Assembly: GCF_028583425.1 (NCBI RefSeq)
Contig: NC_072792.1
Coordinates: 157,920,676-157,984,675, forward strand
Direction: 5' to 3'
Length of the DNA: 64,000 bases
DNA from: Eublepharis macularius
Taxonomy: Eukaryota; Chordata; Lepidosauria; Squamata; Eublepharidae
A program made the translations under genes and the position numbers. Shown in pieces: positions 1-64,000 of this stretch (position 1 is the stretch's first letter; each line of letters opens with the position of its first letter). The notes under the pieces are model-generated. The model saw nothing but the letters and a program-made list of their open reading frames with translations. It was not told the DNA's origin and did not search any database.

Positions 1-427
1 GGTGCAGAGAAGAGCAGCCAGGATGATCGGGGGCCTGGAGACCGAGGCCTGTGAGGAAAGACTGAGGGACCTGGGAATGTTCAGTTTGGAGAAAAGGAGA
101 TTGAGGGGAGACAGTTGACATTTAAGTATAAAAAAGACTGTCACTTAGAGGAGGGAAGGGAGCTGTTCCTTTTGGCAACAGAAGATAGGACTTGATATAA
201 TGGGTTTAAACTACAGGAAGGAAGGTACCAGCTGGACGACAGGAAAAACTTCTTCACTTTATTACTAATTCAGCAGTGGAATTGGCTGCCTAGGAATTTG
301 GTGGGTTCCCCCTCATTGCCAGTCTTCAAGGAGTGGGTGGACGAACACTTGTCAGCAATGCGTTAGGTTGTTTCTGTGTTTGGCAGGTGGTTGGACTAGA
401 TGGCCCCTTGTAGCTCTATGATTCTAA
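1..427 (+). mobile_element. CR1 LINE, 3' end
   Basis: The text reads as the 3' end of a CR1-type LINE: a stretch recalling the C-terminus of the reverse-transcriptase ORF ([20 protein letters not shown]-like), then the familiar 3'UTR with GGGTTTAAACTACAGGAAGG, AAAAACTTCTTCACT and the terminal GGTTGGACTAGATGGCC...TCTATGATTCTAAG. The left part is cut by the window edge. It lies in the XPO4 intron just upstream of the first visible exon. Confidence 0.85.
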
Positions 428-594
428 GTCCTGATATATTTGTTTAAAATTAAAAAGAACACATATATACTCATACTTCAGTGCCAGGTAAAGAGAGTGT
501 GTATTCAAAAGTTTAATGTCTGTAGCTAAGATTTTCATTACTTAGGAAACTATAAACTAGAAAAGCAAATTTCTGTTTGCTTTTTGCCCTGTAG

Positions 595-888
595 GTTCTT
601 CAACCCCTTCAGCAAAGATTCTTGAATGTGATAAACCAAGAGAACTTCCAACAGATCTGCCAAGAGGAAGAGGTGAAACAGGAAATCACTGCTACCTTAG
701 AAGCACTCTGTGGCATTGCTGAGGCTACCCAGATAGACAATGTAGCAATTCTTTTTAATTTTCTAATGGATTTCCTTACCAATTGTATTGGACTAATGGA
801 GGTGTACAAGAACACACCAGAGACTGTTAACCTCATCATCGAAGTTTTTGTTGAAGTTGCACATAAACAAATATGCTATCTTGGAGAG
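595..888 (+). CDS. XPO4: XPO4 exon A
   Basis: Encodes 98 residues, phase 0 at both ends, including EEVKQEITATLEALCGIAEA and ending ICYLGE. The acceptor is TTTGCCCTGTAG and the donor GTAATA. Confidence 0.95.
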
Positions 889-3800
889 GTAATAATACAA
901 CAAATATACTCTGAGTGTAAGCACAACACAGTTTTTAAAGACTGAAAATCTTCACTTTGGTAATTGAATCAACTTCCTCTGTGTACTCATGCTGGATGTT
1001 TCAGCCTATTCCAGGCCCTGTTTATTCAGATGAGAATTTAAGAACTGCCTTGATAGATGAAGCTAAAGGTCCACCTGACAGCCATTCTGTATTGTTTTTC
1101 CATGCCATTTGGTGTTCAGAGGTATGTTGCCTCTGAACATGGAGATTCAATCTAGCTATTGTGACTGATGGCCAGTGATTGGCCTACCCTTGATTCATTT
1201 GTGTAACCCTTTTTAAAAAGTCATCAAAGCTAGTAGCAATCATCCCATCTTGTGAGAGTGAACAGAGGGAATACCATTGATAGACGATCTGAGCTGTGCC
1301 AATTACACAACTTTTCACTTACTGCAGGGTATGCCAGCAGGTAAAAACACTTCCCTTTTCCATGAGTGCCTGCTGTGCTTCTGGTTGTGTGCTTTGGCAC
1401 CAGATCACAAATGCAGGAAGCTAAAATAACTGTCTGTATGAAGTTGCTTTGAAAGTCTAGTAAATCAGACTTGAACAGATTTTAAATATAGTCAGCTGCT
1501 GGCTGAAGTAGTTCTAAGAGCCCAAGGAGGCATTACACTTAGTGGTATCTCACTTTTCAATATCTCAACAATGTCTCTCCTTTCTCTTATACCATTATAA
1601 TCTCCTTTTGCTTTGCTTTTATTTTCCTGCACTGTGGCAAGTTTTCTTCCTGCTTTTTACTTTCCTTCTCTCTTTTCTGTCTTGGGAACTGTGATAGGAG
1701 CTAGTTGCTCTTTTGGAACAGAAGGAAGAGGCGTGGGAATTGGTATTATAGCACTAGGTTGCAGCAGCTTTCAACTTGCTGGACTGAAAAACACAGTCAG
1801 TATTGGCATGTGGGTTTCTGGGATGCTGTCAAGAGTCATACTTAAATACTGAGAAATCAACAGTACTTAAATGGTGTTATCCATACAGCCTGATAGGTAT
1901 TAATGTATGATATGTATTTTTTCCTGATATTCTGTGGTTTTTTTCCAACAGAGTGCTAAAACAACATGACTGTAATGGAAATTTATTAATTTACTTTATT
2001 GCATTTTTATTCCAACATTCCACCCAAAGGTCAGGGGAGGGGGTGTTACATGGTCCTCTCTTCCTCCATTTTATCCTCACAACAACCCTGTAAGGTAGGT
2101 TAGACTGAGAGAGAATGACAGCCCAAGGTCTCCCAGTAAGATTTTGGGCAAGTGGGAACTTAAACCTGGGCCACCCAGATCATAGTCTAACACTCTAACC
2201 ACTATACAATTATTAATGTACTTCTTTATTAAGCTTCCCTTTTTCTTTCCTTTGTAGTCTAAAGCCATGAATTTATACGAAGCCTGTTTGACCCTACTTC
2301 AAGTATATTCCAAGAATAATTTAGGTAGACAACGAATAGATGTTACAGCAGAAGAGGACCAATACCAGGACCTTCTTCTCATCATGGAACTTCTTACTAA
2401 CTTGCTATCAAAAGAATTTATAGACTTCAGTGATACAGGTAAGAGGAATAAATTTTGTAATAAATAAATATTGTAGTCTGCCTTGTGTCACAGTGAGAAA
2501 TGTGGAATGAAAAGAAAGGAAACAAATAAAAACAGAGAACTGGAGGCATAGTGCATTGACTATGGGCATGGCGTCTTCACTCATCAATCTTTAAATGTAC
2601 ATTTAAAAATGTCATGTGTAAACAAGTGTGTAGGAAAAAAATCATACATATGTACATGTTGAAGAGCCAGAATTCATTGTGGCTGAGTATATCGATGATG
2701 ACATACCCATTTTATTCCTGTGTAATGGCGACCTAATATATAAATATAAGAAATTCTAAAGTAGATTTTAATTTGACCTCTTTTGTACTGAACATAGAAG
2801 AAAATGTTGTGGCTTATGTAATTAAAGCTCGGATCTGGTATTTCCTTGACTATGAACTATAAGAAGATTCAGTTTTAACTGTAGCAGCTAGACTGCTAGT
2901 TGGATTACAAGTGGGCAATGGTTCCAAAGCATGTCAACTTCTAGATATTTTTGATATGAAACCTTAGAAGTTGGAGTAGCTAAAACCTTAATGAAACATT
3001 TCCATCTCAGTGTATTTTTGTGATTGATAGATTTTGTCAAATACCTTCCAAATTGAAATTGCAGTTGCTTCGGGGTTTACAGTTGTTCTACACCCTTTTC
3101 TAATTGGGTTTCAGGTTTCTTTTTGTGTCTGTATTAGAATCAAAACAGCTATAATTAACAAAATTTCTACACAGCATTGTAGTGTTAGTGAGTTTTTAAA
3201 AATACATCTGTGCCAACACTGAACACAGAACATGCAGAACTGGAATGTGTTCACTACTTAGTGCCTCTAAGATCAGCTGCAGAATTTGGAGCCAAGTTCG
3301 GTTCGGTTTTGCTGAAATGCACACCCTGAACTCTAGTTGCTTTTAGTGTCATGTTTTTTTTGCGAGGGGCAGCATGCTCATTGACAATATATTGCACGGT
3401 TCTGAGACTAGGGTTCAGAATGGGATTTTGGAGAGGTGAATGTTTTGACGTGGTAAATGTAATATGCGGTGCTCTCCCCACCCCTTAGATGAAGTATTTA
3501 GAGGACATGATCCTGGGCAAGCCACAAGTAGATCTGTGTCAGCAGCAGACGTGGTCTTGTATGGAGTGAACCTAATTCTGCCTTTAATGTCTCAAGATCT
3601 GCTAAAAGTAAGTACAACAACACAGCTCTTATACATCAGAATCTTGCAAAGCCTTTCGACATCTGTTTGCAGATGTTGCCTCATGCCTTTATATGTGGAC
3701 ATAAAGTTTTGTACTATTACCTGCACCCGTATGCCTGGCTGGGAAGGCCAACCCAATAAAACCTCTCTCAGGCCTTCATCTCTGCCATTCTTGAAGAAGA

Positions 3801-6800
3801 CGGCAGTTCAGGCAATGGCAACCTGCCCCGTGACATTAGAGCATCTTAGCCAGAGAAACTGTGTCACCAGCACTGCACTGCCCCTTATTCCCATTATGTG
3901 TTGCTTCTTAAGTTTGTAACTTTTCAAAAATCTCTTTGAATTTCAAACCAGATTGAGAGTGATTCAGGCTGATTCCGCACACGTTGGATAATGCACTTTC
4001 AATGCACTTTATCAATTGTTTGAGGTGGATTTTTTGTTCCGCACACAAAATATTCGTTCCAAATGATCTGTAAAGGATTCACCTAAAAACCTCTCCCATG
4101 CTTTAAGATATGCCAGTGGCCCTCTTCTGTTTCAAATATGAGTTTAGCATCCACAAGTGATGGAGCTTTTTCAATGGGTTAACTTTGGGGGGGGCAGGAG
4201 GGGATGTAGAATGGAAATATTATTTCTCCATTTTAAGGAATACATTTTAAAGGCCTAATTAAAACAGACGTATTTGCATTTTTCCTTTACAGTTTCCATC
4301 ACTGTGTAATCAGTACTACAAACTAATTACATTTATCTGTGAGATATTCCCTGAGAAGATTCCGCAGCTTCCAGAAGACCTGTTTAAAAGCCTTATGTAT
4401 TCATTAGAATTAGGGATGACATCGTATCCTTTATGATTTAACTTGTATATTATTGGTTTTTACTTATGAAGACTCTGAGTAGTCTTAAGGGCTTCTTTTT
4501 CTTTGTTAAGTTTTGCTGTATAAGACTTATTCCTCCTGAAGTATAATATACTTTCTTAAAAACAAAACGGTATTTGCTTTCAGCTACCATTTTCTGAAAA
4601 GCTGGTTCTGCCTTTCTTGAACTTATTAAAACTACCCAAACTCACATTCTTATGTTGGTGTTCACAGTTGCCTCATCCTTTAATCTTGCAGAGGCTCTCA
4701 TATAGTCTTCGTTCGGCATCTCAGATCTGGAAGTAGCCTCTTTGGTGACTCACCTGCTGCTGTTTTTCTGTCAACCTAGATGAGCAACGGGCTCCTGTGA
4801 TAAATCTGCCACTGTAGCATGCCACAAGACTACATGTGTCTATGTTTGCTTTCCCATAACAATAACAACAACATTCGATTTATATACCGCCCTTCAGGAC
4901 AACTTAATGCCCATTCAGAGCGGTTTACAAAGTATGCTATTATTAACATTCAGTTTACTTACCCCTCACTGTGGGGGGAAGTGTTTTAACCCACACTTCT
5001 TCCTGGCATAATAACATTCTTTGGATTTGTTTTGTTTTGTTGGAAGACCTCAAACATTCCTCCTTGCCCCCTCTCTGAAGTGGTGTAGCAGCAGCTTCGT
5101 CACTTGGGCCTGCTTGTTCTAAACTATTTTTCTTTTCTTTTTTTTTAAACTGTCTCTGTGAGATAACCAGATACCTGTTTTCGAAAAATCACAGAAGAAA
5201 AGCAGTAGAAATTTCAATGTTTGTGTAGCAGTTTTAAAATAGCCAAAAAAAACCCACCCCGCATAAGTTTGTTCATAGTAGCACATTGAAAACTATGGTT
5301 GAGCAATTTGACTGTTTCCAAAAGAAATAAAATAACCCTTTAACATCAGTTAATCAGAATGAGTTCTGACGTTTGCCAGCTTTGCTTAGAAGCTTTGACG
5401 CCATTAGCAGAACAATGTGCAAAAGCACAGGAGACGGACTCCTCTCTTTTTTTAGCAACAAGGCACTTTCTTAAGGTAAGAATGTTTTACTATCTTATGA
5501 GTTGTCTTGCTTATTGAATTTTATCACAACTCGGTACTTAGTGTAAGGACATTGGACAATGACTGTGCAGAATAAAATCACATTATCTTCCATGGAGTGT
5601 GGCTTCCATAAAGCCTGGCTTTAGGTGTTTTCTATAAAATAAGCAGCATTGGTTGCTAGGTTTCCAGATAAAGAAAGCATCTCTGGTGGTGGTTTCTAAG
5701 AAGCGTATGAGCTGTCTGCCAGTGAGTAAATTCCCCAGTTCAGAAACTGGTCATGAACTCGGTAGACAATCTTAGCTATGCCAGTACCTCTCTGCCCTCT
5801 CACCTTGCAGTAATACTTGCAATAATACTGTACTAAACTATTTTACAGGTTGTTATAAGTATTAACTGAGCATGCATATCAAGCATTATGTATGCTTTGC
5901 ATGTGCTGTATAAATACTAACTAAATATAAGGGCTGGGGTCCAATTAAAGAAATCTTGGTAAATTAACAGCCCAGTCTTGGTGGTGACCAGGCACTGCCG
6001 TACCAATGGCACCTCTAGTCGGTTCCCTGTGGATATTTCACAGGGGAGAAAGACCACACACGCCCCTCTACGAGGTCCAGATTGCATAGTGTGTGCAGCA
6101 GAGTCCTAAGCAATCTTGGTGTCACCTGCCAATCCAGGAGCATTGCCCAGTGAGTGGCACATGAGTGGCAGACAAGGGTGCAGCCAATCACCAGCCTCCA
6201 AATCAACCGTGGTCATCTGACCCTCGCTCCACAAGCCTCTGTTGGGATTGCATTGTTGACCAGAAAACAGGAAGGAAAGACCCAATAGAGATGTAACCCC
6301 AGTGGAGGCTTGAGGCATGAGCAGCAGACATGAGTGCCCATGCGCTCCAGGGCATCACACAACCGTGTGTTTGAGTCTCAGCCTGTTGCCATGTTCCTTT
6401 TTGCCATGCAGGGCAACAACAGGGGAGCACGCAACAGCAACCCAGCAAAGTATTTTACATACTCTCCCACCCTCATTGGGTGGGGGTGCTCATGTGTCAA
6501 ACAGAAGGGATGGGTTTGAGTCGTGATGGGGGAGAGGGAGGCAGCCAAAAGGCAAAGCCTAATTTCTGGTCCTGACAATGGTCTGACTCACAGCAAAACA
6601 CCGGGCCGAGGCTGGGCTTGAAACCACACTTCCCAGATCCCAGACCAGTGCCCTTACCACTGGGCCAAGCAGGCAGACACAATGGAGGCATCATTCTGGT
6701 ATTGGAGCTCAGATATCAGTAGTGGCCATATGGAGCTGGGCAGGGGACAGCACCAAGGCAGTCGGTGAAAAAGCAGCACTGGGGTAGCTTGGCCAGCGTC

Positions 6801-8538
6801 CTCAGTTCAATCCCTACATGGGGGAGAGCCCTGTGTCAATCCAGGCATGCATAGATAATGTTTTGCTCCTGCCAGCAGCATAATGGGAAAGAGGGTGGCC
6901 CTAGCAATGGTGCAGCCCAGACTTCTATTGCTTTGCCCAACACAACCTTTGTAGTAACGCAGCCCCATTCCCACCAACAACTCTCTTGCTCTCCAGCACC
7001 CATTCCTCATGTCATTCCCTCCAGTCATGTATGTCATGCGTATCCACACCCCCTCACTAATGAGAACAGTTTGCTCTTTCTCCGGGTGGCTGCTATGGTG
7101 GTGGTTTTACTTTCTCCTCTTTGGCCAGCTGGTCTCTTCCTGGCAACTGCCTGGCAACTGCCTGAGATGAAGGTGCAGAGGCTGCAGAGAAAGATGGGGG
7201 GTTGTTGCCCTTGACTTCTGTCCCTGGCACAAGGCCAGCACTCAGTCTACCCATCCTCCAGCCTTGCTGGTGGTGACTGTTTCAAGGTGGGAACCACATG
7301 CCAACCAGAAGCCGTACTGGGCAACAGCCCTGCCCACTTTCCTGAAGCATGGGAGGGAAGTGCCACATTGGAGAACAGTCTTCTGCAGAGCCACGGCTGG
7401 CATGCGGTTCTCAAGCTATCACGTGAATATATATCATTCTTTCTTCAAGGTTATGAAGATTTGATTTTCTTTTTTGGAATTTCAGATGGTTTTTGATATG
7501 CTCGTACTGCAAAAGCACAACACAGAGATGACAGCTGCAGCAGGTGAAGCATTTTACACATTAGTATGTTTGCATCAGGTAGGCTATTTTTATATTATTA
7601 TATCTTACAAAAACATAGGTATAATCACTTGTCAGTTATTCACAAGGATTTCAATGGAAGTAGATTATAATAAATAGTTTGTCAGATGCCTAAAATATTT
7701 CAGATTAATGAATTTAACTACATTAATATAGATATTATTCAAACATCCTGAGGGGCTTGAAGTTGAAAGTCTCTGGGTGTTTGTTCATTTCCCCTTTCAG
7801 CTGCAGTTCCTTCTGCCTCTTGAAATGATAAGAGTGGCTTAGGAGAGGAATTGGGTAGGAAGGATTAAAAACTCCCCTCATGTGTGCAGAAGTATCAGAT
7901 ATTCTTCTGTGTCATGAATTTGCCAGTCTTGGGCAAACCATGTGTGCCCAAACCACCTGTCCCAAACATGCCTATTAAGATAACCATAGTTTTCCTTAAG
8001 TGCCTGCTGTAAGAATTACTAAGACAATATATGTGAAGTACTTTGAAACTCGAAACTAAGTATATAAATGCTTCATTTTATTAAATATTATTTACGGCAG
8101 TAACTTTCTGTTGTATATTGGGTTGGATCCAGTCTAAACTGGCAACTTCTACTGATTCCCCATTACCTCCTGCGGACCTCCCTCATGTTTTTCCTCAGGG
8201 TCTCGTATCCCTCAGGAGCAGCATTTTGCAGAGACCAGTGAGCCAGGGAAGGTGATAAAGTTCCTTCCTCCCACTGGAAAATTTAGTTTGGATCCAACCC
8301 ATTTTGTCATATTGATGATATAACTCCTTTTTCTTCGCAGGCTGAATATTCTGAATTAGTTGAAACGTTATTATCAAGCCAACAAGATCCCATCATCTAC
8401 CAGCGGTTAGCAGATGCCTTCAACAAGCTTACCGCGAGCAGCACTCCGCCTACGCTGGACCGTAAGCAGAAGATGGCCTTCCTCAAAAGTTTAGAAGACT
8501 TTATGTCAAATGTTGGTGGACTCCTCTGTGTAAAATAA
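595..8538 (+). CDS. XPO4: Exportin-4, C-terminal part (7 exons)
   Basis: XPO4 is a large HEAT-repeat karyopherin that exports cargoes such as eIF5A and SMAD3 from the nucleus with RanGTP and can import SOX factors. Seven exons join in frame: 595-888, 2258-2438, 3489-3607, 4293-4423, 5358-5475, 7486-7578 and 8341-8538. They total 1134 bp, or 377 residues plus TAA. All have AG acceptors and GT donors, and the split codons join correctly, for example D across 2438/3489 and S across 4423/5358. The product starts VLQPLQQRFLNVINQENFQQ and ends MSNVGGLLCVK, nearly identical to vertebrate XPO4 as I recall it. The N-terminal two thirds lie left of the window. The identification is firm. The exact 5' exon edge at 595 is inferred from a pyrimidine tract plus GTAG. 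Confidence 0.96.
1105..1330 (-). mobile_element. L3/CR1-like LINE fragment, degenerate
   Basis: Read on the plus strand, this matches the reverse of the old amniote L3/CR1 3' region: GTTCAGAGGTATGTTGCCTC, 'ctagctattgtgactgatgg', then a run on 'atcatcccatcttgtgagagtgaa'. It is strongly decayed and lies in the XPO4 intron between exons A and B. Confidence 0.6.
2040..2212 (-). mobile_element. tRNA-derived SINE (lizard type 1)
   Basis: In reverse it has the tRNA-like head (AGTGGTTAGAGTGTTAGACT, then a B-box-like GGTTTAAGTTCCC), the body ACCTTGGGCTGTCA, and CTAACCTACCTTACAGGGTT with GAGGATAAAATGGAGGAAG. It matches the copies at 43349, 44040 and 51146. It lies in the XPO4 intron just before exon B. 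Confidence 0.8.
2258..2438 (+). CDS. XPO4: XPO4 exon B
   Basis: Encodes SKAMNLYEACLTLLQVYSKN through KEFIDFSDT and ends with one base of the next codon. The acceptor is TCCTTTGTAG and the donor GTAAGA. Confidence 0.96.
3489..3607 (+). CDS. XPO4: XPO4 exon C
   Basis: Encodes (D)EVFRGHDPGQATSRSVSAAD through SQDLLK. The acceptor is CCCCTTAG and the donor GTAAGT. Confidence 0.95.
3969..4085. repeat. Unclassified interspersed repeat
   Basis: The text begins GATTCCGCACACGTTGGATA and contains ATGCACTTTCAATGCACTTT and a second 'ttccgcacacaa'. It looks like a decayed short DNA element, but no clean terminal repeats are visible. Confidence 0.35.
4293..4423 (+). CDS. XPO4: XPO4 exon D
   Basis: Encodes FPSLCNQYYKLITFICEIFP through SLELGMT plus two bases of a Ser codon. 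The acceptor is TTCCTTTACAG and the donor GTATCC. Confidence 0.95.
4857..4950 (-). mobile_element. tRNA-derived SINE (lizard type 2), 3' part
   Basis: In reverse the 3' half of a second SINE type is visible: CAAACCGCTCTGA-like, GGGCATTAAGTTGTCCTGAA, GGCGGTATATAAATCGAATG and a (TTG)n tail. The head is missing. It matches 46536-46790 and 59295-59540. Confidence 0.75.
5358..5475 (+). CDS. XPO4: XPO4 exon E
   Basis: Completes the split Ser, then MSSDVCQLCLEALTPLAEQC through ATRHFLK. The acceptor is a weak TTAATCAG and the donor GTAAGA. Confidence 0.94.
5935..7430. repeat. Unclassified GC-richer insertion-like block in XPO4 intron
   Basis: This 1.5 kb block is markedly richer in G+C than the surrounding AT-rich intron. 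It holds many short open frames on both strands but no recognisable protein domain. A tRNA-like string (AGTGCCCTTACCACTGGGCC) lies at about 6646-6665, and a short tandem GGCAACTGCCT repeat at about 7142-7163. No terminal repeats or target duplications were found. The likeliest reading is a decayed mobile element or an old satellite-like insertion. The family is not recognised. Confidence 0.35.
7486..7578 (+). CDS. XPO4: XPO4 exon F
   Basis: Encodes MVFDMLVLQKHNTEMTAAAG through LVCLHQ. The acceptor is TTGGAATTTCAG and the donor GTAGGC. Confidence 0.95.
8118..8302. mobile_element. Short inverted-repeat DNA element (GGGTTGGATCC family)
   Basis: It starts TTGGGTTGGATCCAG and ends TTGGATCCAACCCA, so the ends are inverted copies. 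The interior carries short ORF-less sequence. A second copy is at 60225-60386 and a partial one starts at 22983. The element ends about 40 bp before the acceptor of the last XPO4 exon. Confidence 0.65.
8341..8538 (+). CDS. XPO4: XPO4 last coding exon G
   Basis: Encodes AEYSELVETLLSSQQDPIIY through GGLLCVK and TAA at 8536-8538. The acceptor is TTTTCTTCGCAG. A short inverted-repeat element ends only about 40 bp upstream. Confidence 0.96.
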   Translation, partial: AEYSELVETLLSSQQDPIIYQRLADAFNKLTASSTPPTLDRKQKMAFLKSLEDFMSNVGGLLCVK

Positions 8539-9246
8539 AACTCCAGAACTGTATGCCTAACTTAGACCCTTTCTGCAAAATGCACTGAGAAACGCTGAAA
8601 GCTGACTTAATCTTAATGCCTGTTTCTGGGTTTTGTTTTTTCCTCAGCCATCCTAAGATTTTAGAGAGCCTGGAAGTTTGGATATAGCAGAGTGGAATAG
8701 GAGAGGACAGCTTTAAAATCAGCTTCTGCTAATGTGTGTTAGCTACAGTCTTGTTACACCTTTCTGTGTTGCACAGAATAAACAGAAACTGAAATCTTAC
8801 AAAGAATTCCACAAGTGCATACAGATAATGGGCACAGTTAAAAACAAGAACCAGTGCCTTGCCCCAAATGGCCCTGAAATAGTGACCATTCGGACTCTGA
8901 AAAATTTGGTTTTTTTGTTGCTATAAACCCTTCTAGTGTGTGGTGTAAACACATACTGAACTGTAAAACAATCCTAAGCTTTATTTTTTCCTCTGAAAAT
9001 GGAGTGTGTGATCCAGAAGGAGAAGAAGAAGAAAACCACCAAATGATATTTTTTAACTTGGATTTAATTTTGGGGGGGTTGTTTTTGTTTTTACATCAAC
9101 CTGGCGTTGCATGTTTTTGTGTAATACAAGTTTCTACATTATATGCTGCTGCCTAAAGTTCAGAAAGAAGAAAGGTGTATATTTTTGTTTCCCCAGAAAT
9201 GAACTTTAGGAACTGTAGCCATTTCATTGCCTTAATTTAAAATACA

Positions 9247-9252
9247 AATAAA
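9247..9252 (+). terminator. Candidate XPO4 poly(A) signal (proximal)
   Basis: AATAAA about 710 bases after the XPO4 stop codon. It is one of three candidate signals in the following 6 kb. Confidence 0.4.
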
Positions 9253-9331
9253 CATGTTAGGTGAGAAATCTAAGGCAAGGTTTGGGTCTTCAGAACTGGT
9301 CTAGAATGTTGTCATTAAGCTGCTGTGTACC

Positions 9332-9369
9332 TGTTAGCAGCCCTTCTTTGTGTTAGCAGCCCTTCTTTG
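9332..9369 (+). repeat. 19-bp tandem duplication
   Basis: The unit TGTTAGCAGCCCTTCTTTG occurs twice in exact tandem inside the probable XPO4 3'UTR. Confidence 0.9.
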
Positions 9370-12300
9370 AGTGGCAAGTATTACGTCAGTGTGAGTGTAA
9401 CAAAAAAGTTCATGTGTAGTTTTACTTTTGGTATCTATTGATTGATTGCCCAGGTCATACACAACTAATGCGTATTTCTAGACTGAACTGTTTGCTGAAG
9501 CAATAATGATTCAAAAGGTGTAAATTATTGATTTATACGAACTGTTTTTTTATGTTGGGGCATTGGATGCAATGGCTAGATTATGAGTCTCAAACTCTTC
9601 TAGCCAAAGGCCATGCACATTTTGATTTCAAGATTCAGAATACTGAACTGGGATCTGATGTCTTACCACCATGGTCAGATCTGCGGTGCTGTCTTCTGCT
9701 GCTCTGATCTCACTTGTTCAGCGTGTTGGCACTTTAAAGATTACCTGTATGGTTTCATCCTGCATCCACCAAATAGGAGGCTGCAGTGGGAACAAAGTGG
9801 CAGGAACTCAAGAATATAGAAGCAGGGAATTTTCTATTAGTTACAAGCCAAACTAAACCAACGCAAATATATATGCTGCTGGTTAAGCTGAACCATTTTT
9901 GATGAAGGAAGGGGATAATTTGTCTCCAAGGCCTTGAGCTTCATACCCCTGCAAGATTTGTGTTAGTGGATATTTTCCCAGTAGCGGTTTTTACGTTTTA
10001 TATGGAGGGGATGTATAAAACACTCACCTTTTCAGTGCTGTGTGTAGCATCATGTTTGCAAGTCTGTGCCATCTTTCAGATGTTCATCTCAAAATGTAAT
10101 TTCACTACCTAGAATTTTATATAATACAAAATCTTTAGCTCTATGGAGTGCTGTAAGGGTCCAAAACCTAACTTCTTTAATTCCTTCTTGACAAGCCATG
10201 AACCCAGAAGAGCAGGATGTGTCACTGATTCTGTAAAACCCCGTTCTCTAAATGTTTGATCTTTCCATAAAATGAAGACAGACAGGAGCAAGTTGTCTCC
10301 TTTGAATAAAGTACCTGAAGTGCTCATTAGAGTAAGGTTCAATTCAGATGTCATGACTGTCGTGAGGAACATGCTTTGTGTTTGCATGCGCCTTCCTTCT
10401 CTTGCACACTCCAATACCTCCTCCTGGTTCTAGCCTAGGTAGAAACAGTTTGCCATGACATTCAAATTGGCCAGATTATAATTACCTCGAACCACAGCTT
10501 GCCACCCACCAGAATGGTAAATTGTGATTTGAAGCAGGGGCCTTAAGTTCCCAGTGGCCAAAATCCTGGTTTGGCCATGACATCTAAATAGAGCCTTAAA
10601 TCTCTCCCATCACAGTGAATATTACTTCTGCTGTTTCTGAGATGGTGTTAGTGATACATATAGAATGAGGAAATATCTTTTATTACTTCCTGATTTTTGT
10701 TTAAAAGTTTGGTTCCTTTGGCTCCAGCAAAGCCATGCGTGCTCTAATTATGGGAAATTTTAAGAGTAAAATTATTTGATATCGTTTGAGTTTTTATGGA
10801 CAGTGGCTTTCAAAGGGCCATCAATTGTGTTAAAGATTGTTATGATTAGAAAAATGGGCAACTCTGTAGCCAATATTTCATTGAGAACAACTGTATAACT
10901 GCTTTGGGTGTGATTGAATCAGTTGTTTTCATAGTTTGTGTATAAACAGTTCTTTATAAAATTGGTGCTTAAAAGTGGTACCACATGAATCTCTAATTCT
11001 GGAAATATGACAAATTATTTTAGGAGAGAGAAAAATTAAAATTTACAAGATCTCACTTCATGTGTAAAAATACCTGCAATATAGTAAATCTTGCCTAAAA
11101 ACTCTTCTTAACTGGATTGGGGAAGATTCTGTCCAACATTGCTGCTGTACAACCTATCTGTCCAAAATGAATGGGATTTTTACACAACAGTAGCTGGTTT
11201 GGTACTAAAATTGAGTTGTCAAGGATTGTTTGCAGTCCTTTTTTTAAAATTTACTTCCTCATTTAAATGTACATTATATTAAGGGGACACTGTCAGTACG
11301 TTTTTATCTAAAAACTTTGTAACTGTTCGTAATATCTAAGAAGGTTGACTTTCTTTCCTGTCTTTGTATTTAAAAAAAAGAATAACATTTGATCTCTTCC
11401 TTCCCCATGCAACATTTCCAGATGTCACATTATCTATGTACATCTTCTGAATGTCATTGGTTTTTAACCATTTCAGAGATACCACAGTAGCTCTGGAAGC
11501 CAGTATTGGTGCTTGTGTACCTTCACCACACTGGAGAGCTTTTTGTTACTTGACTTTATCTGTGTTTTTTTAAAGCCATCTTTAATGGACTATGATGTTT
11601 TTGTGTGAGCGAGGGCACAATGAAAGCCCATGGAAGTCAATAAAAACCATAATTCATTTCAGCAGGCTTTGAATTAAGCCGTGATATTTTTGAGAAATTG
11701 GTATGCTAATGTTAACAGAACAGAGTTTTGACACAGTGAATAGTGGCTGAAAGATCAAAACACTTTGTGTGCTTTTTGTTAGATCCGTTATGGAAACTGC
11801 AGTTATATAATAACATTTCTCAAATATGGTTCTTTCAGCTTCCACTGGATGCCTCTTTCAGCATGTCATTCCTGCTCCCCACTTCTGCTAGTCTACATTC
11901 AGGGTTTGGAGTAGCTTTCCAAAGAGTTATGTTTTTCTTTCTATTAATTGCTATATATTTCAAGGATTATAAACTGAAAGCATCTGCTGCAGAAAAAGGT
12001 CTGGAGCTTTTATCCAGGTTTCTATCTGGATCATGTAGAGCACTTAATATCTAATACAAATATCCTGAAGTCCAGGTAGATGTTTTCTTAGTAGGTAACT
12101 TTTATTGTTTAATCCTAGAAACTAGACATTTTTTAAAAAAATCACAGTACCAAACTTAATTAGTAGTGAAGTTTTTGCTGGTGAACATGCAGTTTCTAAA
12201 TTCATATAGCACCTTTGAGCTTTAGCTTTACTTCACACATATACTAGTGATAGTGCTAACCAAGCTATGAAGAATTAAACTATTTAAAACCCTGCAATGT

Positions 12301-14138
12301 GTTTAGCATCCAGAATGCTAAGTAGGATATCTAGTGTTTGACAGCTAACTGTTCACAGTGGAATCTGAAATAAATTGAAGGCACACGGAAATCAGCTAGT
12401 CCATAAATGTACTGTCATATTGAAGTCTGATACAGTAATAGTAGTATACCCATAGTAGTATACTAATAGTAGTATTCTTCAGTCCTGCAATGCAGCATTT
12501 ATTGTGTGCAAGTTGTGTTATGCAAATTCCCAGCATGCCAAAAAACGATAATTACAGCAAAAGAGCCCCACAGTTAACCCCCTTTGTGGTGGTGGTTATT
12601 CATAACTCCATAATAATAGTAACTCAGCAATTTCTTCTTGCATTCTGAATAATACTATGGAAAGAATATATATTGAGTTGGCAGTCAGTTTCTAGGGTCT
12701 TATCTGTGACCTAACACTCACTTCACTTAAGTGCTTGTTTTGAGATCAGCTGTCTTAGTATTGCATATTCTCTTTAGACACACACAAGCAAAAGTGTTTT
12801 TAAGTGAAACATGATCGTTTGAAGGTCCTGAACATTTGTAGCATATACCTCTTCAAACACAGTCACCAGAAGGTTGTTCTAGCATGTGAAACCATTTCAA
12901 GTCTCAACCTTGCCTGAACAAAATAAAATAGTGATTGCACTGAATCCGCTCATGCATTCTAGTGTCCCGCTACACACCCGATTAAATGAAATACCATACG
13001 GACAATTACAATGATTTTAGGAAGCCATTGGCTATGTAATAACACCAGCCTCCCCCCTCTGCTGAATTTTTTACTTCATTTTGACCATGTGCAGTTGTTT
13101 GTCTTGCTTTACTTGCAGCTTTAAAAAATGGCTTTCCAGCTATATCTGTAATACACATAACAGCATAGGGGGAACCGCATTTCCCGTGTACCGAGCCTTC
13201 TGCGTATACCATTAGAACACTGACCCACTTGCTCTTGGTAATATCATAGGGCATTTTGCATGGAGAATGGCAAGTGGACAATCAAACTGCTGTCATAGGA
13301 TGTAAGAGGACATATATTACAATAGAAGGCCAATTTCGGAAGCAAGGAAGTAGGTTAATCTTGGACACTTGAAATTTATTTTCAAGTTATTGTAAGTGAT
13401 GCAATTGATTTTTCTGTTTTTTTTTAAACATCTAAAGCTTGCATTTAGCTGAATGGTACAGGTGTTTCTCAGACATTCTTGCAGGTCTGAGTTTATTTTT
13501 GTGTAAATTGATTTTTTTTGTACTCGTATTAAGAGCTTTAGGTTCTTTTCCCTTTTTTGTTGAGAAATCTGAGACTTCTCTAATATTCAAGTGAAATGAT
13601 TTAAACAAAAATATTAAAGCAGCAAGAAAAGGGGAATATTGCTAATTTTTCATTAGAATTTAATCCTAGCAGGATAATGAAATATTGGGCTATTGATTTA
13701 GTTGACAGTGTGGCTTTTTAGAAAGTAAGAGTGATGTGTTGAAATTGCATTTGAGACTTGTCCATAAATGTAGCATCACAATCTTGGTGCTTCAGTACGT
13801 GCATTTCAATATTTACATTTTGGAGAGGTAAAACAATGCAGTAGTCATGTTTTATACTGCAGTTTTGTTAAGTATAGATATTGATTCTTAATTATTCCTA
13901 GTACTTCTTTCCACAATAATATTTAATATTCAGAACGTCTATGTTTGACTCTACTGTGCATTGCATTGCCTTTCACCAACAAGTGAGATTGTAGAGCAGG
14001 TTTGTATGCTTTGTATCTCAGTTTTGAAGCAATTGGGTGATTGCTTACTGCATTCGGGTACAATTGTCTGGATTTCTCTCATTCTTCCAGTAATTTTCTA
14101 ATCAGTCAGAAGCTCCATCGCAAAATTTAATAATGCGG

Positions 14139-14152
14139 GGGGGGGGGGGGGA
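14139..14152 (+). repeat. Poly-G run
   Basis: An uninterrupted G run of about 13 bases. Similar runs occur at about 15098-15110 and 17470-17480. These are prone to sequencing-length error. Confidence 0.8.
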
Positions 14153-14495
14153 ATCTCCAATTGTCATTGGGTATACATTTGTCCCACCTGCTCTATTTTA
14201 AAATATTGTCTGCTGTGCATTTTTCTTGGTGTGTTTCAGTACTTTTAAGCAGCAATTTGCTACTTTGAACTGTTGCTGTATTAATCTTAGGAAGCTCTCT
14301 CAAGATCAACACCACGGCAATGAATGCTTATGTTCTACTCTCATGATGAAAGACTGCTCATCTGAAGTACTCTTGGACTGCCTTCAGGCTTTTTATGCAC
14401 TTTTGTGACTTTATGGCTGTTGAAAATGAATTGTCTTGCAAATATTTTTATAAACACATATTAAAAAATAGCTCTGCCTCAGGAAAACAAGTTGC

Positions 14496-14501
14496 AATAA
14501 A
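14496..14501 (+). terminator. Candidate XPO4 distal poly(A) signal
   Basis: AATAAA in 'gttgcaataaatgcc', near the end of the mobile-element-free stretch that follows the XPO4 stop. Confidence 0.4.
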
Positions 14502-14520
14502 TGCCAGCCTCTTATTTTGA

Positions 14521-15964
14521 ATTAGTGATGTTAATCTATTTAAGGTTACCACATCATATTTTGAGCCCAGGACTATAACTTTTTAAATTGCTAGTTTAAC
14601 CTGGAGAAGAAAATCCTTGCTTTAATTTTTATCCTTAAATGTTAATTTTTATGTTATGTTCTGAAGTGTGGACAGAACAAAAGAACAAGTCACGGATTAA
14701 CAAGTCTTGGGATATCCATTTTTCTTGGGAAATTCTGTTGCTGTACAAATTGTTAGCTATTTCATTGCATTTTTGTTCCAATTCAAATTTTATTGGTTTT
14801 GCTAAATATATCTTATATATTTTTCTTCCTGTTTCTTGTGATAGCCCAACGACGACTAGGATATGGGAGGGAAGATATATTAGTCGTGTATACATTTTTG
14901 GGGTACAATCAGGATATTGTATATATGGTCCCATTGGAAATCTTGCATTACTTTCATGTTACAAAACTAGACCATGTTGGGTTATTCCCTGCCACTACTG
15001 CTCTGATGAAATTTAAGTGCTGTATTAGGTGAGCAGTGTGCCAACTCAACATCAGGGGTACCTGCAGCCTTGCAGTGGCTTTACACAATTAGCATGGTGG
15101 GGGGGGGGGGGACTATCATGAACTAGCAAAATTTGCTCTAAAACTCTGAAACCAGAAGTGCTACTTTCACAAGATGGTATTCTTAACACCTGGCGTAAGG
15201 TACTGTTTCCAGAGAAAAACTGTAAAGTATACACTGATTATCCTTATGCAGACTTGCTGTACAATTAAATACAGTCAGTACTCTAGAATAGGATTAACAT
15301 TGAGAGCTCTAAAAGATGCAGCTGGGCTGTTTAGCAAGAAGTAAATTTATCTAATATTTATATCAACCTGGATGTATAAGACATGACCTTCTTTTCTGAC
15401 CCTTATTTGTACCATCCACCAATACCCTTAGTGATTTCTTTTGCCAGCAGCTTCCTGCAGTTGGAAAATGGCTCGTGAATAGTGGATTACTAATAACTTC
15501 TGCCTACATCTAACATAATTTGATGTCATATGAATTTTTAGCATAGAAGCAAACATAGTGGCAAGGCTGGCATCCAAAGAACTTCAGAATTAATTACGTT
15601 TTATTTATTTAAAACACTTGTACACTACTTCTCTATCAAGGTGCTTGAAGAGGTTATAACTCATATGCTACTATAATAACAAAACACACAGTTCACCAGT
15701 ACTAACCAAATTTTAAAAACTGCAGTAGCAGTAAACAGCAAAACCAACAAAATGGCTTTCTGAAATCTTAAGTAACAAAACACATTAGCTGTGTTCCTAA
15801 AAGTTCTTTGAGCTTATGTTTCTCAAAAAGTAGCCTTACGCCATGCAGTAAGACATTTCTAAAACTAAGAGATTTCCCAGCTGAGATCAGCAGCTGGAAA
15901 AGTAGATTCCTTCTAGCCCTTCAATTGTACTAACTCGCACTGTAAAATCAGCCTTGAGTCTTAC
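14521..15964. other. Intergenic AT-rich stretch, no gene seen
   Basis: This lies between the putative XPO4 3' end and the first downstream repeat. Short open frames on both strands (for example around 14639-15032) are AT-rich, lack known domains, and are not supported by splice-linked neighbours. I see no gene or classifiable repeat. Confidence 0.4.
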
Positions 15965-15976
15965 TTAGTGAGTAAG

Positions 15977-16151
15977 ATAGTAAAGAGTCCAGTAGCACCT
16001 TTAAGACTAACCAACTTTATTGGGCCATGCATCTGACAAAGAGAGCTGTGGCTCTCGAAAACTTATGCTACAATAAAGTTGGTTAGTCTTAAAGGTGCTA
16101 CTGGACTCTACTATTTTGCTACGACAGACTAACACGGCTAACTCCTCTGGA
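15977..16151. mobile_element. Hairpin retroposon, copy 1
   Basis: A 175-bp element is flanked by a 12-bp direct repeat: TTAGTGAGTAAG at 15965-15976 and TTAGTGAGAAAG at 16152-16163. Inside, AGAGTCCAGTAGCACCTTTA...CCAACTTTATTG is matched by its reverse complement, forming a long imperfect hairpin. A nested stem GAGAGC-tgtg-GCTCTC sits at the tip, preceded by CTGACAA and followed by GAAA. The right end reads CAGACTAACACGGCTAACTC. The family name is unknown to me. The target-duplication length fits RNA-mediated (target-primed) insertion. Confidence 0.8.
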
Positions 16152-16803
16152 TTAGTGAGAAAGGTGGATTATAAATAAAGGTGAGATGATACAAAATCTA
16201 CTTACTTGAGAGGAACCTTAGATTCACTTTGTGTGTTACATTGTACACTGTCCAATCACAATGCACTTCTCTCGCCTGTCCAGCCTCCCTCCCTCTAGCT
16301 TTAGAAGCCTACATTTTTCACCACAGTAAACACATTCAAACCCCCACATTACTTAGTTGAAATAAAATACGCAAAATGTTTACATAGCAGAACATTATAA
16401 GGACCCTGATTGTTTTAAGCATAGCTCACAGGAATTTTGTAAGCAAAGATAAAATTATATACATGTTTTTAAATTGAAAATTATTTTTTATGTACAAAAT
16501 TGAACATCCTCAGTTTTTCTGGTTTACAGATAAAGTGTAGGTGTGCTCAAAGTGGGAGCATACAAAGTAATGTAATAACAGGACATCTAATAACAGGCTG
16601 GTGTACTGTATGTGTGCATGGCTGTGCGCTGGAAATCTTCCAGTTCAATTCTTGGCTGAGCTATGCATGTAGCTAGTGGTATGTTTCATTAGAAGTATTT
16701 TATGGCTTGTCTGTAAACCATATGGGGGCCATATTGGATGGGAAACAATATAAAAGACAAATCAATCCTACTTCATATATTGTAGAAAAGTCACTGTTAC
16801 TTA

Positions 16804-17016
16804 GGGTTGCCAGCTCCAAGCTGGGAAATTCCTGGAGATCTGGGGGGTGAAACCTGGAGAAAATGGGGTTGTGGAGGAAAAGGACCTTGGCATGGCATAA
16901 TTCCAGAGTCCCCCCCCCCCCAAGTAGCCATTTTCTCCAGGTGAACTGATCTCTGTGGCCTGGAGACCAGTTGTAATTCCAGGAGATCTCCAGCCACTAC
17001 CTGGAGGCTGTCAACC
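16804..17016. mobile_element. Short DNA element with TTA target site (Harbinger-like?)
   Basis: It begins GGGTTGCCAGCTCC and ends GGAGGCTGTCAACC, which are imperfect inverted copies. TTA lies directly on both sides (16801-16803, 17017-17019). The interior holds CTGGAGATCT near both ends in opposite orientation and a long C run. A TTA/TWA duplication is typical of PIF/Harbinger non-autonomous elements; the family assignment is an inference. A related copy lies at 48239-48472. Confidence 0.55.
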
Positions 17017-17647
17017 TTACTGTTACTCCATTATCTGTGGATCTTAAATCACGCCCCAGCTACACTGCAGCAAAATGGAGCCATTTCATAAAAGATAAGG
17101 CTGCATTGTGAGCGTGACGAGCCTGAGAAGGCAGAGCGGTGAAGTTTAGATCAGCATTTTAACACTTATCAACTTCACTTCTCAGCCAGATTAGTTGTTG
17201 GGAATAGAAGGGGAGGGAGAAATCTTGTCCATTACCCAGTCTGACTCGCTTTCAGCTTCTTCATGCCACAGTGTAAACCAGCCGCTTGCTAGCACTATAA
17301 TGCATCACATATTGAATCCAGTTACGTTTTCATTTACTAGCTTTAATTTAGACAGACGTGGGAAGTATATAATGAATAGGTTTACTCTGATCCAGCAACC
17401 GGGCAATATTCTCTTGTTCTCTGGATTGGTATGATGGTAGCCCATTAATTTCAGTGACCTTGAATGCTGGGGGGGGGGGGTGTCATGTTGATAGGTGTTT
17501 ATGTAAGTGCTGGAATTAATTTTGCAACATTTATAGGGAATGGAGTTATCTGCCCTATGTTGCTTTAAAACATGAGATACTCATAAATATACAAAAAGCA
17601 TTCCTAGAAAGATATGTTCCATTTACATCTAGACAGTGTACAGAGAC

Positions 17648-18222
17648 ATTAATGCTTAAGATCCAGATGCTTCAGGGCTTTTTTTCTGGGGAAAGAGGTG
17701 GTGGAACACAGTGGGTTGCCAGCACAGGGAGCAACTCTTGGCGGGAGGTGGTGCCTCTGGTACCACATGTGCACATGCAAAGTGTGTGCATGCTCCCAGG
17801 ACCAATGATGTCACTTTGGGTCAGCTAGAACAAGGGGGAGTTTTAAAAAGTTTAAATCACCCTTGGCGAAAATGGTCACATGGCTGGTGGCCCCAGCCCC
17901 TGATCTCCAGACAGAGGGGAGTTTAGATTGCCCTCCGTGCCATGGCAATCTATGGCAATCTAAACTCCCCTCTGTCTGGAGATCAGGGGGCGGGGCCACC
18001 AGCCATGGGTCCATTTTCAAGAGGTTCCGGAACTCCGTTACACTGCGTTCCAGCGGTGTTAGTCTGCCTGTAGCAGTAGCAGTGGAAAAGAGCAAGAGTC
18101 CAGTAGCACCTATTAGTCTTCTGAAGAAGTGAGCTGTGGCTCATGAAAGCTCATACCCTACCACTAATTTTGTTAGTCTTATAGGTGCTGCTGGACTCTT
18201 GCTCTTTTCCATTAATGCTTAA
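17648..18222. mobile_element. Chimeric insertion: hAT-like foldback plus hairpin retroposon
   Basis: A 12-bp repeat ATTAATGCTTAA flanks the block exactly (17648-17659 and 18211-18222). The left part (from 17673) is a CAGGGCTTTTTTTC element like the one at 20250-20538, with inverted arms of about 65 bp (17869-18017, including CCAGACAGAGGGGAGTTTA). Its right terminus is missing. At about 18050 it passes straight into the hairpin retroposon family (GTGTTAGTCTG...AGTCCAGTAGCACC...GGTGCTGCTGGACTCTTGC). The single flanking duplication suggests the two parts were inserted as one unit. Confidence 0.7.
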
Positions 18223-18412
18223 ATATTTTATCTAAGGATTGCCAGTCATCATTATAAAGAAGCTCTTTAAAGACTGGAATTTTTACTGTGTAATGCTATG
18301 CCAAATTGCAAACCTCAAAGGCATACTCAATAAGCACAGCGAGTATAATAGAAGTGTTCCTAATTGAGATTACATACACTACCAATTTACCACAAGGAGT
18401 GGGAGAGATACT

Positions 18413-18487
18413 TTGACTCAAGTTATGTTAATTTTTAAGATCCCTTAACTCAAGTTATGTTAATTTTTAAGATCCCTTGACTCAAGT
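18413..18487 (+). repeat. 32-bp tandem repeat, about 2.3 units
   Basis: The unit starting TTGACTCAAGTTATGTTAAT is repeated with one change (TTAACTCAAG in the second unit) and followed by a partial third. Confidence 0.9.
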
Positions 18488-19074
18488 ATTTTAGTTTTTT
18501 TAAATGCCACAAGCCTCCACTCTGCTTTAACTGAATAAATAGCGAATTTTCTGGAAGGCAGAACCCAGGAACAGTCTGAAAAATTACTTTGTGACATGGT
18601 GGGTTGGAGATGGACTGTGCAAACCCTGGTTCAAATTGCTGTCCGCGTTACTTTGGGCAAGCGGAGAAGTACAAAACCTTGTACTTCATCCTGAGCGGCA
18701 TAAAATTGCATGAAAATTAATCAACATCTCCCCACCTTCCATCTTCGTTTTGCTTTGTTTCCTTCCATCTCTTATCTCTCCTCCCTCCCCATTACTTTTC
18801 TCATCCACCTAATAATTTTCCATATCATATTGGTTGGTTTTATTTGTAAATGTAATATATTTAATTATCGGGGGGAAGCAATAACGTATTTTTTTAATGA
18901 GGGGATGTGTCATGAACGTGAGGGAAAAACGAAGACACCGTTAGCGGGTTGAGGTAAAATCCAACCAGTTGCTTCCTTGAGGGAAACAGAATCCTAAAGC
19001 GCAATTCTGTGCAGAGTCACTCCAGTCTAAACCCGTTGACTTCAACTCCGCATAGAATTTGCACTGGACCAATC

Positions 19075-19400
19075 CAACTGAAGCGGAGATTTGTGGAGCC
19101 GACACCAGAGGGAGCCGCGAGTAAAGTAGAAGGCGGAATGGCGCCGGAGGGAAAGAGGCCGCTCTCTGAGTGAGTGAAGCGTGGAGCGGCCGGAGCGGAA
19201 GGAAGGCGAAAGGCCGGTCGTGAGCGGAGTAATGCGGGAGGGTGAAGTTGGAAGAAGGGGGAGGTTGGGTCGGGCTTTGGAAACAGTCGTTGCCGGGTTG
19301 GAGGTGTGGAATGGGCGACCGTAACCCAGGCGGGGGAAGACATGGTTGGTGCTTCCAAAAATATGGCTGTGGGGAGAAACTGAGTGATTTCCTCCCCTAC
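19075..19400 (+). promoter_or_regulatory. EEF1AKMT1: CpG-rich region, probable EEF1AKMT1 promoter and 5' exon
   Basis: A sharp local rise in G+C and CpG (GGCGCCGGAGGGAAAG, GGAGCGGCCGGAGCGGAAGG, CGGTCGTGAGCGG) sits in otherwise AT-rich DNA. It is the only such island between XPO4 and the EEF1AKMT1 start codon at 22774. The coding exon at 22774 has an acceptor (TTTACATCTAG) five bases before its ATG, so an upstream noncoding exon is needed. A strong donor-like ACGCAG/GTAATA occurs at 19676. The promoter role is inferred. Confidence 0.55.
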
Positions 19401-19939
19401 TAAAGCCAACTCACTCTGATATTTTTTTCCTGATATTTTCCCGACCTTCTTCCTCTTAAAACTTAGTGGGGAAGTGTTGCTCTTCTCGCTCAATTGACAT
19501 TATGATTTCTCACAATCTTCGTTAAAAACAGTTGCTTGTCCACGGGCATTGTCGGTAGGGGCCCCCACCTTACGGAAAGGCCTGCCTGAGGTGAGGAAAG
19601 CGCCCATTTTCCTGACTTTCCATAAACGGCGCAAATATTCCAAACCAAATTATTCAGGAGGGCTTTCTTACGCAGGTAATAGGAATGTGCTGTAAGGAAA
19701 TGATTCAAGGGAATAGGAACTATAATATTACTGTGCACTGTCACTGTCAATTATGTCATGTCAATAGAACAGCAGGATTTGACCCACAAAAGTTTCAGGT
19801 TATGAACTTTCTAGAGTCAGAGTGCCTGTCTTCAGATATCCTTTTTAAAAAAATATATTTTATTAATACAAACACATTGTATATAACAAACAGGTAACAG
19901 TAATTATACATTAACTGTATATAAAAGCTTAAGATACCC

Positions 19940-20045
19940 TTTCTTCTTGGTATCTGAAGAAGGGAGCTCTGACTCTCAAAAGCTTCTACCATGAAAATGT
20001 TGTTAGTCCCTAAGATGCCACTGTCTCAGATCCTGCTATACCCAT
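19940..20045. mobile_element. Hairpin retroposon relative, partial
   Basis: TATCTGAAGAAGGGAGCTCT-GACTCTC-AAAAGCTTC is followed by GTTGTTAGTCCCTAAGATGC, matching the tip and right arm of the hairpin retroposon family. It is truncated and diverged. Confidence 0.55.
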
Positions 20046-20249
20046 TGCAGTGTTTCCAAATTGTTTTTCCATGAAGAGACCCCTAATTTAATTTTTCAGA
20101 TTTCAAGGACCCCCACCCATGAAAATGTTTACAGGCCCAAGAAAGTTGATGACAAGGAGTTCGCTTGATAGGCTGCTGAAGCCGATCCTGGCAGATGCAT
20201 GTGCTTGTTTGGTTCATATGGATTTCTCATTAATTCATTACATGTTAGG

Positions 20250-20538
20250 CAGGGCTTTTTTTCTGGGGAAAGAGGTGGTGGAACTCAGTGGTGGAAGTCA
20301 AGACCGCACAATGATGTCACTTTGGGTCAGCTGGAACAAGGGGGGAGTTTTTTAAAGTTTAAATTGCCCTCAGCTAAAATGGTCACATGGTCGGTGGCCC
20401 TGCCCCCTGATTTCCAGACAGAGGGGAGTTTATATCTAATGTCCCCTCTGTCTGGGGGGCGGGGCCACCGGCCATGTGGCCATTTTTAAGAGGTGCCGGA
20501 ACTCCATACCACCGCATTCCCACTGAAAAAAAGCCCTG
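20250..20538. mobile_element. hAT-like non-autonomous element, full length
   Basis: It begins CAGGGCTTTTTTTCTGGGGA and ends CTGAAAAAAAGCCCTG (inverted termini). It is flanked by an 8-bp duplication with one mismatch (ATGTTAGG at 20242-20249, ATATTAGG at 20539-20546), the length used by hAT transposases. It is 289 bp with no ORF of its own. An internal foldback contains CCAGACAGAGGGGAGTTTA. Relatives are at 17673 and 29221. Confidence 0.9.
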
Positions 20539-20879
20539 ATATTAGGTATACACTTAAATACCTGTGTGGTGCATTGAAAAATACAAAGTGCAAGAGCTAC
20601 TGAAATTGGAACAATATTTGCTGAAGATATCCATACTTCCTAAAATTGCTAATAATTATTTTAAAAAGTAGCCAATCCTAGAGAGAGGGAGTATGGGACA
20701 AGCCCCTCCTACCTCCCCCATAGCCTCCTGAGACTTCTATTGCCTTGACAGTTGGCTTGATACTCAGGGAATAGTTAGCTATCTGAGGGAGCTGTGCCAC
20801 CTGCTGCGGAGATGGGCCTGCTGCTCAGCTAATTAGCAGTGACTCTGAGACAGAAAACATACAGTGATTCAAGACTTGG

Positions 20880-21010
20880 GTGCTGAACACATACCCTGCC
20901 ACCCACAGTCGTAAGGCCATAGGTCATTGGTATACCATCTGCTTTCTATGTAGAAAGGCTCAAGATAAATCTCCAGCATGCACATTAAAAAGTGTCAGGT
21001 GACAGGTGAT
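20880..21010 (+). mobile_element. tRNA-derived SINE (type 3), degenerate
   Basis: CATCTGCTTTCTATGTAGAA, then 'ctccagcatgcacattaaaaa', GTGTCAGGTGACAGGTGATG and TGAAAGACTTCTC follow the layout of the SINE seen cleanly in reverse at 41880-42062. The A/B boxes are decayed. Confidence 0.6.
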
Positions 21011-21029
21011 GTGAAAGACTTCTCTACCT

Positions 21030-21165
21030 ATGCTTCCAAAGAAGTGAGCGCTCAGTCATGAAAGGTTGTGATGGAATAAATGGTGTTAGTCTTTACAGTG
21101 CCAGTGGGCTTCTGTTTTGTTTTGCTTCAGTAGACAAACACGGCTACCCCTCTGGCTCAGTCTGA
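21030..21165. mobile_element. Hairpin retroposon relative, partial
   Basis: AAGAAGTGAGCGCTCAGTCATGAAAGG, GGTGTTAGTCTTTACAGTGCCAGTGGGCTTC and GACAAACACGGCTACCCCTC correspond to the tip, right arm and right end of the hairpin retroposon family. The left arm is missing. Confidence 0.6.
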
Positions 21166-22773
21166 GATCCTGGCAACCTTCAGCCGATCTTCATAGCCCA
21201 GTTGTCAGACTTGGTATAAGGTAGGTTCATATGGTCATATGATCAGCTGTTTCTTTGACATCTGCAATCTCATTCCATAAAAACTTTTTATTATGAAGCA
21301 CATCTAACATAAATATATACAGCTGGATGCCTATAGGAATGAAAGCAATGTTTCTTAAAGAGTTAGTGGCTATGCTGATATTGGCTCAGAAAAGACTAAC
21401 AAGAGATGAACTTCAGCTAGTTAAAATTTCGCTTCATCAGGAAGTGATGATCTGACTTCTGTGTTCTTGGATAGACCTGGAATAAATATCCAATGAATCA
21501 AAATGTGTATCTGTGGGCATCTGCATATTTTAAGCATTGTCAAAGCTAGCATGCAAATTTTATTCATACATTGCCAGTAAGCTTGCCTGTGCAGAAATGA
21601 CTTACGAGATATTCTAGTTATGCATTGTCCTAAGTTGTATAACAGCAATAAGGTCCAAGGAAAAATACAGGCAGGACTCACTACTGAGGCAAAAAATAGT
21701 TACAGGTTCCCTTACTCCTTTCTATTTGTATCTCTACTGCGCTCAAGGACAATGTAGTGACTCCTTCTAATCAGTGCAAAAGAGTGTTTCAGATTTCTGG
21801 AACATTGCAGATGGACACAGAATAAGAGGAGTTGATAATATGAATTGGGAAAATTAAGGGCCAACTGTATTTATCAGCAAGATAAGGAATTGCTTTGGCC
21901 AGATACAAAACTCACTCCAGACTTAATCACAGTGTGGGCAACTTGGTGGGATGCAAAAGAGTCAGGCTTCTTCTGTCTGCGCATCCCTGTATTCTGGATG
22001 AGGCCCACCCTGGCTCTGAGCATATACTGCCCAGTGTCCTCCTTGCCAAGTATTTACTAATGCGTGAGGGAGGTGTGCCGCGTCCTTTCTCCCGGTGGAT
22101 GAAATGTAATGGCATCCCCAAAGTGTTCCTGACCCAGTTCCACGAGAGGCACTCCAGCCCCAAGGTCTGAGGAATTTCCCCTTTGTCCATCAAATGATGC
22201 CTCAGGGTGCTCACCTAAATGTTATCTGTAGAACTGGACACACTTTACCCACACTGGTATTTCCTCCTATACTGTCCCTTCCATGTTGTGCATGGACCTG
22301 CTATTGTCCTCCAGTTCCCTTCTGTAGGCTGCCTTAATCCTTTGCAGGGGAGGGAATTGAGAAGCATTATCTATCTTGATACTGTTTTCTGCTATAGTAG
22401 AATTCCTTTCCTGGCTATTTTTAAGTACTTTAGAATTTTGTATAGTCCTGTTTCTTTTCCTTTTATCTTGATAATGAACATGTTGAAATTTGGGGGAGAA
22501 CCTCTCTTTAGGGAAGAAGTCCTGTGATTTGTATTATGATATTATCCTATGCTGTCTTAATTGCTTTTATTCCCAATCTGCTGTTGTGGGAAACAAAAGA
22601 GTGATTTGGGTTTAGGAGGATGTAACTCTGTTAAAGAGTGCATCTTGTCAGTTATCTTTCCTTCTGGATGAGCAGTCCCGTTTTATGGCCAATCCATGCA
22701 TTGTTTCAGGATTGCTAGAGACAAGAAAGCCTAGTGTTTTTCGTGTGTCTGTTCTATGGTTTACATCTAGAAA

Positions 22774-22923
22774 ATGAGTGACACTGATGATGATGTACCT
22801 CAGCTTTCATCCCAAGCCTTAGCTGCTCTACAGGAGTTCTACATTGAACAGCAGCAGAAAAATGACATTAAGACAACAGAAAGATGTACTGACTATTCTC
22901 TGGGCTCAGTAGAAGAGAACTGG
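22774..22923 (+). CDS. EEF1AKMT1: EEF1AKMT1 coding exon 1
   Basis: Starts at ATG in AAAATGAGT and ends at GAAGAGAACTGG with donor GTAAGC. 50 codons, phase 0. The acceptor lies just before the ATG, so the 5'UTR is mostly on an upstream exon. Confidence 0.95.
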
Positions 22924-23119
22924 GTAAGCTGGCTATCCCCAAGTTCAGTGGAACAAAGTTATAAGTGTACAGCAGGAAATCATGGGTTGGATCCCGTCTA
23001 AAATTTCTTTTCATGGAAGAATGATTTTCCCAACTGCAGCCCTCCGAAATGTCTCTCCTGATGGAAACCTTCTGCAACAGGAGGGAGGAGTTAGGCTGCT
23101 GCAGAAGGGGATGGAATTT

Positions 23120-23181
<62 letters not shown>

Positions 23182-26100
23182 GTGCGTCAATCTTTCCATT
23201 GGGATACAAACCATCAGAATAGATAATACACAGGAAGGCTGCTAAGTGATTCAAATTGTACAACTGCTATGTTTATTTTGTACTTGATTTTAACTGCAAT
23301 GCAACTTGTAATGCAGGACATTTGCTGTATTCAACAGAGGAATACTAATTGGGTGGATAAAGTAAACATAAACATAAATTAAACAATAAATGGTAAATTT
23401 CTGGATGTATCCCCTTCTGTTTCTCATCGTGAGCAAGTATCTGGAAAAGTAAGATACAAGTGCTCTAAATAAGTAAATGTTCTCCTTATCCACTACTCTT
23501 AGATTATCTGGATCTGGAGTAGAAAGTTCCTAACATACAAACCATATAGATCAGCTGTTTCTTAGAGAATTGTCTTAAATGCAGTATAAATCATGAGTGT
23601 TGATGTTGTTCATGAATGTGTCTGCTGTTAGTTCCTTGTTAAAAGTAATAATTATCCTATCTAAACTTATGTTCTTGCTGCTGCTACCATTTTGCAGTCT
23701 TTGCACCCTTTTTTCTTTCTGAGCACCCTCTACTGGTAAACGGCAGTATAGAGAATTAAAAGGCTAGACTATTCAATATTTGTGACCCTGAGCCCCAGTT
23801 TTCTATGAGAAACTTAATGTATTGTATGATGAAAATATTAAATTGTTTAGATATATGTTTTATTTTTCCTAGCAATTGAGCCAGTTTTGGTATGATTCTG
23901 AAACTGCACTTTGTTTGGCTAATGAGGCTATACAAACAGTTGGAATGGGTGGCAGGTAAGTTGCACTGATTCTGTAAATCAAGCATTGTATATTGTTATT
24001 GGAAATGTTGTAAGAATATTGTTTCCTGAGTTCCCTTTACTTTTTGGTAATGTTTTAACATTTTGATAGCATGCTGTTTTGGTAAAACACTATCATTTGA
24101 CAGTATAAGACTGTCAAATAAGAGGAATGACATACTTATTACAACTGGTATTTATGATTTTGATATTGCTTGTGCTGTGCAAAATTTTCTGTCATATTAC
24201 ACCCTCACAATATGCTACCTGTGTATATATTTCCTTTTTGCAAACAAGGAACTGAGGGAAGTTGACACAGTAACTTGCCAGAAATCACCCAACAGTACTT
24301 ACTTTCTGTGTGGGAATTTGAATCTATAAATCCAGTATCTGTGGACATGTTCACAAATGTTGATAAGAATCATTGTTTATTGATAGGACCAATAGTAGAG
24401 AATATGATTAATATATCATGTAAAACAAGAAAAAGTCATTTGATTTTAAAATTATAATTCCCATTAAATTTGAATTCTTTAAAGGGCAAATATTTTCTAG
24501 TGATATGGTGCAGTTGTAATTTTATCAAGAGCTAATTATCATTTTTGCTGTACAGAAATGCAGAACTTTGGCTCACTTACAGAAGGCACAGTCACCCTCA
24601 CATTAGAAAATGTTGGGTATAGTATATGAGTGTGTGAAAGTATTAATACTAAGTATGCATGTAATGCAGGTCAGTGAGATGTCATTGCAAAAACCTGAGG
24701 GGGGAACCCCCCCCCCCAAATAATCTTTACTTCATGTAAACCTAGCGCTTCTAGAGCCGTGAACTGTTTGACTGCTTTATGGTTGTTGGATGTGGAGGAC
24801 TGTACAGTGTTCCTTTGTGCAGAGCTCGCAGGTACTTTAGAGGGGGCCATGGGACCAGCAAAGTCGTTTCCTGTATCTTTCACTTAGTCAGCTCTGTTGC
24901 AATTCCACCCCTTCATTAAAAATCTGTTCTTTGCATTTCTGTAATTGCTAGGCAAAAGTGAACCTAAAAGGTCAAAAAGATCTAAATGTTGATATTTTGG
25001 GCACATTCTAGTTTTTAATACTTTGGTTGTAGTATCCTTCTGAAACTCTGTAATTATTTTTATCTTCATAGGATAGCATGTGTCAGTGCACCCAGCGTTT
25101 ATCAAAAACTGAAAGAGCAGGATAGCAAAGATTTTTCAACATGTTTATTGGAATATGACCAAAGATTTTCTGTATATGGAGATGAATATGTTTTCTATGA
25201 TTACAACAATCCTTTGAAACTTCCAGAAAATCTCACAGCACACAGTTTTGATATAGTTGTAGCAGATCCACCCTACTTATCCGAAGAATGCCTCAGAAAA
25301 ACAGCAGATACTGTCAAATACTTAACTAAAGGAAAGATTCTGCTTTGTACAGGTATAGTATCCCTTTAAACATTTGTGCATTAATGTATTGATTAGAATG
25401 GGGGAAACTGCAACTGAGTAATCATTTATTTATAGCATCCATTTTAAATAAAGTTTCCAGAGCATGTGGTTTCAGTAAAATTGACCACCCTATGAGCCTT
25501 GGAATCAGTTCTCTGTTTTTTCGTGTGCTGAATGTGACCATCAGTGGCCAGTTTTGCAGCAGTACAATAGGGGTGTGCATCCCAAAAAAATTTAGTGATC
25601 TGGATCCAGGTTGTAGGGATACCAAAAAAATTCAATCTCCCTGAAATCCAGGTCAGATTCCCTAATCCAGTTAGAGAATCCTGATTTATCTAGCCATTAT
25701 TCCCTATGAGGAAAACCACCCAGGGTCTGGGGGAGTTTCTTTTTCAAGCAAACTTCACCACATTTATAGGGAACCTACTCTTTCCTGTCTACTAAAGACT
25801 TCTGCACAAGTTTCAGGAATATTGGACCCCAGGGTCCAATTCTATGGCCCCCTGAACAAGCTGCCCTCAGCCACTCTCCATTGTTTCCTGTGTGTGTGGG
25901 GGGGACATTTCCAGGCAAAGGGAAATCTTAAGCAAAGGCAGAAGGCCAGTCCCAGTTGCAAGCCCCACTCCCATGCAAGCTGAACCAACTAAGAGCCAAA
26001 CTAAACAAGATGAGTTACTCGAGTTCAACATGTGTCTGCTTACCTCAAGGTTTGATGGGATGTGTAGGTGTCCTTGCAGCTTTAAGTTTAACGTTTACAG

Positions 26101-26590
26101 AGCAGCAGGGAGAGGAGTGCAGGCGTTGGGCTCTTGCTGGGCGCCCCCCTTCCCCTCCGCTGGGTGTGGGGGGGGGTTTCAGGGCCCCTCTCCTGCCCCC
26201 CCTTCCCCACACAGCAGACAGGGCGCCTGGAGCGTTGCTGCATCTCCCCCACCCCACTCGCCCAGCCCCCACAGAGCGATGCCGGGCTATGCAGCTCCAG
26301 GCTGTGCAACACGGCTTCGAGTGGGGGCCGGGCGAGCAGGGGGAAAGGCAGCGATGCTATGGCCCGACACCGCGCCGGCCCAGGCGTACATGCTGCGTTG
26401 CATGTGTTGTTATTCTTTATTCCAACTAAAAACATTTTTTATTTCTGCTTCAGGTGTAGTCATGGAGGAACAAGCAGCAAAATACCTTGGTGTGAAGATT
26501 TGCAAGTTTATTCCAAAACATACTCGAAACTTAGCCAATGAGTTTCGGTGCTATACAAATTATGATTCTGGACTAAATTCTGTGTATTGA
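22774..26590 (+). CDS. EEF1AKMT1: eEF1A lysine methyltransferase 1, complete
   Basis: A cytosolic class I SAM-dependent methyltransferase that methylates a lysine (Lys79 in human) of translation elongation factor eEF1A; formerly called N6AMT2. Four coding exons (22774-22923, 23873-23955, 25072-25352, 26454-26590) total 651 bp, or 216 residues plus TGA, against 214 in human as I recall. All splice sites are GT/AG and the frames join. The N-terminus reads [20 protein letters not shown]. The SAM-fold segment [14 protein letters not shown] is in exon 3, and the catalytic DPPY motif sits in [20 protein letters not shown]. The C-terminus reads [18 protein letters not shown]. It follows XPO4 in the same orientation and converges with IL17D. 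Splice-consistent and intact. Confidence 0.96.
22983..23120. mobile_element. GGGTTGGATCC-family element, one end
   Basis: GGGTTGGATCCCGTCTAAAA begins like the elements at 8118 and 60225. It then runs into the CT microsatellite and the second terminus is not visible. Confidence 0.5.
23121..23181 (+). repeat. (CT)n(TA)n microsatellite
   Basis: About 24 CT dinucleotides pass directly into about six TA dinucleotides, in EEF1AKMT1 intron 1. Confidence 0.95.
23873..23955 (+). CDS. EEF1AKMT1: EEF1AKMT1 coding exon 2
   Basis: Encodes [20 protein letters not shown] through VGMGG plus two bases of Arg. The acceptor is TTTTTCCTAG and the donor GTAAGT. Confidence 0.95.
25072..25352 (+). CDS. EEF1AKMT1: EEF1AKMT1 coding exon 3 (catalytic)
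   Basis: Carries [16 protein letters not shown], the [14 protein letters not shown] segment and the DPPY catalytic motif, ending KGKILLCT. The acceptor is TATCTTCATAG and the donor GTATAG. Confidence 0.96.
25568..25700. repeat. hAT-like element, one end
   Basis: AGGGGTGTGCATCCCAAAAA followed by 'tggatccagg' and ATTCCCTATGAGG matches a common reptile repeat layout with a TAGGGGTGTGCA terminus. The opposite terminus was not found before the GC-rich block. Confidence 0.4.
25890..26400. repeat. GC-rich, CpG-bearing insertion in last EEF1AKMT1 intron
   Basis: A block of high G+C (e.g. GGGCGCCCCCCTTCCCC, GGCCGGGCGAGCAGGG, CGACACCGCGCCGGCCC) is embedded in AT-rich intron. Its left part (about 25997-26110: GAGCCAAACTAAAC, CCTCAAGGTTTGATGGGATG, TGTAGGTGTCCT) resembles one arm of the palindromic element at 41034-41233. 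Long open frames here are a by-product of GC richness and show no domain. Probably a mobile-element remnant. An orphan CpG island is the alternative. Confidence 0.45.
26454..26590 (+). CDS. EEF1AKMT1: EEF1AKMT1 last coding exon
   Basis: Encodes (G)[20 protein letters not shown] through YDSGLNSVY with stop TGA at 26588-26590. The acceptor is TTTCTGCTTCAG. A GC-rich insertion ends about 55 bp upstream. Confidence 0.95.
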
Positions 26591-26867
26591 CATTAAAAAA
26601 CTGGTAAATTTCAGTCTGGGGCATATTTCTCTGATTGATGTGAAGATCTGTCACTTTTGTCTGTTAGTGTGCTAGTCAACAATTTTTGTGCTAACTGAAT
26701 ATGGCAGCTTTTGGTTATATTTAATTGGGCAAATATTTGGAACAAAAAAAATTTTTGTATCAGTTTTAAAAAAGGTTTGGGCCAAGATAGCTCAAGCTAT
26801 CATACATATTGTTACCTAAATTTTTTTTCTCTGAAGTACTTATCACAATCTATAACTCATAAGAATA

Positions 26868-27120
26868 TAAGGACAGCTATTGGATCAAACCACTGGTCTA
26901 TCAAGTTCAGCATGCTGTTTAACCACATGACTAACAGGATGCGCCCAGATCTACAAGCAAGAAGTGGAGCCAAAGCCTCCATCTGCTGTTGTCTCCACCC
27001 CAATCCCCACAGCTGATATTCTGAAGGTTACACAGAGGTTCATTTTGGTCATTGTGGCTTATAGCGTGTGATGGACTTATCTACCACGCAAAGGATGTCC
27101 TTTGCCCACCCTGAGTTTAA
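26868..27120 (-). mobile_element. L3/CR1-like LINE 3' region
   Basis: TAAGAATATAAGGACAGCTA, TTGGATCAAACCACTGGTCT and ATCAAGTTCAGCATGCTGTT match the reverse of the amniote L3/CR1 3' end. Further on come 'ccccacagctgatattctgaagg' and 'gatggacttatctaccacgcaa'. It is diverged and lies downstream of EEF1AKMT1, possibly overlapping its 3'UTR. Confidence 0.7.
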
Positions 27121-27319
27121 AGGTGTGTGTGTGTGTGTTATAACTATTAATCAACTAGCTGCCAACTAAATCCAAACTGTTTGGAACACTTAAGTTCTGT
27201 TGTAGACTATTCCCTTCAAATTCAAAGCAATCGGTTCTGTTTTCTCTTCATCTGGTTCTGTATCACCATATGGTTCTTACCTTCTCAGGTTCTTGTGTCT
27301 TTTTAAATAAGTGTAATAG

Positions 27320-27527
27320 GCACATGAATGCTAGGAAAAGTGGAAGGCAGTAGGAAAAGAGGAAGACCCAAAATGAAATGGCTTGACTCAATAAATGAAG
27401 CCATGCCCTCCAGTTTGCAGGATGTGAACAAGTCTGTTAATGATAGGACACTTTGGAGGTCTCTCAGTCATAGGATCACCATAGGTCAGAGGAGACTTGA
27501 CGGCGCATAACACACATACAATAGGTA
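27320..27527 (+). mobile_element. BovB (RTE) LINE, 3' end
   Basis: The frame from 27328 gives GSRKRGRPKMKWLDSINEAM, the well-known C-terminal tail of BovB reverse transcriptase (GRPK.RWLD...L.R.). It ends GGAGACTTGACGGCGCATAA with CACACATA. It is heavily 5'-truncated. Confidence 0.85.
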
Positions 27528-27529
27528 CG

Positions 27530-28945
27530 TATCATAGATGTAATTGGACAGCTGCAAAAGTCTCCAAAGTGAAGGAGACGTTTTCCAACTAGAGGTGGGA
27601 ACAGAAATTGTAGGCTTCTTTTTGCCTCCATGGGATGATGGAAAAAAGTTACCAGTTTACAAAAGATACCCTGAGTCCTAGCTTCAGGTAGAAGGAACTT
27701 TTATGTTAAGTTCCAGTGTTCTGCAAAATCATCTTGTCGCCTAAAAATTTAGTCCCAGCTTATTTAAATTTATCATCATTTCAACTTTAGTATATATTTT
27801 GTCATGTAAGCAAGACTTTAATTTTACTCATCTAGAAGCATGCTGGTTTTCTCACAAGTTTCGACTTCCTTTTTGTACAAGTATTTTTCATTATTAATTG
27901 CCACCTTGTAACTTGGTCTGTGCTAAATTATTGCTACACTTAGAGAAAGAAAATATAACTTTTTATTAACTTGTTAAAGTTTTGTGCAGAAATTAGAAAC
28001 TATACTGTAAAAATAATATGTCAGAAGTACTGTGTTTTTAAAATAACATTTCAGGTCATTAAGTCAGCATTTTTTCCAGATGTATTTTGGGTAGAAAAAT
28101 ACTCATTTTCTGGTTAGGAAAAGTGTGACCCTCATGAAATAGTTAACATTTGTCTCACAGAATTTTAACTTGTATAAAAGTATCTTTTCAGGCCACTGTC
28201 CATTAAACACATCCCTTTGTCTGAAGGAGAGGCTTGAACAAGCTTGCTGGTCCTCTTCTTACATAAAAGCCGAAATTCTGTGCTCAGCCAGCCTTGTATC
28301 ATGGCAGTCCCCCATAGTTGCCAGCATCCCTTAAAGGTATATTCTGCAGGTGACACTCTTCTGTGATTAAAGTTATCCACCAAAGGTTTTTAACTTACGA
28401 ACAAAGAGAGCAAAAGAGAACATTGAATACATATGTCTTGGCTCAAGACCTTCAATGGCTGAGTCTGTTTTGTATTCATTACCTCAAAACTCCAGGCTGC
28501 GACCATATAATGCCCGTTCTTTGAAATCCTACCCTTAACTAAGCAGCCAAATACTCTCTTCTTCAAATGGAACAGGTTTCTTTTCATATCCAATCAGCTT
28601 CATCTGTTAGCTGGATAAGCATTGTATATTAAGATTATTTTCCATCTTAACTGTTTTGTAGCTAGTTCACTCTGCATACTCCTGATGTTCTTGAGGCATA
28701 TGTTTATATAGACAAAAATGTAAACTAGGTGATGGTAGATGAGGTCACTAGTGGTTTGCAAGATCATAACATGTTTCCTGAGATGAAGATGGGAGGCATA
28801 AAGGGAAGGTAACAGAACTGGGACAGGGTATGGATACTGGAGGGCCACGGAGCTAGCAGCAGGAATACAGATTTGTGTAAAGTAATGCACCCCTCTGTGT
28901 GGACTCTGTCGAACAGGCATGGCCTAAAATTCAAACTTTTCCTCT
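27530..28945. other. Intergenic stretch, nothing identified
   Basis: AT-rich sequence between EEF1AKMT1 and the next repeat cluster. Short open frames on the minus strand (around 28165-28920) show no known domain. Confidence 0.4.
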
Positions 28946-28952
28946 AAGGCAA

Positions 28953-29195
28953 CAGTTTTCAAATTGTCTTGAACCCAGATGTTTATCACGGTCCACAATG
29001 AAAAGTTGGTAGAAAAGCTTCCCTAAAATACAAATGTTGCATCATTTCCCATCATTCCCTAAAATGTGCTCTGGTACACACAGTTCACAAGAACAATGGG
29101 GAGTCCTAAAAGGCCTGCCTAGCATTCTTTATGATCTGTGAAAGTCTGAAGAAACACCGAAAGTGTTTCTTCAGACAAAAACGTCAAAACCACTG
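28953..29195. mobile_element. hAT-like short element, diverged
   Basis: The left end CAGTTTTCAAATTGTCTTGA and the right end GTCAAAACCACTG are imperfect inverted copies of the CAGTGGTTTTCAAACTG terminus of some hAT elements. No matching 8-bp duplication is seen. A hairpin TGAAGAAACACCGAAAGTGTTTCTTCA lies near the right end. Confidence 0.45.
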
Positions 29196-29220
29196 CTTTG
29201 GGATTAGAAATGTTCACATT

Positions 29221-29820
29221 CAGGGCTTTTTTCTGGGGAAAGAGGTGGGGGGACTTTCACTCGAGGCAACTGCTGGCAGGAGGTGGCACCCCTGTCACTA
29301 TACACATGTGCGCAAAGCACGCACTTCCAGGAAGTGACATTGCGCACGGTGTGGCCGCCTCCCCAGGGAGAAAGGAAGGGAAAGAAGGAAAGAAAGGGAG
29401 GGAGGAAGGAAGGGAAAGAAGGAAGGAAGGACATGGAAAGGGAAAGGAAGGGAAAGAAAAATAAGGGATGGAACAAAGGAAAGATGGAGAAAAAAAAGAG
29501 GGAGGAAGGGAAAGAAAGACATGGAAAGAAGGAAAGAGAAAGGGAGGGAGGGAAAGAAGGAAAGACGGGAAGGAAGGGAAAGAAAAAGACATGGAAAGAA
29601 GGAAAGGGAGGGAGGGAGAAAGGGAAAGAAAGATGGAAAGACATGGAAAGGAAAGAGGAAGGAAGGCTTCAGCTGGGAGGGGGAATTCCCCCTCCTCTCA
29701 GCTGAAGTTTAAAGCCCATTTGGGGCTTCCCCAGCTTCAGCTGGCCGGTGGGGAGGCTTGAGCTGCAGGGAGAGGTACCGGAATGCCATCCTGCTGCATT
29801 CTGGCTGAAAAAAAGCCCTG
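29221..29820. mobile_element. hAT-like non-autonomous element with purine expansion
   Basis: Starts CAGGGCTTTTTTCTGGGG and ends CTGAAAAAAAGCCCTG, flanked by a perfect 8-bp duplication TTCACATT (29213-29220 and 29821-29828). It is twice the length of the copy at 20250-20538 because its centre holds about 300 bases of almost pure purines built from GGAAGGAAA and GACATGGAAAG units. Confidence 0.92.
29370..29668 (+). repeat. Purine-only degenerate tandem repeat
   Basis: A/G-rich array of GGAAGGAAA-like units punctuated by GACATGGAAAG at several places (about 29430, 29518, 29588, 29639). Very few pyrimidines occur over about 300 bases. It is nested in the hAT-like element. The long open frames on both strands here are by-products of this composition. 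Confidence 0.9.
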
Positions 29821-30666
29821 TTCACATTTATACACCTATTCCACAAATACATAGTATATGGGGTCCTGTATATAACCTGTATTACAAGTGGGCAAATGAA
29901 CAATTGATGCGCTCTGCTTGATGAACCCTGTTCATAGCCATAAAGTGCAGAAGCCTGAATGCTTGAGGCTACCATGATGGTGTAAATTGCCAGCTGTGTT
30001 GTAACACACAACTATGTGGCAGTTAACATCCTCTGCTTGAGATTGCTCACATTGTGAGCTGCAATCTCCCCATTTTGCACCCCTTACTATATTCTGGGGT
30101 GAAGGAAGACATTTTTCCTGGCCTGAAGGAAATTCTTTCAAATTATGTACAGACACTTTTCAGTTTGAATTCCTCTCAGCTGAATTGCCTGGACGGGTGG
30201 GGCATTTCTTGTGTTGATTTGATGACCATCTGAAAGCCTTTAACCAACTCCTCATAATCTTTTCCTCCTCTGTACTAATGTATGACGTGCAGGGCTGCTG
30301 TGAGGCCTTGCATTTGGAGCTGGGATTTCATCTAAAAGGAATCCTTGGTTGAAAGAACATCAGGTTATAGTCATCAACAGGCATAACTAAGTTCGTAATT
30401 GAGTGATACTTTAAAAAAAAAAAAGACTACATGTGAAATATTTTAATATCAGGACTGGGACATGAAAATAGATGCCAAAACAGATAGGCTTCTGGTACTC
30501 TTGTATGTTTGACACTTACAACTTGTCATGCAGGGGTCACAAAAGCTAAAGCAGCTAAAATTTGCCCCTTCTGTCTACACAGCTGTTGGCGTCTGGTCAC
30601 CCCTCTATGCCTTGGTGAAAATGAATGGGTGTATATTAGATACATGAGTTGAACAATGATTTAGAA

Positions 30667-31015
30667 CAGGGGTGGGCACTTATTTTGGCTCGGGGGCCAC
30701 TTTGTGGGAGTGGAGGTTAGCGGAGGGCCGCACCTTTTAAAATGATTGCATTCATTAGTTAACTTTGCATTTCAGAAAAGGTATAAATTGTATCATAAAA
30801 ATCAATAAATATAAATTAAATAAAATAGTGGTAGTTTTATTCAATTTATTTATTGTGCTAATTTCATATCATCTATAGCTGCAAGCACATTTAATTTTAG
30901 AATCAGTTTAATGAAACAAATGTACCCTATCACACTTTTCTACTGTCTTGGCGGGCCACAAAAAACTCTGTAGCGGGCCGCATGTGGCCCGCGGGCCGCC
31001 ATTTGCCCACCCCTG
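30667..31015. mobile_element. hAT non-autonomous element, full length
   Basis: Termini CAGGGGTGGGC and GCCCACCCCTG are perfect inverted copies. The flanking 8-bp duplication ATTTAGAA is exact (30659-30666 and 31016-31023). CGGGGGCCACTTTGTGGG at the left and GCGGGCCGCATGTGGCCC at the right form the inner ends around an AT-rich centre. It is 349 bp and has no ORF. Confidence 0.95.
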
Positions 31016-31103
31016 ATTTAGAACCTCCACACTCAAGCAGTAAACTTAGGCATGCCAGTTCTGGGAGGAAACATCAAGGGGAAGCCGTTGCTTCTATGCC
31101 ATG

Positions 31104-31206
31104 TGTCTTGGCTCTCCAGGATAACAGGTTGGCCACCGTGTCACACAGAATACTAGACTAGATGGTCCACTGGTCTGACCAGCAGGGCCCATCTTACGTT
31201 CTTAAA
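31104..31206 (+). mobile_element. CR1/L3-like 3' end
   Basis: GACTAGATGGTCCACTGGTC, 'tgaccagcagggcccatctta' and 'cgttcttaaa' form the typical CR1/L3 3' terminus on the plus strand, preceded by a short degenerate piece. Confidence 0.7.
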
Positions 31207-31924
31207 TTGTCTGATGTTTATTTGAATATCCAACCTGGATGGTTGACTTGGGATAATAGTCCCATCAAGGAACTAGTCATGTAAGAAGATGCTTGAAATT
31301 AAGAAAGAGTTGTGAACCTGAAACTAGAGCCTGCAAGTTCTTCTACCTCTCGGAGTTGGGAGCCCCTGACATACACAGTTAATTGAACGCTTGGTATTAG
31401 AACTTTTGGCTCATACATAATTTGGCAGTTCTTCTCTCACTAGTGAAAGCCAAGGCACACTTATTCCCCCCTTGTTTGATTTGGCAAGACAGATTGGATT
31501 CTTTTATCTGATCTTTGTTCCTCTTATTAAAGGCAGTAAGGCAACCTGATAAATCTAAAACTGGTAACAGTGCTTGTGTAACCCAAAAGCTAGAGAATGG
31601 ATTGAAAAGGCAATTGGCAAATGTCCACGCTTTTAGAAAGACTGTTTTTAAAGAAATGCATCGTCTTTCCACAAGAGTAAGTGAACGGATGATCTCAGAG
31701 TACATAGCTAAATACTTTACAGCAGCTGTAATATATGCTTTGTGTTTGTAGCTGTGAAGAACTATGCAAATAAAGGTATTTTGCTTTTGCGAGAGAAGTA
31801 TATGCCTGAAATAGAGGTGCATTTGAACCTGAATTTTCAGTTATTTCCTCCCACATTCATTTCAGCAATAAAATATTGCTTCTATATTATTTGCACTTCA
31901 GTGAACAACTTCTATGGTTCTCTA

Positions 31925-32398
31925 CTTTGTCCACAGGCTGAGATGTACCAAGTGGTGGCTGACATGGGGAGCCGAAAGAAGCCAGACGTCGTCGTCCGCA
32001 GTGAGGAGAATAGGAAGATCATTATTGTGGACATCACAATCCCATTCAGAAAAACAGAGGGCTGCCGGGGAATAGAAGCACCAGACATACACCTCTCTGG
32101 CAGATGCACTCAGACAGAGGCAACACAAGGAGTCCATGCATGTACTGCTGGTCAGAGCCCTAGGTGGCTGGAACCCCAAGAACCAGCCCATACAGCACTC
32201 TTGTGGCATGGGGAAGCACTATGCCAAACTGATGAACAGGATTATGATATATGACGCCATACTGTGGTCCGACTCCCAAGACATCTATATTGAACATATC
32301 TTGGGACTCCACCAATTTGAGGAACTTACTGCAATGGGAGGGAGGCATAACCAGCCTGCTCCAGACAGAATAGGCAATCCCTGATTAGGATCTTCTAC
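31925..32398 (+). mobile_element. R2-like LINE, 3' end with endonuclease domain
   Basis: The frame AEMYQVVADMGSRKKPDVVV continues into NRKIIIVDITIPF, the PD...D core of a restriction-like endonuclease. After a net frameshift, a second frame gives LLVRALGGWNPKNQPI, HYAKLMNRIMIYDAILWS and DIYIEHILGLHQF. These match the C-terminus of R2-superfamily LINEs that have a restriction-like endonuclease (R2/NeSL/Utopia-type, as I recall). Only the 3' end is present and it is decayed. A hairpin retroposon abuts its 3' end. Confidence 0.7.
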
Positions 32399-32409
32399 TT
32401 TTTTAAAAG

Positions 32410-32580
32410 GGTAAAGAGTCCAGTAGTACCTTTAAGACTAACCAACTTTATTGTAGCATAAACTTTCGAGAGAGCTGTAGTTCTGGAAAGCTTGGGCTAC
32501 AATAAAGTTGGTTAGACTTAACGGTGCTACTGGTCTCTACTATTTTGCAACTACAGACTCACATGGCTAACTCCTCTGGA
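32410..32580. mobile_element. Hairpin retroposon, copy 3
   Basis: A 171-bp element between exact 11-bp direct repeats TTTTTTAAAAG (32399-32409, 32581-32591). Arms AGTCCAGTAGTACCTTTAAG and GTTGGTTAGACTTAACGGTG pair. The inner hairpin contains GAGAGAGCTGTAGTTCT then GGAAAGC. The right end is CAGACTCACATGGCTAACTC, as in copy 1. Confidence 0.88.
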
Positions 32581-33383
32581 TTTTTTAAAAGACTGCTTTG
32601 AAAACTGGGGAATGGTTGCTAAAAACATTTTCCATCCATGCTTCTATGATGCAACTAGCCCCTCAAGCTGTGGAGAGGAAGGGGGCAAGTACATGGATCT
32701 GAACCTGTGTTTTCCAACCCATGGCGTTAATTGCAGAATGAATACCTTCCTCCCCAAGCAGTCCTTCCCGAGTTTTTGGATAGCTAGCAATAATAAGGTT
32801 TCTTTGTTTTATGTCTGTTGCCTGTGTCTAAGTGCTTTATGCTTTGCCACACTTCTTAAAGCTAATAAACTATACTTTTAGTTAAGCTAAGTCTGGATTC
32901 ATGACTTGGGCAGAATGAACCCAGAGGTTGGAAAGCAGAGGCCTTGGGAAGGTAAAGCTTTCAATCTCTCAAAGTAAAAGTGAAGTGTGTCCTTCCTGTC
33001 TGACTGCTGGAGTGGCTGTTCTCAGCACCCAGAATAGGAGGTTTGGGGTGGCTCTCTCTACACGCGTGCCTTGTTCTGTGCAATGCAAGGCATGAACTTG
33101 CTGTGTCCACATCCAAACGAAATCAACATAACCATTTAACCATTTCCATTGATTGCTCCTGGGCTGCTGTCATGCTTCATTTTTCTTGTGTGGCACTTTT
33201 TGAGCACAATGCGAAAGTTTTAACATTCTTTGGATGCTGCATGCATGTACAAATGGGCACATGAAATAAGCATAACTTTGATTATATTCCATTATACAAA
33301 TAAACAGATTTTTTTTAAAGTGACACATTTTTAAAAAGAACATTATTAGTCTCAGAAGACCAGGAGGATCTTAAAGGTTGTAT

Positions 33384-33389
33384 TTTATT
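33384..33389 (-). terminator. IL17D: Candidate IL17D poly(A) signal
   Basis: TTTATT on the plus strand is AATAAA on the minus strand, about 790 bases downstream of the IL17D stop. It would give an IL17D 3'UTR of about 0.8 kb (33365-34174), a stretch without recognisable repeats. Confidence 0.45.
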
Positions 33390-34174
33390 GGCATAGCACT
33401 CCAGCAAGCTCATCATATTGAAGACTCAAAGGCCCCTGATGAGCCCCTGCCTTGGCCAGAATAGCTGACAGGATATACAGGTCACCTCCCCCAAATTCTC
33501 TACAAATTGCAGAGTATTTGAGGAAGATGTCTTTATGCATGGTTTTTGAGGAGGAGGAAGTAACCGTGGCACCTCCTTCCCTCTGTGCTTCTGCTTGCTC
33601 CAAGTCTCAGTGGAACAGGCAGGAATGCTTCCCAAGTTTTTCCTCAAGCCCTTCGCCTGCATAGGCAACTACAGATGCGGAAGCAACCCAAAATTTGTTG
33701 ATTGCTGAATACATAAACACATTTTTCAGTATCTCCAGAACTATAATCCAGACCATTACTTGTTATTTCGTGTGATGCATTTCCATGGTGAATTTTCTAG
33801 TCCCCTTAAAGCTCTAAAACTTCTGGACAGCCTTGCCACGCCTGCATATTTTATCTTCAACATTTGTATTTCTGGGTTTTGAAAACGCATCTTCTTATTG
33901 GCTCACACACGCCTGCAGACAACTTCATTTTTCAAAGTGTCATGACTTGAGGCTGAGTATGTGATCCAACACATCTGAACAGCACTTGCATTTGAGGAGG
34001 TGTGCGGTCCTGTTTGTAATGGTGGTTGTGTGATGGTGCATTCACACAGGCAAGCCAGTTCTCATGGAAGCAGCCATCAAATGGTGTGGAAGCACATGTG
34101 AACGGGCTCTGTAATTCCCTGACACTAAAGAGCCTCGCACAACATCCCTCTCTAGCAGGTTTCATCTGTCATCT

Positions 34175-34493
34175 TCATTCTGATGCTGGCTTGTCATTAT
34201 GATTGCTCAGCAGTTTCACGGCTTGCTTGTCTATACTGGAATTGACGCCGTCTGCTTCTTTTTCATGTTCTGGTATGCAGGTGCAGCCCACAGGGATAGT
34301 GACATAATCCTCAGTGTAAACATATCGGCCTCCGGTGCAGGATGTAGTGCGGCGCAAGATGACTGTTGGCATGTACACTGGGGTGCTCCGAAAGTGGAAA
34401 TTCTCTTCCCCGTAAACTCCAGTAAGGCAGCCTTTGCACAGACAGTACGCTTCGGGAATGTACTTTGGATATCTTGTGGGATCATAGGAAATC
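34175..34493 (-). CDS. IL17D: IL17D coding exon 3
   Basis: Starts (R)ISYDPTRYPKYIPEAYC, carries the CLCKGC and GCTC cysteine motifs, and ends NDKPASE with the stop at 34175-34177. On the minus strand the acceptor is TTTGGCACAG. It encodes more than half of the protein. Confidence 0.95.
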
Positions 34494-37400
34494 CTGTGCC
34501 AAAGCAGAAGAATAAAGACTCAGTTTGTGCCTCCTTCCCATCCCTTCCTAGCATCTTACTTTAACCCCATCTGGAAAAGATTACAAGCAAAATGTGGACA
34601 GTTGCTTTGCATTATATGACGTTTTTGTTATTATGCCAGGGAGGAGGAAAACACAGCTGCAGCTCTCAAAGTCTTGCCACTTATTTGTAAATGGGGCTCA
34701 AAAATAATTGGACAGCTCCCTAAATGGAACAGAATCTCAAATAAACATGGGTTCAGTTATTTAGTTTATCAGATGCTTATTAGACCTTAAGGGCAGTTCT
34801 CACACCTGGTGCACCTCAAGTGTTTGCTGGAGTGTTGCAGAAGCACATGTCTCCTTCCAGGTATTATCAGCTGTGGATTCTATGAAGTCACGCTCTGTGT
34901 CCCGATCCCCTGCAAGTCTTATAGAATGGTTCAGTTGAGGCCAGGATTGCAGGCCCTTCTTTGCTACACCTGGGCCTTCAGCAGAAGCCTGCAATGCCTT
35001 CCCTATCCCTCTGTCTCCATTCCGCCCCCCCACACACACAAAAACCCGAAGCCTGCTTAAATGTCCACACATCTGGATGCTGTTAGAGATGCAGGAGCAG
35101 GGTCAGTCTGAGAACATGGCAGCCATCCCCATCATCTCTGCGCCATTCCCAGACTGTGAACCACACAAGGCAGTATGTGTGACTGCACAAAGGTTCACTC
35201 AATGAGCAACCGGAGTGGGGGGAGGTCAACATGGGTTGTTTTCCCCCTCAGTGAGGATTTCTCTTCCTTTCCGTATCAGGTATCGCCACAGCCAGAAACA
35301 GGTTGCAGAAAGTTGTCATTCCCCTCCCCCTGCCCCATATTTCCACCAGAACCAGGAGTGGATAAATGAGGTTTATTGAACATGTCTTCTGCTTCACTTA
35401 GGTGTTCTATTTGCACTATTTGGCTCACTTGTTTGAGTTTTCTGAAGCCATCTGCTCTGGATATACTTTTTTGTATCACATTTATCTGATGAAGGGAGCT
35501 TTGACTCTTGAAAGCTCATTCCCGGGAAATCTAGATGGTCTTTAAGGTGCTACTGGACCCAAATCTTGCTCTTCTATTAGAGACCAACATGGCTACCCAC
35601 CTGAAACTATCTTCTCTTTTGATGAGTCATACTGTGATCTGGAATGTCAAGGATGATCTCTGTGGGGCTGAGCTAGTCCTGCTGTTGGGTGTCATGGTCT
35701 TTGTGTTCCTTATAATAGGCTCCATTTTGCAAGAGACAATGAAAAAAAAATCTATGTTGGAAAACTATTTAATCTGCACCAGGACATTACCTTTTGTAGC
35801 AGGTGGAATGATCAAGCAAAGCAAGGGGAAAGGAAATAAAAAACAGAAGGACGCACCAGCTTGGCCTACATGTGGATATCATCAAAATAGAATTCTATCT
35901 CTGCACATTTTTGTATGATGATGGTGTGCGGACTGCCCTTCTTTCAACATGTGTACTTAAACCTACATTTTCTGGTGCTTCCATTTCTGATTCCCAGCTG
36001 TATGCTGTGTAGCTATTGCAAGCCTGTTCCAAGTTCAGTGGAACACTGGCCTGTCTGAAAGGCAGAATCGACACCATTCTGAGCTTCAGGTAGCCCTGCA
36101 TACTGCAGTAACGTGTATATTATTGATACATTGATCACCATGTCAAGATTCTACCAGGGATGGATAAAGGCCTCTGCGACAAGTGAGTGTGAAAAGGGCA
36201 CTTTTCGTCACTCCTAAACAATTCCCTTTCAATGGCAAAGGTGTCTTGATTCTTTTCTCTCTGTTTCAAAGATATCTGTTCCTTTCATGGCAGTTGTTAT
36301 GCAGAAGCATTCTGGACAGTGAAGTAACATGAGACAGAAGTCCTCATTTGAAAATCCAGGCTGCCATGTTTTTTGAACACACCATGATACATATATAGCA
36401 CCCAACTGGTTGTGAGGTTGGTGATGTTGCAGCTGTAGCCAAAGGATTTGGCTCACTCTTAAGAAAAGATGCTTCCGAGTTGCAGGTTACAGGTGTCTTT
36501 TTGTGCCTGTGGACATTGGGAACATAGGTTTAGATAGGAGGGTTTTCTGAAAAGCATTCTTTTTACAAAGCTATTGCTTTTTATAAGTTCATGAAAGATG
36601 CTGGAATGGAAAACAATAAGAGTAATTCAAAGCCAAGTTGCTGATCCATCCTCTGGGACTGGTTTGGCATAAATATCCAGCACTTCATGGCTGGCTGCAC
36701 TGAAAAATGGCTGAAACTAACCTCTGGACCCCCCAGTGGAAAACTGAATCCAAGTTTCTGCAGCTTATGTTCATATGTGGAGCAGGGAGATGCTTTCCTG
36801 GGGAAAAAACTTACTCTTTGTACACTCAGGCCTCACTATCTAGGCACCTGAGTATAAACGTTTCCTAAAGTAGGTGGGGCTTGCTTTCCAGCCGCTCCAT
36901 ATTCCAGTGGTCCTCAGCTGACATGGCCATTTTCACACACACGCCGGGAGATCGTGCAAACTCACGGCATGAAGCATCTTCCTAGCACAATCTCCCGGCA
37001 CAATCCCCTTTAATGGCCCGATGATGTCAGAAAAAGCGCCATTAAATGGGATCATGCCCCGAAATCGCGCTAGGAAGACGCTTTTATGCCATGAGTCTTC
37101 CAGGTGTGTGGCCGTGTGAAAAATATTTTTATTATTTCCATAGCAGAATTTCAAAAAGGAGGCAAGCTTTGTCCACAGGCTCACACAGGCAGACAACAAG
37201 GAAATGGGGGCAAACAAACAGAGGCTTTATCTTCGAATTTAAATAAGGTTGGCTTCTTTTATTTTTGCTGGCAGTGCTGTTATGTCTCTGACATAGGCAG
37301 AAATTCCATAGGAGCTCCTCTTACCACAAAACAGCACCTACAATTATTAAAAATTTCACAGGGTGACCACCTTCTAACCTAGAATGCTGCTATGTTTTTC

Positions 37401-40400
37401 GAACCCATATGACCTACTTGGAGCAGGATAATTTTCTAAATTCCCACTTCCTGTCCCCTTTCAAAGTTAACTATGATGTCATGTTGCACATTTATAAACC
37501 CACCTAATCAGGATTGCAAATTCAGGTTTCAAACTAACCATTGTTAGCGTGTACATCAGTGCAGACTTAATGCTGCACCATGGTTAGCTGAAAAGACCTG
37601 CAAGGGGTGTTCAGGCAACGAAAGGGGAGAAAGTGCCTGAGTGTCCAGGGCTTCAGTGGTTAAAAATCAGGAATGTTATGGATTACATCCCACCAGCTTT
37701 GCTGCTGACTCGAGTGGAAGGACCACTAACTAGATTATGCAGGTGTAAAGCTTCACCTGCTGAATTTCTCCATCTCTTGCAACTATAAAAGGCACAGGAG
37801 CGCCATTCAAGGATACAAGTTGGTATTCCTTCCTTCCTTCCTTCTTTCCATGTTCTCACAGAAGTTTCTTTCTAGAAAAGATTGGTACATTCTCCATTTG
37901 TCTAAATTTTTGCATCCAAGGCAGCTAGGAAGTTTATTTACATTTCAGATATCCAAGCACAAGCATGTAGACTCATCTAGCCAAAGCAAGGTTTATATTA
38001 ATCATTCACTTCAGGCTTATGTAAACATCAAGAATTTTAATACCTAATGCCGAAGATAATAAAAGATCATGTCTCCTAGAAGTCACAAAATGGCCTTATA
38101 AAATCCTCTCCTGTTGTCTCATGGCCATAATGTCTCTGTATCCAGCCTCATAACTCAGTGGTCTCTTAGCTAAAGGGAAAATGGCAAGATAGAAACTCGA
38201 CTGCTGGAGTGAGGTTGGGTGGAATCCATGCTGAAGTGACCTGTTGGAGCAGCCAGTAAATGTGGTTGGGCTGCCGTTCACCCCAACACAACAGTGTTTT
38301 TTTATGATGTAAAAGGCCCTTTTGGCTTTCACCACTGGAGCATAAATTGGCTTACAGGCAAACTCATTTTGGATGCCTTAGCAAATCCAACTGTTGTCAT
38401 TCAAAAAGTAGGCACTCAGTCAACATATAAACCAATATGCTAGACAAAATATGGACAATAAGCCAAACCAAACGCCACGTTTCAGGCCTGTAAGGAGGTT
38501 ATTGTCCTTTGCAGCTGGACCATAACAGTTGGAATAAGAGGGGTTTCCCCCCCCCCTTTTTTTGCTCTCAACAGCTTATTCAGAGGTGACGTAGCTAAAA
38601 ACTGTCAGCTGTGAACAGCTGGTTAGATTTGCTGAGCCCAGATCATAGCCACTGCATATCTGGAGGTTAATTTCTCAGACCTCAATCCAGCGCAAGTTAG
38701 TAATGACTAAGGAAGACCAAACTACATGGTACATGTAGCTGCAAGATTCTGTGTCTCCCACCACCCCACTCATGGAAGCAGAAATCTTAAGCAGAGAACC
38801 AAACACAGGGCAAGGAAGGAGGGGTGCATAACCATTACTCCTTGTCAATTTCCACACTCAAAACCACCCTTTCCAACTGCTTTTCTCCTTGCAGGGAACA
38901 AGATGAGACAACCTCTACAGCTAAAGAAGTGGTATGTTTGCAAGCGAGTGTGCATGTGTGGGCATGCATGTGTATGTAGGGTTGGAGCTTTTGACAGACG
39001 AACAGCTTGGCAGGGAAGGGAAGGCATAAAATAACCCCTTATCCTCCGGTCTTGATTTAAGTCTCCTGTATATTCTCTTTCTTGGGGAGGAAGTGTATTC
39101 TAATATGGCTACAAGTAACTTGGCTAGCTTCTGCCCAGACTCAAGAAATCCAAATACCATTGAATTAAATGGAGGAAATGCACAGTTAATTCCCATGTAT
39201 GTTTATCTTGGAAGAAGTCTCACCAGGCACAATGGGGCTTACTTCTGAGAATACACACATACGATTGCAGTGCATGGCCCTTTTAATTCAGTGGGACATA
39301 AGAATGCCTTAGTCTCTCTGGATCATATGGACCCAGCAATCAGAAGCTTCCTGGTACCTAGTGGTTTCTTCATTCATTTCGATGGAGGGGGTTGACTAAT
39401 GCACACATTTTGTGGTGTCCCTGGAATTTTGGGCTGGGGTGACTGTGTATGTACCCTGAGGTCTAGAAAGTAAATAGAATTGACTCCTTTTCAGATTTCT
39501 AAATGCATAAACTGCATAGTTAACTATAAATAGTATTTATAGTTGGTTCTGGGTCCCAAGAGGTTATCCAGTTACAATTGCTATTGCTGTTAACAAAATT
39601 ATTCCTGATTCATTCCATAAATGCCTTGTTTCTCAGAGTGTCAGAAGCGAATTAACAGTGATTCAAGATGACTGTAGTCTGCAAAGCCTTCCTACAACTT
39701 GGACTCAATTCAGGATGTCTGGAATTAGTGGTTTTAAAAAAAAAATTATTGTAGAAGAAGAAAGCAAAAGCAGCAGTAGTGTGCACACTCTAGAATGGAA
39801 AATATTCTGGTTTGTATATACCGGAGGATGGAGACTGCAACTGTGACAGTGTTAACAAGACTCAGAAGGTTAAGGTTGCCAAATGCTTGTGCGCCTCCCT
39901 TGAAAGACTTTCAGCAAGAAGAGAAGTCTTCAGCTAAATCCCCAAACACTTTTGAAAATCCTAATGTAATGCCTAAAGCCTAGTGCTGCACTAGATCTTG
40001 CAAAGCCACTTTTAATCCCTTAAAGAGTTTAATCTGGAATAAAAAATGAAGCTCCTCCCACCCTGCACTAAGTCAGCACTCTGGAGTTGTGTGTGTCTTG
40101 ATTCCTGAAACGTGGCTTGCTTATTTGAGATAGATAAACCGGCTGAGTAAACCGTTCCTTGCCTGAAGTCGCCTGTACCTTTGGTATCTTTTGTACAGGC
40201 AAATACAGGTTCGGATTACAGAAAATGTGAAAACAACAGAGGCTGCATCCTACGCGTACTACCTCTGAAGTGTCCCATCGAAACAACTGGTCTTTACTTC
40301 AAAAGTGTAGTTGTCAGTCCAATTTGGGAAAGAGGACTTCGCAAGCACAGGAAACGAAAGAGTTATGGGGGCAGCCCTATTTCCCCCATGCTTTTCCTAT

Positions 40401-43400
40401 AACCCGTCATTCACATTTCAAACCAGGTTCAGAGTTTCAGTTTATGGGGGAGAAGCAACCCCTCGGTTTATCCAAGCAACTTCATTTGGACATCATAAGA
40501 AATGGGAGTTTGACTGAAGACTTCTGAAACCAGGAAGTCTTTGATTGTGATCTGCCTCCAAAGGGAGGAGGGAGGGAGCATGCAAGCACCACAAGTTGGT
40601 GTCCCTGGCTACAGGTCTTTGTGAATACAAGGTGGAATCACCTTTGCAATGGATGGCCCAGAGACATTTTCAGCTCGAAAATGACTGTGTGATCTTGTCC
40701 CTCCACCAAGATTGAGAGTTTCAAGCTTATCCTTTTTCCTATGGAGTTTGCTTTCAGCTTGTAGGCGACGTTTTCCATCAATCCCTATACATAACAGGCT
40801 ATACCTCGAAAAGAACTATATGAGGCACCTCCCTGCATTTTTTTAAAATAATGCACTTGGGATGAAAAGATGAAGCCAAGCAACCTAAGGATGTAGTCCT
40901 GGGATCTCCACTAGAAAAAGGGCTTCAGTTCCCTATATTATAAATATACTTTTACATCCTGTTTTTCTCCTTAGTGGGAACCCACAGTGGCTTATATCCT
41001 CAGGGTATAACTGGCCCAAGGTAGCTCACTGAAAGCCAAGCTACAAGTGATGCCTGATACAAGTTGGACACTTGTCAGCTTCCCTCAAGTTTTGATGGGA
41101 AATGTAGGCGTCCTGGTTTTACAGCTTGGCTCTCCATTACAGCTGCAAGACCAGGATGCCTACATTTCCCATCAAAACTTGAGGGAAGCTGACAAGTGTC
41201 CAACCTGTGTCAGGCGTCACTTGTAGCTTGGCTCTGAGCATCCATGGCCAAGTGGGGATCTGAACCCAGGTCTCTCAGAACCTAGTCCAACATGCTAAGT
41301 ACACAACACATGTTGATTCATGGTGCCACTGAGCTAAAAGTCCAAAGGCTGATGTTGGACCTGGCCCAGGTCTCCCCTACAGCATTCAACAAATGCCTTG
41401 AACACTCCTTGTGAAATACTTCAGTTGCCTGGGTTAGGAATACAGCCACATGGAAGGGAAGGCTTTAAACAAGGGTCCATGATAAATGGCAGCGTATCAG
41501 ACCGGGTTTAGCTTTCTAGGGAGGAACTACAAGGGAATCATTCAACTTTAGATTTATTTACCTCCATTATTATTAATAATCTGGAAACCTAAACAGAGCA
41601 GGTTAATGATAGCTAGAGATGATATCATACAGGGAGCTGGCAAACAAACCAACGAGGAGGTGAAAAGCAGTCCAAAGAGGCCCGTGTAAAAGGGAAATGC
41701 ACTGAGGTGAAAATACACTGAAGTAGAGTTCTTAGGATGAGTTCGGAGCATCGCAGTATGGAAAACACAAAGGGCTCCTCCTCTCTTAAGACTTAACGCA
41801 GCCTGGCTTTCTCCCCGCTCTGCCTGGAACTCTTTCCTGGGATGCCTTTGTGGTGACAATTCCTGTTTTTTCTTTAGATCTCATATAGTTGCCTCATATT
41901 GAGTTGCAACATCAGTCTATCAAGGTCAATATCTCACTCCAAGGTCTCAAGCAGGAGTCTTTCGATCACCTACTGCCCAGTCCTTTTAACTGGAGATGCT
42001 GAGGAGCAATCCTAGGACCTGCTGCATCCCAAACAGATGCTCTGCCACTAAGCCACGTCTCCATCTTGCCTCAAAGCTAACATTTTTCTGGGAAGCCTTA
42101 GGACTTACCGGCCAGCCTCCACTGCCCGCCCCCCTCAATCCAAAACAATCCTTTTGCTCATGTTTATCCCTCTTATTTTTGCCTTTCCTTCCTACTGTAG
42201 AATTTGGATAGCAAAAGTCTTGGGGATAGAAAATGTGTGGTTTTTTTGCTTGTGTTGGCTTGTGTAGCACCCATGTACACCAAGAGCATTACAGACTGTT
42301 GTGTTCCGTATTACATAGACATTTGCAAAATGAGAAGTATACATGCCACAATCCAACACAGAGCTGTGCTTAAGCCCACTGAAATCTCCATGCCCTTCAG
42401 CAAGGACTCTTTCGAGAGTTGTCAGAATGGCTGGCTTTCATTTTTAGACATTAAATTCATTTATTTAACTCTCTGTCTCTGAGTTCCAGATAAACCAACA
42501 CACGACAACTCCATACCCAGCAATTAGGCATCCAAATAATTGCTAGCTTTTATATTTCCAAAAGGATGGAGGAAAGTGCTGCTTGTTTCAATAGGGTTTG
42601 GAACACCTGGCCCAACAACACCCCCTTCTTTCCATTTTTAAAGCTCCCCCAAACTGCAGAGTAAAGTTTTGGCATTCATACCCAGTAACACTTATTCCCC
42701 TCCCCCCACAACTGCTTTTTTGAATGAACGCAAACATTTATTCACAACTCCGTGATGTTTTAGTTGGTCCTAAAAAAGACTGCTATTGCTTTTGGATTTA
42801 TCTCAACAGATCAACAAAGCTAACTGCAATTTCAGCAATAGGTAGATTCATTCAGCTTACATTATATGCTAAATATTTCAGTTTTCCTATATAAAGAAGG
42901 AGGCAAATTTGAAGTGGACACAAAATAGTCTTGGATAACAGGATGAGGGCCCCAAACGTGCTGAAAGAACAGCCATCCCAGTGTTGATGGCATAAAGAGA
43001 GGGGCACGCTCCTGATGACCTCTCCACTAAATTCTGCATTTTATTTATTTATATCCTGCTTTTCTCTCCACCAATGAATGAATTAATGAATCAATTTATT
43101 GTGTTTAGGCCATCACAAAATTACAAAAATCTCACTAAATAAAATACATTATATGTACAGTACAAATTTTACCAATACATAGAAAGAGATCAACTAAAAC
43201 AAAAGTTAAATTAGGACCCAAATTCAATATGTTGACTACAAGTTCAGGTAACGCACTCTTTCTTTGCAGTGGTATCTTTGCAGACCTTATCTTCATAGCA
43301 GCAACGGCGAAGAGTGATACTCTATACGTTACATGTGCATCAATGGGAACCTGAAGCAGCTTACCACATCATTCTCCTTCCTCCATTTTATCCTCACAAC

Positions 43401-46400
43401 AACCTTGTGAGATAGGTTAGGTTGAAAGAAAGTGACTGGCCCAACTTCCCCAACAAGCTTCCATGGCAGAGCAGGGATTCGAACCCGGGTTTCCCAGCTC
43501 TTAGTCTGACTCTCTAACCACTGCACCACACACTGGCTCTCAATCCTTAGACAAGATTTCCCTCCACTCCTGTCGCTCACTTACCCCTCTGCCTTGGATC
43601 ATGCGTCATCATGAACATTCCTGGCTTCTCTCAGTGCCAGGTACATGTACTTTTAAACAGCACCCACCAAACAGCCACCTCATTCTTGTTTAAAAGGCAC
43701 CAGCTTGCAGGCACGAGTTTACGCACACAGGTTCCGAGCTGGATGAGCAGCCATGCACAAAAAAGGGGTGCTGCATGCAAGATCCATCATCTCTTTGTTG
43801 TGTACAGTAAGTTCTGTCACCAGCAAAAGAAACAATAAGATGTTTTGAGGAGTGCAAGAAACTGGACATAGGCCTTCTGCGCACCAAAGATATGATCAGT
43901 GTGGTTGCTGATTTTCCATGAGGGCTGTACATATACAACCCTGCCTGCTGTGTGCAAGTGCAGCTGGATCAGGGCCACCGTGTCAGTCCAGTAGAGTACA
44001 CCCCTTCATCCTACCTGAAAGGAAGGCAGGGGAAGTCATAGGCCACTGTGGTGTCATGCTTAGAGTGTTGGACTAAGATCTGGAATGCTCAGGTTCAAAT
44101 CCTCCCCACTCTGCCATGGAAGCTTGCTAGGTGACCTTGGGCCAGCCACACAACTCAGCCTAACCTACCTCACAAGGTTGTGGTGAGGATAAAATGGAGG
44201 CGAGGAGACTGATATAAATTGCTTTGGGTCCTCATGGGTAGAAAGGCAAGGTACAAATGAATTAAATAAAGAAATACAATAAACTGGCATCCGATGTTCC
44301 CAAATATTTTAAGCCCATGCCTGCTATAGATGCTTGAACTCTGCTTTGGTTGCAGCCCTGTCACTTTATGAGCATGGCTTCTAATGACTTTACCCTGATT
44401 TCAGCAAATATTCCTGATTTGTAAACTGCCCGGATAAATCAGGACAGGGCATTACCGTCAGCTAATTGGTGGGATGAGAGCAATGAGTGACGCATTGCTG
44501 CTTTTCAGCTTAGGTTCTGGAAATCGGCCTTCTGCACCCTGCGACATTGGTGAAATTCAGGTAAGGGCTGTTTTGGGTGTTTCAGCTTATGTAGAAGTTC
44601 TGCATACGGGCTTAGCATTTGATTTTTCTTTCTCATAAACATCATTTCAAAATATATTAACTTGGTTAAAAGGCCACTTTGAGAACACAGCCATTTTTAT
44701 CTCATTTTTAAAAAAACTAAACCAGGCAGAAGACAAGCCACAAAGCAAATGTTTATTGGTAGTCCTTTAAAAAGCACCATTTTTATTTTCTACATAGCAC
44801 AAATGTTGCCGTTCATTCACAAAAATGAATGCATTGTAACAACGTGAGCTCCTATTTTTAAAGCTAGAAAGTATTCCAGTTTGTAACCTGATGTGCCTCT
44901 TGTGACACATTTATGTACAATTAAAATAGCATTTCCCCAAATGTTAAGGTTGGGCTAAAAATATGACAGCCTTGTAAATAACAGCTGGGGGCCGGGGGGG
45001 GGGGAGAGTAGAACACCCAAACCCTACTCTGCTTGCTCTATTGCTTACTTAAGTTACACCCTTTTGAATCTATTTAAGTCCAACGGTTTTAGAAGGGTAT
45101 AATTCTGTTTAGGGTTGCAGTGTTAATTTATTCACTAATATCTGGACTACAATCAGGAGAGAGAAAGTGAGTCAGCTCCCAGTGCAGCGCGCATAATGCT
45201 GCCCTAATTAACAGAGGCGGCCCTATGCAAACTCTGCACAGAGTTCTTCTAGCTGCAGTGCCAGTTGAACTCAGGCCAGAAGGGAAATGAAGAGAGCCTT
45301 TATCGTATCCTCAGTATTGCTAGCCCTGTAGAGAATGAGTGCGCATGGCTTTTTATTCTTCCTTCTAGCCATAGGACAGGCAGCTGCAGAGGGACAGGTA
45401 TGAACTAACCCCTCTTTATCAAATGGGGGTGGGGGCAGAAATGAACCTGAGTTCAGATTACCTGTATGACCAAGGAGAGACACTGTTGAGGTTGATGGGG
45501 AGCCGGTACTTCTTGTCCGTAGAAGACCTACTTCCTGTTGGACAACTGATGTTGTGCTCTTTTTCAAGTGGCTCCAGCTGGAGGGTGTGGTGAAATGCAC
45601 TGAGCATGCCAGCTGTGAGTCTTCCATACAGCTGCTCCAGCAGCTCCTCAGGCCGGTCGGCACAGGTTCGAGTCCGCATTGGGCGTTTGTTCACCTTGAA
45701 AGCCTCTAACCCAAGGAAATTTAGCCCACAGAAGAGAATCCCAGCAAGTGCCCACATCTGTAACAGCAGACGGGAAAGCAGAAAGGATGCTTTTAAGCAC
45801 ATGCTTCAATGTTCTGCAACATTTTAAGAAGGATTAGAAGTACCATCCTTTTCTTCTTTTTCTTTTACATTTTACATGGCTTTCGTAGCTAAAGAAGCCT
45901 ACTGTTGTTTAATGTTAATGTCAGAATTAATGTCCTCTATAATGCAGAAAAAAGGACACTTTGACACTGAGAGGACCTACTAGATCTCTGTCTCCTAAAC
46001 AGTAACACCTGCTATGTGCCGTCATTTTTGCTGTGCATATGAACTCAGCCAAGGGAGCCCATATCCAACATTAACAGCATTAATCACCTGTTGGAAAGCT
46101 GGATTCAGTCCAGCATCCCCCAAGCAGGCGACCACATCAGCAATGTGCTAAAGGGCAGGGCATGGAGGATTCAGTCCAGCGTGGCTCTTCACCTGGTCAC
46201 TGATGAGTGTGCCAAAATAACCTGCATTTCAGAATGCATTTCACTTTAGTAACCCAGTTCCTAATAAGAGAGGCAGCATTTCAACAGATCAGCAAGATCT
46301 GAGCCCAGTGGCACCTTAGAAACCAATCGGATTTTTCGTGTATATGCTTTTGAAAGTTTATATACTTAAAAATCTCTAAAGCTTATGCACAAGAAAATCT

Positions 46401-47397
46401 GGTTGGTCTCTAAGGTGCCACTGGACTCAACCCCTGCTCTTTTACTGCAGACCAACAGGGGACCTACCTGAAACACTTCATCAACTGAACAGATTGGGGC
46501 TGAGTTCTAATCCTGCGTGCAAATTCATTGTGTGCCAACAACAACAACAACAACATTTGATTTATATACTGCCCTTCAGGACAACTTAATGCCCACTTAG
46601 AGCGGTTTGCAAAGTATGTCATTATTATCCTCACAACAAAACACCCTGTGAGGTGGGTGGGACTGAGAGAGCTCCAGAGAGCCGTGACTAGCCCAAGGTC
46701 ACCCAGCTGGCTTCAGGTGGAGGAGTGGGGAATCAAACCCGGCTCGCCAGATTAGAGTCCCGTCGCTCTTAACCACTACGCCGAATATATAGCTAACATG
46801 AGCCATCGCTGCATCTATCCGGTGAGTCCAGCTGGGAGGCGGCTCCCCAGGGCAGCGGTGCTCGGTGGTCTACAGCGGCAGCAACCTGTGGGCTTCTCCC
46901 TTCCTCCCTGGCTGCGCGCTTCCCTCGCGGGTCTGAACAGCCTCGGGCGCGCCTCTGCCTGATCCATCCCTGGGGAAATCGCCCGAGCAGGGAACCTGGG
47001 GACGCTTTTCTAGCCAAGCCAGCTTGGAGAGCCGCCTCGAGAGTCTCTTTCCAAGCCTGCCAGCCCCGGGCGGCTTCCTGGACAGAGAAACTTTGATGCC
47101 CTCCTGGCGCGTCAGAACCATTTCCAGGGTCGGGATTAAGCCCACAAATGCACCACTACAAGGAGGGCGGATTACAATGCCTCTTCTCCCCACCCCCACC
47201 CCAGCAGCAGCCTCCGGAACCATTGCGCCCCGGATCCAGCTGGTTCGGGTCCAGGCAGGCGCCGGGGATGCAGCGATGGGTACATGCTAAGGACGCCCTC
47301 GCCAGAGCGAGCCGCACGATTGCCAAGAGCCCGAAAGGACGCGCAGGTCCCGCCTCTCTCCCCCGAGCCCGCCGGCCCTTACCTTGACCTGCTGCAT
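34175..47397 (-). CDS. IL17D: Interleukin-17D, complete
   Basis: A secreted cytokine of the IL-17 family (cystine-knot fold). Three coding exons on the minus strand (47397-47383, 45757-45462, 34493-34175) total 630 bp, or 209 residues plus stop, against 202 in human as I recall. The frames join: K|M at the first junction, and R split across the second. The N-terminus MQQVKMWALAGILFCGLNFL is a signal peptide. The mature region has TCADRPEELLEQLYGRL, SAFHHTLQLEP, the N-glycosylation site NIS, YCLCKGCLTG, YVTIPVGCTC and an IL17D-type tail with NSSIDKQ. The second intron is about 11 kb. The gene converges with EEF1AKMT1 and lies downstream of IFT88 on the same strand. Intact. Confidence 0.95.
35480..35612. 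mobile_element. Hairpin retroposon relative, right part
   Basis: ATCTGATGAAGGGAGCTTTG-ACTCTTGAAAGCTC is the hairpin tip with CTGATGA and GAAA. It is followed by GGTCTTTAAGGTGCTACTGG, then 'gagaccaacatggctacccacctgaaact'. The left arm is missing, as expected of 5' truncation. Confidence 0.7.
36926..37124. mobile_element. Foldback element
   Basis: CCATTTTCACACACACGCC at the left is mirrored by GTGTGTGGCCGTGTGAAAAA at the right. Inside, CACGGCATGAAGCATCTTCC and AGGAAGACGCTTTTATGCCA pair, as do CCATTAAATGGGAT and CCCCTTTAATGG. An imperfect palindrome of about 200 bp with no ORF. The superfamily is unknown. Confidence 0.65.
40930..41340 (-). mobile_element. tRNA SINE (type 1) split by a palindromic element
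   Basis: In reverse, the SINE head and body (AGCATGTTGGACTAGGTTCT, GGTTCAGATCCCCACTTGGCC) lie at 41234-41340 and its remainder (ACCTTGGGCCAGTTATA...) at about 40930-41033. The two halves are interrupted exactly by the 41034-41233 palindrome. Confidence 0.75.
41034..41233. mobile_element. Long palindromic (foldback) element
   Basis: Arms of about 93 bp are near-perfect inverted copies: AGCCAAGCTACAAGTGATGC...GTCAGCTTCCCTCAAGTTTT on the left against AAAACTTGAGGGAAGCTGAC...TCACTTGTAGCTTGGCT on the right, around a short spacer near 41127-41139. CTGA occurs on both sides (41029-41032 in 'cactga' and 41234-41237 in 'ctgagc'), so a short target duplication is possible. No ORF. Confidence 0.85.
41880..42062 (-). 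mobile_element. tRNA-derived SINE (type 3)
   Basis: In reverse: GGAGACGTGGCTTAGTGGCA, GAGCATCTGTTTGGGATGCA, then 'ccagttaaaaggactgggcagtaggtgatcg', AAGACTCCTGCTTGAGACCT and TTGACCTTGATAGACTGATG. The head has an A-box-like TGGCTTAGTGG. The B-box region is decayed. Confidence 0.75.
43349..43540 (-). mobile_element. tRNA-derived SINE (type 1)
   Basis: In reverse: AGTGTGTGGTGCAGTGGTTA, GAGTCAGACTAAGAGCTGGG, the B-box-like GGGTTCGAATCCCTGC, CATGGAAGCTTGTTGG, CTAACCTATCTCACAAGGTT and GAGGATAAAATGGAGGAAGG. It is one of the best-preserved copies and still has a good A/B-box layout. Confidence 0.85.
44040..44282 (+). mobile_element. tRNA-derived SINE (type 1)
   Basis: Reads AGTGTTGGACTAAGATCTGG, AGGTTCAAATCCTCCCC, CATGGAAGCTTGCTAGGTGA, CTAACCTACCTCACAAGGTT, GAGGATAAAATGGAGGCGAG, TTGCTTTGGGTCCTCATGGG and an AT-rich tail with AATTAAATAAAG. 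Essentially full length. Confidence 0.88.
45462..45757 (-). CDS. IL17D: IL17D coding exon 2
   Basis: Encodes MWALAGILFCGLNFLGLEAF through SVSPWSY plus two bases of Arg. The minus-strand acceptor is GTCTGCTGTTACAG and the donor GTAATC. If exon 1 were skipped, translation could start at the Met at its first codon. Confidence 0.95.
46285..46485. mobile_element. Hairpin retroposon relative
   Basis: GAGCCCAGTGGCACCTTAGA and 'ggttggtctctaaggtgccactggactc' are inverted arms. The interior includes CTTTTGAAAG and CTTATGCACAAGAAAATC. The right end GCAGACCAACAGGGGACCTA matches the 35480 copy. Confidence 0.7.
46536..46790 (-). mobile_element. tRNA-derived SINE (type 2), full length
   Basis: In reverse: GTAGTGGTTAAGAGCGACGG, GACTCTAATCTGGCGAGCC, GGTTTGATTCCCCACTCCTC, CTTGAAGCCAGCTGGGTGAC-like body, CCACCTCACAGGGTGTTTTG, GCATTAAGTTGTCCTGAAGG and a (TTG)n tail. 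Confidence 0.88.
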
Positions 47398-47700
47398 GGT
47401 GCCGCCGCGCCCGGAGCCCGGCCCGAGGCGAGAAGCGGCCGGGGAGCGCCGGTGGCTCTTTAATAGCCCGCGGGGCTCCTGGCCTTTCGCAGTAGGAAGC
47501 GGGAGGGCGCGCTGGAGGAACGGCCGCTTCTTGCTGCGGCGCCTCTGCCTGCCGGTGCCAGAATCATGTTCAGCCCTGGCGGAAGGGAGGGAGGGGGGGG
47601 GCTTTGCAAAGCGGGGAGGGAGATCTGCAAAGCCTTGGAGAGCTCCGGGAGGGGTGTGTGTGTGTGTGAAAACCGGGGCAGTGTGAAGTATCCTGACCTC
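46795..47700 (-). promoter_or_regulatory. IL17D: GC/CpG-rich region, probable IL17D promoter and 5'UTR
   Basis: CpG-dense DNA (GGCGGCACCATGCAG, CGGAGCCCGGCCCGAGGCG-type strings on either strand) surrounds the IL17D start codon. G+C falls sharply on both sides. The part above 47397 holds the 5'UTR/promoter and the part below is the start of intron 1. Open frames here on both strands reflect GC content and are not called. Confidence 0.65.
47383..47397 (-). CDS. IL17D: IL17D coding exon 1 (5 codons)
   Basis: On the minus strand GGCACCATGCAGCAGGTCAAG is followed by donor GTAAGG. It is too short to appear as an ORF, but it has a good Kozak context, lies in a GC-rich promoter and joins exon 2 in frame to give MQQVKMWALAG. 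Mouse IL17D also has extra N-terminal residues before the hydrophobic core (from memory). Confidence 0.75.
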
Positions 47701-48238
47701 AAGTAAAGGAACCCACCCGGATTCTCCAGCTGCCCTGAAAACGTGGAACTTGAAAAGATGCCTGTCAGGTCTGCCCAGGGCTCCTCATGACGCCCCCTCT
47801 CCCCAGCTTCCCAGCTAACATCGGTGCCCATGTACAGAGGAGGAGGTCGATTAGAACTTGACAATGAATGGGAGGTTGTGAGGGGTCATGTAAAAACTAG
47901 GAGCATCCATGCCTTAGATCCATGTTGATGCCATAAAGACATCATACAACAGCTCTTTAATTGATGGCTACAGATGTTCCATGTAAAAATTGCATGAGGC
48001 TCTGTGGCTTGGACCTGTGTACTGCTATCACAGTGGTGCAACAAATCACTGGATACACCATTTTTACAGGACAGTCCATAGGTATTAGAGCTATGATATG
48101 AGAATGCATTTTGGAGAGAATCCCTGTACACACATTTTGAAAGGATTTGTGCCTTGGATTCATGTATTTTCTGCCATGAAGCCAACAGTGACATGAAGTA
48201 CTGGCTCCATGAATTTTATGATGTAGGATATGTTATAT

Positions 48239-48472
48239 GGGTACCAGCCTCAAGGTGGGGCCTGGAGTTCTCCCAGAATTACCACTGATCTCCAGAAAAC
48301 AGAAATCAGCTCCCCTGGCAGACACGGCAGCTTCAGAGGATGGACTCTATGGTATACCAGAGAGTCTAGGAGAAATAGAAATCCTAAAGAGACATCACAT
48401 CCCCACTGAGCTTCCTCCCTAGGCAAGCCCCCCCCCTTTGTAGGAAATTCCCAAGACAGAGTTGGGAACCCT
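48239..48472. mobile_element. Short DNA element related to 16804-17016
   Basis: The left end GGGTACCAGCCTCAAGGTGG and the right end GTTGGGAACCCTA are imperfect inverted copies and match the termini of the element at 16804. The flanks are AT-rich. Confidence 0.5.
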
Positions 48473-49711
48473 AGATATATACAATATGGCATGACATCTG
48501 GTTTAGCAGGAAGTGGGAAGGAGGGGGGGGTCATGTCAAAATTAGTATCCCTGCCTCTGATCCATGTTCTGCATCACAAGAGCTCAACCAAGCACTAGAG
48601 CAAGGCTTTTTACAATGTGATTTGACTATTATTCTGTGCCGCCTTCACACAAAAATATCAGATGGGACATGTTTATATTCTATTAGAATAATAATTTACT
48701 CAGACTTCTTTCTGTTGCAGCTAACTCCAGACAATGAACAGATCCTTGCAGAAATCGTCAGGAGATTGAATCCAAAGCAGTTCTCTCAAGTTTTGCAGGG
48801 AAGGTGTTTTTTTTTCTTATTTCACTGAAGTTATGGTAATTCAGTCCCAGTTCAAAGTCAAGTGCCAAAGTGAACTCTGAAGCCTGCCCCTAGCGGGAAC
48901 TATACTTTTAAAAATACATTTAGACTATTAGTTCTGTAGTATCTCAAATTTTATACTTCATATTGTGATAACTTTTCTTAGAACTGGCAGTGTAAGTTGC
49001 CTCATCCTGATTCAGGTGATTGCTCCATATACCCCAAAAGTGCCAATTCCCACAGACAGTGGCTGTCCAAGAAACACTTCTCAGCCTTCCTGCCTGAGAC
49101 CTTGAACTGGAACTAGCCGTATGGTACCACTGAATTATGGCCCCTTCTCCCTAATTCATTTAATTAGGGAGAATAAGGCCAATACTGACAACTATGAAGC
49201 ATTTCAGCTTTACTTTCTCTGACCAAAAAGTCATCCTCTTTCTATAAGCAAAATTCTGGCAGACTAATCAAAACTGCCTTCTGGTGCACTAATTGAAAAC
49301 AAAAACTAGAAGGGAGGTATTGCTGTAGGGATATGCTTCCTTCTCCATTTGTGACATCTCATTAATTCAGGAACTGAGGAGGATGGCCCCTCAAAACAGA
49401 AACTTCATTTCATTTTTACTTTCACTGGTTAGGTGCAAGTCACCCCTGTTAGTAATAAAACAAGGATTATCTAAACCAACGGATGGTATTTGGCCTATCC
49501 ACCATGTTACTTCTTTTAAACATGCTGAGTTTTAAAATAGAGAGATGATAGAAGTACAGAAAGGAAAACAAGGGGCCTCTACAAGCTGAAAGGGGTTTTG
49601 TTAACTTACAGGAGAAGCAAATGCATAATTTATGACTCTCCAAAGGCTTGCCGAGTTGGATCTGACTCTTGTGCATTTTTCTGCCGTAGCCAAAGGGCTG
49701 CTCCAGTAAGC

Positions 49712-49740
49712 ATTGTGTGTGTGTGTGTGTGTGTGTGTGA
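49712..49740 (+). repeat. (GT)n microsatellite
   Basis: About 14 GT dinucleotides between IL17D and IFT88. Confidence 0.95.
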
Positions 49741-49832
49741 AGGGGCTTCCCATGCAAAGCCTGACATAATTCAGCTAATCGCAAAAAGAGCAGCATTAGC
49801 ACCCATTGCCCTATTCTGCCATTGCCAAAAAT

Positions 49833-50952
49833 GTGTCCCACCATTTCAAAAGAAAATCAGCCTGTGTTTTATAGATTACAGCAAAGCTTTTGATTGTGTG
49901 GATCATGAAAAGCTTTGGATAGTGTTAAAAGAAATGGGGGTGCCACAACATCTGATAGTTTTGATGCACAACCTGTACTCTGGACAAGAAGCTACTGTTA
50001 GGACAGAATATGGAGAAAATGGTTTCCAATTGGCAAAGGTGTCAGACAAGGATGCAAATTATCTCCCTTCCTGTTCAACCTCTATGCAGAGCATATCATA
50101 AGGAAAGCTGGATTAGATCTAGAAGAAGCTGGAGTAAAAATTGGTGGAACGAAAATTAACAATTTGAGATATGCAGATGACACAACGTTATTGGCAGAAA
50201 ATAGTGAAGACTTGAAACAACTACTGATGAATGTTAAAGAACAAAGCACCAAAGCAGGATTACAGCTGAGTATCAGGAAGACAAAAGTAATGGCTACTGT
50301 GAAGTTACACAATTTTAAAGTTGACAATGAGGAAACTGAAATTGTCCTAGATTTTCTATTCCTTGGCTCAATCATCAACCAAAAGGGAGGCTGCAACGAG
50401 GAAATCAGAAGGAGATTGAGACTTGGAAGAGCAGCTGTGAGGGAGCTAGATAAGATCCTTAAAGATAAAGATGTCTCTCTGGGAACCAAGATCAAGATAA
50501 TCCAAACTATGGTATTCCCCATTGCCATGTATGGATGTGAAAGTTGGACGGTAAAGAAAGCTGACAGGAAAAAAATTGATTCATTTGAAATGTGGTGCTG
50601 GAGGAGAGTTCTGTGGATACTGTGGACAGCCAACAAAGACAAATAAGAGGTTACTAGATTATATCAAGTCTGAATTCTCCCTAGAAGCTAAAATGACAAA
50701 ACTGAGGCTATCGTACTTTGGTCACATTATGAGAAGACAAAATTCTCTGGAAAAGTAAATAATGCTATGGATAGTAGAAGGCTGTAGGCAAAGAGGAAGA
50801 CCTAAAACGAGATGGCTTGACAATAAAAGATGCCACTTCCTCCAGTTTGCAAGATCTGAGCAAGTCTTTTAATGATAGGACATTTTGGAGGTCTTTCATT
50901 CATAGGATCATCATAGGTTGGAGGCAACTTGACAGCACATAACACACACACA
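49833..50952 (+). mobile_element. BovB (RTE) LINE, 5'-truncated
   Basis: Encodes the C-terminal half of RTE-clade reverse transcriptase. FQKKISLCFIDYSKAFDCVD contains motif A. After a frameshift near 50040 the frame continues with LRYADDTTLLAE (YADD, motif C), then VFPIAMYGCESWTVKKADRK and FEMWCWRRVLW. After another break near 50640 come LRLSYFGHIMRRQNSLEK and the GRPKTRWLD tail. It ends AACTTGACAGCACATAACAC. BovB LINEs are abundant in squamates. Non-functional, with several frame breaks. Confidence 0.92.
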
Positions 50953-51145
50953 ACCCATCACCAAGTACAATTTGCTTTTCTAGAGTCATTCCAGTGATCT
51001 CAACACAAGTACAGCAGAGGTAATGGTCTAACTACGGCAGTTTGAGGGTTCCCCTACCAAGTCTCTTTCTCACACAAACACCTACATAGTTGCTCAACAC
51101 TTCACTGGAAGCATGAGGAACTGGAAGGATGCAGCTCTCTTCTAG

Positions 51146-51376
51146 GAGAGCCAATGTAGGGTAGTGGCTAGACTGATGGACTAGGATCTGGGTTCAATTC
51201 CCTGCTATGCCATGGAAGCTCACTGAGTGACCTTGGGCTAGTTACATACTTTTTGCCTAAACTACCTCACAAGGTTCGTTGTGAGGGGAAAAAATGAAGA
51301 GGAGAATGATGTAAGCTGCTTTGGGTCCTAATTGGGTGAAAGGTGGGGTATACATGAAGTAAAAAATTAAAAACAA
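51146..51376 (+). mobile_element. tRNA-derived SINE (type 1)
   Basis: GAGCCAATGTAGGGTAGTGG, GATGGACTAGGATCTGGGTT, CAATTCCCTGCTATGCCATGG, 'tgaccttgggctagttaca', AACTACCTCACAAGGTTCG, 'gaggagaatgatgtaagctgctttgggtcc' and an A-rich tail. It lies just 3' of the BovB fragment. Confidence 0.88.
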
Positions 51377-51379
51377 AGA

Positions 51380-53280
51380 ACTTCGAAACAAAGACTACTT
51401 GAAGGGGGTTTGGAGAAGTAAATGCAACTGTGATGAGCAAATCTTTCGCTCCAAGATATGGAAAGGTACTTTGTTGAAATCAGCACAAATGAATGATGTA
51501 AGTCCATTATTTACAGGGCTACTGTCACATGTAGTTTGGCCCTCAGTAGAGATGCCAGTGGGGGAAGCACTTGTTGCATTCCTATTCCTTCTTCAGGAGG
51601 AAAGGAGAGAAAGCATAACACTGGCTCCTTTCACAGTCGGCCTTTTGACCGACTCATTACCTGGTTCGCGTCCCATGTTTCCAGCGGCTCCACACTACCA
51701 AGGTAGTCATGGGGTACAACCTCATCATTTGTCTGCTTTTTCTCCCTGCTCACATTATGCAACTTTAATTTTGAATCAGCTGACCAGTCGGGCTTATCTC
51801 AATTAATGTTAGTATGAACACTTCTTCCGCTCTTCTCTCCTGCGCTTTGCTTTTTGATTGGTCGGCACCATTGAGAAGCCACTCCCATCCTCAGCTGATC
51901 CCCATTTGTGCGATCTCTTTTCAAAAGAAACGGTGACGTGTACTGCAAAGAGAAAACTTTTTTCAACCCCCCCCCCTTTACTTCAATCTTTCATTGGTAA
52001 AGGATCTTTAAAAGCTGGGGTTGGCTCACCTGTGCAGCGCCCTCTCCTGCTCCACAGCCTTCCCTTGGCTGAGTAGAGCAGAGTTCATCCTGGCACCACC
52101 GCTGCGATCTGTGACTCAGCTGCACTGGGTGCTCTCGGCTGATCTGCAGAGCAGGGTGCATCCCAGCTGCAAAACAGGCGATCACCCGGCCAAGCTGAGT
52201 TGCGGCTTGGCCTAGGAATGGCTGGGCACACACGTCTGCTCCAGGGCTACCCGCCCTGCAGAGAATGGGGGCCAGCCAGGCACAGCGTGCCTTCCCCCCA
52301 CACTCACTTCTTCAGCTGTGCTCAAAGTTTTTTTTTAAAAGGAGTGACGTGACATTCGATGCCCGCAAAGACCATGACTGAACCAGTGCCATATATTTAG
52401 GATAAAATAAACAACAGGACTCCAAATTTAAACCAGCACTGGACAGTATAAAACACATGAGTGCAAAGCCAAAGCCACAGTGATCGGGATGACAGCTCAT
52501 AAATGGCGACTTTAACCTTGACTGTGAAATGGGCCAAAAGCTTCTCTTGTAATCTATACCTATTATATCAAGAAATGTAAACGACAAAAAAAAGGCAACA
52601 TTGTTTTGTCTATAAAGATAATGGAGCTATTTGGAGGTGATGATGGAACATTGAATATTTTGACAAAGCAGTAGAACTCCAAAGTTTGGCAAGCTGAGAC
52701 AACTTTTAAATATTCTGCAGCAATCTAGTAGTTCCACTGAGTAGCCATCACTATCAACTTCCCCTCTCTTCTCTTCACCTAAATCCTCTTCCCTGGATAT
52801 TTCACTTCTCTTATAGCCTCATCAACAAAACTTTATGCATTTCACTTAGTTGAATTTCTCTCTTTTCCTGTTTTGAGGATTGCCTTACACATAAATGTAT
52901 GTGGTTTCTGTATGCATGATTCTTCCCCTAACATGTGCACACGTCCAACAACATGCCAGCAAAAGTAGGCATTTCAGTGCCACTCCTTTAGACATGTGAC
53001 TGCTAGTGGATGTTATTCCCCCCACACACAGAGCAAATAACGAGTCTCTCTACAGAAGACATCTTACATGCAACGCTCAAGAGACTTATTTTCTGTGCGG
53101 TGTTATATTCAAGTGTACTCTGTCTCCTTAGCAGTGTATGTGTATCCACAGTGGGAGAACAAGTGAAAGATCTTGTTTCTAATCTTGTAAGATGTCTTGT
53201 GTAGAGACTCAATGTATTTTAGCCCTGCAGAGTATATGTTAGAATCTACATTCCCACACTGTCTTGATGAACCATTTTCT
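51380..53280. other. IL17D-IFT88 intergenic stretch
   Basis: No gene or classifiable repeat was recognised. Around 51990-52320 the G+C is raised, with open frames on both strands but no domain. A C run lies at about 51969-51977. Confidence 0.4.
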
Positions 53281-53289
53281 GCTTTAGAC

Positions 53290-53702
53290 TAGAGGTGGGC
53301 ATGGACTGGGAAAACCCCACAGGCCGTGGGTCCGTGGCATTTCACGGTCCACGAACTTTTCACAGTCCAGCACCAGTTTGCAAACCGACCGGTACATTGG
53401 TCCGAGCTGGTGCCAGGAGCACTTTAACTTCCCCTTTGCTCCAGCTGACTGGCTTGCCAGTGGTTCCAGGAGCACTCTAACCCCCTGCCATGTCAGCTGG
53501 AGCAAGGCGGGAGATTTAAATGTTAAAGCGCTCCTGGTGCCGCTTGCCAGCAGGGCGGGGAGGCTTTAACAGACCACGGACCAGCAAAAAGTCCGTGAGG
53601 TCCACGGAAAATGTGAGTCCCACATCACACTGGTTTGCGAATGCCGAACTGGCCCAGTCCGTGTTAAATTTTCATCTGTTTTCCAGTCTGCGCCCACCTC
53701 TA
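53290..53702. mobile_element. hAT-like non-autonomous element, full length
   Basis: Termini TAGAGGTGGGC and GCGCCCACCTCTA are inverted copies. The flanks CTTTAGAC (53282-53289) and CTTTAGAG (53703-53710) form an 8-bp target duplication with one mismatch. Inner ends (GGTCCGTGGCATTTCACGGT, GGTCCACGGAAAAT) are also partly inverted. 413 bp, GC-rich centre, no ORF. Confidence 0.88.
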
Positions 53703-53888
53703 CTTTAGAGTATTCACTTACACCAAGAGCCATCATACTAGATCAGGTACAACACTATACAAAAAAACTGTGAAAAACTACAGATTCAGATTGCTACCAA
53801 TGGCATCCTGTATAACAACATGACCAAAAATCTTTATACAGGATTCAGGGCTATACAGGATTAAGTAAATCAAATCTTATTTAAATGT

Positions 53889-53894
53889 TTTAAT
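53889..53894 (-). terminator. IFT88: Candidate IFT88 poly(A) signal
   Basis: TTTAAT on plus is ATTAAA on minus, about 130 bases after the IFT88 stop. It is the nearest variant signal; no AATAAA is closer. Confidence 0.35.
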
Positions 53895-54025
53895 TGAAAT
53901 GCACAGTTGATATACACATTACTAAAATAAATCTAAAAATTATCACAAACATTTTATCAAAACCCATGAAAAATTCTTCTCCCCCCTTGCTTTCAAAACT
54001 TAAAAATATTCTACTTGAGTACAAA

Positions 54026-54147
54026 TCATTCTGGAAGCAAATCATCTCCTAATTCTTCATCAGCGAATTCATCTTCATCCACTTTTTTCTTGAGGGCAGT
54101 TTTTGGTCTCTCGGTTTGGGGTCCAAGTGGGTCTACGTAGGAGGCAT
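54026..54147 (-). CDS. IFT88: IFT88 last exon
   Basis: Encodes (D)ASYVDPLGPQTERPKTALK through FADEELGDDLLPE and TGA (54028-54026). The minus-strand acceptor is TAAAACCATAG. Confidence 0.94.
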
Positions 54148-57100
54148 CTATGGTTTTATGAAAGAAGACAGAAAGGTTAGTTTCTTCCAAACAATAGCAG
54201 CTACTCTTATAACTTGGAACAGCTGTCAGAAATTAAAATAAAGATTTATACTCAACAGCAGACATATTCTGTATCAAACTTTTAAATTCCATGCCAAATT
54301 GCAGAAGTCTTTCCCCTAATACTCTTTTGTATCAGTTACGGGATCCCAACTTATCCTGCATATTGGCTCTATTATCCTGCATAAAGGCCTTAGAGACTCT
54401 ATTGTTGACAAAGAGAAGACTTCTCCTTCCCATTATTTATACAGATCCCATCTTTATAATAAATACAACAGAACAAAAGATATTCTATATGCCATTGCTG
54501 GCATTTTCCATGTATGTGGAGTTGGCATATGCAGCTGACAATTTACAGGATTATAAAAAATGTCCTGGTTCATAAAACTACTTTTAAAAAACAGTGAAAT
54601 CTGTACATAGAGAGTCCTTGGAAGTATATATAACTTTAGTTCAGACATAATACAAAAACATGGTTTAACTCTGGTTAGTTTCTGAAACCAGAACGCAACT
54701 TGCAAATGATCACCCATATCCTGGTTTGCCTTGAAGAATGCTGGTTTCATCACTTTCATTCTGTAGCCAGGGAACAAATGAAGGCAGCAATGACAAACAA
54801 GCCAGGATGTCTGCATTTGCACATGCTGCAAAACCATATATAAGATTACCTGTGGTTAATAAACTAACTTCAAACCAAGGCTTTACAACCCAGTTTGATG
54901 GAAGAATTCATCATAGTTAGTGGAGTGGCCTGTGTTCAGGCAATCACAAAAACCATTGCTAGGTTTAATTAAGCTGTGGTTTTGCATCATGTCTGAACTG
55001 AGCCTTATAACCCCTTTTCAAGTTCTTGTTTCACCATTCCAGCCTTAACTGTGTCAACAAAATCAAAATACTGGATAAAAGAAATGTAGTTGAAAAGTAT
55101 AGTATTGCTAGATCATTTCCCCAGATGTCTGATTCTCTACTATGAACCTTCATAAGTATAGTAGTCTTTTATCCTTCCTTCACAATTTAAACAACACAAA
55201 TTATCTGAAACATGTATTTTCTTATTCTTTCCATCTATATGAAAACAAAGTATCGAGACAGTAATATATCACTTACCGATTTCTTTATTAATGCTGCTTT
55301 CATAAGGCTCATTTGTACCTGGCAAGGATTTTAATTTTGCACTCAGCCGTTCTCCTTTAATAGTAATGCTACCAGGATCTGGAGAGGGAGAGAAACTGAT
55401 CCATAAAACATTGGACAATGCACATTATATTCTTTTCCAGCATTTTACTAGGCATTTATATTTTGCTTTTAGAAGGCTGAGAACATTTTCACCTACAGTA
55501 TCATTGTAAACCTTGCAGTCACTCTCTGAGGCAGGTCAGTATTATTATCCAAAAGAATCAGGGAGGAGGTACAAGACACCACTGGAAGAAGAAAGAAATG
55601 GGACACTCTCTCCATCTATAATGCAATTGTCTTATTATGCTGATTTCAAGTCTAGGTAAGAAGAAAACTGCTTATCTAGATGCAAAACCTGAGCAGTTTG
55701 TTGTACATTTTGATCTCAACCTCCCTATTCTATCCCCTGGCTCTTATTTTCACACATCTCATTTTGGAATAATTTCAGTGGTTGGGGTTTCTATACCTCC
55801 TTTGAATTAATTTAGGACTGGGTGAAGCTCTTCTCCTCTGATACTAACTAATCCTCTTATTTGGACTCTTTTACCTTCAAAGTAATCTGACTTCTGAAAA
55901 GTTTACAGCATCCTGGACTAACAGCGTGGAGAGAATCAGGGCTGTGACTCCCATTTCCTAGTTCCCCCTCTTCATGATACCAAGGGCTCAAGCAGGTCTA
56001 GTTCTCTTCCCCACTGGACTGTTGTGTTTTAACAAGTGTTTCATGGGCCTCATATTGCACAGCTTCTAGTAAACTATGGGATTGCTTTTTTAAAATCGCA
56101 AACTATTATTTGCCTGCACAGTGGGGAGTGGTGGTGGGGGGATGTAGCAGCAGCTTAAGTAATACAAAAGCGAACAGAATTTAGGAAGCACTTCCTGCCA
56201 TACATTAATCTTTATATTCTACAGTAATCTGATGTTTACCATTCTTTTGTTTAGTGAGCTCTGCTGTTGTGGCATAGAGCAAAGCTTTTTCAGTGGTGGC
56301 ACCCACCTTGTAGGACTAGCTTCCTAAAGATGTTCTCCTCTTCTCTTGTTCTATGCCACTGCCAGGTGAATACTGTTTTTTAAAATTTTGAATAGTATTC
56401 TAAGACATTTAATTTAGTATTAACTCTAATCTTAATTTCCTTGATGCTTTTGTATTGGTTTTTACTGTTGCTGTCACTTGTGGTTTTCATGCCTTTTTAA
56501 TGATTTTATTCTGTTTAATGGATAGTGACTATTTAAAATATGAATGAGTGGGATCCCCCATGACTTCCTTCAATAGCATCCAAGCTGCCCTTTGTTTGCC
56601 CCAATCCCTAACAGATGTAGAGAGCTAGTTTGGTGTAGTGGTTAAGAGCAGCAAGACTCTAATCTGGAGAACCAGGTTTGATTCCCCTCTCCTCCTCCTG
56701 CTAGGCATTTGGTAAAAGAGACTTTCGAACGCTTGGTTTCACTCAAGCGGAACTAAGGTACTTGTTTTCCAATCTGTCACACCTCTATCTACATCTGATT
56801 TCAGATTATTGCTCTTACAAAATGTTTTCCCAACCTATAGCTAGTATTAGATCCAAAAAAGTATGCTTTCCAAGACTGATTGTTGGAACAGAGAGAGAGG
56901 GAGGGAGGGAGGGAGGAAGGAAGGGAGGGAGGATTCTAATATCATTTAAAATGAAGATAATTTAATATCTATAAAGCATATCTATTACACTATATTTATT
57001 ATTCTGTATCTCTCTTAACAGTCAGAAATTACACTGACCTGTTGCAACTTCTGAGACCAAATTATGCTTGTTTTCAGGAGAGGGAGTAGCTAGAGAATGG

Positions 57101-57488
57101 AGAGTAAGAATGAAAGGAGATAAAAAAGGAAATCTAAAGCTGTGCACAAATGCAAGATGAAAGGAAAAAACACAGCATCATAAACAGAACAGAAAAAGGT
57201 TAAGAATGGGAATTCTGTGAATGTATAATTTTTAGAGACAGTTTAGTGTAGCGGTTAAGAGTGGCAAGACTCTAATCTGGAGAACTGGGTTTGATTCCCC
57301 ACTCCTCCACTTGAAGCCAGCTGGGTGACCTTGGGTCAGTCACAGCTTCTAGGAGCTCTCTCAGCCCCACCCACCTCACAGGGTGATTGTCATGAGGATA
57401 ATGACAACACACTTTGTAAACTGCTCTGAGTGGGCATTAAGTTGTCCTGAAGGCTGATATATCAATTGAATTTTGCTGCTGCCATCGC

Positions 57489-57545
<57 letters not shown>

Positions 57546-60500
57546 AATTATGCGAAACACAATCAAAAATAAGCAGAGGTCACATGTTATTATTGATTGG
57601 CCTTGCTAAGCTGATACAAGTTTCCACCGGAGACCTAAGTATCAACCAGATATCGGCGTAATATGTACACTGTTCCAAGTAGTGCCGTCTTTTGCAGTTC
57701 TGTAGGTGTTATGTCAGAAAGCTGCAGTTTTTCCATGTTGTTTCCCAGAGCCCTGATGACAACGGGGACTACTGTTGCATTCTTCTTCCATAGTTGGGTG
57801 GTTTCTATTGCCAGATCTCTATATTTAATCATTTTTTCTTGTTCTTTTTCTTCGACTCTGGCATCCCCAGGAATTGCAATGTCGATTATCCAGACTTTTC
57901 GATTTTCCACGACTGTTATGTCTGGTGTATTATGTTCAAGGTGCCGATCAGTTTGAATTCTGAAATCCCACAAGATCTTGACTTTTTCTAGCACCTTTTC
58001 CACTTGACGTTCCCATGAATTCTTTGATACTGGCAAGTTATACTTTTTACACAATGACCAATGAATCAGCTTTGCAACCCCATCATGTCTAGCTTTGTAG
58101 TCCATCTGTGCAATTTTGCTGCATTCAGAGATAAGGTGGGACACAGTTTCAGCTTTTTCCTGGCAAAGTCGACATTTGGGATTTTCACTGATTTTCTGAA
58201 TTTTGGCTTTCATAACATTCGTTTGCAATGCTTGTTCTTGTGCTGCAAAGATCAGACCTTCAGTTTCTTTCTTGATTGTACCCATCTTCAACCATGCCCA
58301 AGTTAGGCTGTTGTCACTTTTTCCTTCAATATTTTTTAGATGTTGCTCATGTAAGGGTTTGTTCTTCCAGCCATTTAATCTATTCTCAAGCTGTTTCTTC
58401 TTGTATTCAGCCTTTGTTTTGGTTGTTTTTAATATGTTCTCTGTTTTCAAAGCCTGAAGTAATTTTTCTGTACTTCTACTGATATAATCATTCAGGCCTC
58501 CCTTTTCTTCTTCCACTACCTGATGTACTTGTAACAGTCCTCTTCCACCACTTTTTCATGGTAAATATAGCCTGTCAACATCACTTTTTGGGTGTAAAGA
58601 GTGATGCATGTCCATTAGTTTTCATATTTTTTGATCCCATCATCATCATCATCATCAATCATCATCATCATCAAAGAGCTAGAGACAAGAGCCTGTCAAG
58701 GACTCCCGCTTCCTTCTCTGCCCATCTGATCTTCTCTGGCAGGCAGAAGAAAGGAAGGCAGGTAAGTAGATATCTCTTCCTGCTAGGCATTTGGTAATTG
58801 AGGCATTCCAACTCCTGTTTTCACTCATGTGGAACTATGGTACTTGTTTTCCAATTTATCACACCTCTATCTACATCTGATATCACTGTTCTTACAAAAT
58901 ATTTTTCAAACCTATAGCTAGTACTAGATCCGAAAAAACATGCTTTCCAAGACTGATTGTTGAAACAGAGAGAGAGGAAGGGAGGGAGGATTCTAAAATC
59001 ATTTAAAATGAAGATAATTTAATATCTGTAAAGCATATCTATTACACTATATTTATTATTATGTATCTCTCTTAACAGTCAGAGAAATTACACTGACCTG
59101 TTGCAACTTCTGAGACCAAACTATGCTTGTTTTCAGGAGAGGGAGTAGCTAGAGAATGGAGAGTAAGAATGAAAGAAAGAAGATAAAAAAGGAAATCTAG
59201 AGCAGTACACAAATGCAAGATGAAAGGAAAACACAGCATCATAAACAGAACAGAAAAAGGTTAAGAATGGGAAATTTGTGAAAGTATAATTTTTAGAGCC
59301 AGTTTAGTGTAGTGGTTAAGAGTGGAAAGACTCTAATCTGGAGAACTGGGTTTGATTCCCCACTCCTCCACTTGAAGCCAGCTGGGTGACCTTGGGCTAG
59401 TCACAGTTCTCTGGAGCTCTCTCAGCCCCACCCACCTCACAGGGTGTTTTGTTTTGGGGATAATAATGACATACTTTGTAAACCGCTCTGAGTGGCCATT
59501 AAGTTGTCCTGAAGGGTGTTATATAAATCGAATGATATTAGTTGGCAAATAATGCACTATCTGAAACCAGCATCATATTTATGATTTGGAAAATAATGTA
59601 TTTTCCCACATGTGAAGTGGTCGCTAGTAATATGGCAAACCAGTTTTACTTGCATGGTAAAAATTAGGTCCACATAATCTCAAGATGTGAATCAATCAAT
59701 GGTCCCTGCTGTTTTGGCACAGAAGGTGAGGCAGGCTTCCAGCACCAGATCAAAGTATCTCACGGCACCAGCAACTGGAAGTCTTAATCTGCCTTTGCAT
59801 ACCAGACACAATTGGATTTACAGCACTGAACTAAACTGGCATCAGGTATCCATCCTTCAAGGAATACACAGAGAAACTGACCTTCAAAAAGGCAGCATAA
59901 CATGGTTGATATTCTATTCTTTTTTCACCAAACTGAAATGCTGTGCTGTCAATGTATCTGATGGTTTAAGTATAGCTGCCAAGGATGTGGCTTCTGGAGC
60001 TTCATGTAGCCCAATTAGGAAAGGAAAGCCAAACAGAGGAAAGGAGGAAACAGTGGACAGCTCCAAGAGCAAGCCATGGAAGAGAAAGTCCTGCAACAAG
60101 TTCAGAAACCTCCAAAGGGTTGGCCTCCCCTGTTACACGGTTTTTAATTCTCCCCCTTTTGCACCAGACTTGGAGCAGAGACAGAACATTACATGCCTTG
60201 GAAACTCTTAATAGATTACTTTGGGTTGGATCCAGACTAAAATTTCCATCAGTGGAACGAAACTCTGCCCCTCCCCGCTGCAGCCCACAGAGCTCCATGA
60301 AATGCTCCTCCTGTAACACAGGGACCCTGAGGAATGACACAAGGTAGACTGCAGTGGAAAGTGCAAGTTGAGTTTGGATCCAACTTTTTGTCTTGTTTAC
60401 CTAACTGTAATTTGTAACACTTGTGATTATGTTCCATCTTGAGGAAGCAGGGGGAGGCTCCAGCGCAGGATGAGCAACCATAGAAAAGATACTGTTATAT

Positions 60501-62668
60501 CCTATACGATTTAGGGGGCAGCCTTATACAGTAAAGTCAGCCTAGCACTGTCTACAAGGATTAGCCCAAAAGCCTTACGCAAATATTTTGGCCTGGACAA
60601 AATGACAGCTGGCACTGAAACAGCCATACTCATGGTTCTTCCAACACTTCTCAGCTTACATTTATCATTACATGAGGATGTTCTTTTTAGAAAGTCATAC
60701 GATTTATTGGCACATGCTGTGTTGGTTTAACAAGAGTGACCTGTTCTAGAACAGGCCTGAACCATGTGGCCCAAAAGCCAATCTCAGCCAATGAAACGTA
60801 TGGTGGCCCAATAGGAGGTTAAACCTCCTATTTTGATTGCCTGTCCACAACTGCAAAAATAATTAGAGGGGCATATATGTGAAGCACCTGGCAGACACAA
60901 CCAGTAGGCTGAGTTTGGGTAGGTTAAGTTATGCAGGCCTGCTGTGCCACATCACAGGTGGACAGAACACAGTATTTTAGATGCAACAAATTCCAAAGTG
61001 ATATTCTAAATGTTCTAAACATGTCCAACATCATAATTATCCCACAGACCATAACAGATGCACCTTATTTCAGGATTTATAGCTCCCAAAATTTCAAAGC
61101 ATTGTTCTGAAATGTTCTAAAAGCAATACTTTCTGTACAGCTACAGCTATAATAGGTTCCAGAGGAGCAGCTACATTAGTTTGCTGCAGCAAAAATATAA
61201 AGGGGGGGGATCTTGTGGCACCTTTAAAGACTAACGGATTTATAACAGAACTAGTAAGAAAGCCTGTTGTGTGAAAAAATACAGCAGGCTCTAGAAAGTG
61301 GAGGGCGGTCAGGCAGGCATTGCCTCCTGTTCCACACCTGATCCTGTCTGGGTGATGGTGGGGGGGTGGGCACTGCCAACTCCTCTGCTCCTGATCCCAG
61401 TCTGGTGAGGGGTGGGGGTGGGTATTGCCGCATGCTCTGTGCCTGATTCTGGCCTGGGCTTTCCACTGCAGTGCACGCTCTGGAGGAACAGGCTGCCTTG
61501 TCTGGGCTTCCCTCCATGGCAGCGCCCTCTGGAGGCACACGAGGGTAGGAAGTGAGTTGTCAGGAACACGGTTAGCCTTTTATATAGTAAGATGCTGAAC
61601 CCAAAATTCTCATGAGAGTTGATCCTGTCTACATAGACCCCAAGATTTTTTTTTCATGTGGTTTCCGTTAGGAATATGGTGGGTTGGCATAAAACAGCAG
61701 CATCTTAGTTTGTGGTTAATATTTCTAAAGAATTCTGTTACCTTATACTTTAAATATCTGTTTGATATAGGCATTTACTGTATGATGAAACAGTACCTTT
61801 TATTACAACAACAAGTAACACAGCTAAATGTAGCTATGCAATAAAGGACAAAAATAAAACAGTCCAGCTCCCAGGCTTACTACCCACAAGCACATTCTGT
61901 TAAGAAGAAGAGGGCCGGGAAGCATGCTGAGCCTGACAACATCTTTCTTAGGCCTGGCCAGGCTGACATCATTACTGTCTCCATTTTAAATGAAGAATTC
62001 TCTGCTTCAGAAGTCAGCAAACTGAGCTTGTCTTCCTTCTTATATCTGTTTGCTGCCCACTAGCAAAAATGCATCTCCCCTCTTTCCATCTGTTATCTAG
62101 TCGCTCTTAATCAACTGAAGTGTTTTTTCTAATTCCTGATCTGAATGTCCTGGAGAGATGAAAATTAGGTATTCTTCTCCAAACCATTAATTTAAATTAA
62201 TGCTGTAAGGGATCTTACAACATTAGCTTGTCATTGCTCCTGGCTGTTTCTTAGATATCTAACATTCTGATTGCTTTACATCCTTAGGGTAGCAAGATTC
62301 AAGCCCTGGAGCACTTTGAAGAAGATTTCCAGGATGTAAGCTTTCGAGAGTCTGGTAATCTTGTTGGTGTTTCAAGGTACTAAAGGGGTTCTTGGGATTC
62401 AGCATATCAGCCACTGTTTTTAATAGGAGACCCCAAAGTGCCTCCCACAGTCTTTTCTGTTATCCACATGGCTCCATCCCACAGGTTGTTCCTGCTTATA
62501 GATTAAGTAATTTGCAAACCGAGGCCATGGATAGGACAGAGGTGGCTGCATGGGCTTCTATTTGGTTTCAGAAACCTTGAATGTGTCAACATTTCACCAG
62601 TACTTACCACCACCAGCGCTTCCTTCTCTGCGAGCACGGGCACTACCATCTCGGCCAGACTTGACACG
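54026..62668 (-). CDS. IFT88: Intraflagellar transport protein 88, C-terminal part
   Basis: IFT88 is a TPR-repeat subunit of the IFT-B core, needed to build cilia. Only the C-terminal tail after the TPR domain is in the window. Exons in transcript order are 62668-62608, 59148-59098, 57089-57039, 55378-55277 and 54147-54026, all with phase-1-type joins that keep the frame. They encode RVKSGRDGSARARREGSAGG, then a 17-residue unit ending LVSEVAT that is present twice, then DPGSITIKGERLSAKLKSLP, then DASYVDPLGPQTERPKTALK and an acidic end DEDEFADEELGDDLLPE before TGA. The tail is basic/Ser-rich, then acidic, with no membrane or TPR segment. The upstream exons lie right of the window. Identity rests on the conserved SEVATDPG...GERLSA...EIDASYVDPLGP tail. 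Confidence 0.93.
55277..55378 (-). CDS. IFT88: IFT88 penultimate exon
   Basis: Encodes (D)PGSITIKGERLSAKLKSLP through NEPYESSINKEI plus one base. The minus-strand acceptor is CTCCCTCTCCAG and the donor GTAAGT. Confidence 0.93.
56618..56696 (+). mobile_element. tRNA-derived SINE (type 2), head only
   Basis: GAGAGCTAGTTTGGTGTAGT, GGTTAAGAGCAGCAAGACTC, TAATCTGGAGAACCAGGTTT and GATTCCCCTCTCCTCC stop abruptly at the left edge of the IFT88 duplicated block. Its body is absent. Confidence 0.8.
56697..57470. repeat. Segmental duplication, copy 1 (contains IFT88 exon)
   Basis: CCTGCTAGGCATTTGGTA begins the shared block. It includes a GGGA-type purine run (about 56890-56932), the 51-bp exon and a type-2 SINE, and stays alignable with 58779-59532 throughout. 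Confidence 0.92.
57039..57089 (-). CDS. IFT88: IFT88 51-bp exon, copy nearer the 3' end
   Basis: The minus-strand acceptor TTCTCTAG and donor GTCAGT bracket 51 bp encoding (A)TPSPENKHNLVSEVAT plus one base. Its ends are symmetric in phase with its duplicate at 59098-59148, so either or both copies can be included without breaking the frame. Confidence 0.88.
57233..57475 (+). mobile_element. tRNA-derived SINE (type 2) in duplication copy 1
   Basis: AGACAGTTTAGTGTAGCGGT, GGTTTGATTCCCCACTCCTC, CTTGAAGCCAGCTGGGTGAC, 'cccacccacctcacagggtga', GGGCATTAAGTTGTCCTGAA and ATATATCAATTGAA. It is followed by the (ATC)n tract. Confidence 0.88.
57487..57543 (+). repeat. (ATC)n microsatellite, left part
   Basis: About 18 ATC units follow the SINE. 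A second, shorter (ATC)n tract is at 58637-58671 on the other side of the LINE. Confidence 0.95.
57544..58636 (-). mobile_element. R4/Dong-type LINE, 3' half
   Basis: An uninterrupted minus-strand frame of 293 codons (58516-57635) matches the C-terminal region of LINEs with a restriction-like endonuclease. It starts NKPLHEQHLKNIEGK, passes a zinc motif CRLCQEKAETVSHLISEC (C-x2-C-x7-H-x4-C), then NTPDITVVENRKVWIIDIAI (the PD...D nuclease core), and ends LQKTALLGTVYILRRYL. The reverse-transcriptase part is absent (5' truncation). (ATC)n borders both sides. The lack of stops over 293 codons suggests a fairly young insertion. The clade name is from the pattern of zinc motif plus nuclease. Confidence 0.8.
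58637..58671 (+). repeat. (ATC)n microsatellite, right part
   Basis: About ten ATC units with one irregularity (ATCAATCATC), directly 5' of the R4-like LINE as the LINE is oriented. Confidence 0.9.
58779..59532. repeat. Segmental duplication, copy 2 (contains IFT88 exon)
   Basis: Starts CCTGCTAGGCATTTGGTA and matches copy 1 through the purine run (shorter here), the 51-bp exon and the type-2 SINE. Scattered substitutions and small indels show the event is not recent. Confidence 0.92.
59098..59148 (-). CDS. IFT88: IFT88 51-bp exon, duplicate copy
   Basis: Identical length, acceptor (TTCTCTAG) and donor (GTCAGT) to the copy at 57039. It encodes (A)TPSPENKHSLVSEVAT, differing by N to S. It lies in a duplicated block of about 760 bp. 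Confidence 0.8.
59295..59540 (+). mobile_element. tRNA-derived SINE (type 2) in duplication copy 2
   Basis: GAGCCAGTTTAGTGTAGTGG, GGTTTGATTCCCCACTCCTC, 'tgaccttgggctagtcacag', CACCTCACAGGGTGTTTTG and GCCATTAAGTTGTCCTGAAG. Same insertion as 57233-57475, copied with the block. Confidence 0.88.
60225..60386. mobile_element. Short inverted-repeat DNA element (GGGTTGGATCC family)
   Basis: Starts GGGTTGGATCCAGACTAAAA and ends TTTGGATCCAACT, as at 8118-8302. It lies in the IFT88 intron. Confidence 0.6.
60750..60860. repeat. hAT-like remnant
   Basis: AACAGGCCTGAACCATGTGGCCC followed by GCCCAATAGGAGGTTAAACC resembles one terminus of a reptile hAT element. No second end or duplication was found. Confidence 0.3.
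61165..61250. mobile_element. Hairpin retroposon relative, left part
   Basis: GGAGCAGCTACATTAGTTTG, CTGCAGCAAAAATATAAAGG, then 'gatcttgtggcacctttaaagactaacgga' follow the left end and arm of the hairpin retroposon family in reverse orientation to copy 1. Confidence 0.55.
62608..62668 (-). CDS. IFT88: IFT88 exon upstream of the duplicated exon
   Basis: Encodes RVKSGRDGSARARREGSAGG plus one base. The minus-strand acceptor is TTCACCTAG and the donor GTAAGT. It joins either 51-bp exon with the codon G|CT (Ala). Confidence 0.9.
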
Positions 62669-64000
62669 CTAGGTGAACAAAGTGGAACAGACCAGAGTAC
62701 TATTTAATGCTATTCACAATAATTTCTATCACATTTCTAGGGTTCATCTCATAATTTTACTAGATAATGAGACCACTCAGAGAATCTCCTGGCCAAACAG
62801 GGGTTTAAAACTTGGTTCAGGGTTGAAGACAATGTAATCTGAATAGCTCCCCAGCACCACTTTCTGCATTTGACCTGTTATTTGGTAGGGAAGGTCATTT
62901 TAATGAAACACACAGATTTTTTCCCTTCTCATTTCCTGTATCTACAAATTGAATGGGAAAGCTACAGTGACTAGAATAGAGATTTAATTTTAAAATGGCT
63001 CTCTTTGGCTTCCTTTTAACCATCTATATGTTGTAAAAATACCTTGAGGTTGCAATATTTCAGACTCATTTTAGCTGAAAATGTGGTATAATTGCTTTTG
63101 CAATTTTTTCTTAACTCTTTTATTTTCATTGTTTTTATTTCATCAATTCTTCCAGCACTAATGCTCTGATCTTAATTGTTATGCCCTGATGTAATTTTTT
63201 TTATTGCAGATTTGTTTTGTTTTACTGGCTTTTGCTGTAATAATAAATGACTGACTGCAGTCTTAAGAAAATGTAAATTTTGTTGGAGCCAACAGAACTT
63301 AGGCTGGTTTGCATTTGTATGTACATTGCTTGCTGTCTCCAGGATGACGGGCAAGGATGGTTTTTATTTTAAGAACATGCAGCTGGTGGGCCTAAAATTT
63401 GGGGAGAGAGAGAATAGTGTAGTGGTCTTATTGAACTGTTTTGTATCTCCACCAAGCCATGTTTTATGGATACGTGTACATTTTCCTTCAAAATATTTTA
63501 AATAAAAACAAACGAACTTATAGAGCGGCTGCATTTTGTAAAAAACAAACTCTCTCTCATTTAAAGTATCATGTAACATGTGGTTCTGCTTAGAATTTTA
63601 ACTGATTCCAATGATGCCAGGGAGTATCTGTGATGCCCAATGCACAGATGCAAGTCATTGCTGGGTATATGATGTTATTGCGTGATGAACATAAATGTCT
63701 GAATAAGGTTTACTCCAAAGCTGCTTCAAAAACCATTGGCTGAGAGGTAGGATAAAATCTTTTCATTAATAGATTTGAATAAATAAATACATCCATACAA
63801 TATCTCAGTTCCCATTTCAAAATAGCTGAAAACTGAAAATGTCATTTATTTCTAAATGCAATTAAAAACAGTCCTAAACTGGACTTTGTATTTTGTCATC
63901 ATATGGTATAATTTCAAAGATAGTGTAAAACATGGCACATCATAAAAATCTAGCACAATGATCACATAGATTCCAGCAAAAGGATTTCAATAAAATCCAT
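62669..64000. other. IFT88: IFT88 intron, nothing further identified
   Basis: AT-rich DNA upstream (in transcript sense) of the last seen IFT88 exon. Short minus-strand frames at 63172-63579 have no domain and no splice-consistent link to IFT88. Confidence 0.5.

Follow-up and report, generated by a model that had tools for sequence, protein, structure and literature searches.

The 51-bp unit that lies twice in one intron of IFT88 in the leopard gecko, Eublepharis macularius, looks like a duplicated exon, and the question raised by this locus is whether either copy is an exon at all and, if so, whether the two are used singly, together or as alternatives. The window, meaning the whole stretch of 64,000 nucleotides that was analysed (contig NC_072792.1), contains the 3' part of the gene. 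The reading that we prefer, at about even confidence and from sequence features, is that the copies are two independent cassettes which would lengthen the tail of IFT88 by 0, 17 or 34 residues, probably in a minor isoform.

The IFT88 gene and the duplicated intron segment

The gene on the minus strand of the window is the orthologue of IFT88, judging from a TPR match and a conserved C-terminus. A 97-aa translation joined from four TPR exons matched IFT88, the TPR subunit of IFT-B, in chain A of PDB entry 8bd7 (E = 1e-21). The human protein (825 aa, its sequence being assumed correct) aligned along its length, exon by exon and in order, with the window and 100 kb upstream of it. A conserved coding sequence of 25 exons and 820 aa, without the 51-bp unit and fully open, spans 104559 (numbering continued past the window) to 54029 on the minus strand. 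The ends of these exons were picked by the same splice score that was used to grade the 51-bp unit, and the joint between exons 17 and 18, which scores badly (donor -4.2, acceptor -5.5), may be off by a few bases. The next gene on this strand (45805 and 34519 onward) is presumably IL17D, by sequence and gene order. The human IFT88 protein is not known to have a counterpart of the 17 residues encoded by the unit. In PMC11607698, the IFT88 model of Anolis sagrei likewise has 25 coding exons.

The 7.2-kb intron that separates coding exon 23 from exon 24 houses both copies of the duplicated block (Table 1). In the protein, the unit would be inserted in a Gly/Ser/Arg-rich linker that leads from the TPR region to the conserved acidic C-terminus. 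A search for solved chains with the vertebrate-type tail of IFT88, with or without the unit, returned none at E values up to 0.1 or 1.

Table 1. Positions in the window of the conserved exons, duplicated block, exon-like units and repeats
Feature	Position	Strand	Remarks
Last IFT88 coding exon (DASYVDPLGPQ...GDDLLPE, then stop)	54029..54147	-	
Conserved IFT88 coding exon 24	55277..55378	-	acceptor phase 1
3'-truncated SINE head	56621..56696	+	adjoins edge of copy B; rearrangement breakpoint
Copy B of the duplicated block (downstream)	56692..57471	-	alignment; full-length genome match
Low-divergence tract inside the block (gene-conversion reading)	56863..57385	-	18/500 sites
Cassette-like exon copy B, 51 bp, ATPSPENKHNLVSEVAT	57039..57089	-	phase 1-1; KHN
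SINE in copy B	57234..57471	+	placed and oriented as in copy A
3' fragment of a non-LTR retroelement, separating the copies	57489..58674	-	(CAT)n on both flanks
Copy A of the duplicated block (upstream, transcribed first)	58774..59533	-	alignment; full-length genome match
Cassette-like exon copy A, 51 bp, ATPSPENKHSLVSEVAT	59098..59148	-	phase 1-1; KHS
SINE in copy A	59295..59533	+	strand opposite to IFT88
Conserved IFT88 coding exon 23 of 25 (RVKSGRDGSARARREGSAGG)	62608..62668	-	donor phase 1

Local alignment of the two block copies showed substitutions at 56 of the 752 ungapped sites (7.4%) and eight indels. When the 2.24-Gb genome was searched with 56697-57230, there were 17 matches, two of them full length, namely copies A and B; the remaining 15 covered 35-61 bases and all lay within a GAGG simple repeat. 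Because only these two copies match at full length genome-wide, the resemblance is not due to chance: an intron segment of about 770 bp in leopard-gecko IFT88 was duplicated once inside the intron. This agrees with the original prediction of two blocks of about 760 bp that are copies of each other, the ends of which differ from those of the alignment by 6 bases at most. A stretch between the copies (58675-58790) had a single match in the whole genome, and the window does not contain any N.

A SINE occupies the same position in copies A and B, so it was already in the segment before the duplication. Its portion of the block (57232-57470) is high-copy in the genome (40 of 2321 candidates scored). 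Polarisation of 235 SINE sites against 26 other copies identified 3 shared derived sites, 14 changed in copy A only, 7 changed in copy B only and 3 at which both differed, with an imbalance between A and B that is biased, since the comparison copies were the best matches to copy B. This distribution is weakly suggestive of SINE insertion shortly before the duplication. The truncated SINE head at the edge of copy B might be the joint of a tandem duplication internal to the SINE, but the third unit that this predicts beyond it was not found. The retroelement fragment between the copies is presumably R4/Dong-like; its reading frame (58555-57638) gave only sub-threshold Pfam matches (zf-RVT, 25.1 versus 27.5 bits). 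At least 42 genome matches to the fragment were listed (40 of 1737 candidates scored), and its other long copies were 89-93% identical.

Divergence between the block copies was not evenly distributed. It stepped from 38/252 sites (15.1%) outside the central tract to 3.6% inside it, and a step as extreme was seen in 1 of 500 permutations. The SINE part of the tract was changed at 6 of 151 sites. This step suggests that part of the block was homogenised after duplication, probably by gene conversion, and partial gene conversion suffices to explain the tract without selection. The overall K2P distance of 0.079 would place the duplication at about 18-66 My if rates between 2.2e-9 and 0.6e-9 per year are assumed. 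Pedigree rates from the Texas banded gecko, given as 3.17e-9, or 1.96e-8 when modelled, in PMC9995274, would bring its age down to about 12 My or 2 My. Because the rates spread so widely and conversion is suspected, these dates are worthless beyond the statement that the duplication is older than allelic variation.

Exon-like character of the 51-bp unit

The two exon-like copies differ at one position in 51 bp, where a codon for Ser in copy A (AGT) corresponds to one for Asn in copy B (AAT). The acceptor TTCTCTAG and the donor GTCAGT are identical in the two copies, and both are of the GT-AG type. According to a crude splice score built on approximate consensus frequencies, the donor outscores 18 of 24, and the acceptor 16 of 24, of the sites of IFT88 itself. 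All four possible products (skipping, copy A only, copy B only, and A+B) are open to the IFT88 stop codon; the reading frame is thus kept with and without the unit, as in a cassette exon, though a frame of 17 codons is short and this one is open in phase 0 too. The gene, its strand, the exon ends, the phase and the in-frame addition of 17 residues had all been named in the original prediction, and all are borne out.

Units of this kind are rare in the gene. With the scores of the 51-bp unit itself as cut-offs, 3 phase-1 units that are symmetric, open and 30-200 bp long were found on the gene strand over 50.5 kb and 0 on the opposite strand, the third besides copies A and B being at 98766-98680; copies A and B count as one event in this comparison. 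Twenty Markov-1 simulations of the 50.5-kb length produced a single phase-1 symmetric open unit in total, and across 164 kb the same 3 units were found on one strand and 0 on the other.

From its splice signals, phase and frame, it is moderately likely that the unit is an optional exon. It is outside the conserved coding set of IFT88 and, as far as gene structure indicates, can be at most an optional cassette, because the conserved 820-aa coding sequence, the human protein as assumed here and the Anolis model all do without it. The earlier description of a duplicated exon was correct as to the duplication, while the status of exon is suggested by splice signals and frame. A past inclusion of the unit might have been recorded in retrocopies of IFT88, but none was found and they give no such record: a 71-aa query from the tail had 5 genome matches, 4 in the gene and 1 unrelated (E = 4.8), and all 23 matches of an 837-aa query (31 candidates scored) were within the gene itself. 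Among the titles and abstract openings retrieved on IFT88 isoforms, splice variants and geckos, none dealt with the 51-bp exon.

Competing explanations for the two copies

A distinct possibility, if a lesser one, is that neither copy is used, a chance exon-like stretch of the intron having been duplicated together with its surroundings and both copies being silent. The unit is absent from the conserved 25-exon set and presumably from human IFT88. The Anolis model (PMC11607698) also lacks it and still counts 25 coding exons. Moreover, the unit shows no excess conservation inside the low-divergence tract. Against silence, its splice signals are above those of most real IFT88 exons, its phase is correct, and such units rarely arise by chance. 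The opposite explanation, that both copies are retained by selection and form a tandem repeat module within the tail, is unlikely. With one difference in the exon and silent sites unchanged, the 77-site core of exon and splice signals does stand out when compared with the remainder of the block as a whole (P = 0.011; P = 0.083 for the exon by itself), but within the central tract it does not: the core has 1 change in 77 sites and the rest of the tract 17 in 423 (P = 0.18; exon alone, P = 0.39). The SINE part of the tract, which has no coding role, is also low, and the sole difference between the exon copies is a replacement; silent sites in the unit are too few to give a test of coding constraint any power. 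The hint in the original prediction that both copies are under constraint is therefore not supported, because low divergence covers the whole central tract, SINE included. A reading that goes further than the preferred one would make the unit a gecko-lineage, recently doubled, TPSP-bearing module of 17 residues that tunes the tail of an otherwise strongly conserved ciliary transport protein in zero, one or two doses, for instance in testis or photoreceptors; from the sequence we regard this as rather improbable.

The mutually exclusive choice between Asn and Ser in the tail that had also been proposed has little to recommend it and would be surprising, although copies A and B are homologous, neighbouring, and equal in length and phase. 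In the upstream intron, the weakly complementary stretch 61978-61993 could base-pair with an equivalent place below either copy (15 of 16 bases), a site in the retroelement (58463-58483) could do so with an equivalent place above either copy (76%), and the two have the geometry of competing pairings. These candidate pairings are nevertheless short, AT-rich or poor, come from among 27 inverted pairs, and carry no chance level. Mechanisms of mutually exclusive splicing are surveyed in section 7 of PMC5740500. Steric clash, in which fewer than 50 bases separate a donor from the next branch point, does not apply, as 2,008 bases lie between the copies; U2 and U12 sites are not mixed, as both copies carry the same GT-AG signals; and double inclusion does not break the frame, as 51 bp is divisible by 3 and the A+B product is open. 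Skipping is also evidently tolerated in conserved IFT88. The same section describes a tendency for cassette exons to fall in loops or disordered regions, and for mutually exclusive ones to fall within folded domains. Least credible of all is an artefact of assembly, either unmerged haplotypes or a misjoin. A single assembly is behind the observation and the concern had been raised at the outset, but the substitutions and indels are far above the allelic level, which largely removes it; furthermore, the flanks differ between the copies, the retroelement fragment separates them, the spacer sequence is unique, and there is no gap of N in the window.

Under the preferred reading of two independent cassettes, an intron segment of about 770 bp carrying the SINE and the 51-bp exon-like unit was copied once within the intron, the retroelement fragment that now separates the copies was probably inserted afterwards, and later gene conversion probably homogenised part of the block. 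Because the copies have identical splice signals and both keep the frame, each would be recognised independently, yielding mRNAs with none, one or two of them. The linker that joins the TPR part to the acidic, conserved C-terminus would be lengthened correspondingly. Given the conserved gene structure, the main IFT88 transcript probably skips both copies.

Relation to known exon duplications

At the level of sequence, the IFT88 block is an ordinary kind of event, a tandem exon duplication, in that neighbouring homologous segments each carry an exon-like unit with splice signals. As in the tandem exon duplications surveyed in PMC9013439 and PMC9741552, a single intron of the gene holds two adjacent homologous units that agree in length and phase. 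The introduction of PMC9741552 states that bony fish have orthologues of over 90% of human tandem exon duplication events; in contrast to the surveyed cases, the IFT88 pair is young, near-identical, outside the conserved coding set, and known from sequence alone. It shares with mutually exclusive exons, of which 629 human clusters are reported in PMC5740500, the homology, equal length and adjacency of its members. Unlike them, it has no visible mechanism of exclusion, both skipping and double inclusion stay in frame, and it is located in a linker, probably disordered, outside known folded domains. The closest likeness in these last respects is to cassette exons of linker or disordered regions, which are likewise short, frame-neutral and dispensable for the conserved protein, whereas the IFT88 unit is present twice in tandem.

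If the copies are unused, the locus would illustrate that gene conversion, rather than constraint, can account for two exon-like copies being nearly identical. In a lizard cell line, cilia are abolished when IFT88 is lost, as described in PMC11607698. If the copies are used, they would represent a tandem exon duplication at a young stage, before the copies have diverged, in a gene needed for cilia, and would make it possible to examine whether exons are used as independent cassettes before they become mutually exclusive.

Exon-like units and coding frames

Both of the unannotated exon-like units found elsewhere in IFT88 passed the splice-score and open-frame cut-offs that were used for the 51-bp exon unit of the duplicated block. 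Past the 3' end of IFT88, and in its orientation, lie two reading frames that resemble the two coding exons of IL17D, an identification made by eye.

Features in and around IFT88 (window positions; joined, window numbering continued into the 100 kb upstream of the window)
Feature	Position	Strand	Remarks
Exon-like unit, 87 bp	joined 98766-98680	IFT88 sense	unannotated; upstream of window
Exon-like unit, 84 bp	joined, from 65551	IFT88 sense	unannotated; upstream of window
Tandem repeat, 52-bp unit, 2.1 copies	61337-61447		same IFT88 intron as duplicated block
Non-LTR retroelement, 3' fragment	57489-58674		CAT/ATG microsatellite on both flanks
SINE head	56621-56696		3' side truncated; directly adjoins duplicated-block edge
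Frame with reverse-transcriptase-like stretch (FIDYSKAFDCVDHEKLW)	49541-50098	plus	by eye
IL17D-like coding-exon frames, two	45805-45461; 34519-34178	minus	by eye

Retroelement remnants

The plus-strand frame was judged by eye to be a second retroelement relic. Truncation on the 3' side, as in the SINE head, is not the usual product of retroposition. The non-LTR fragment between the block copies looks as if it had been inserted into the microsatellite, a pattern that may be due to the target choice of this element family.
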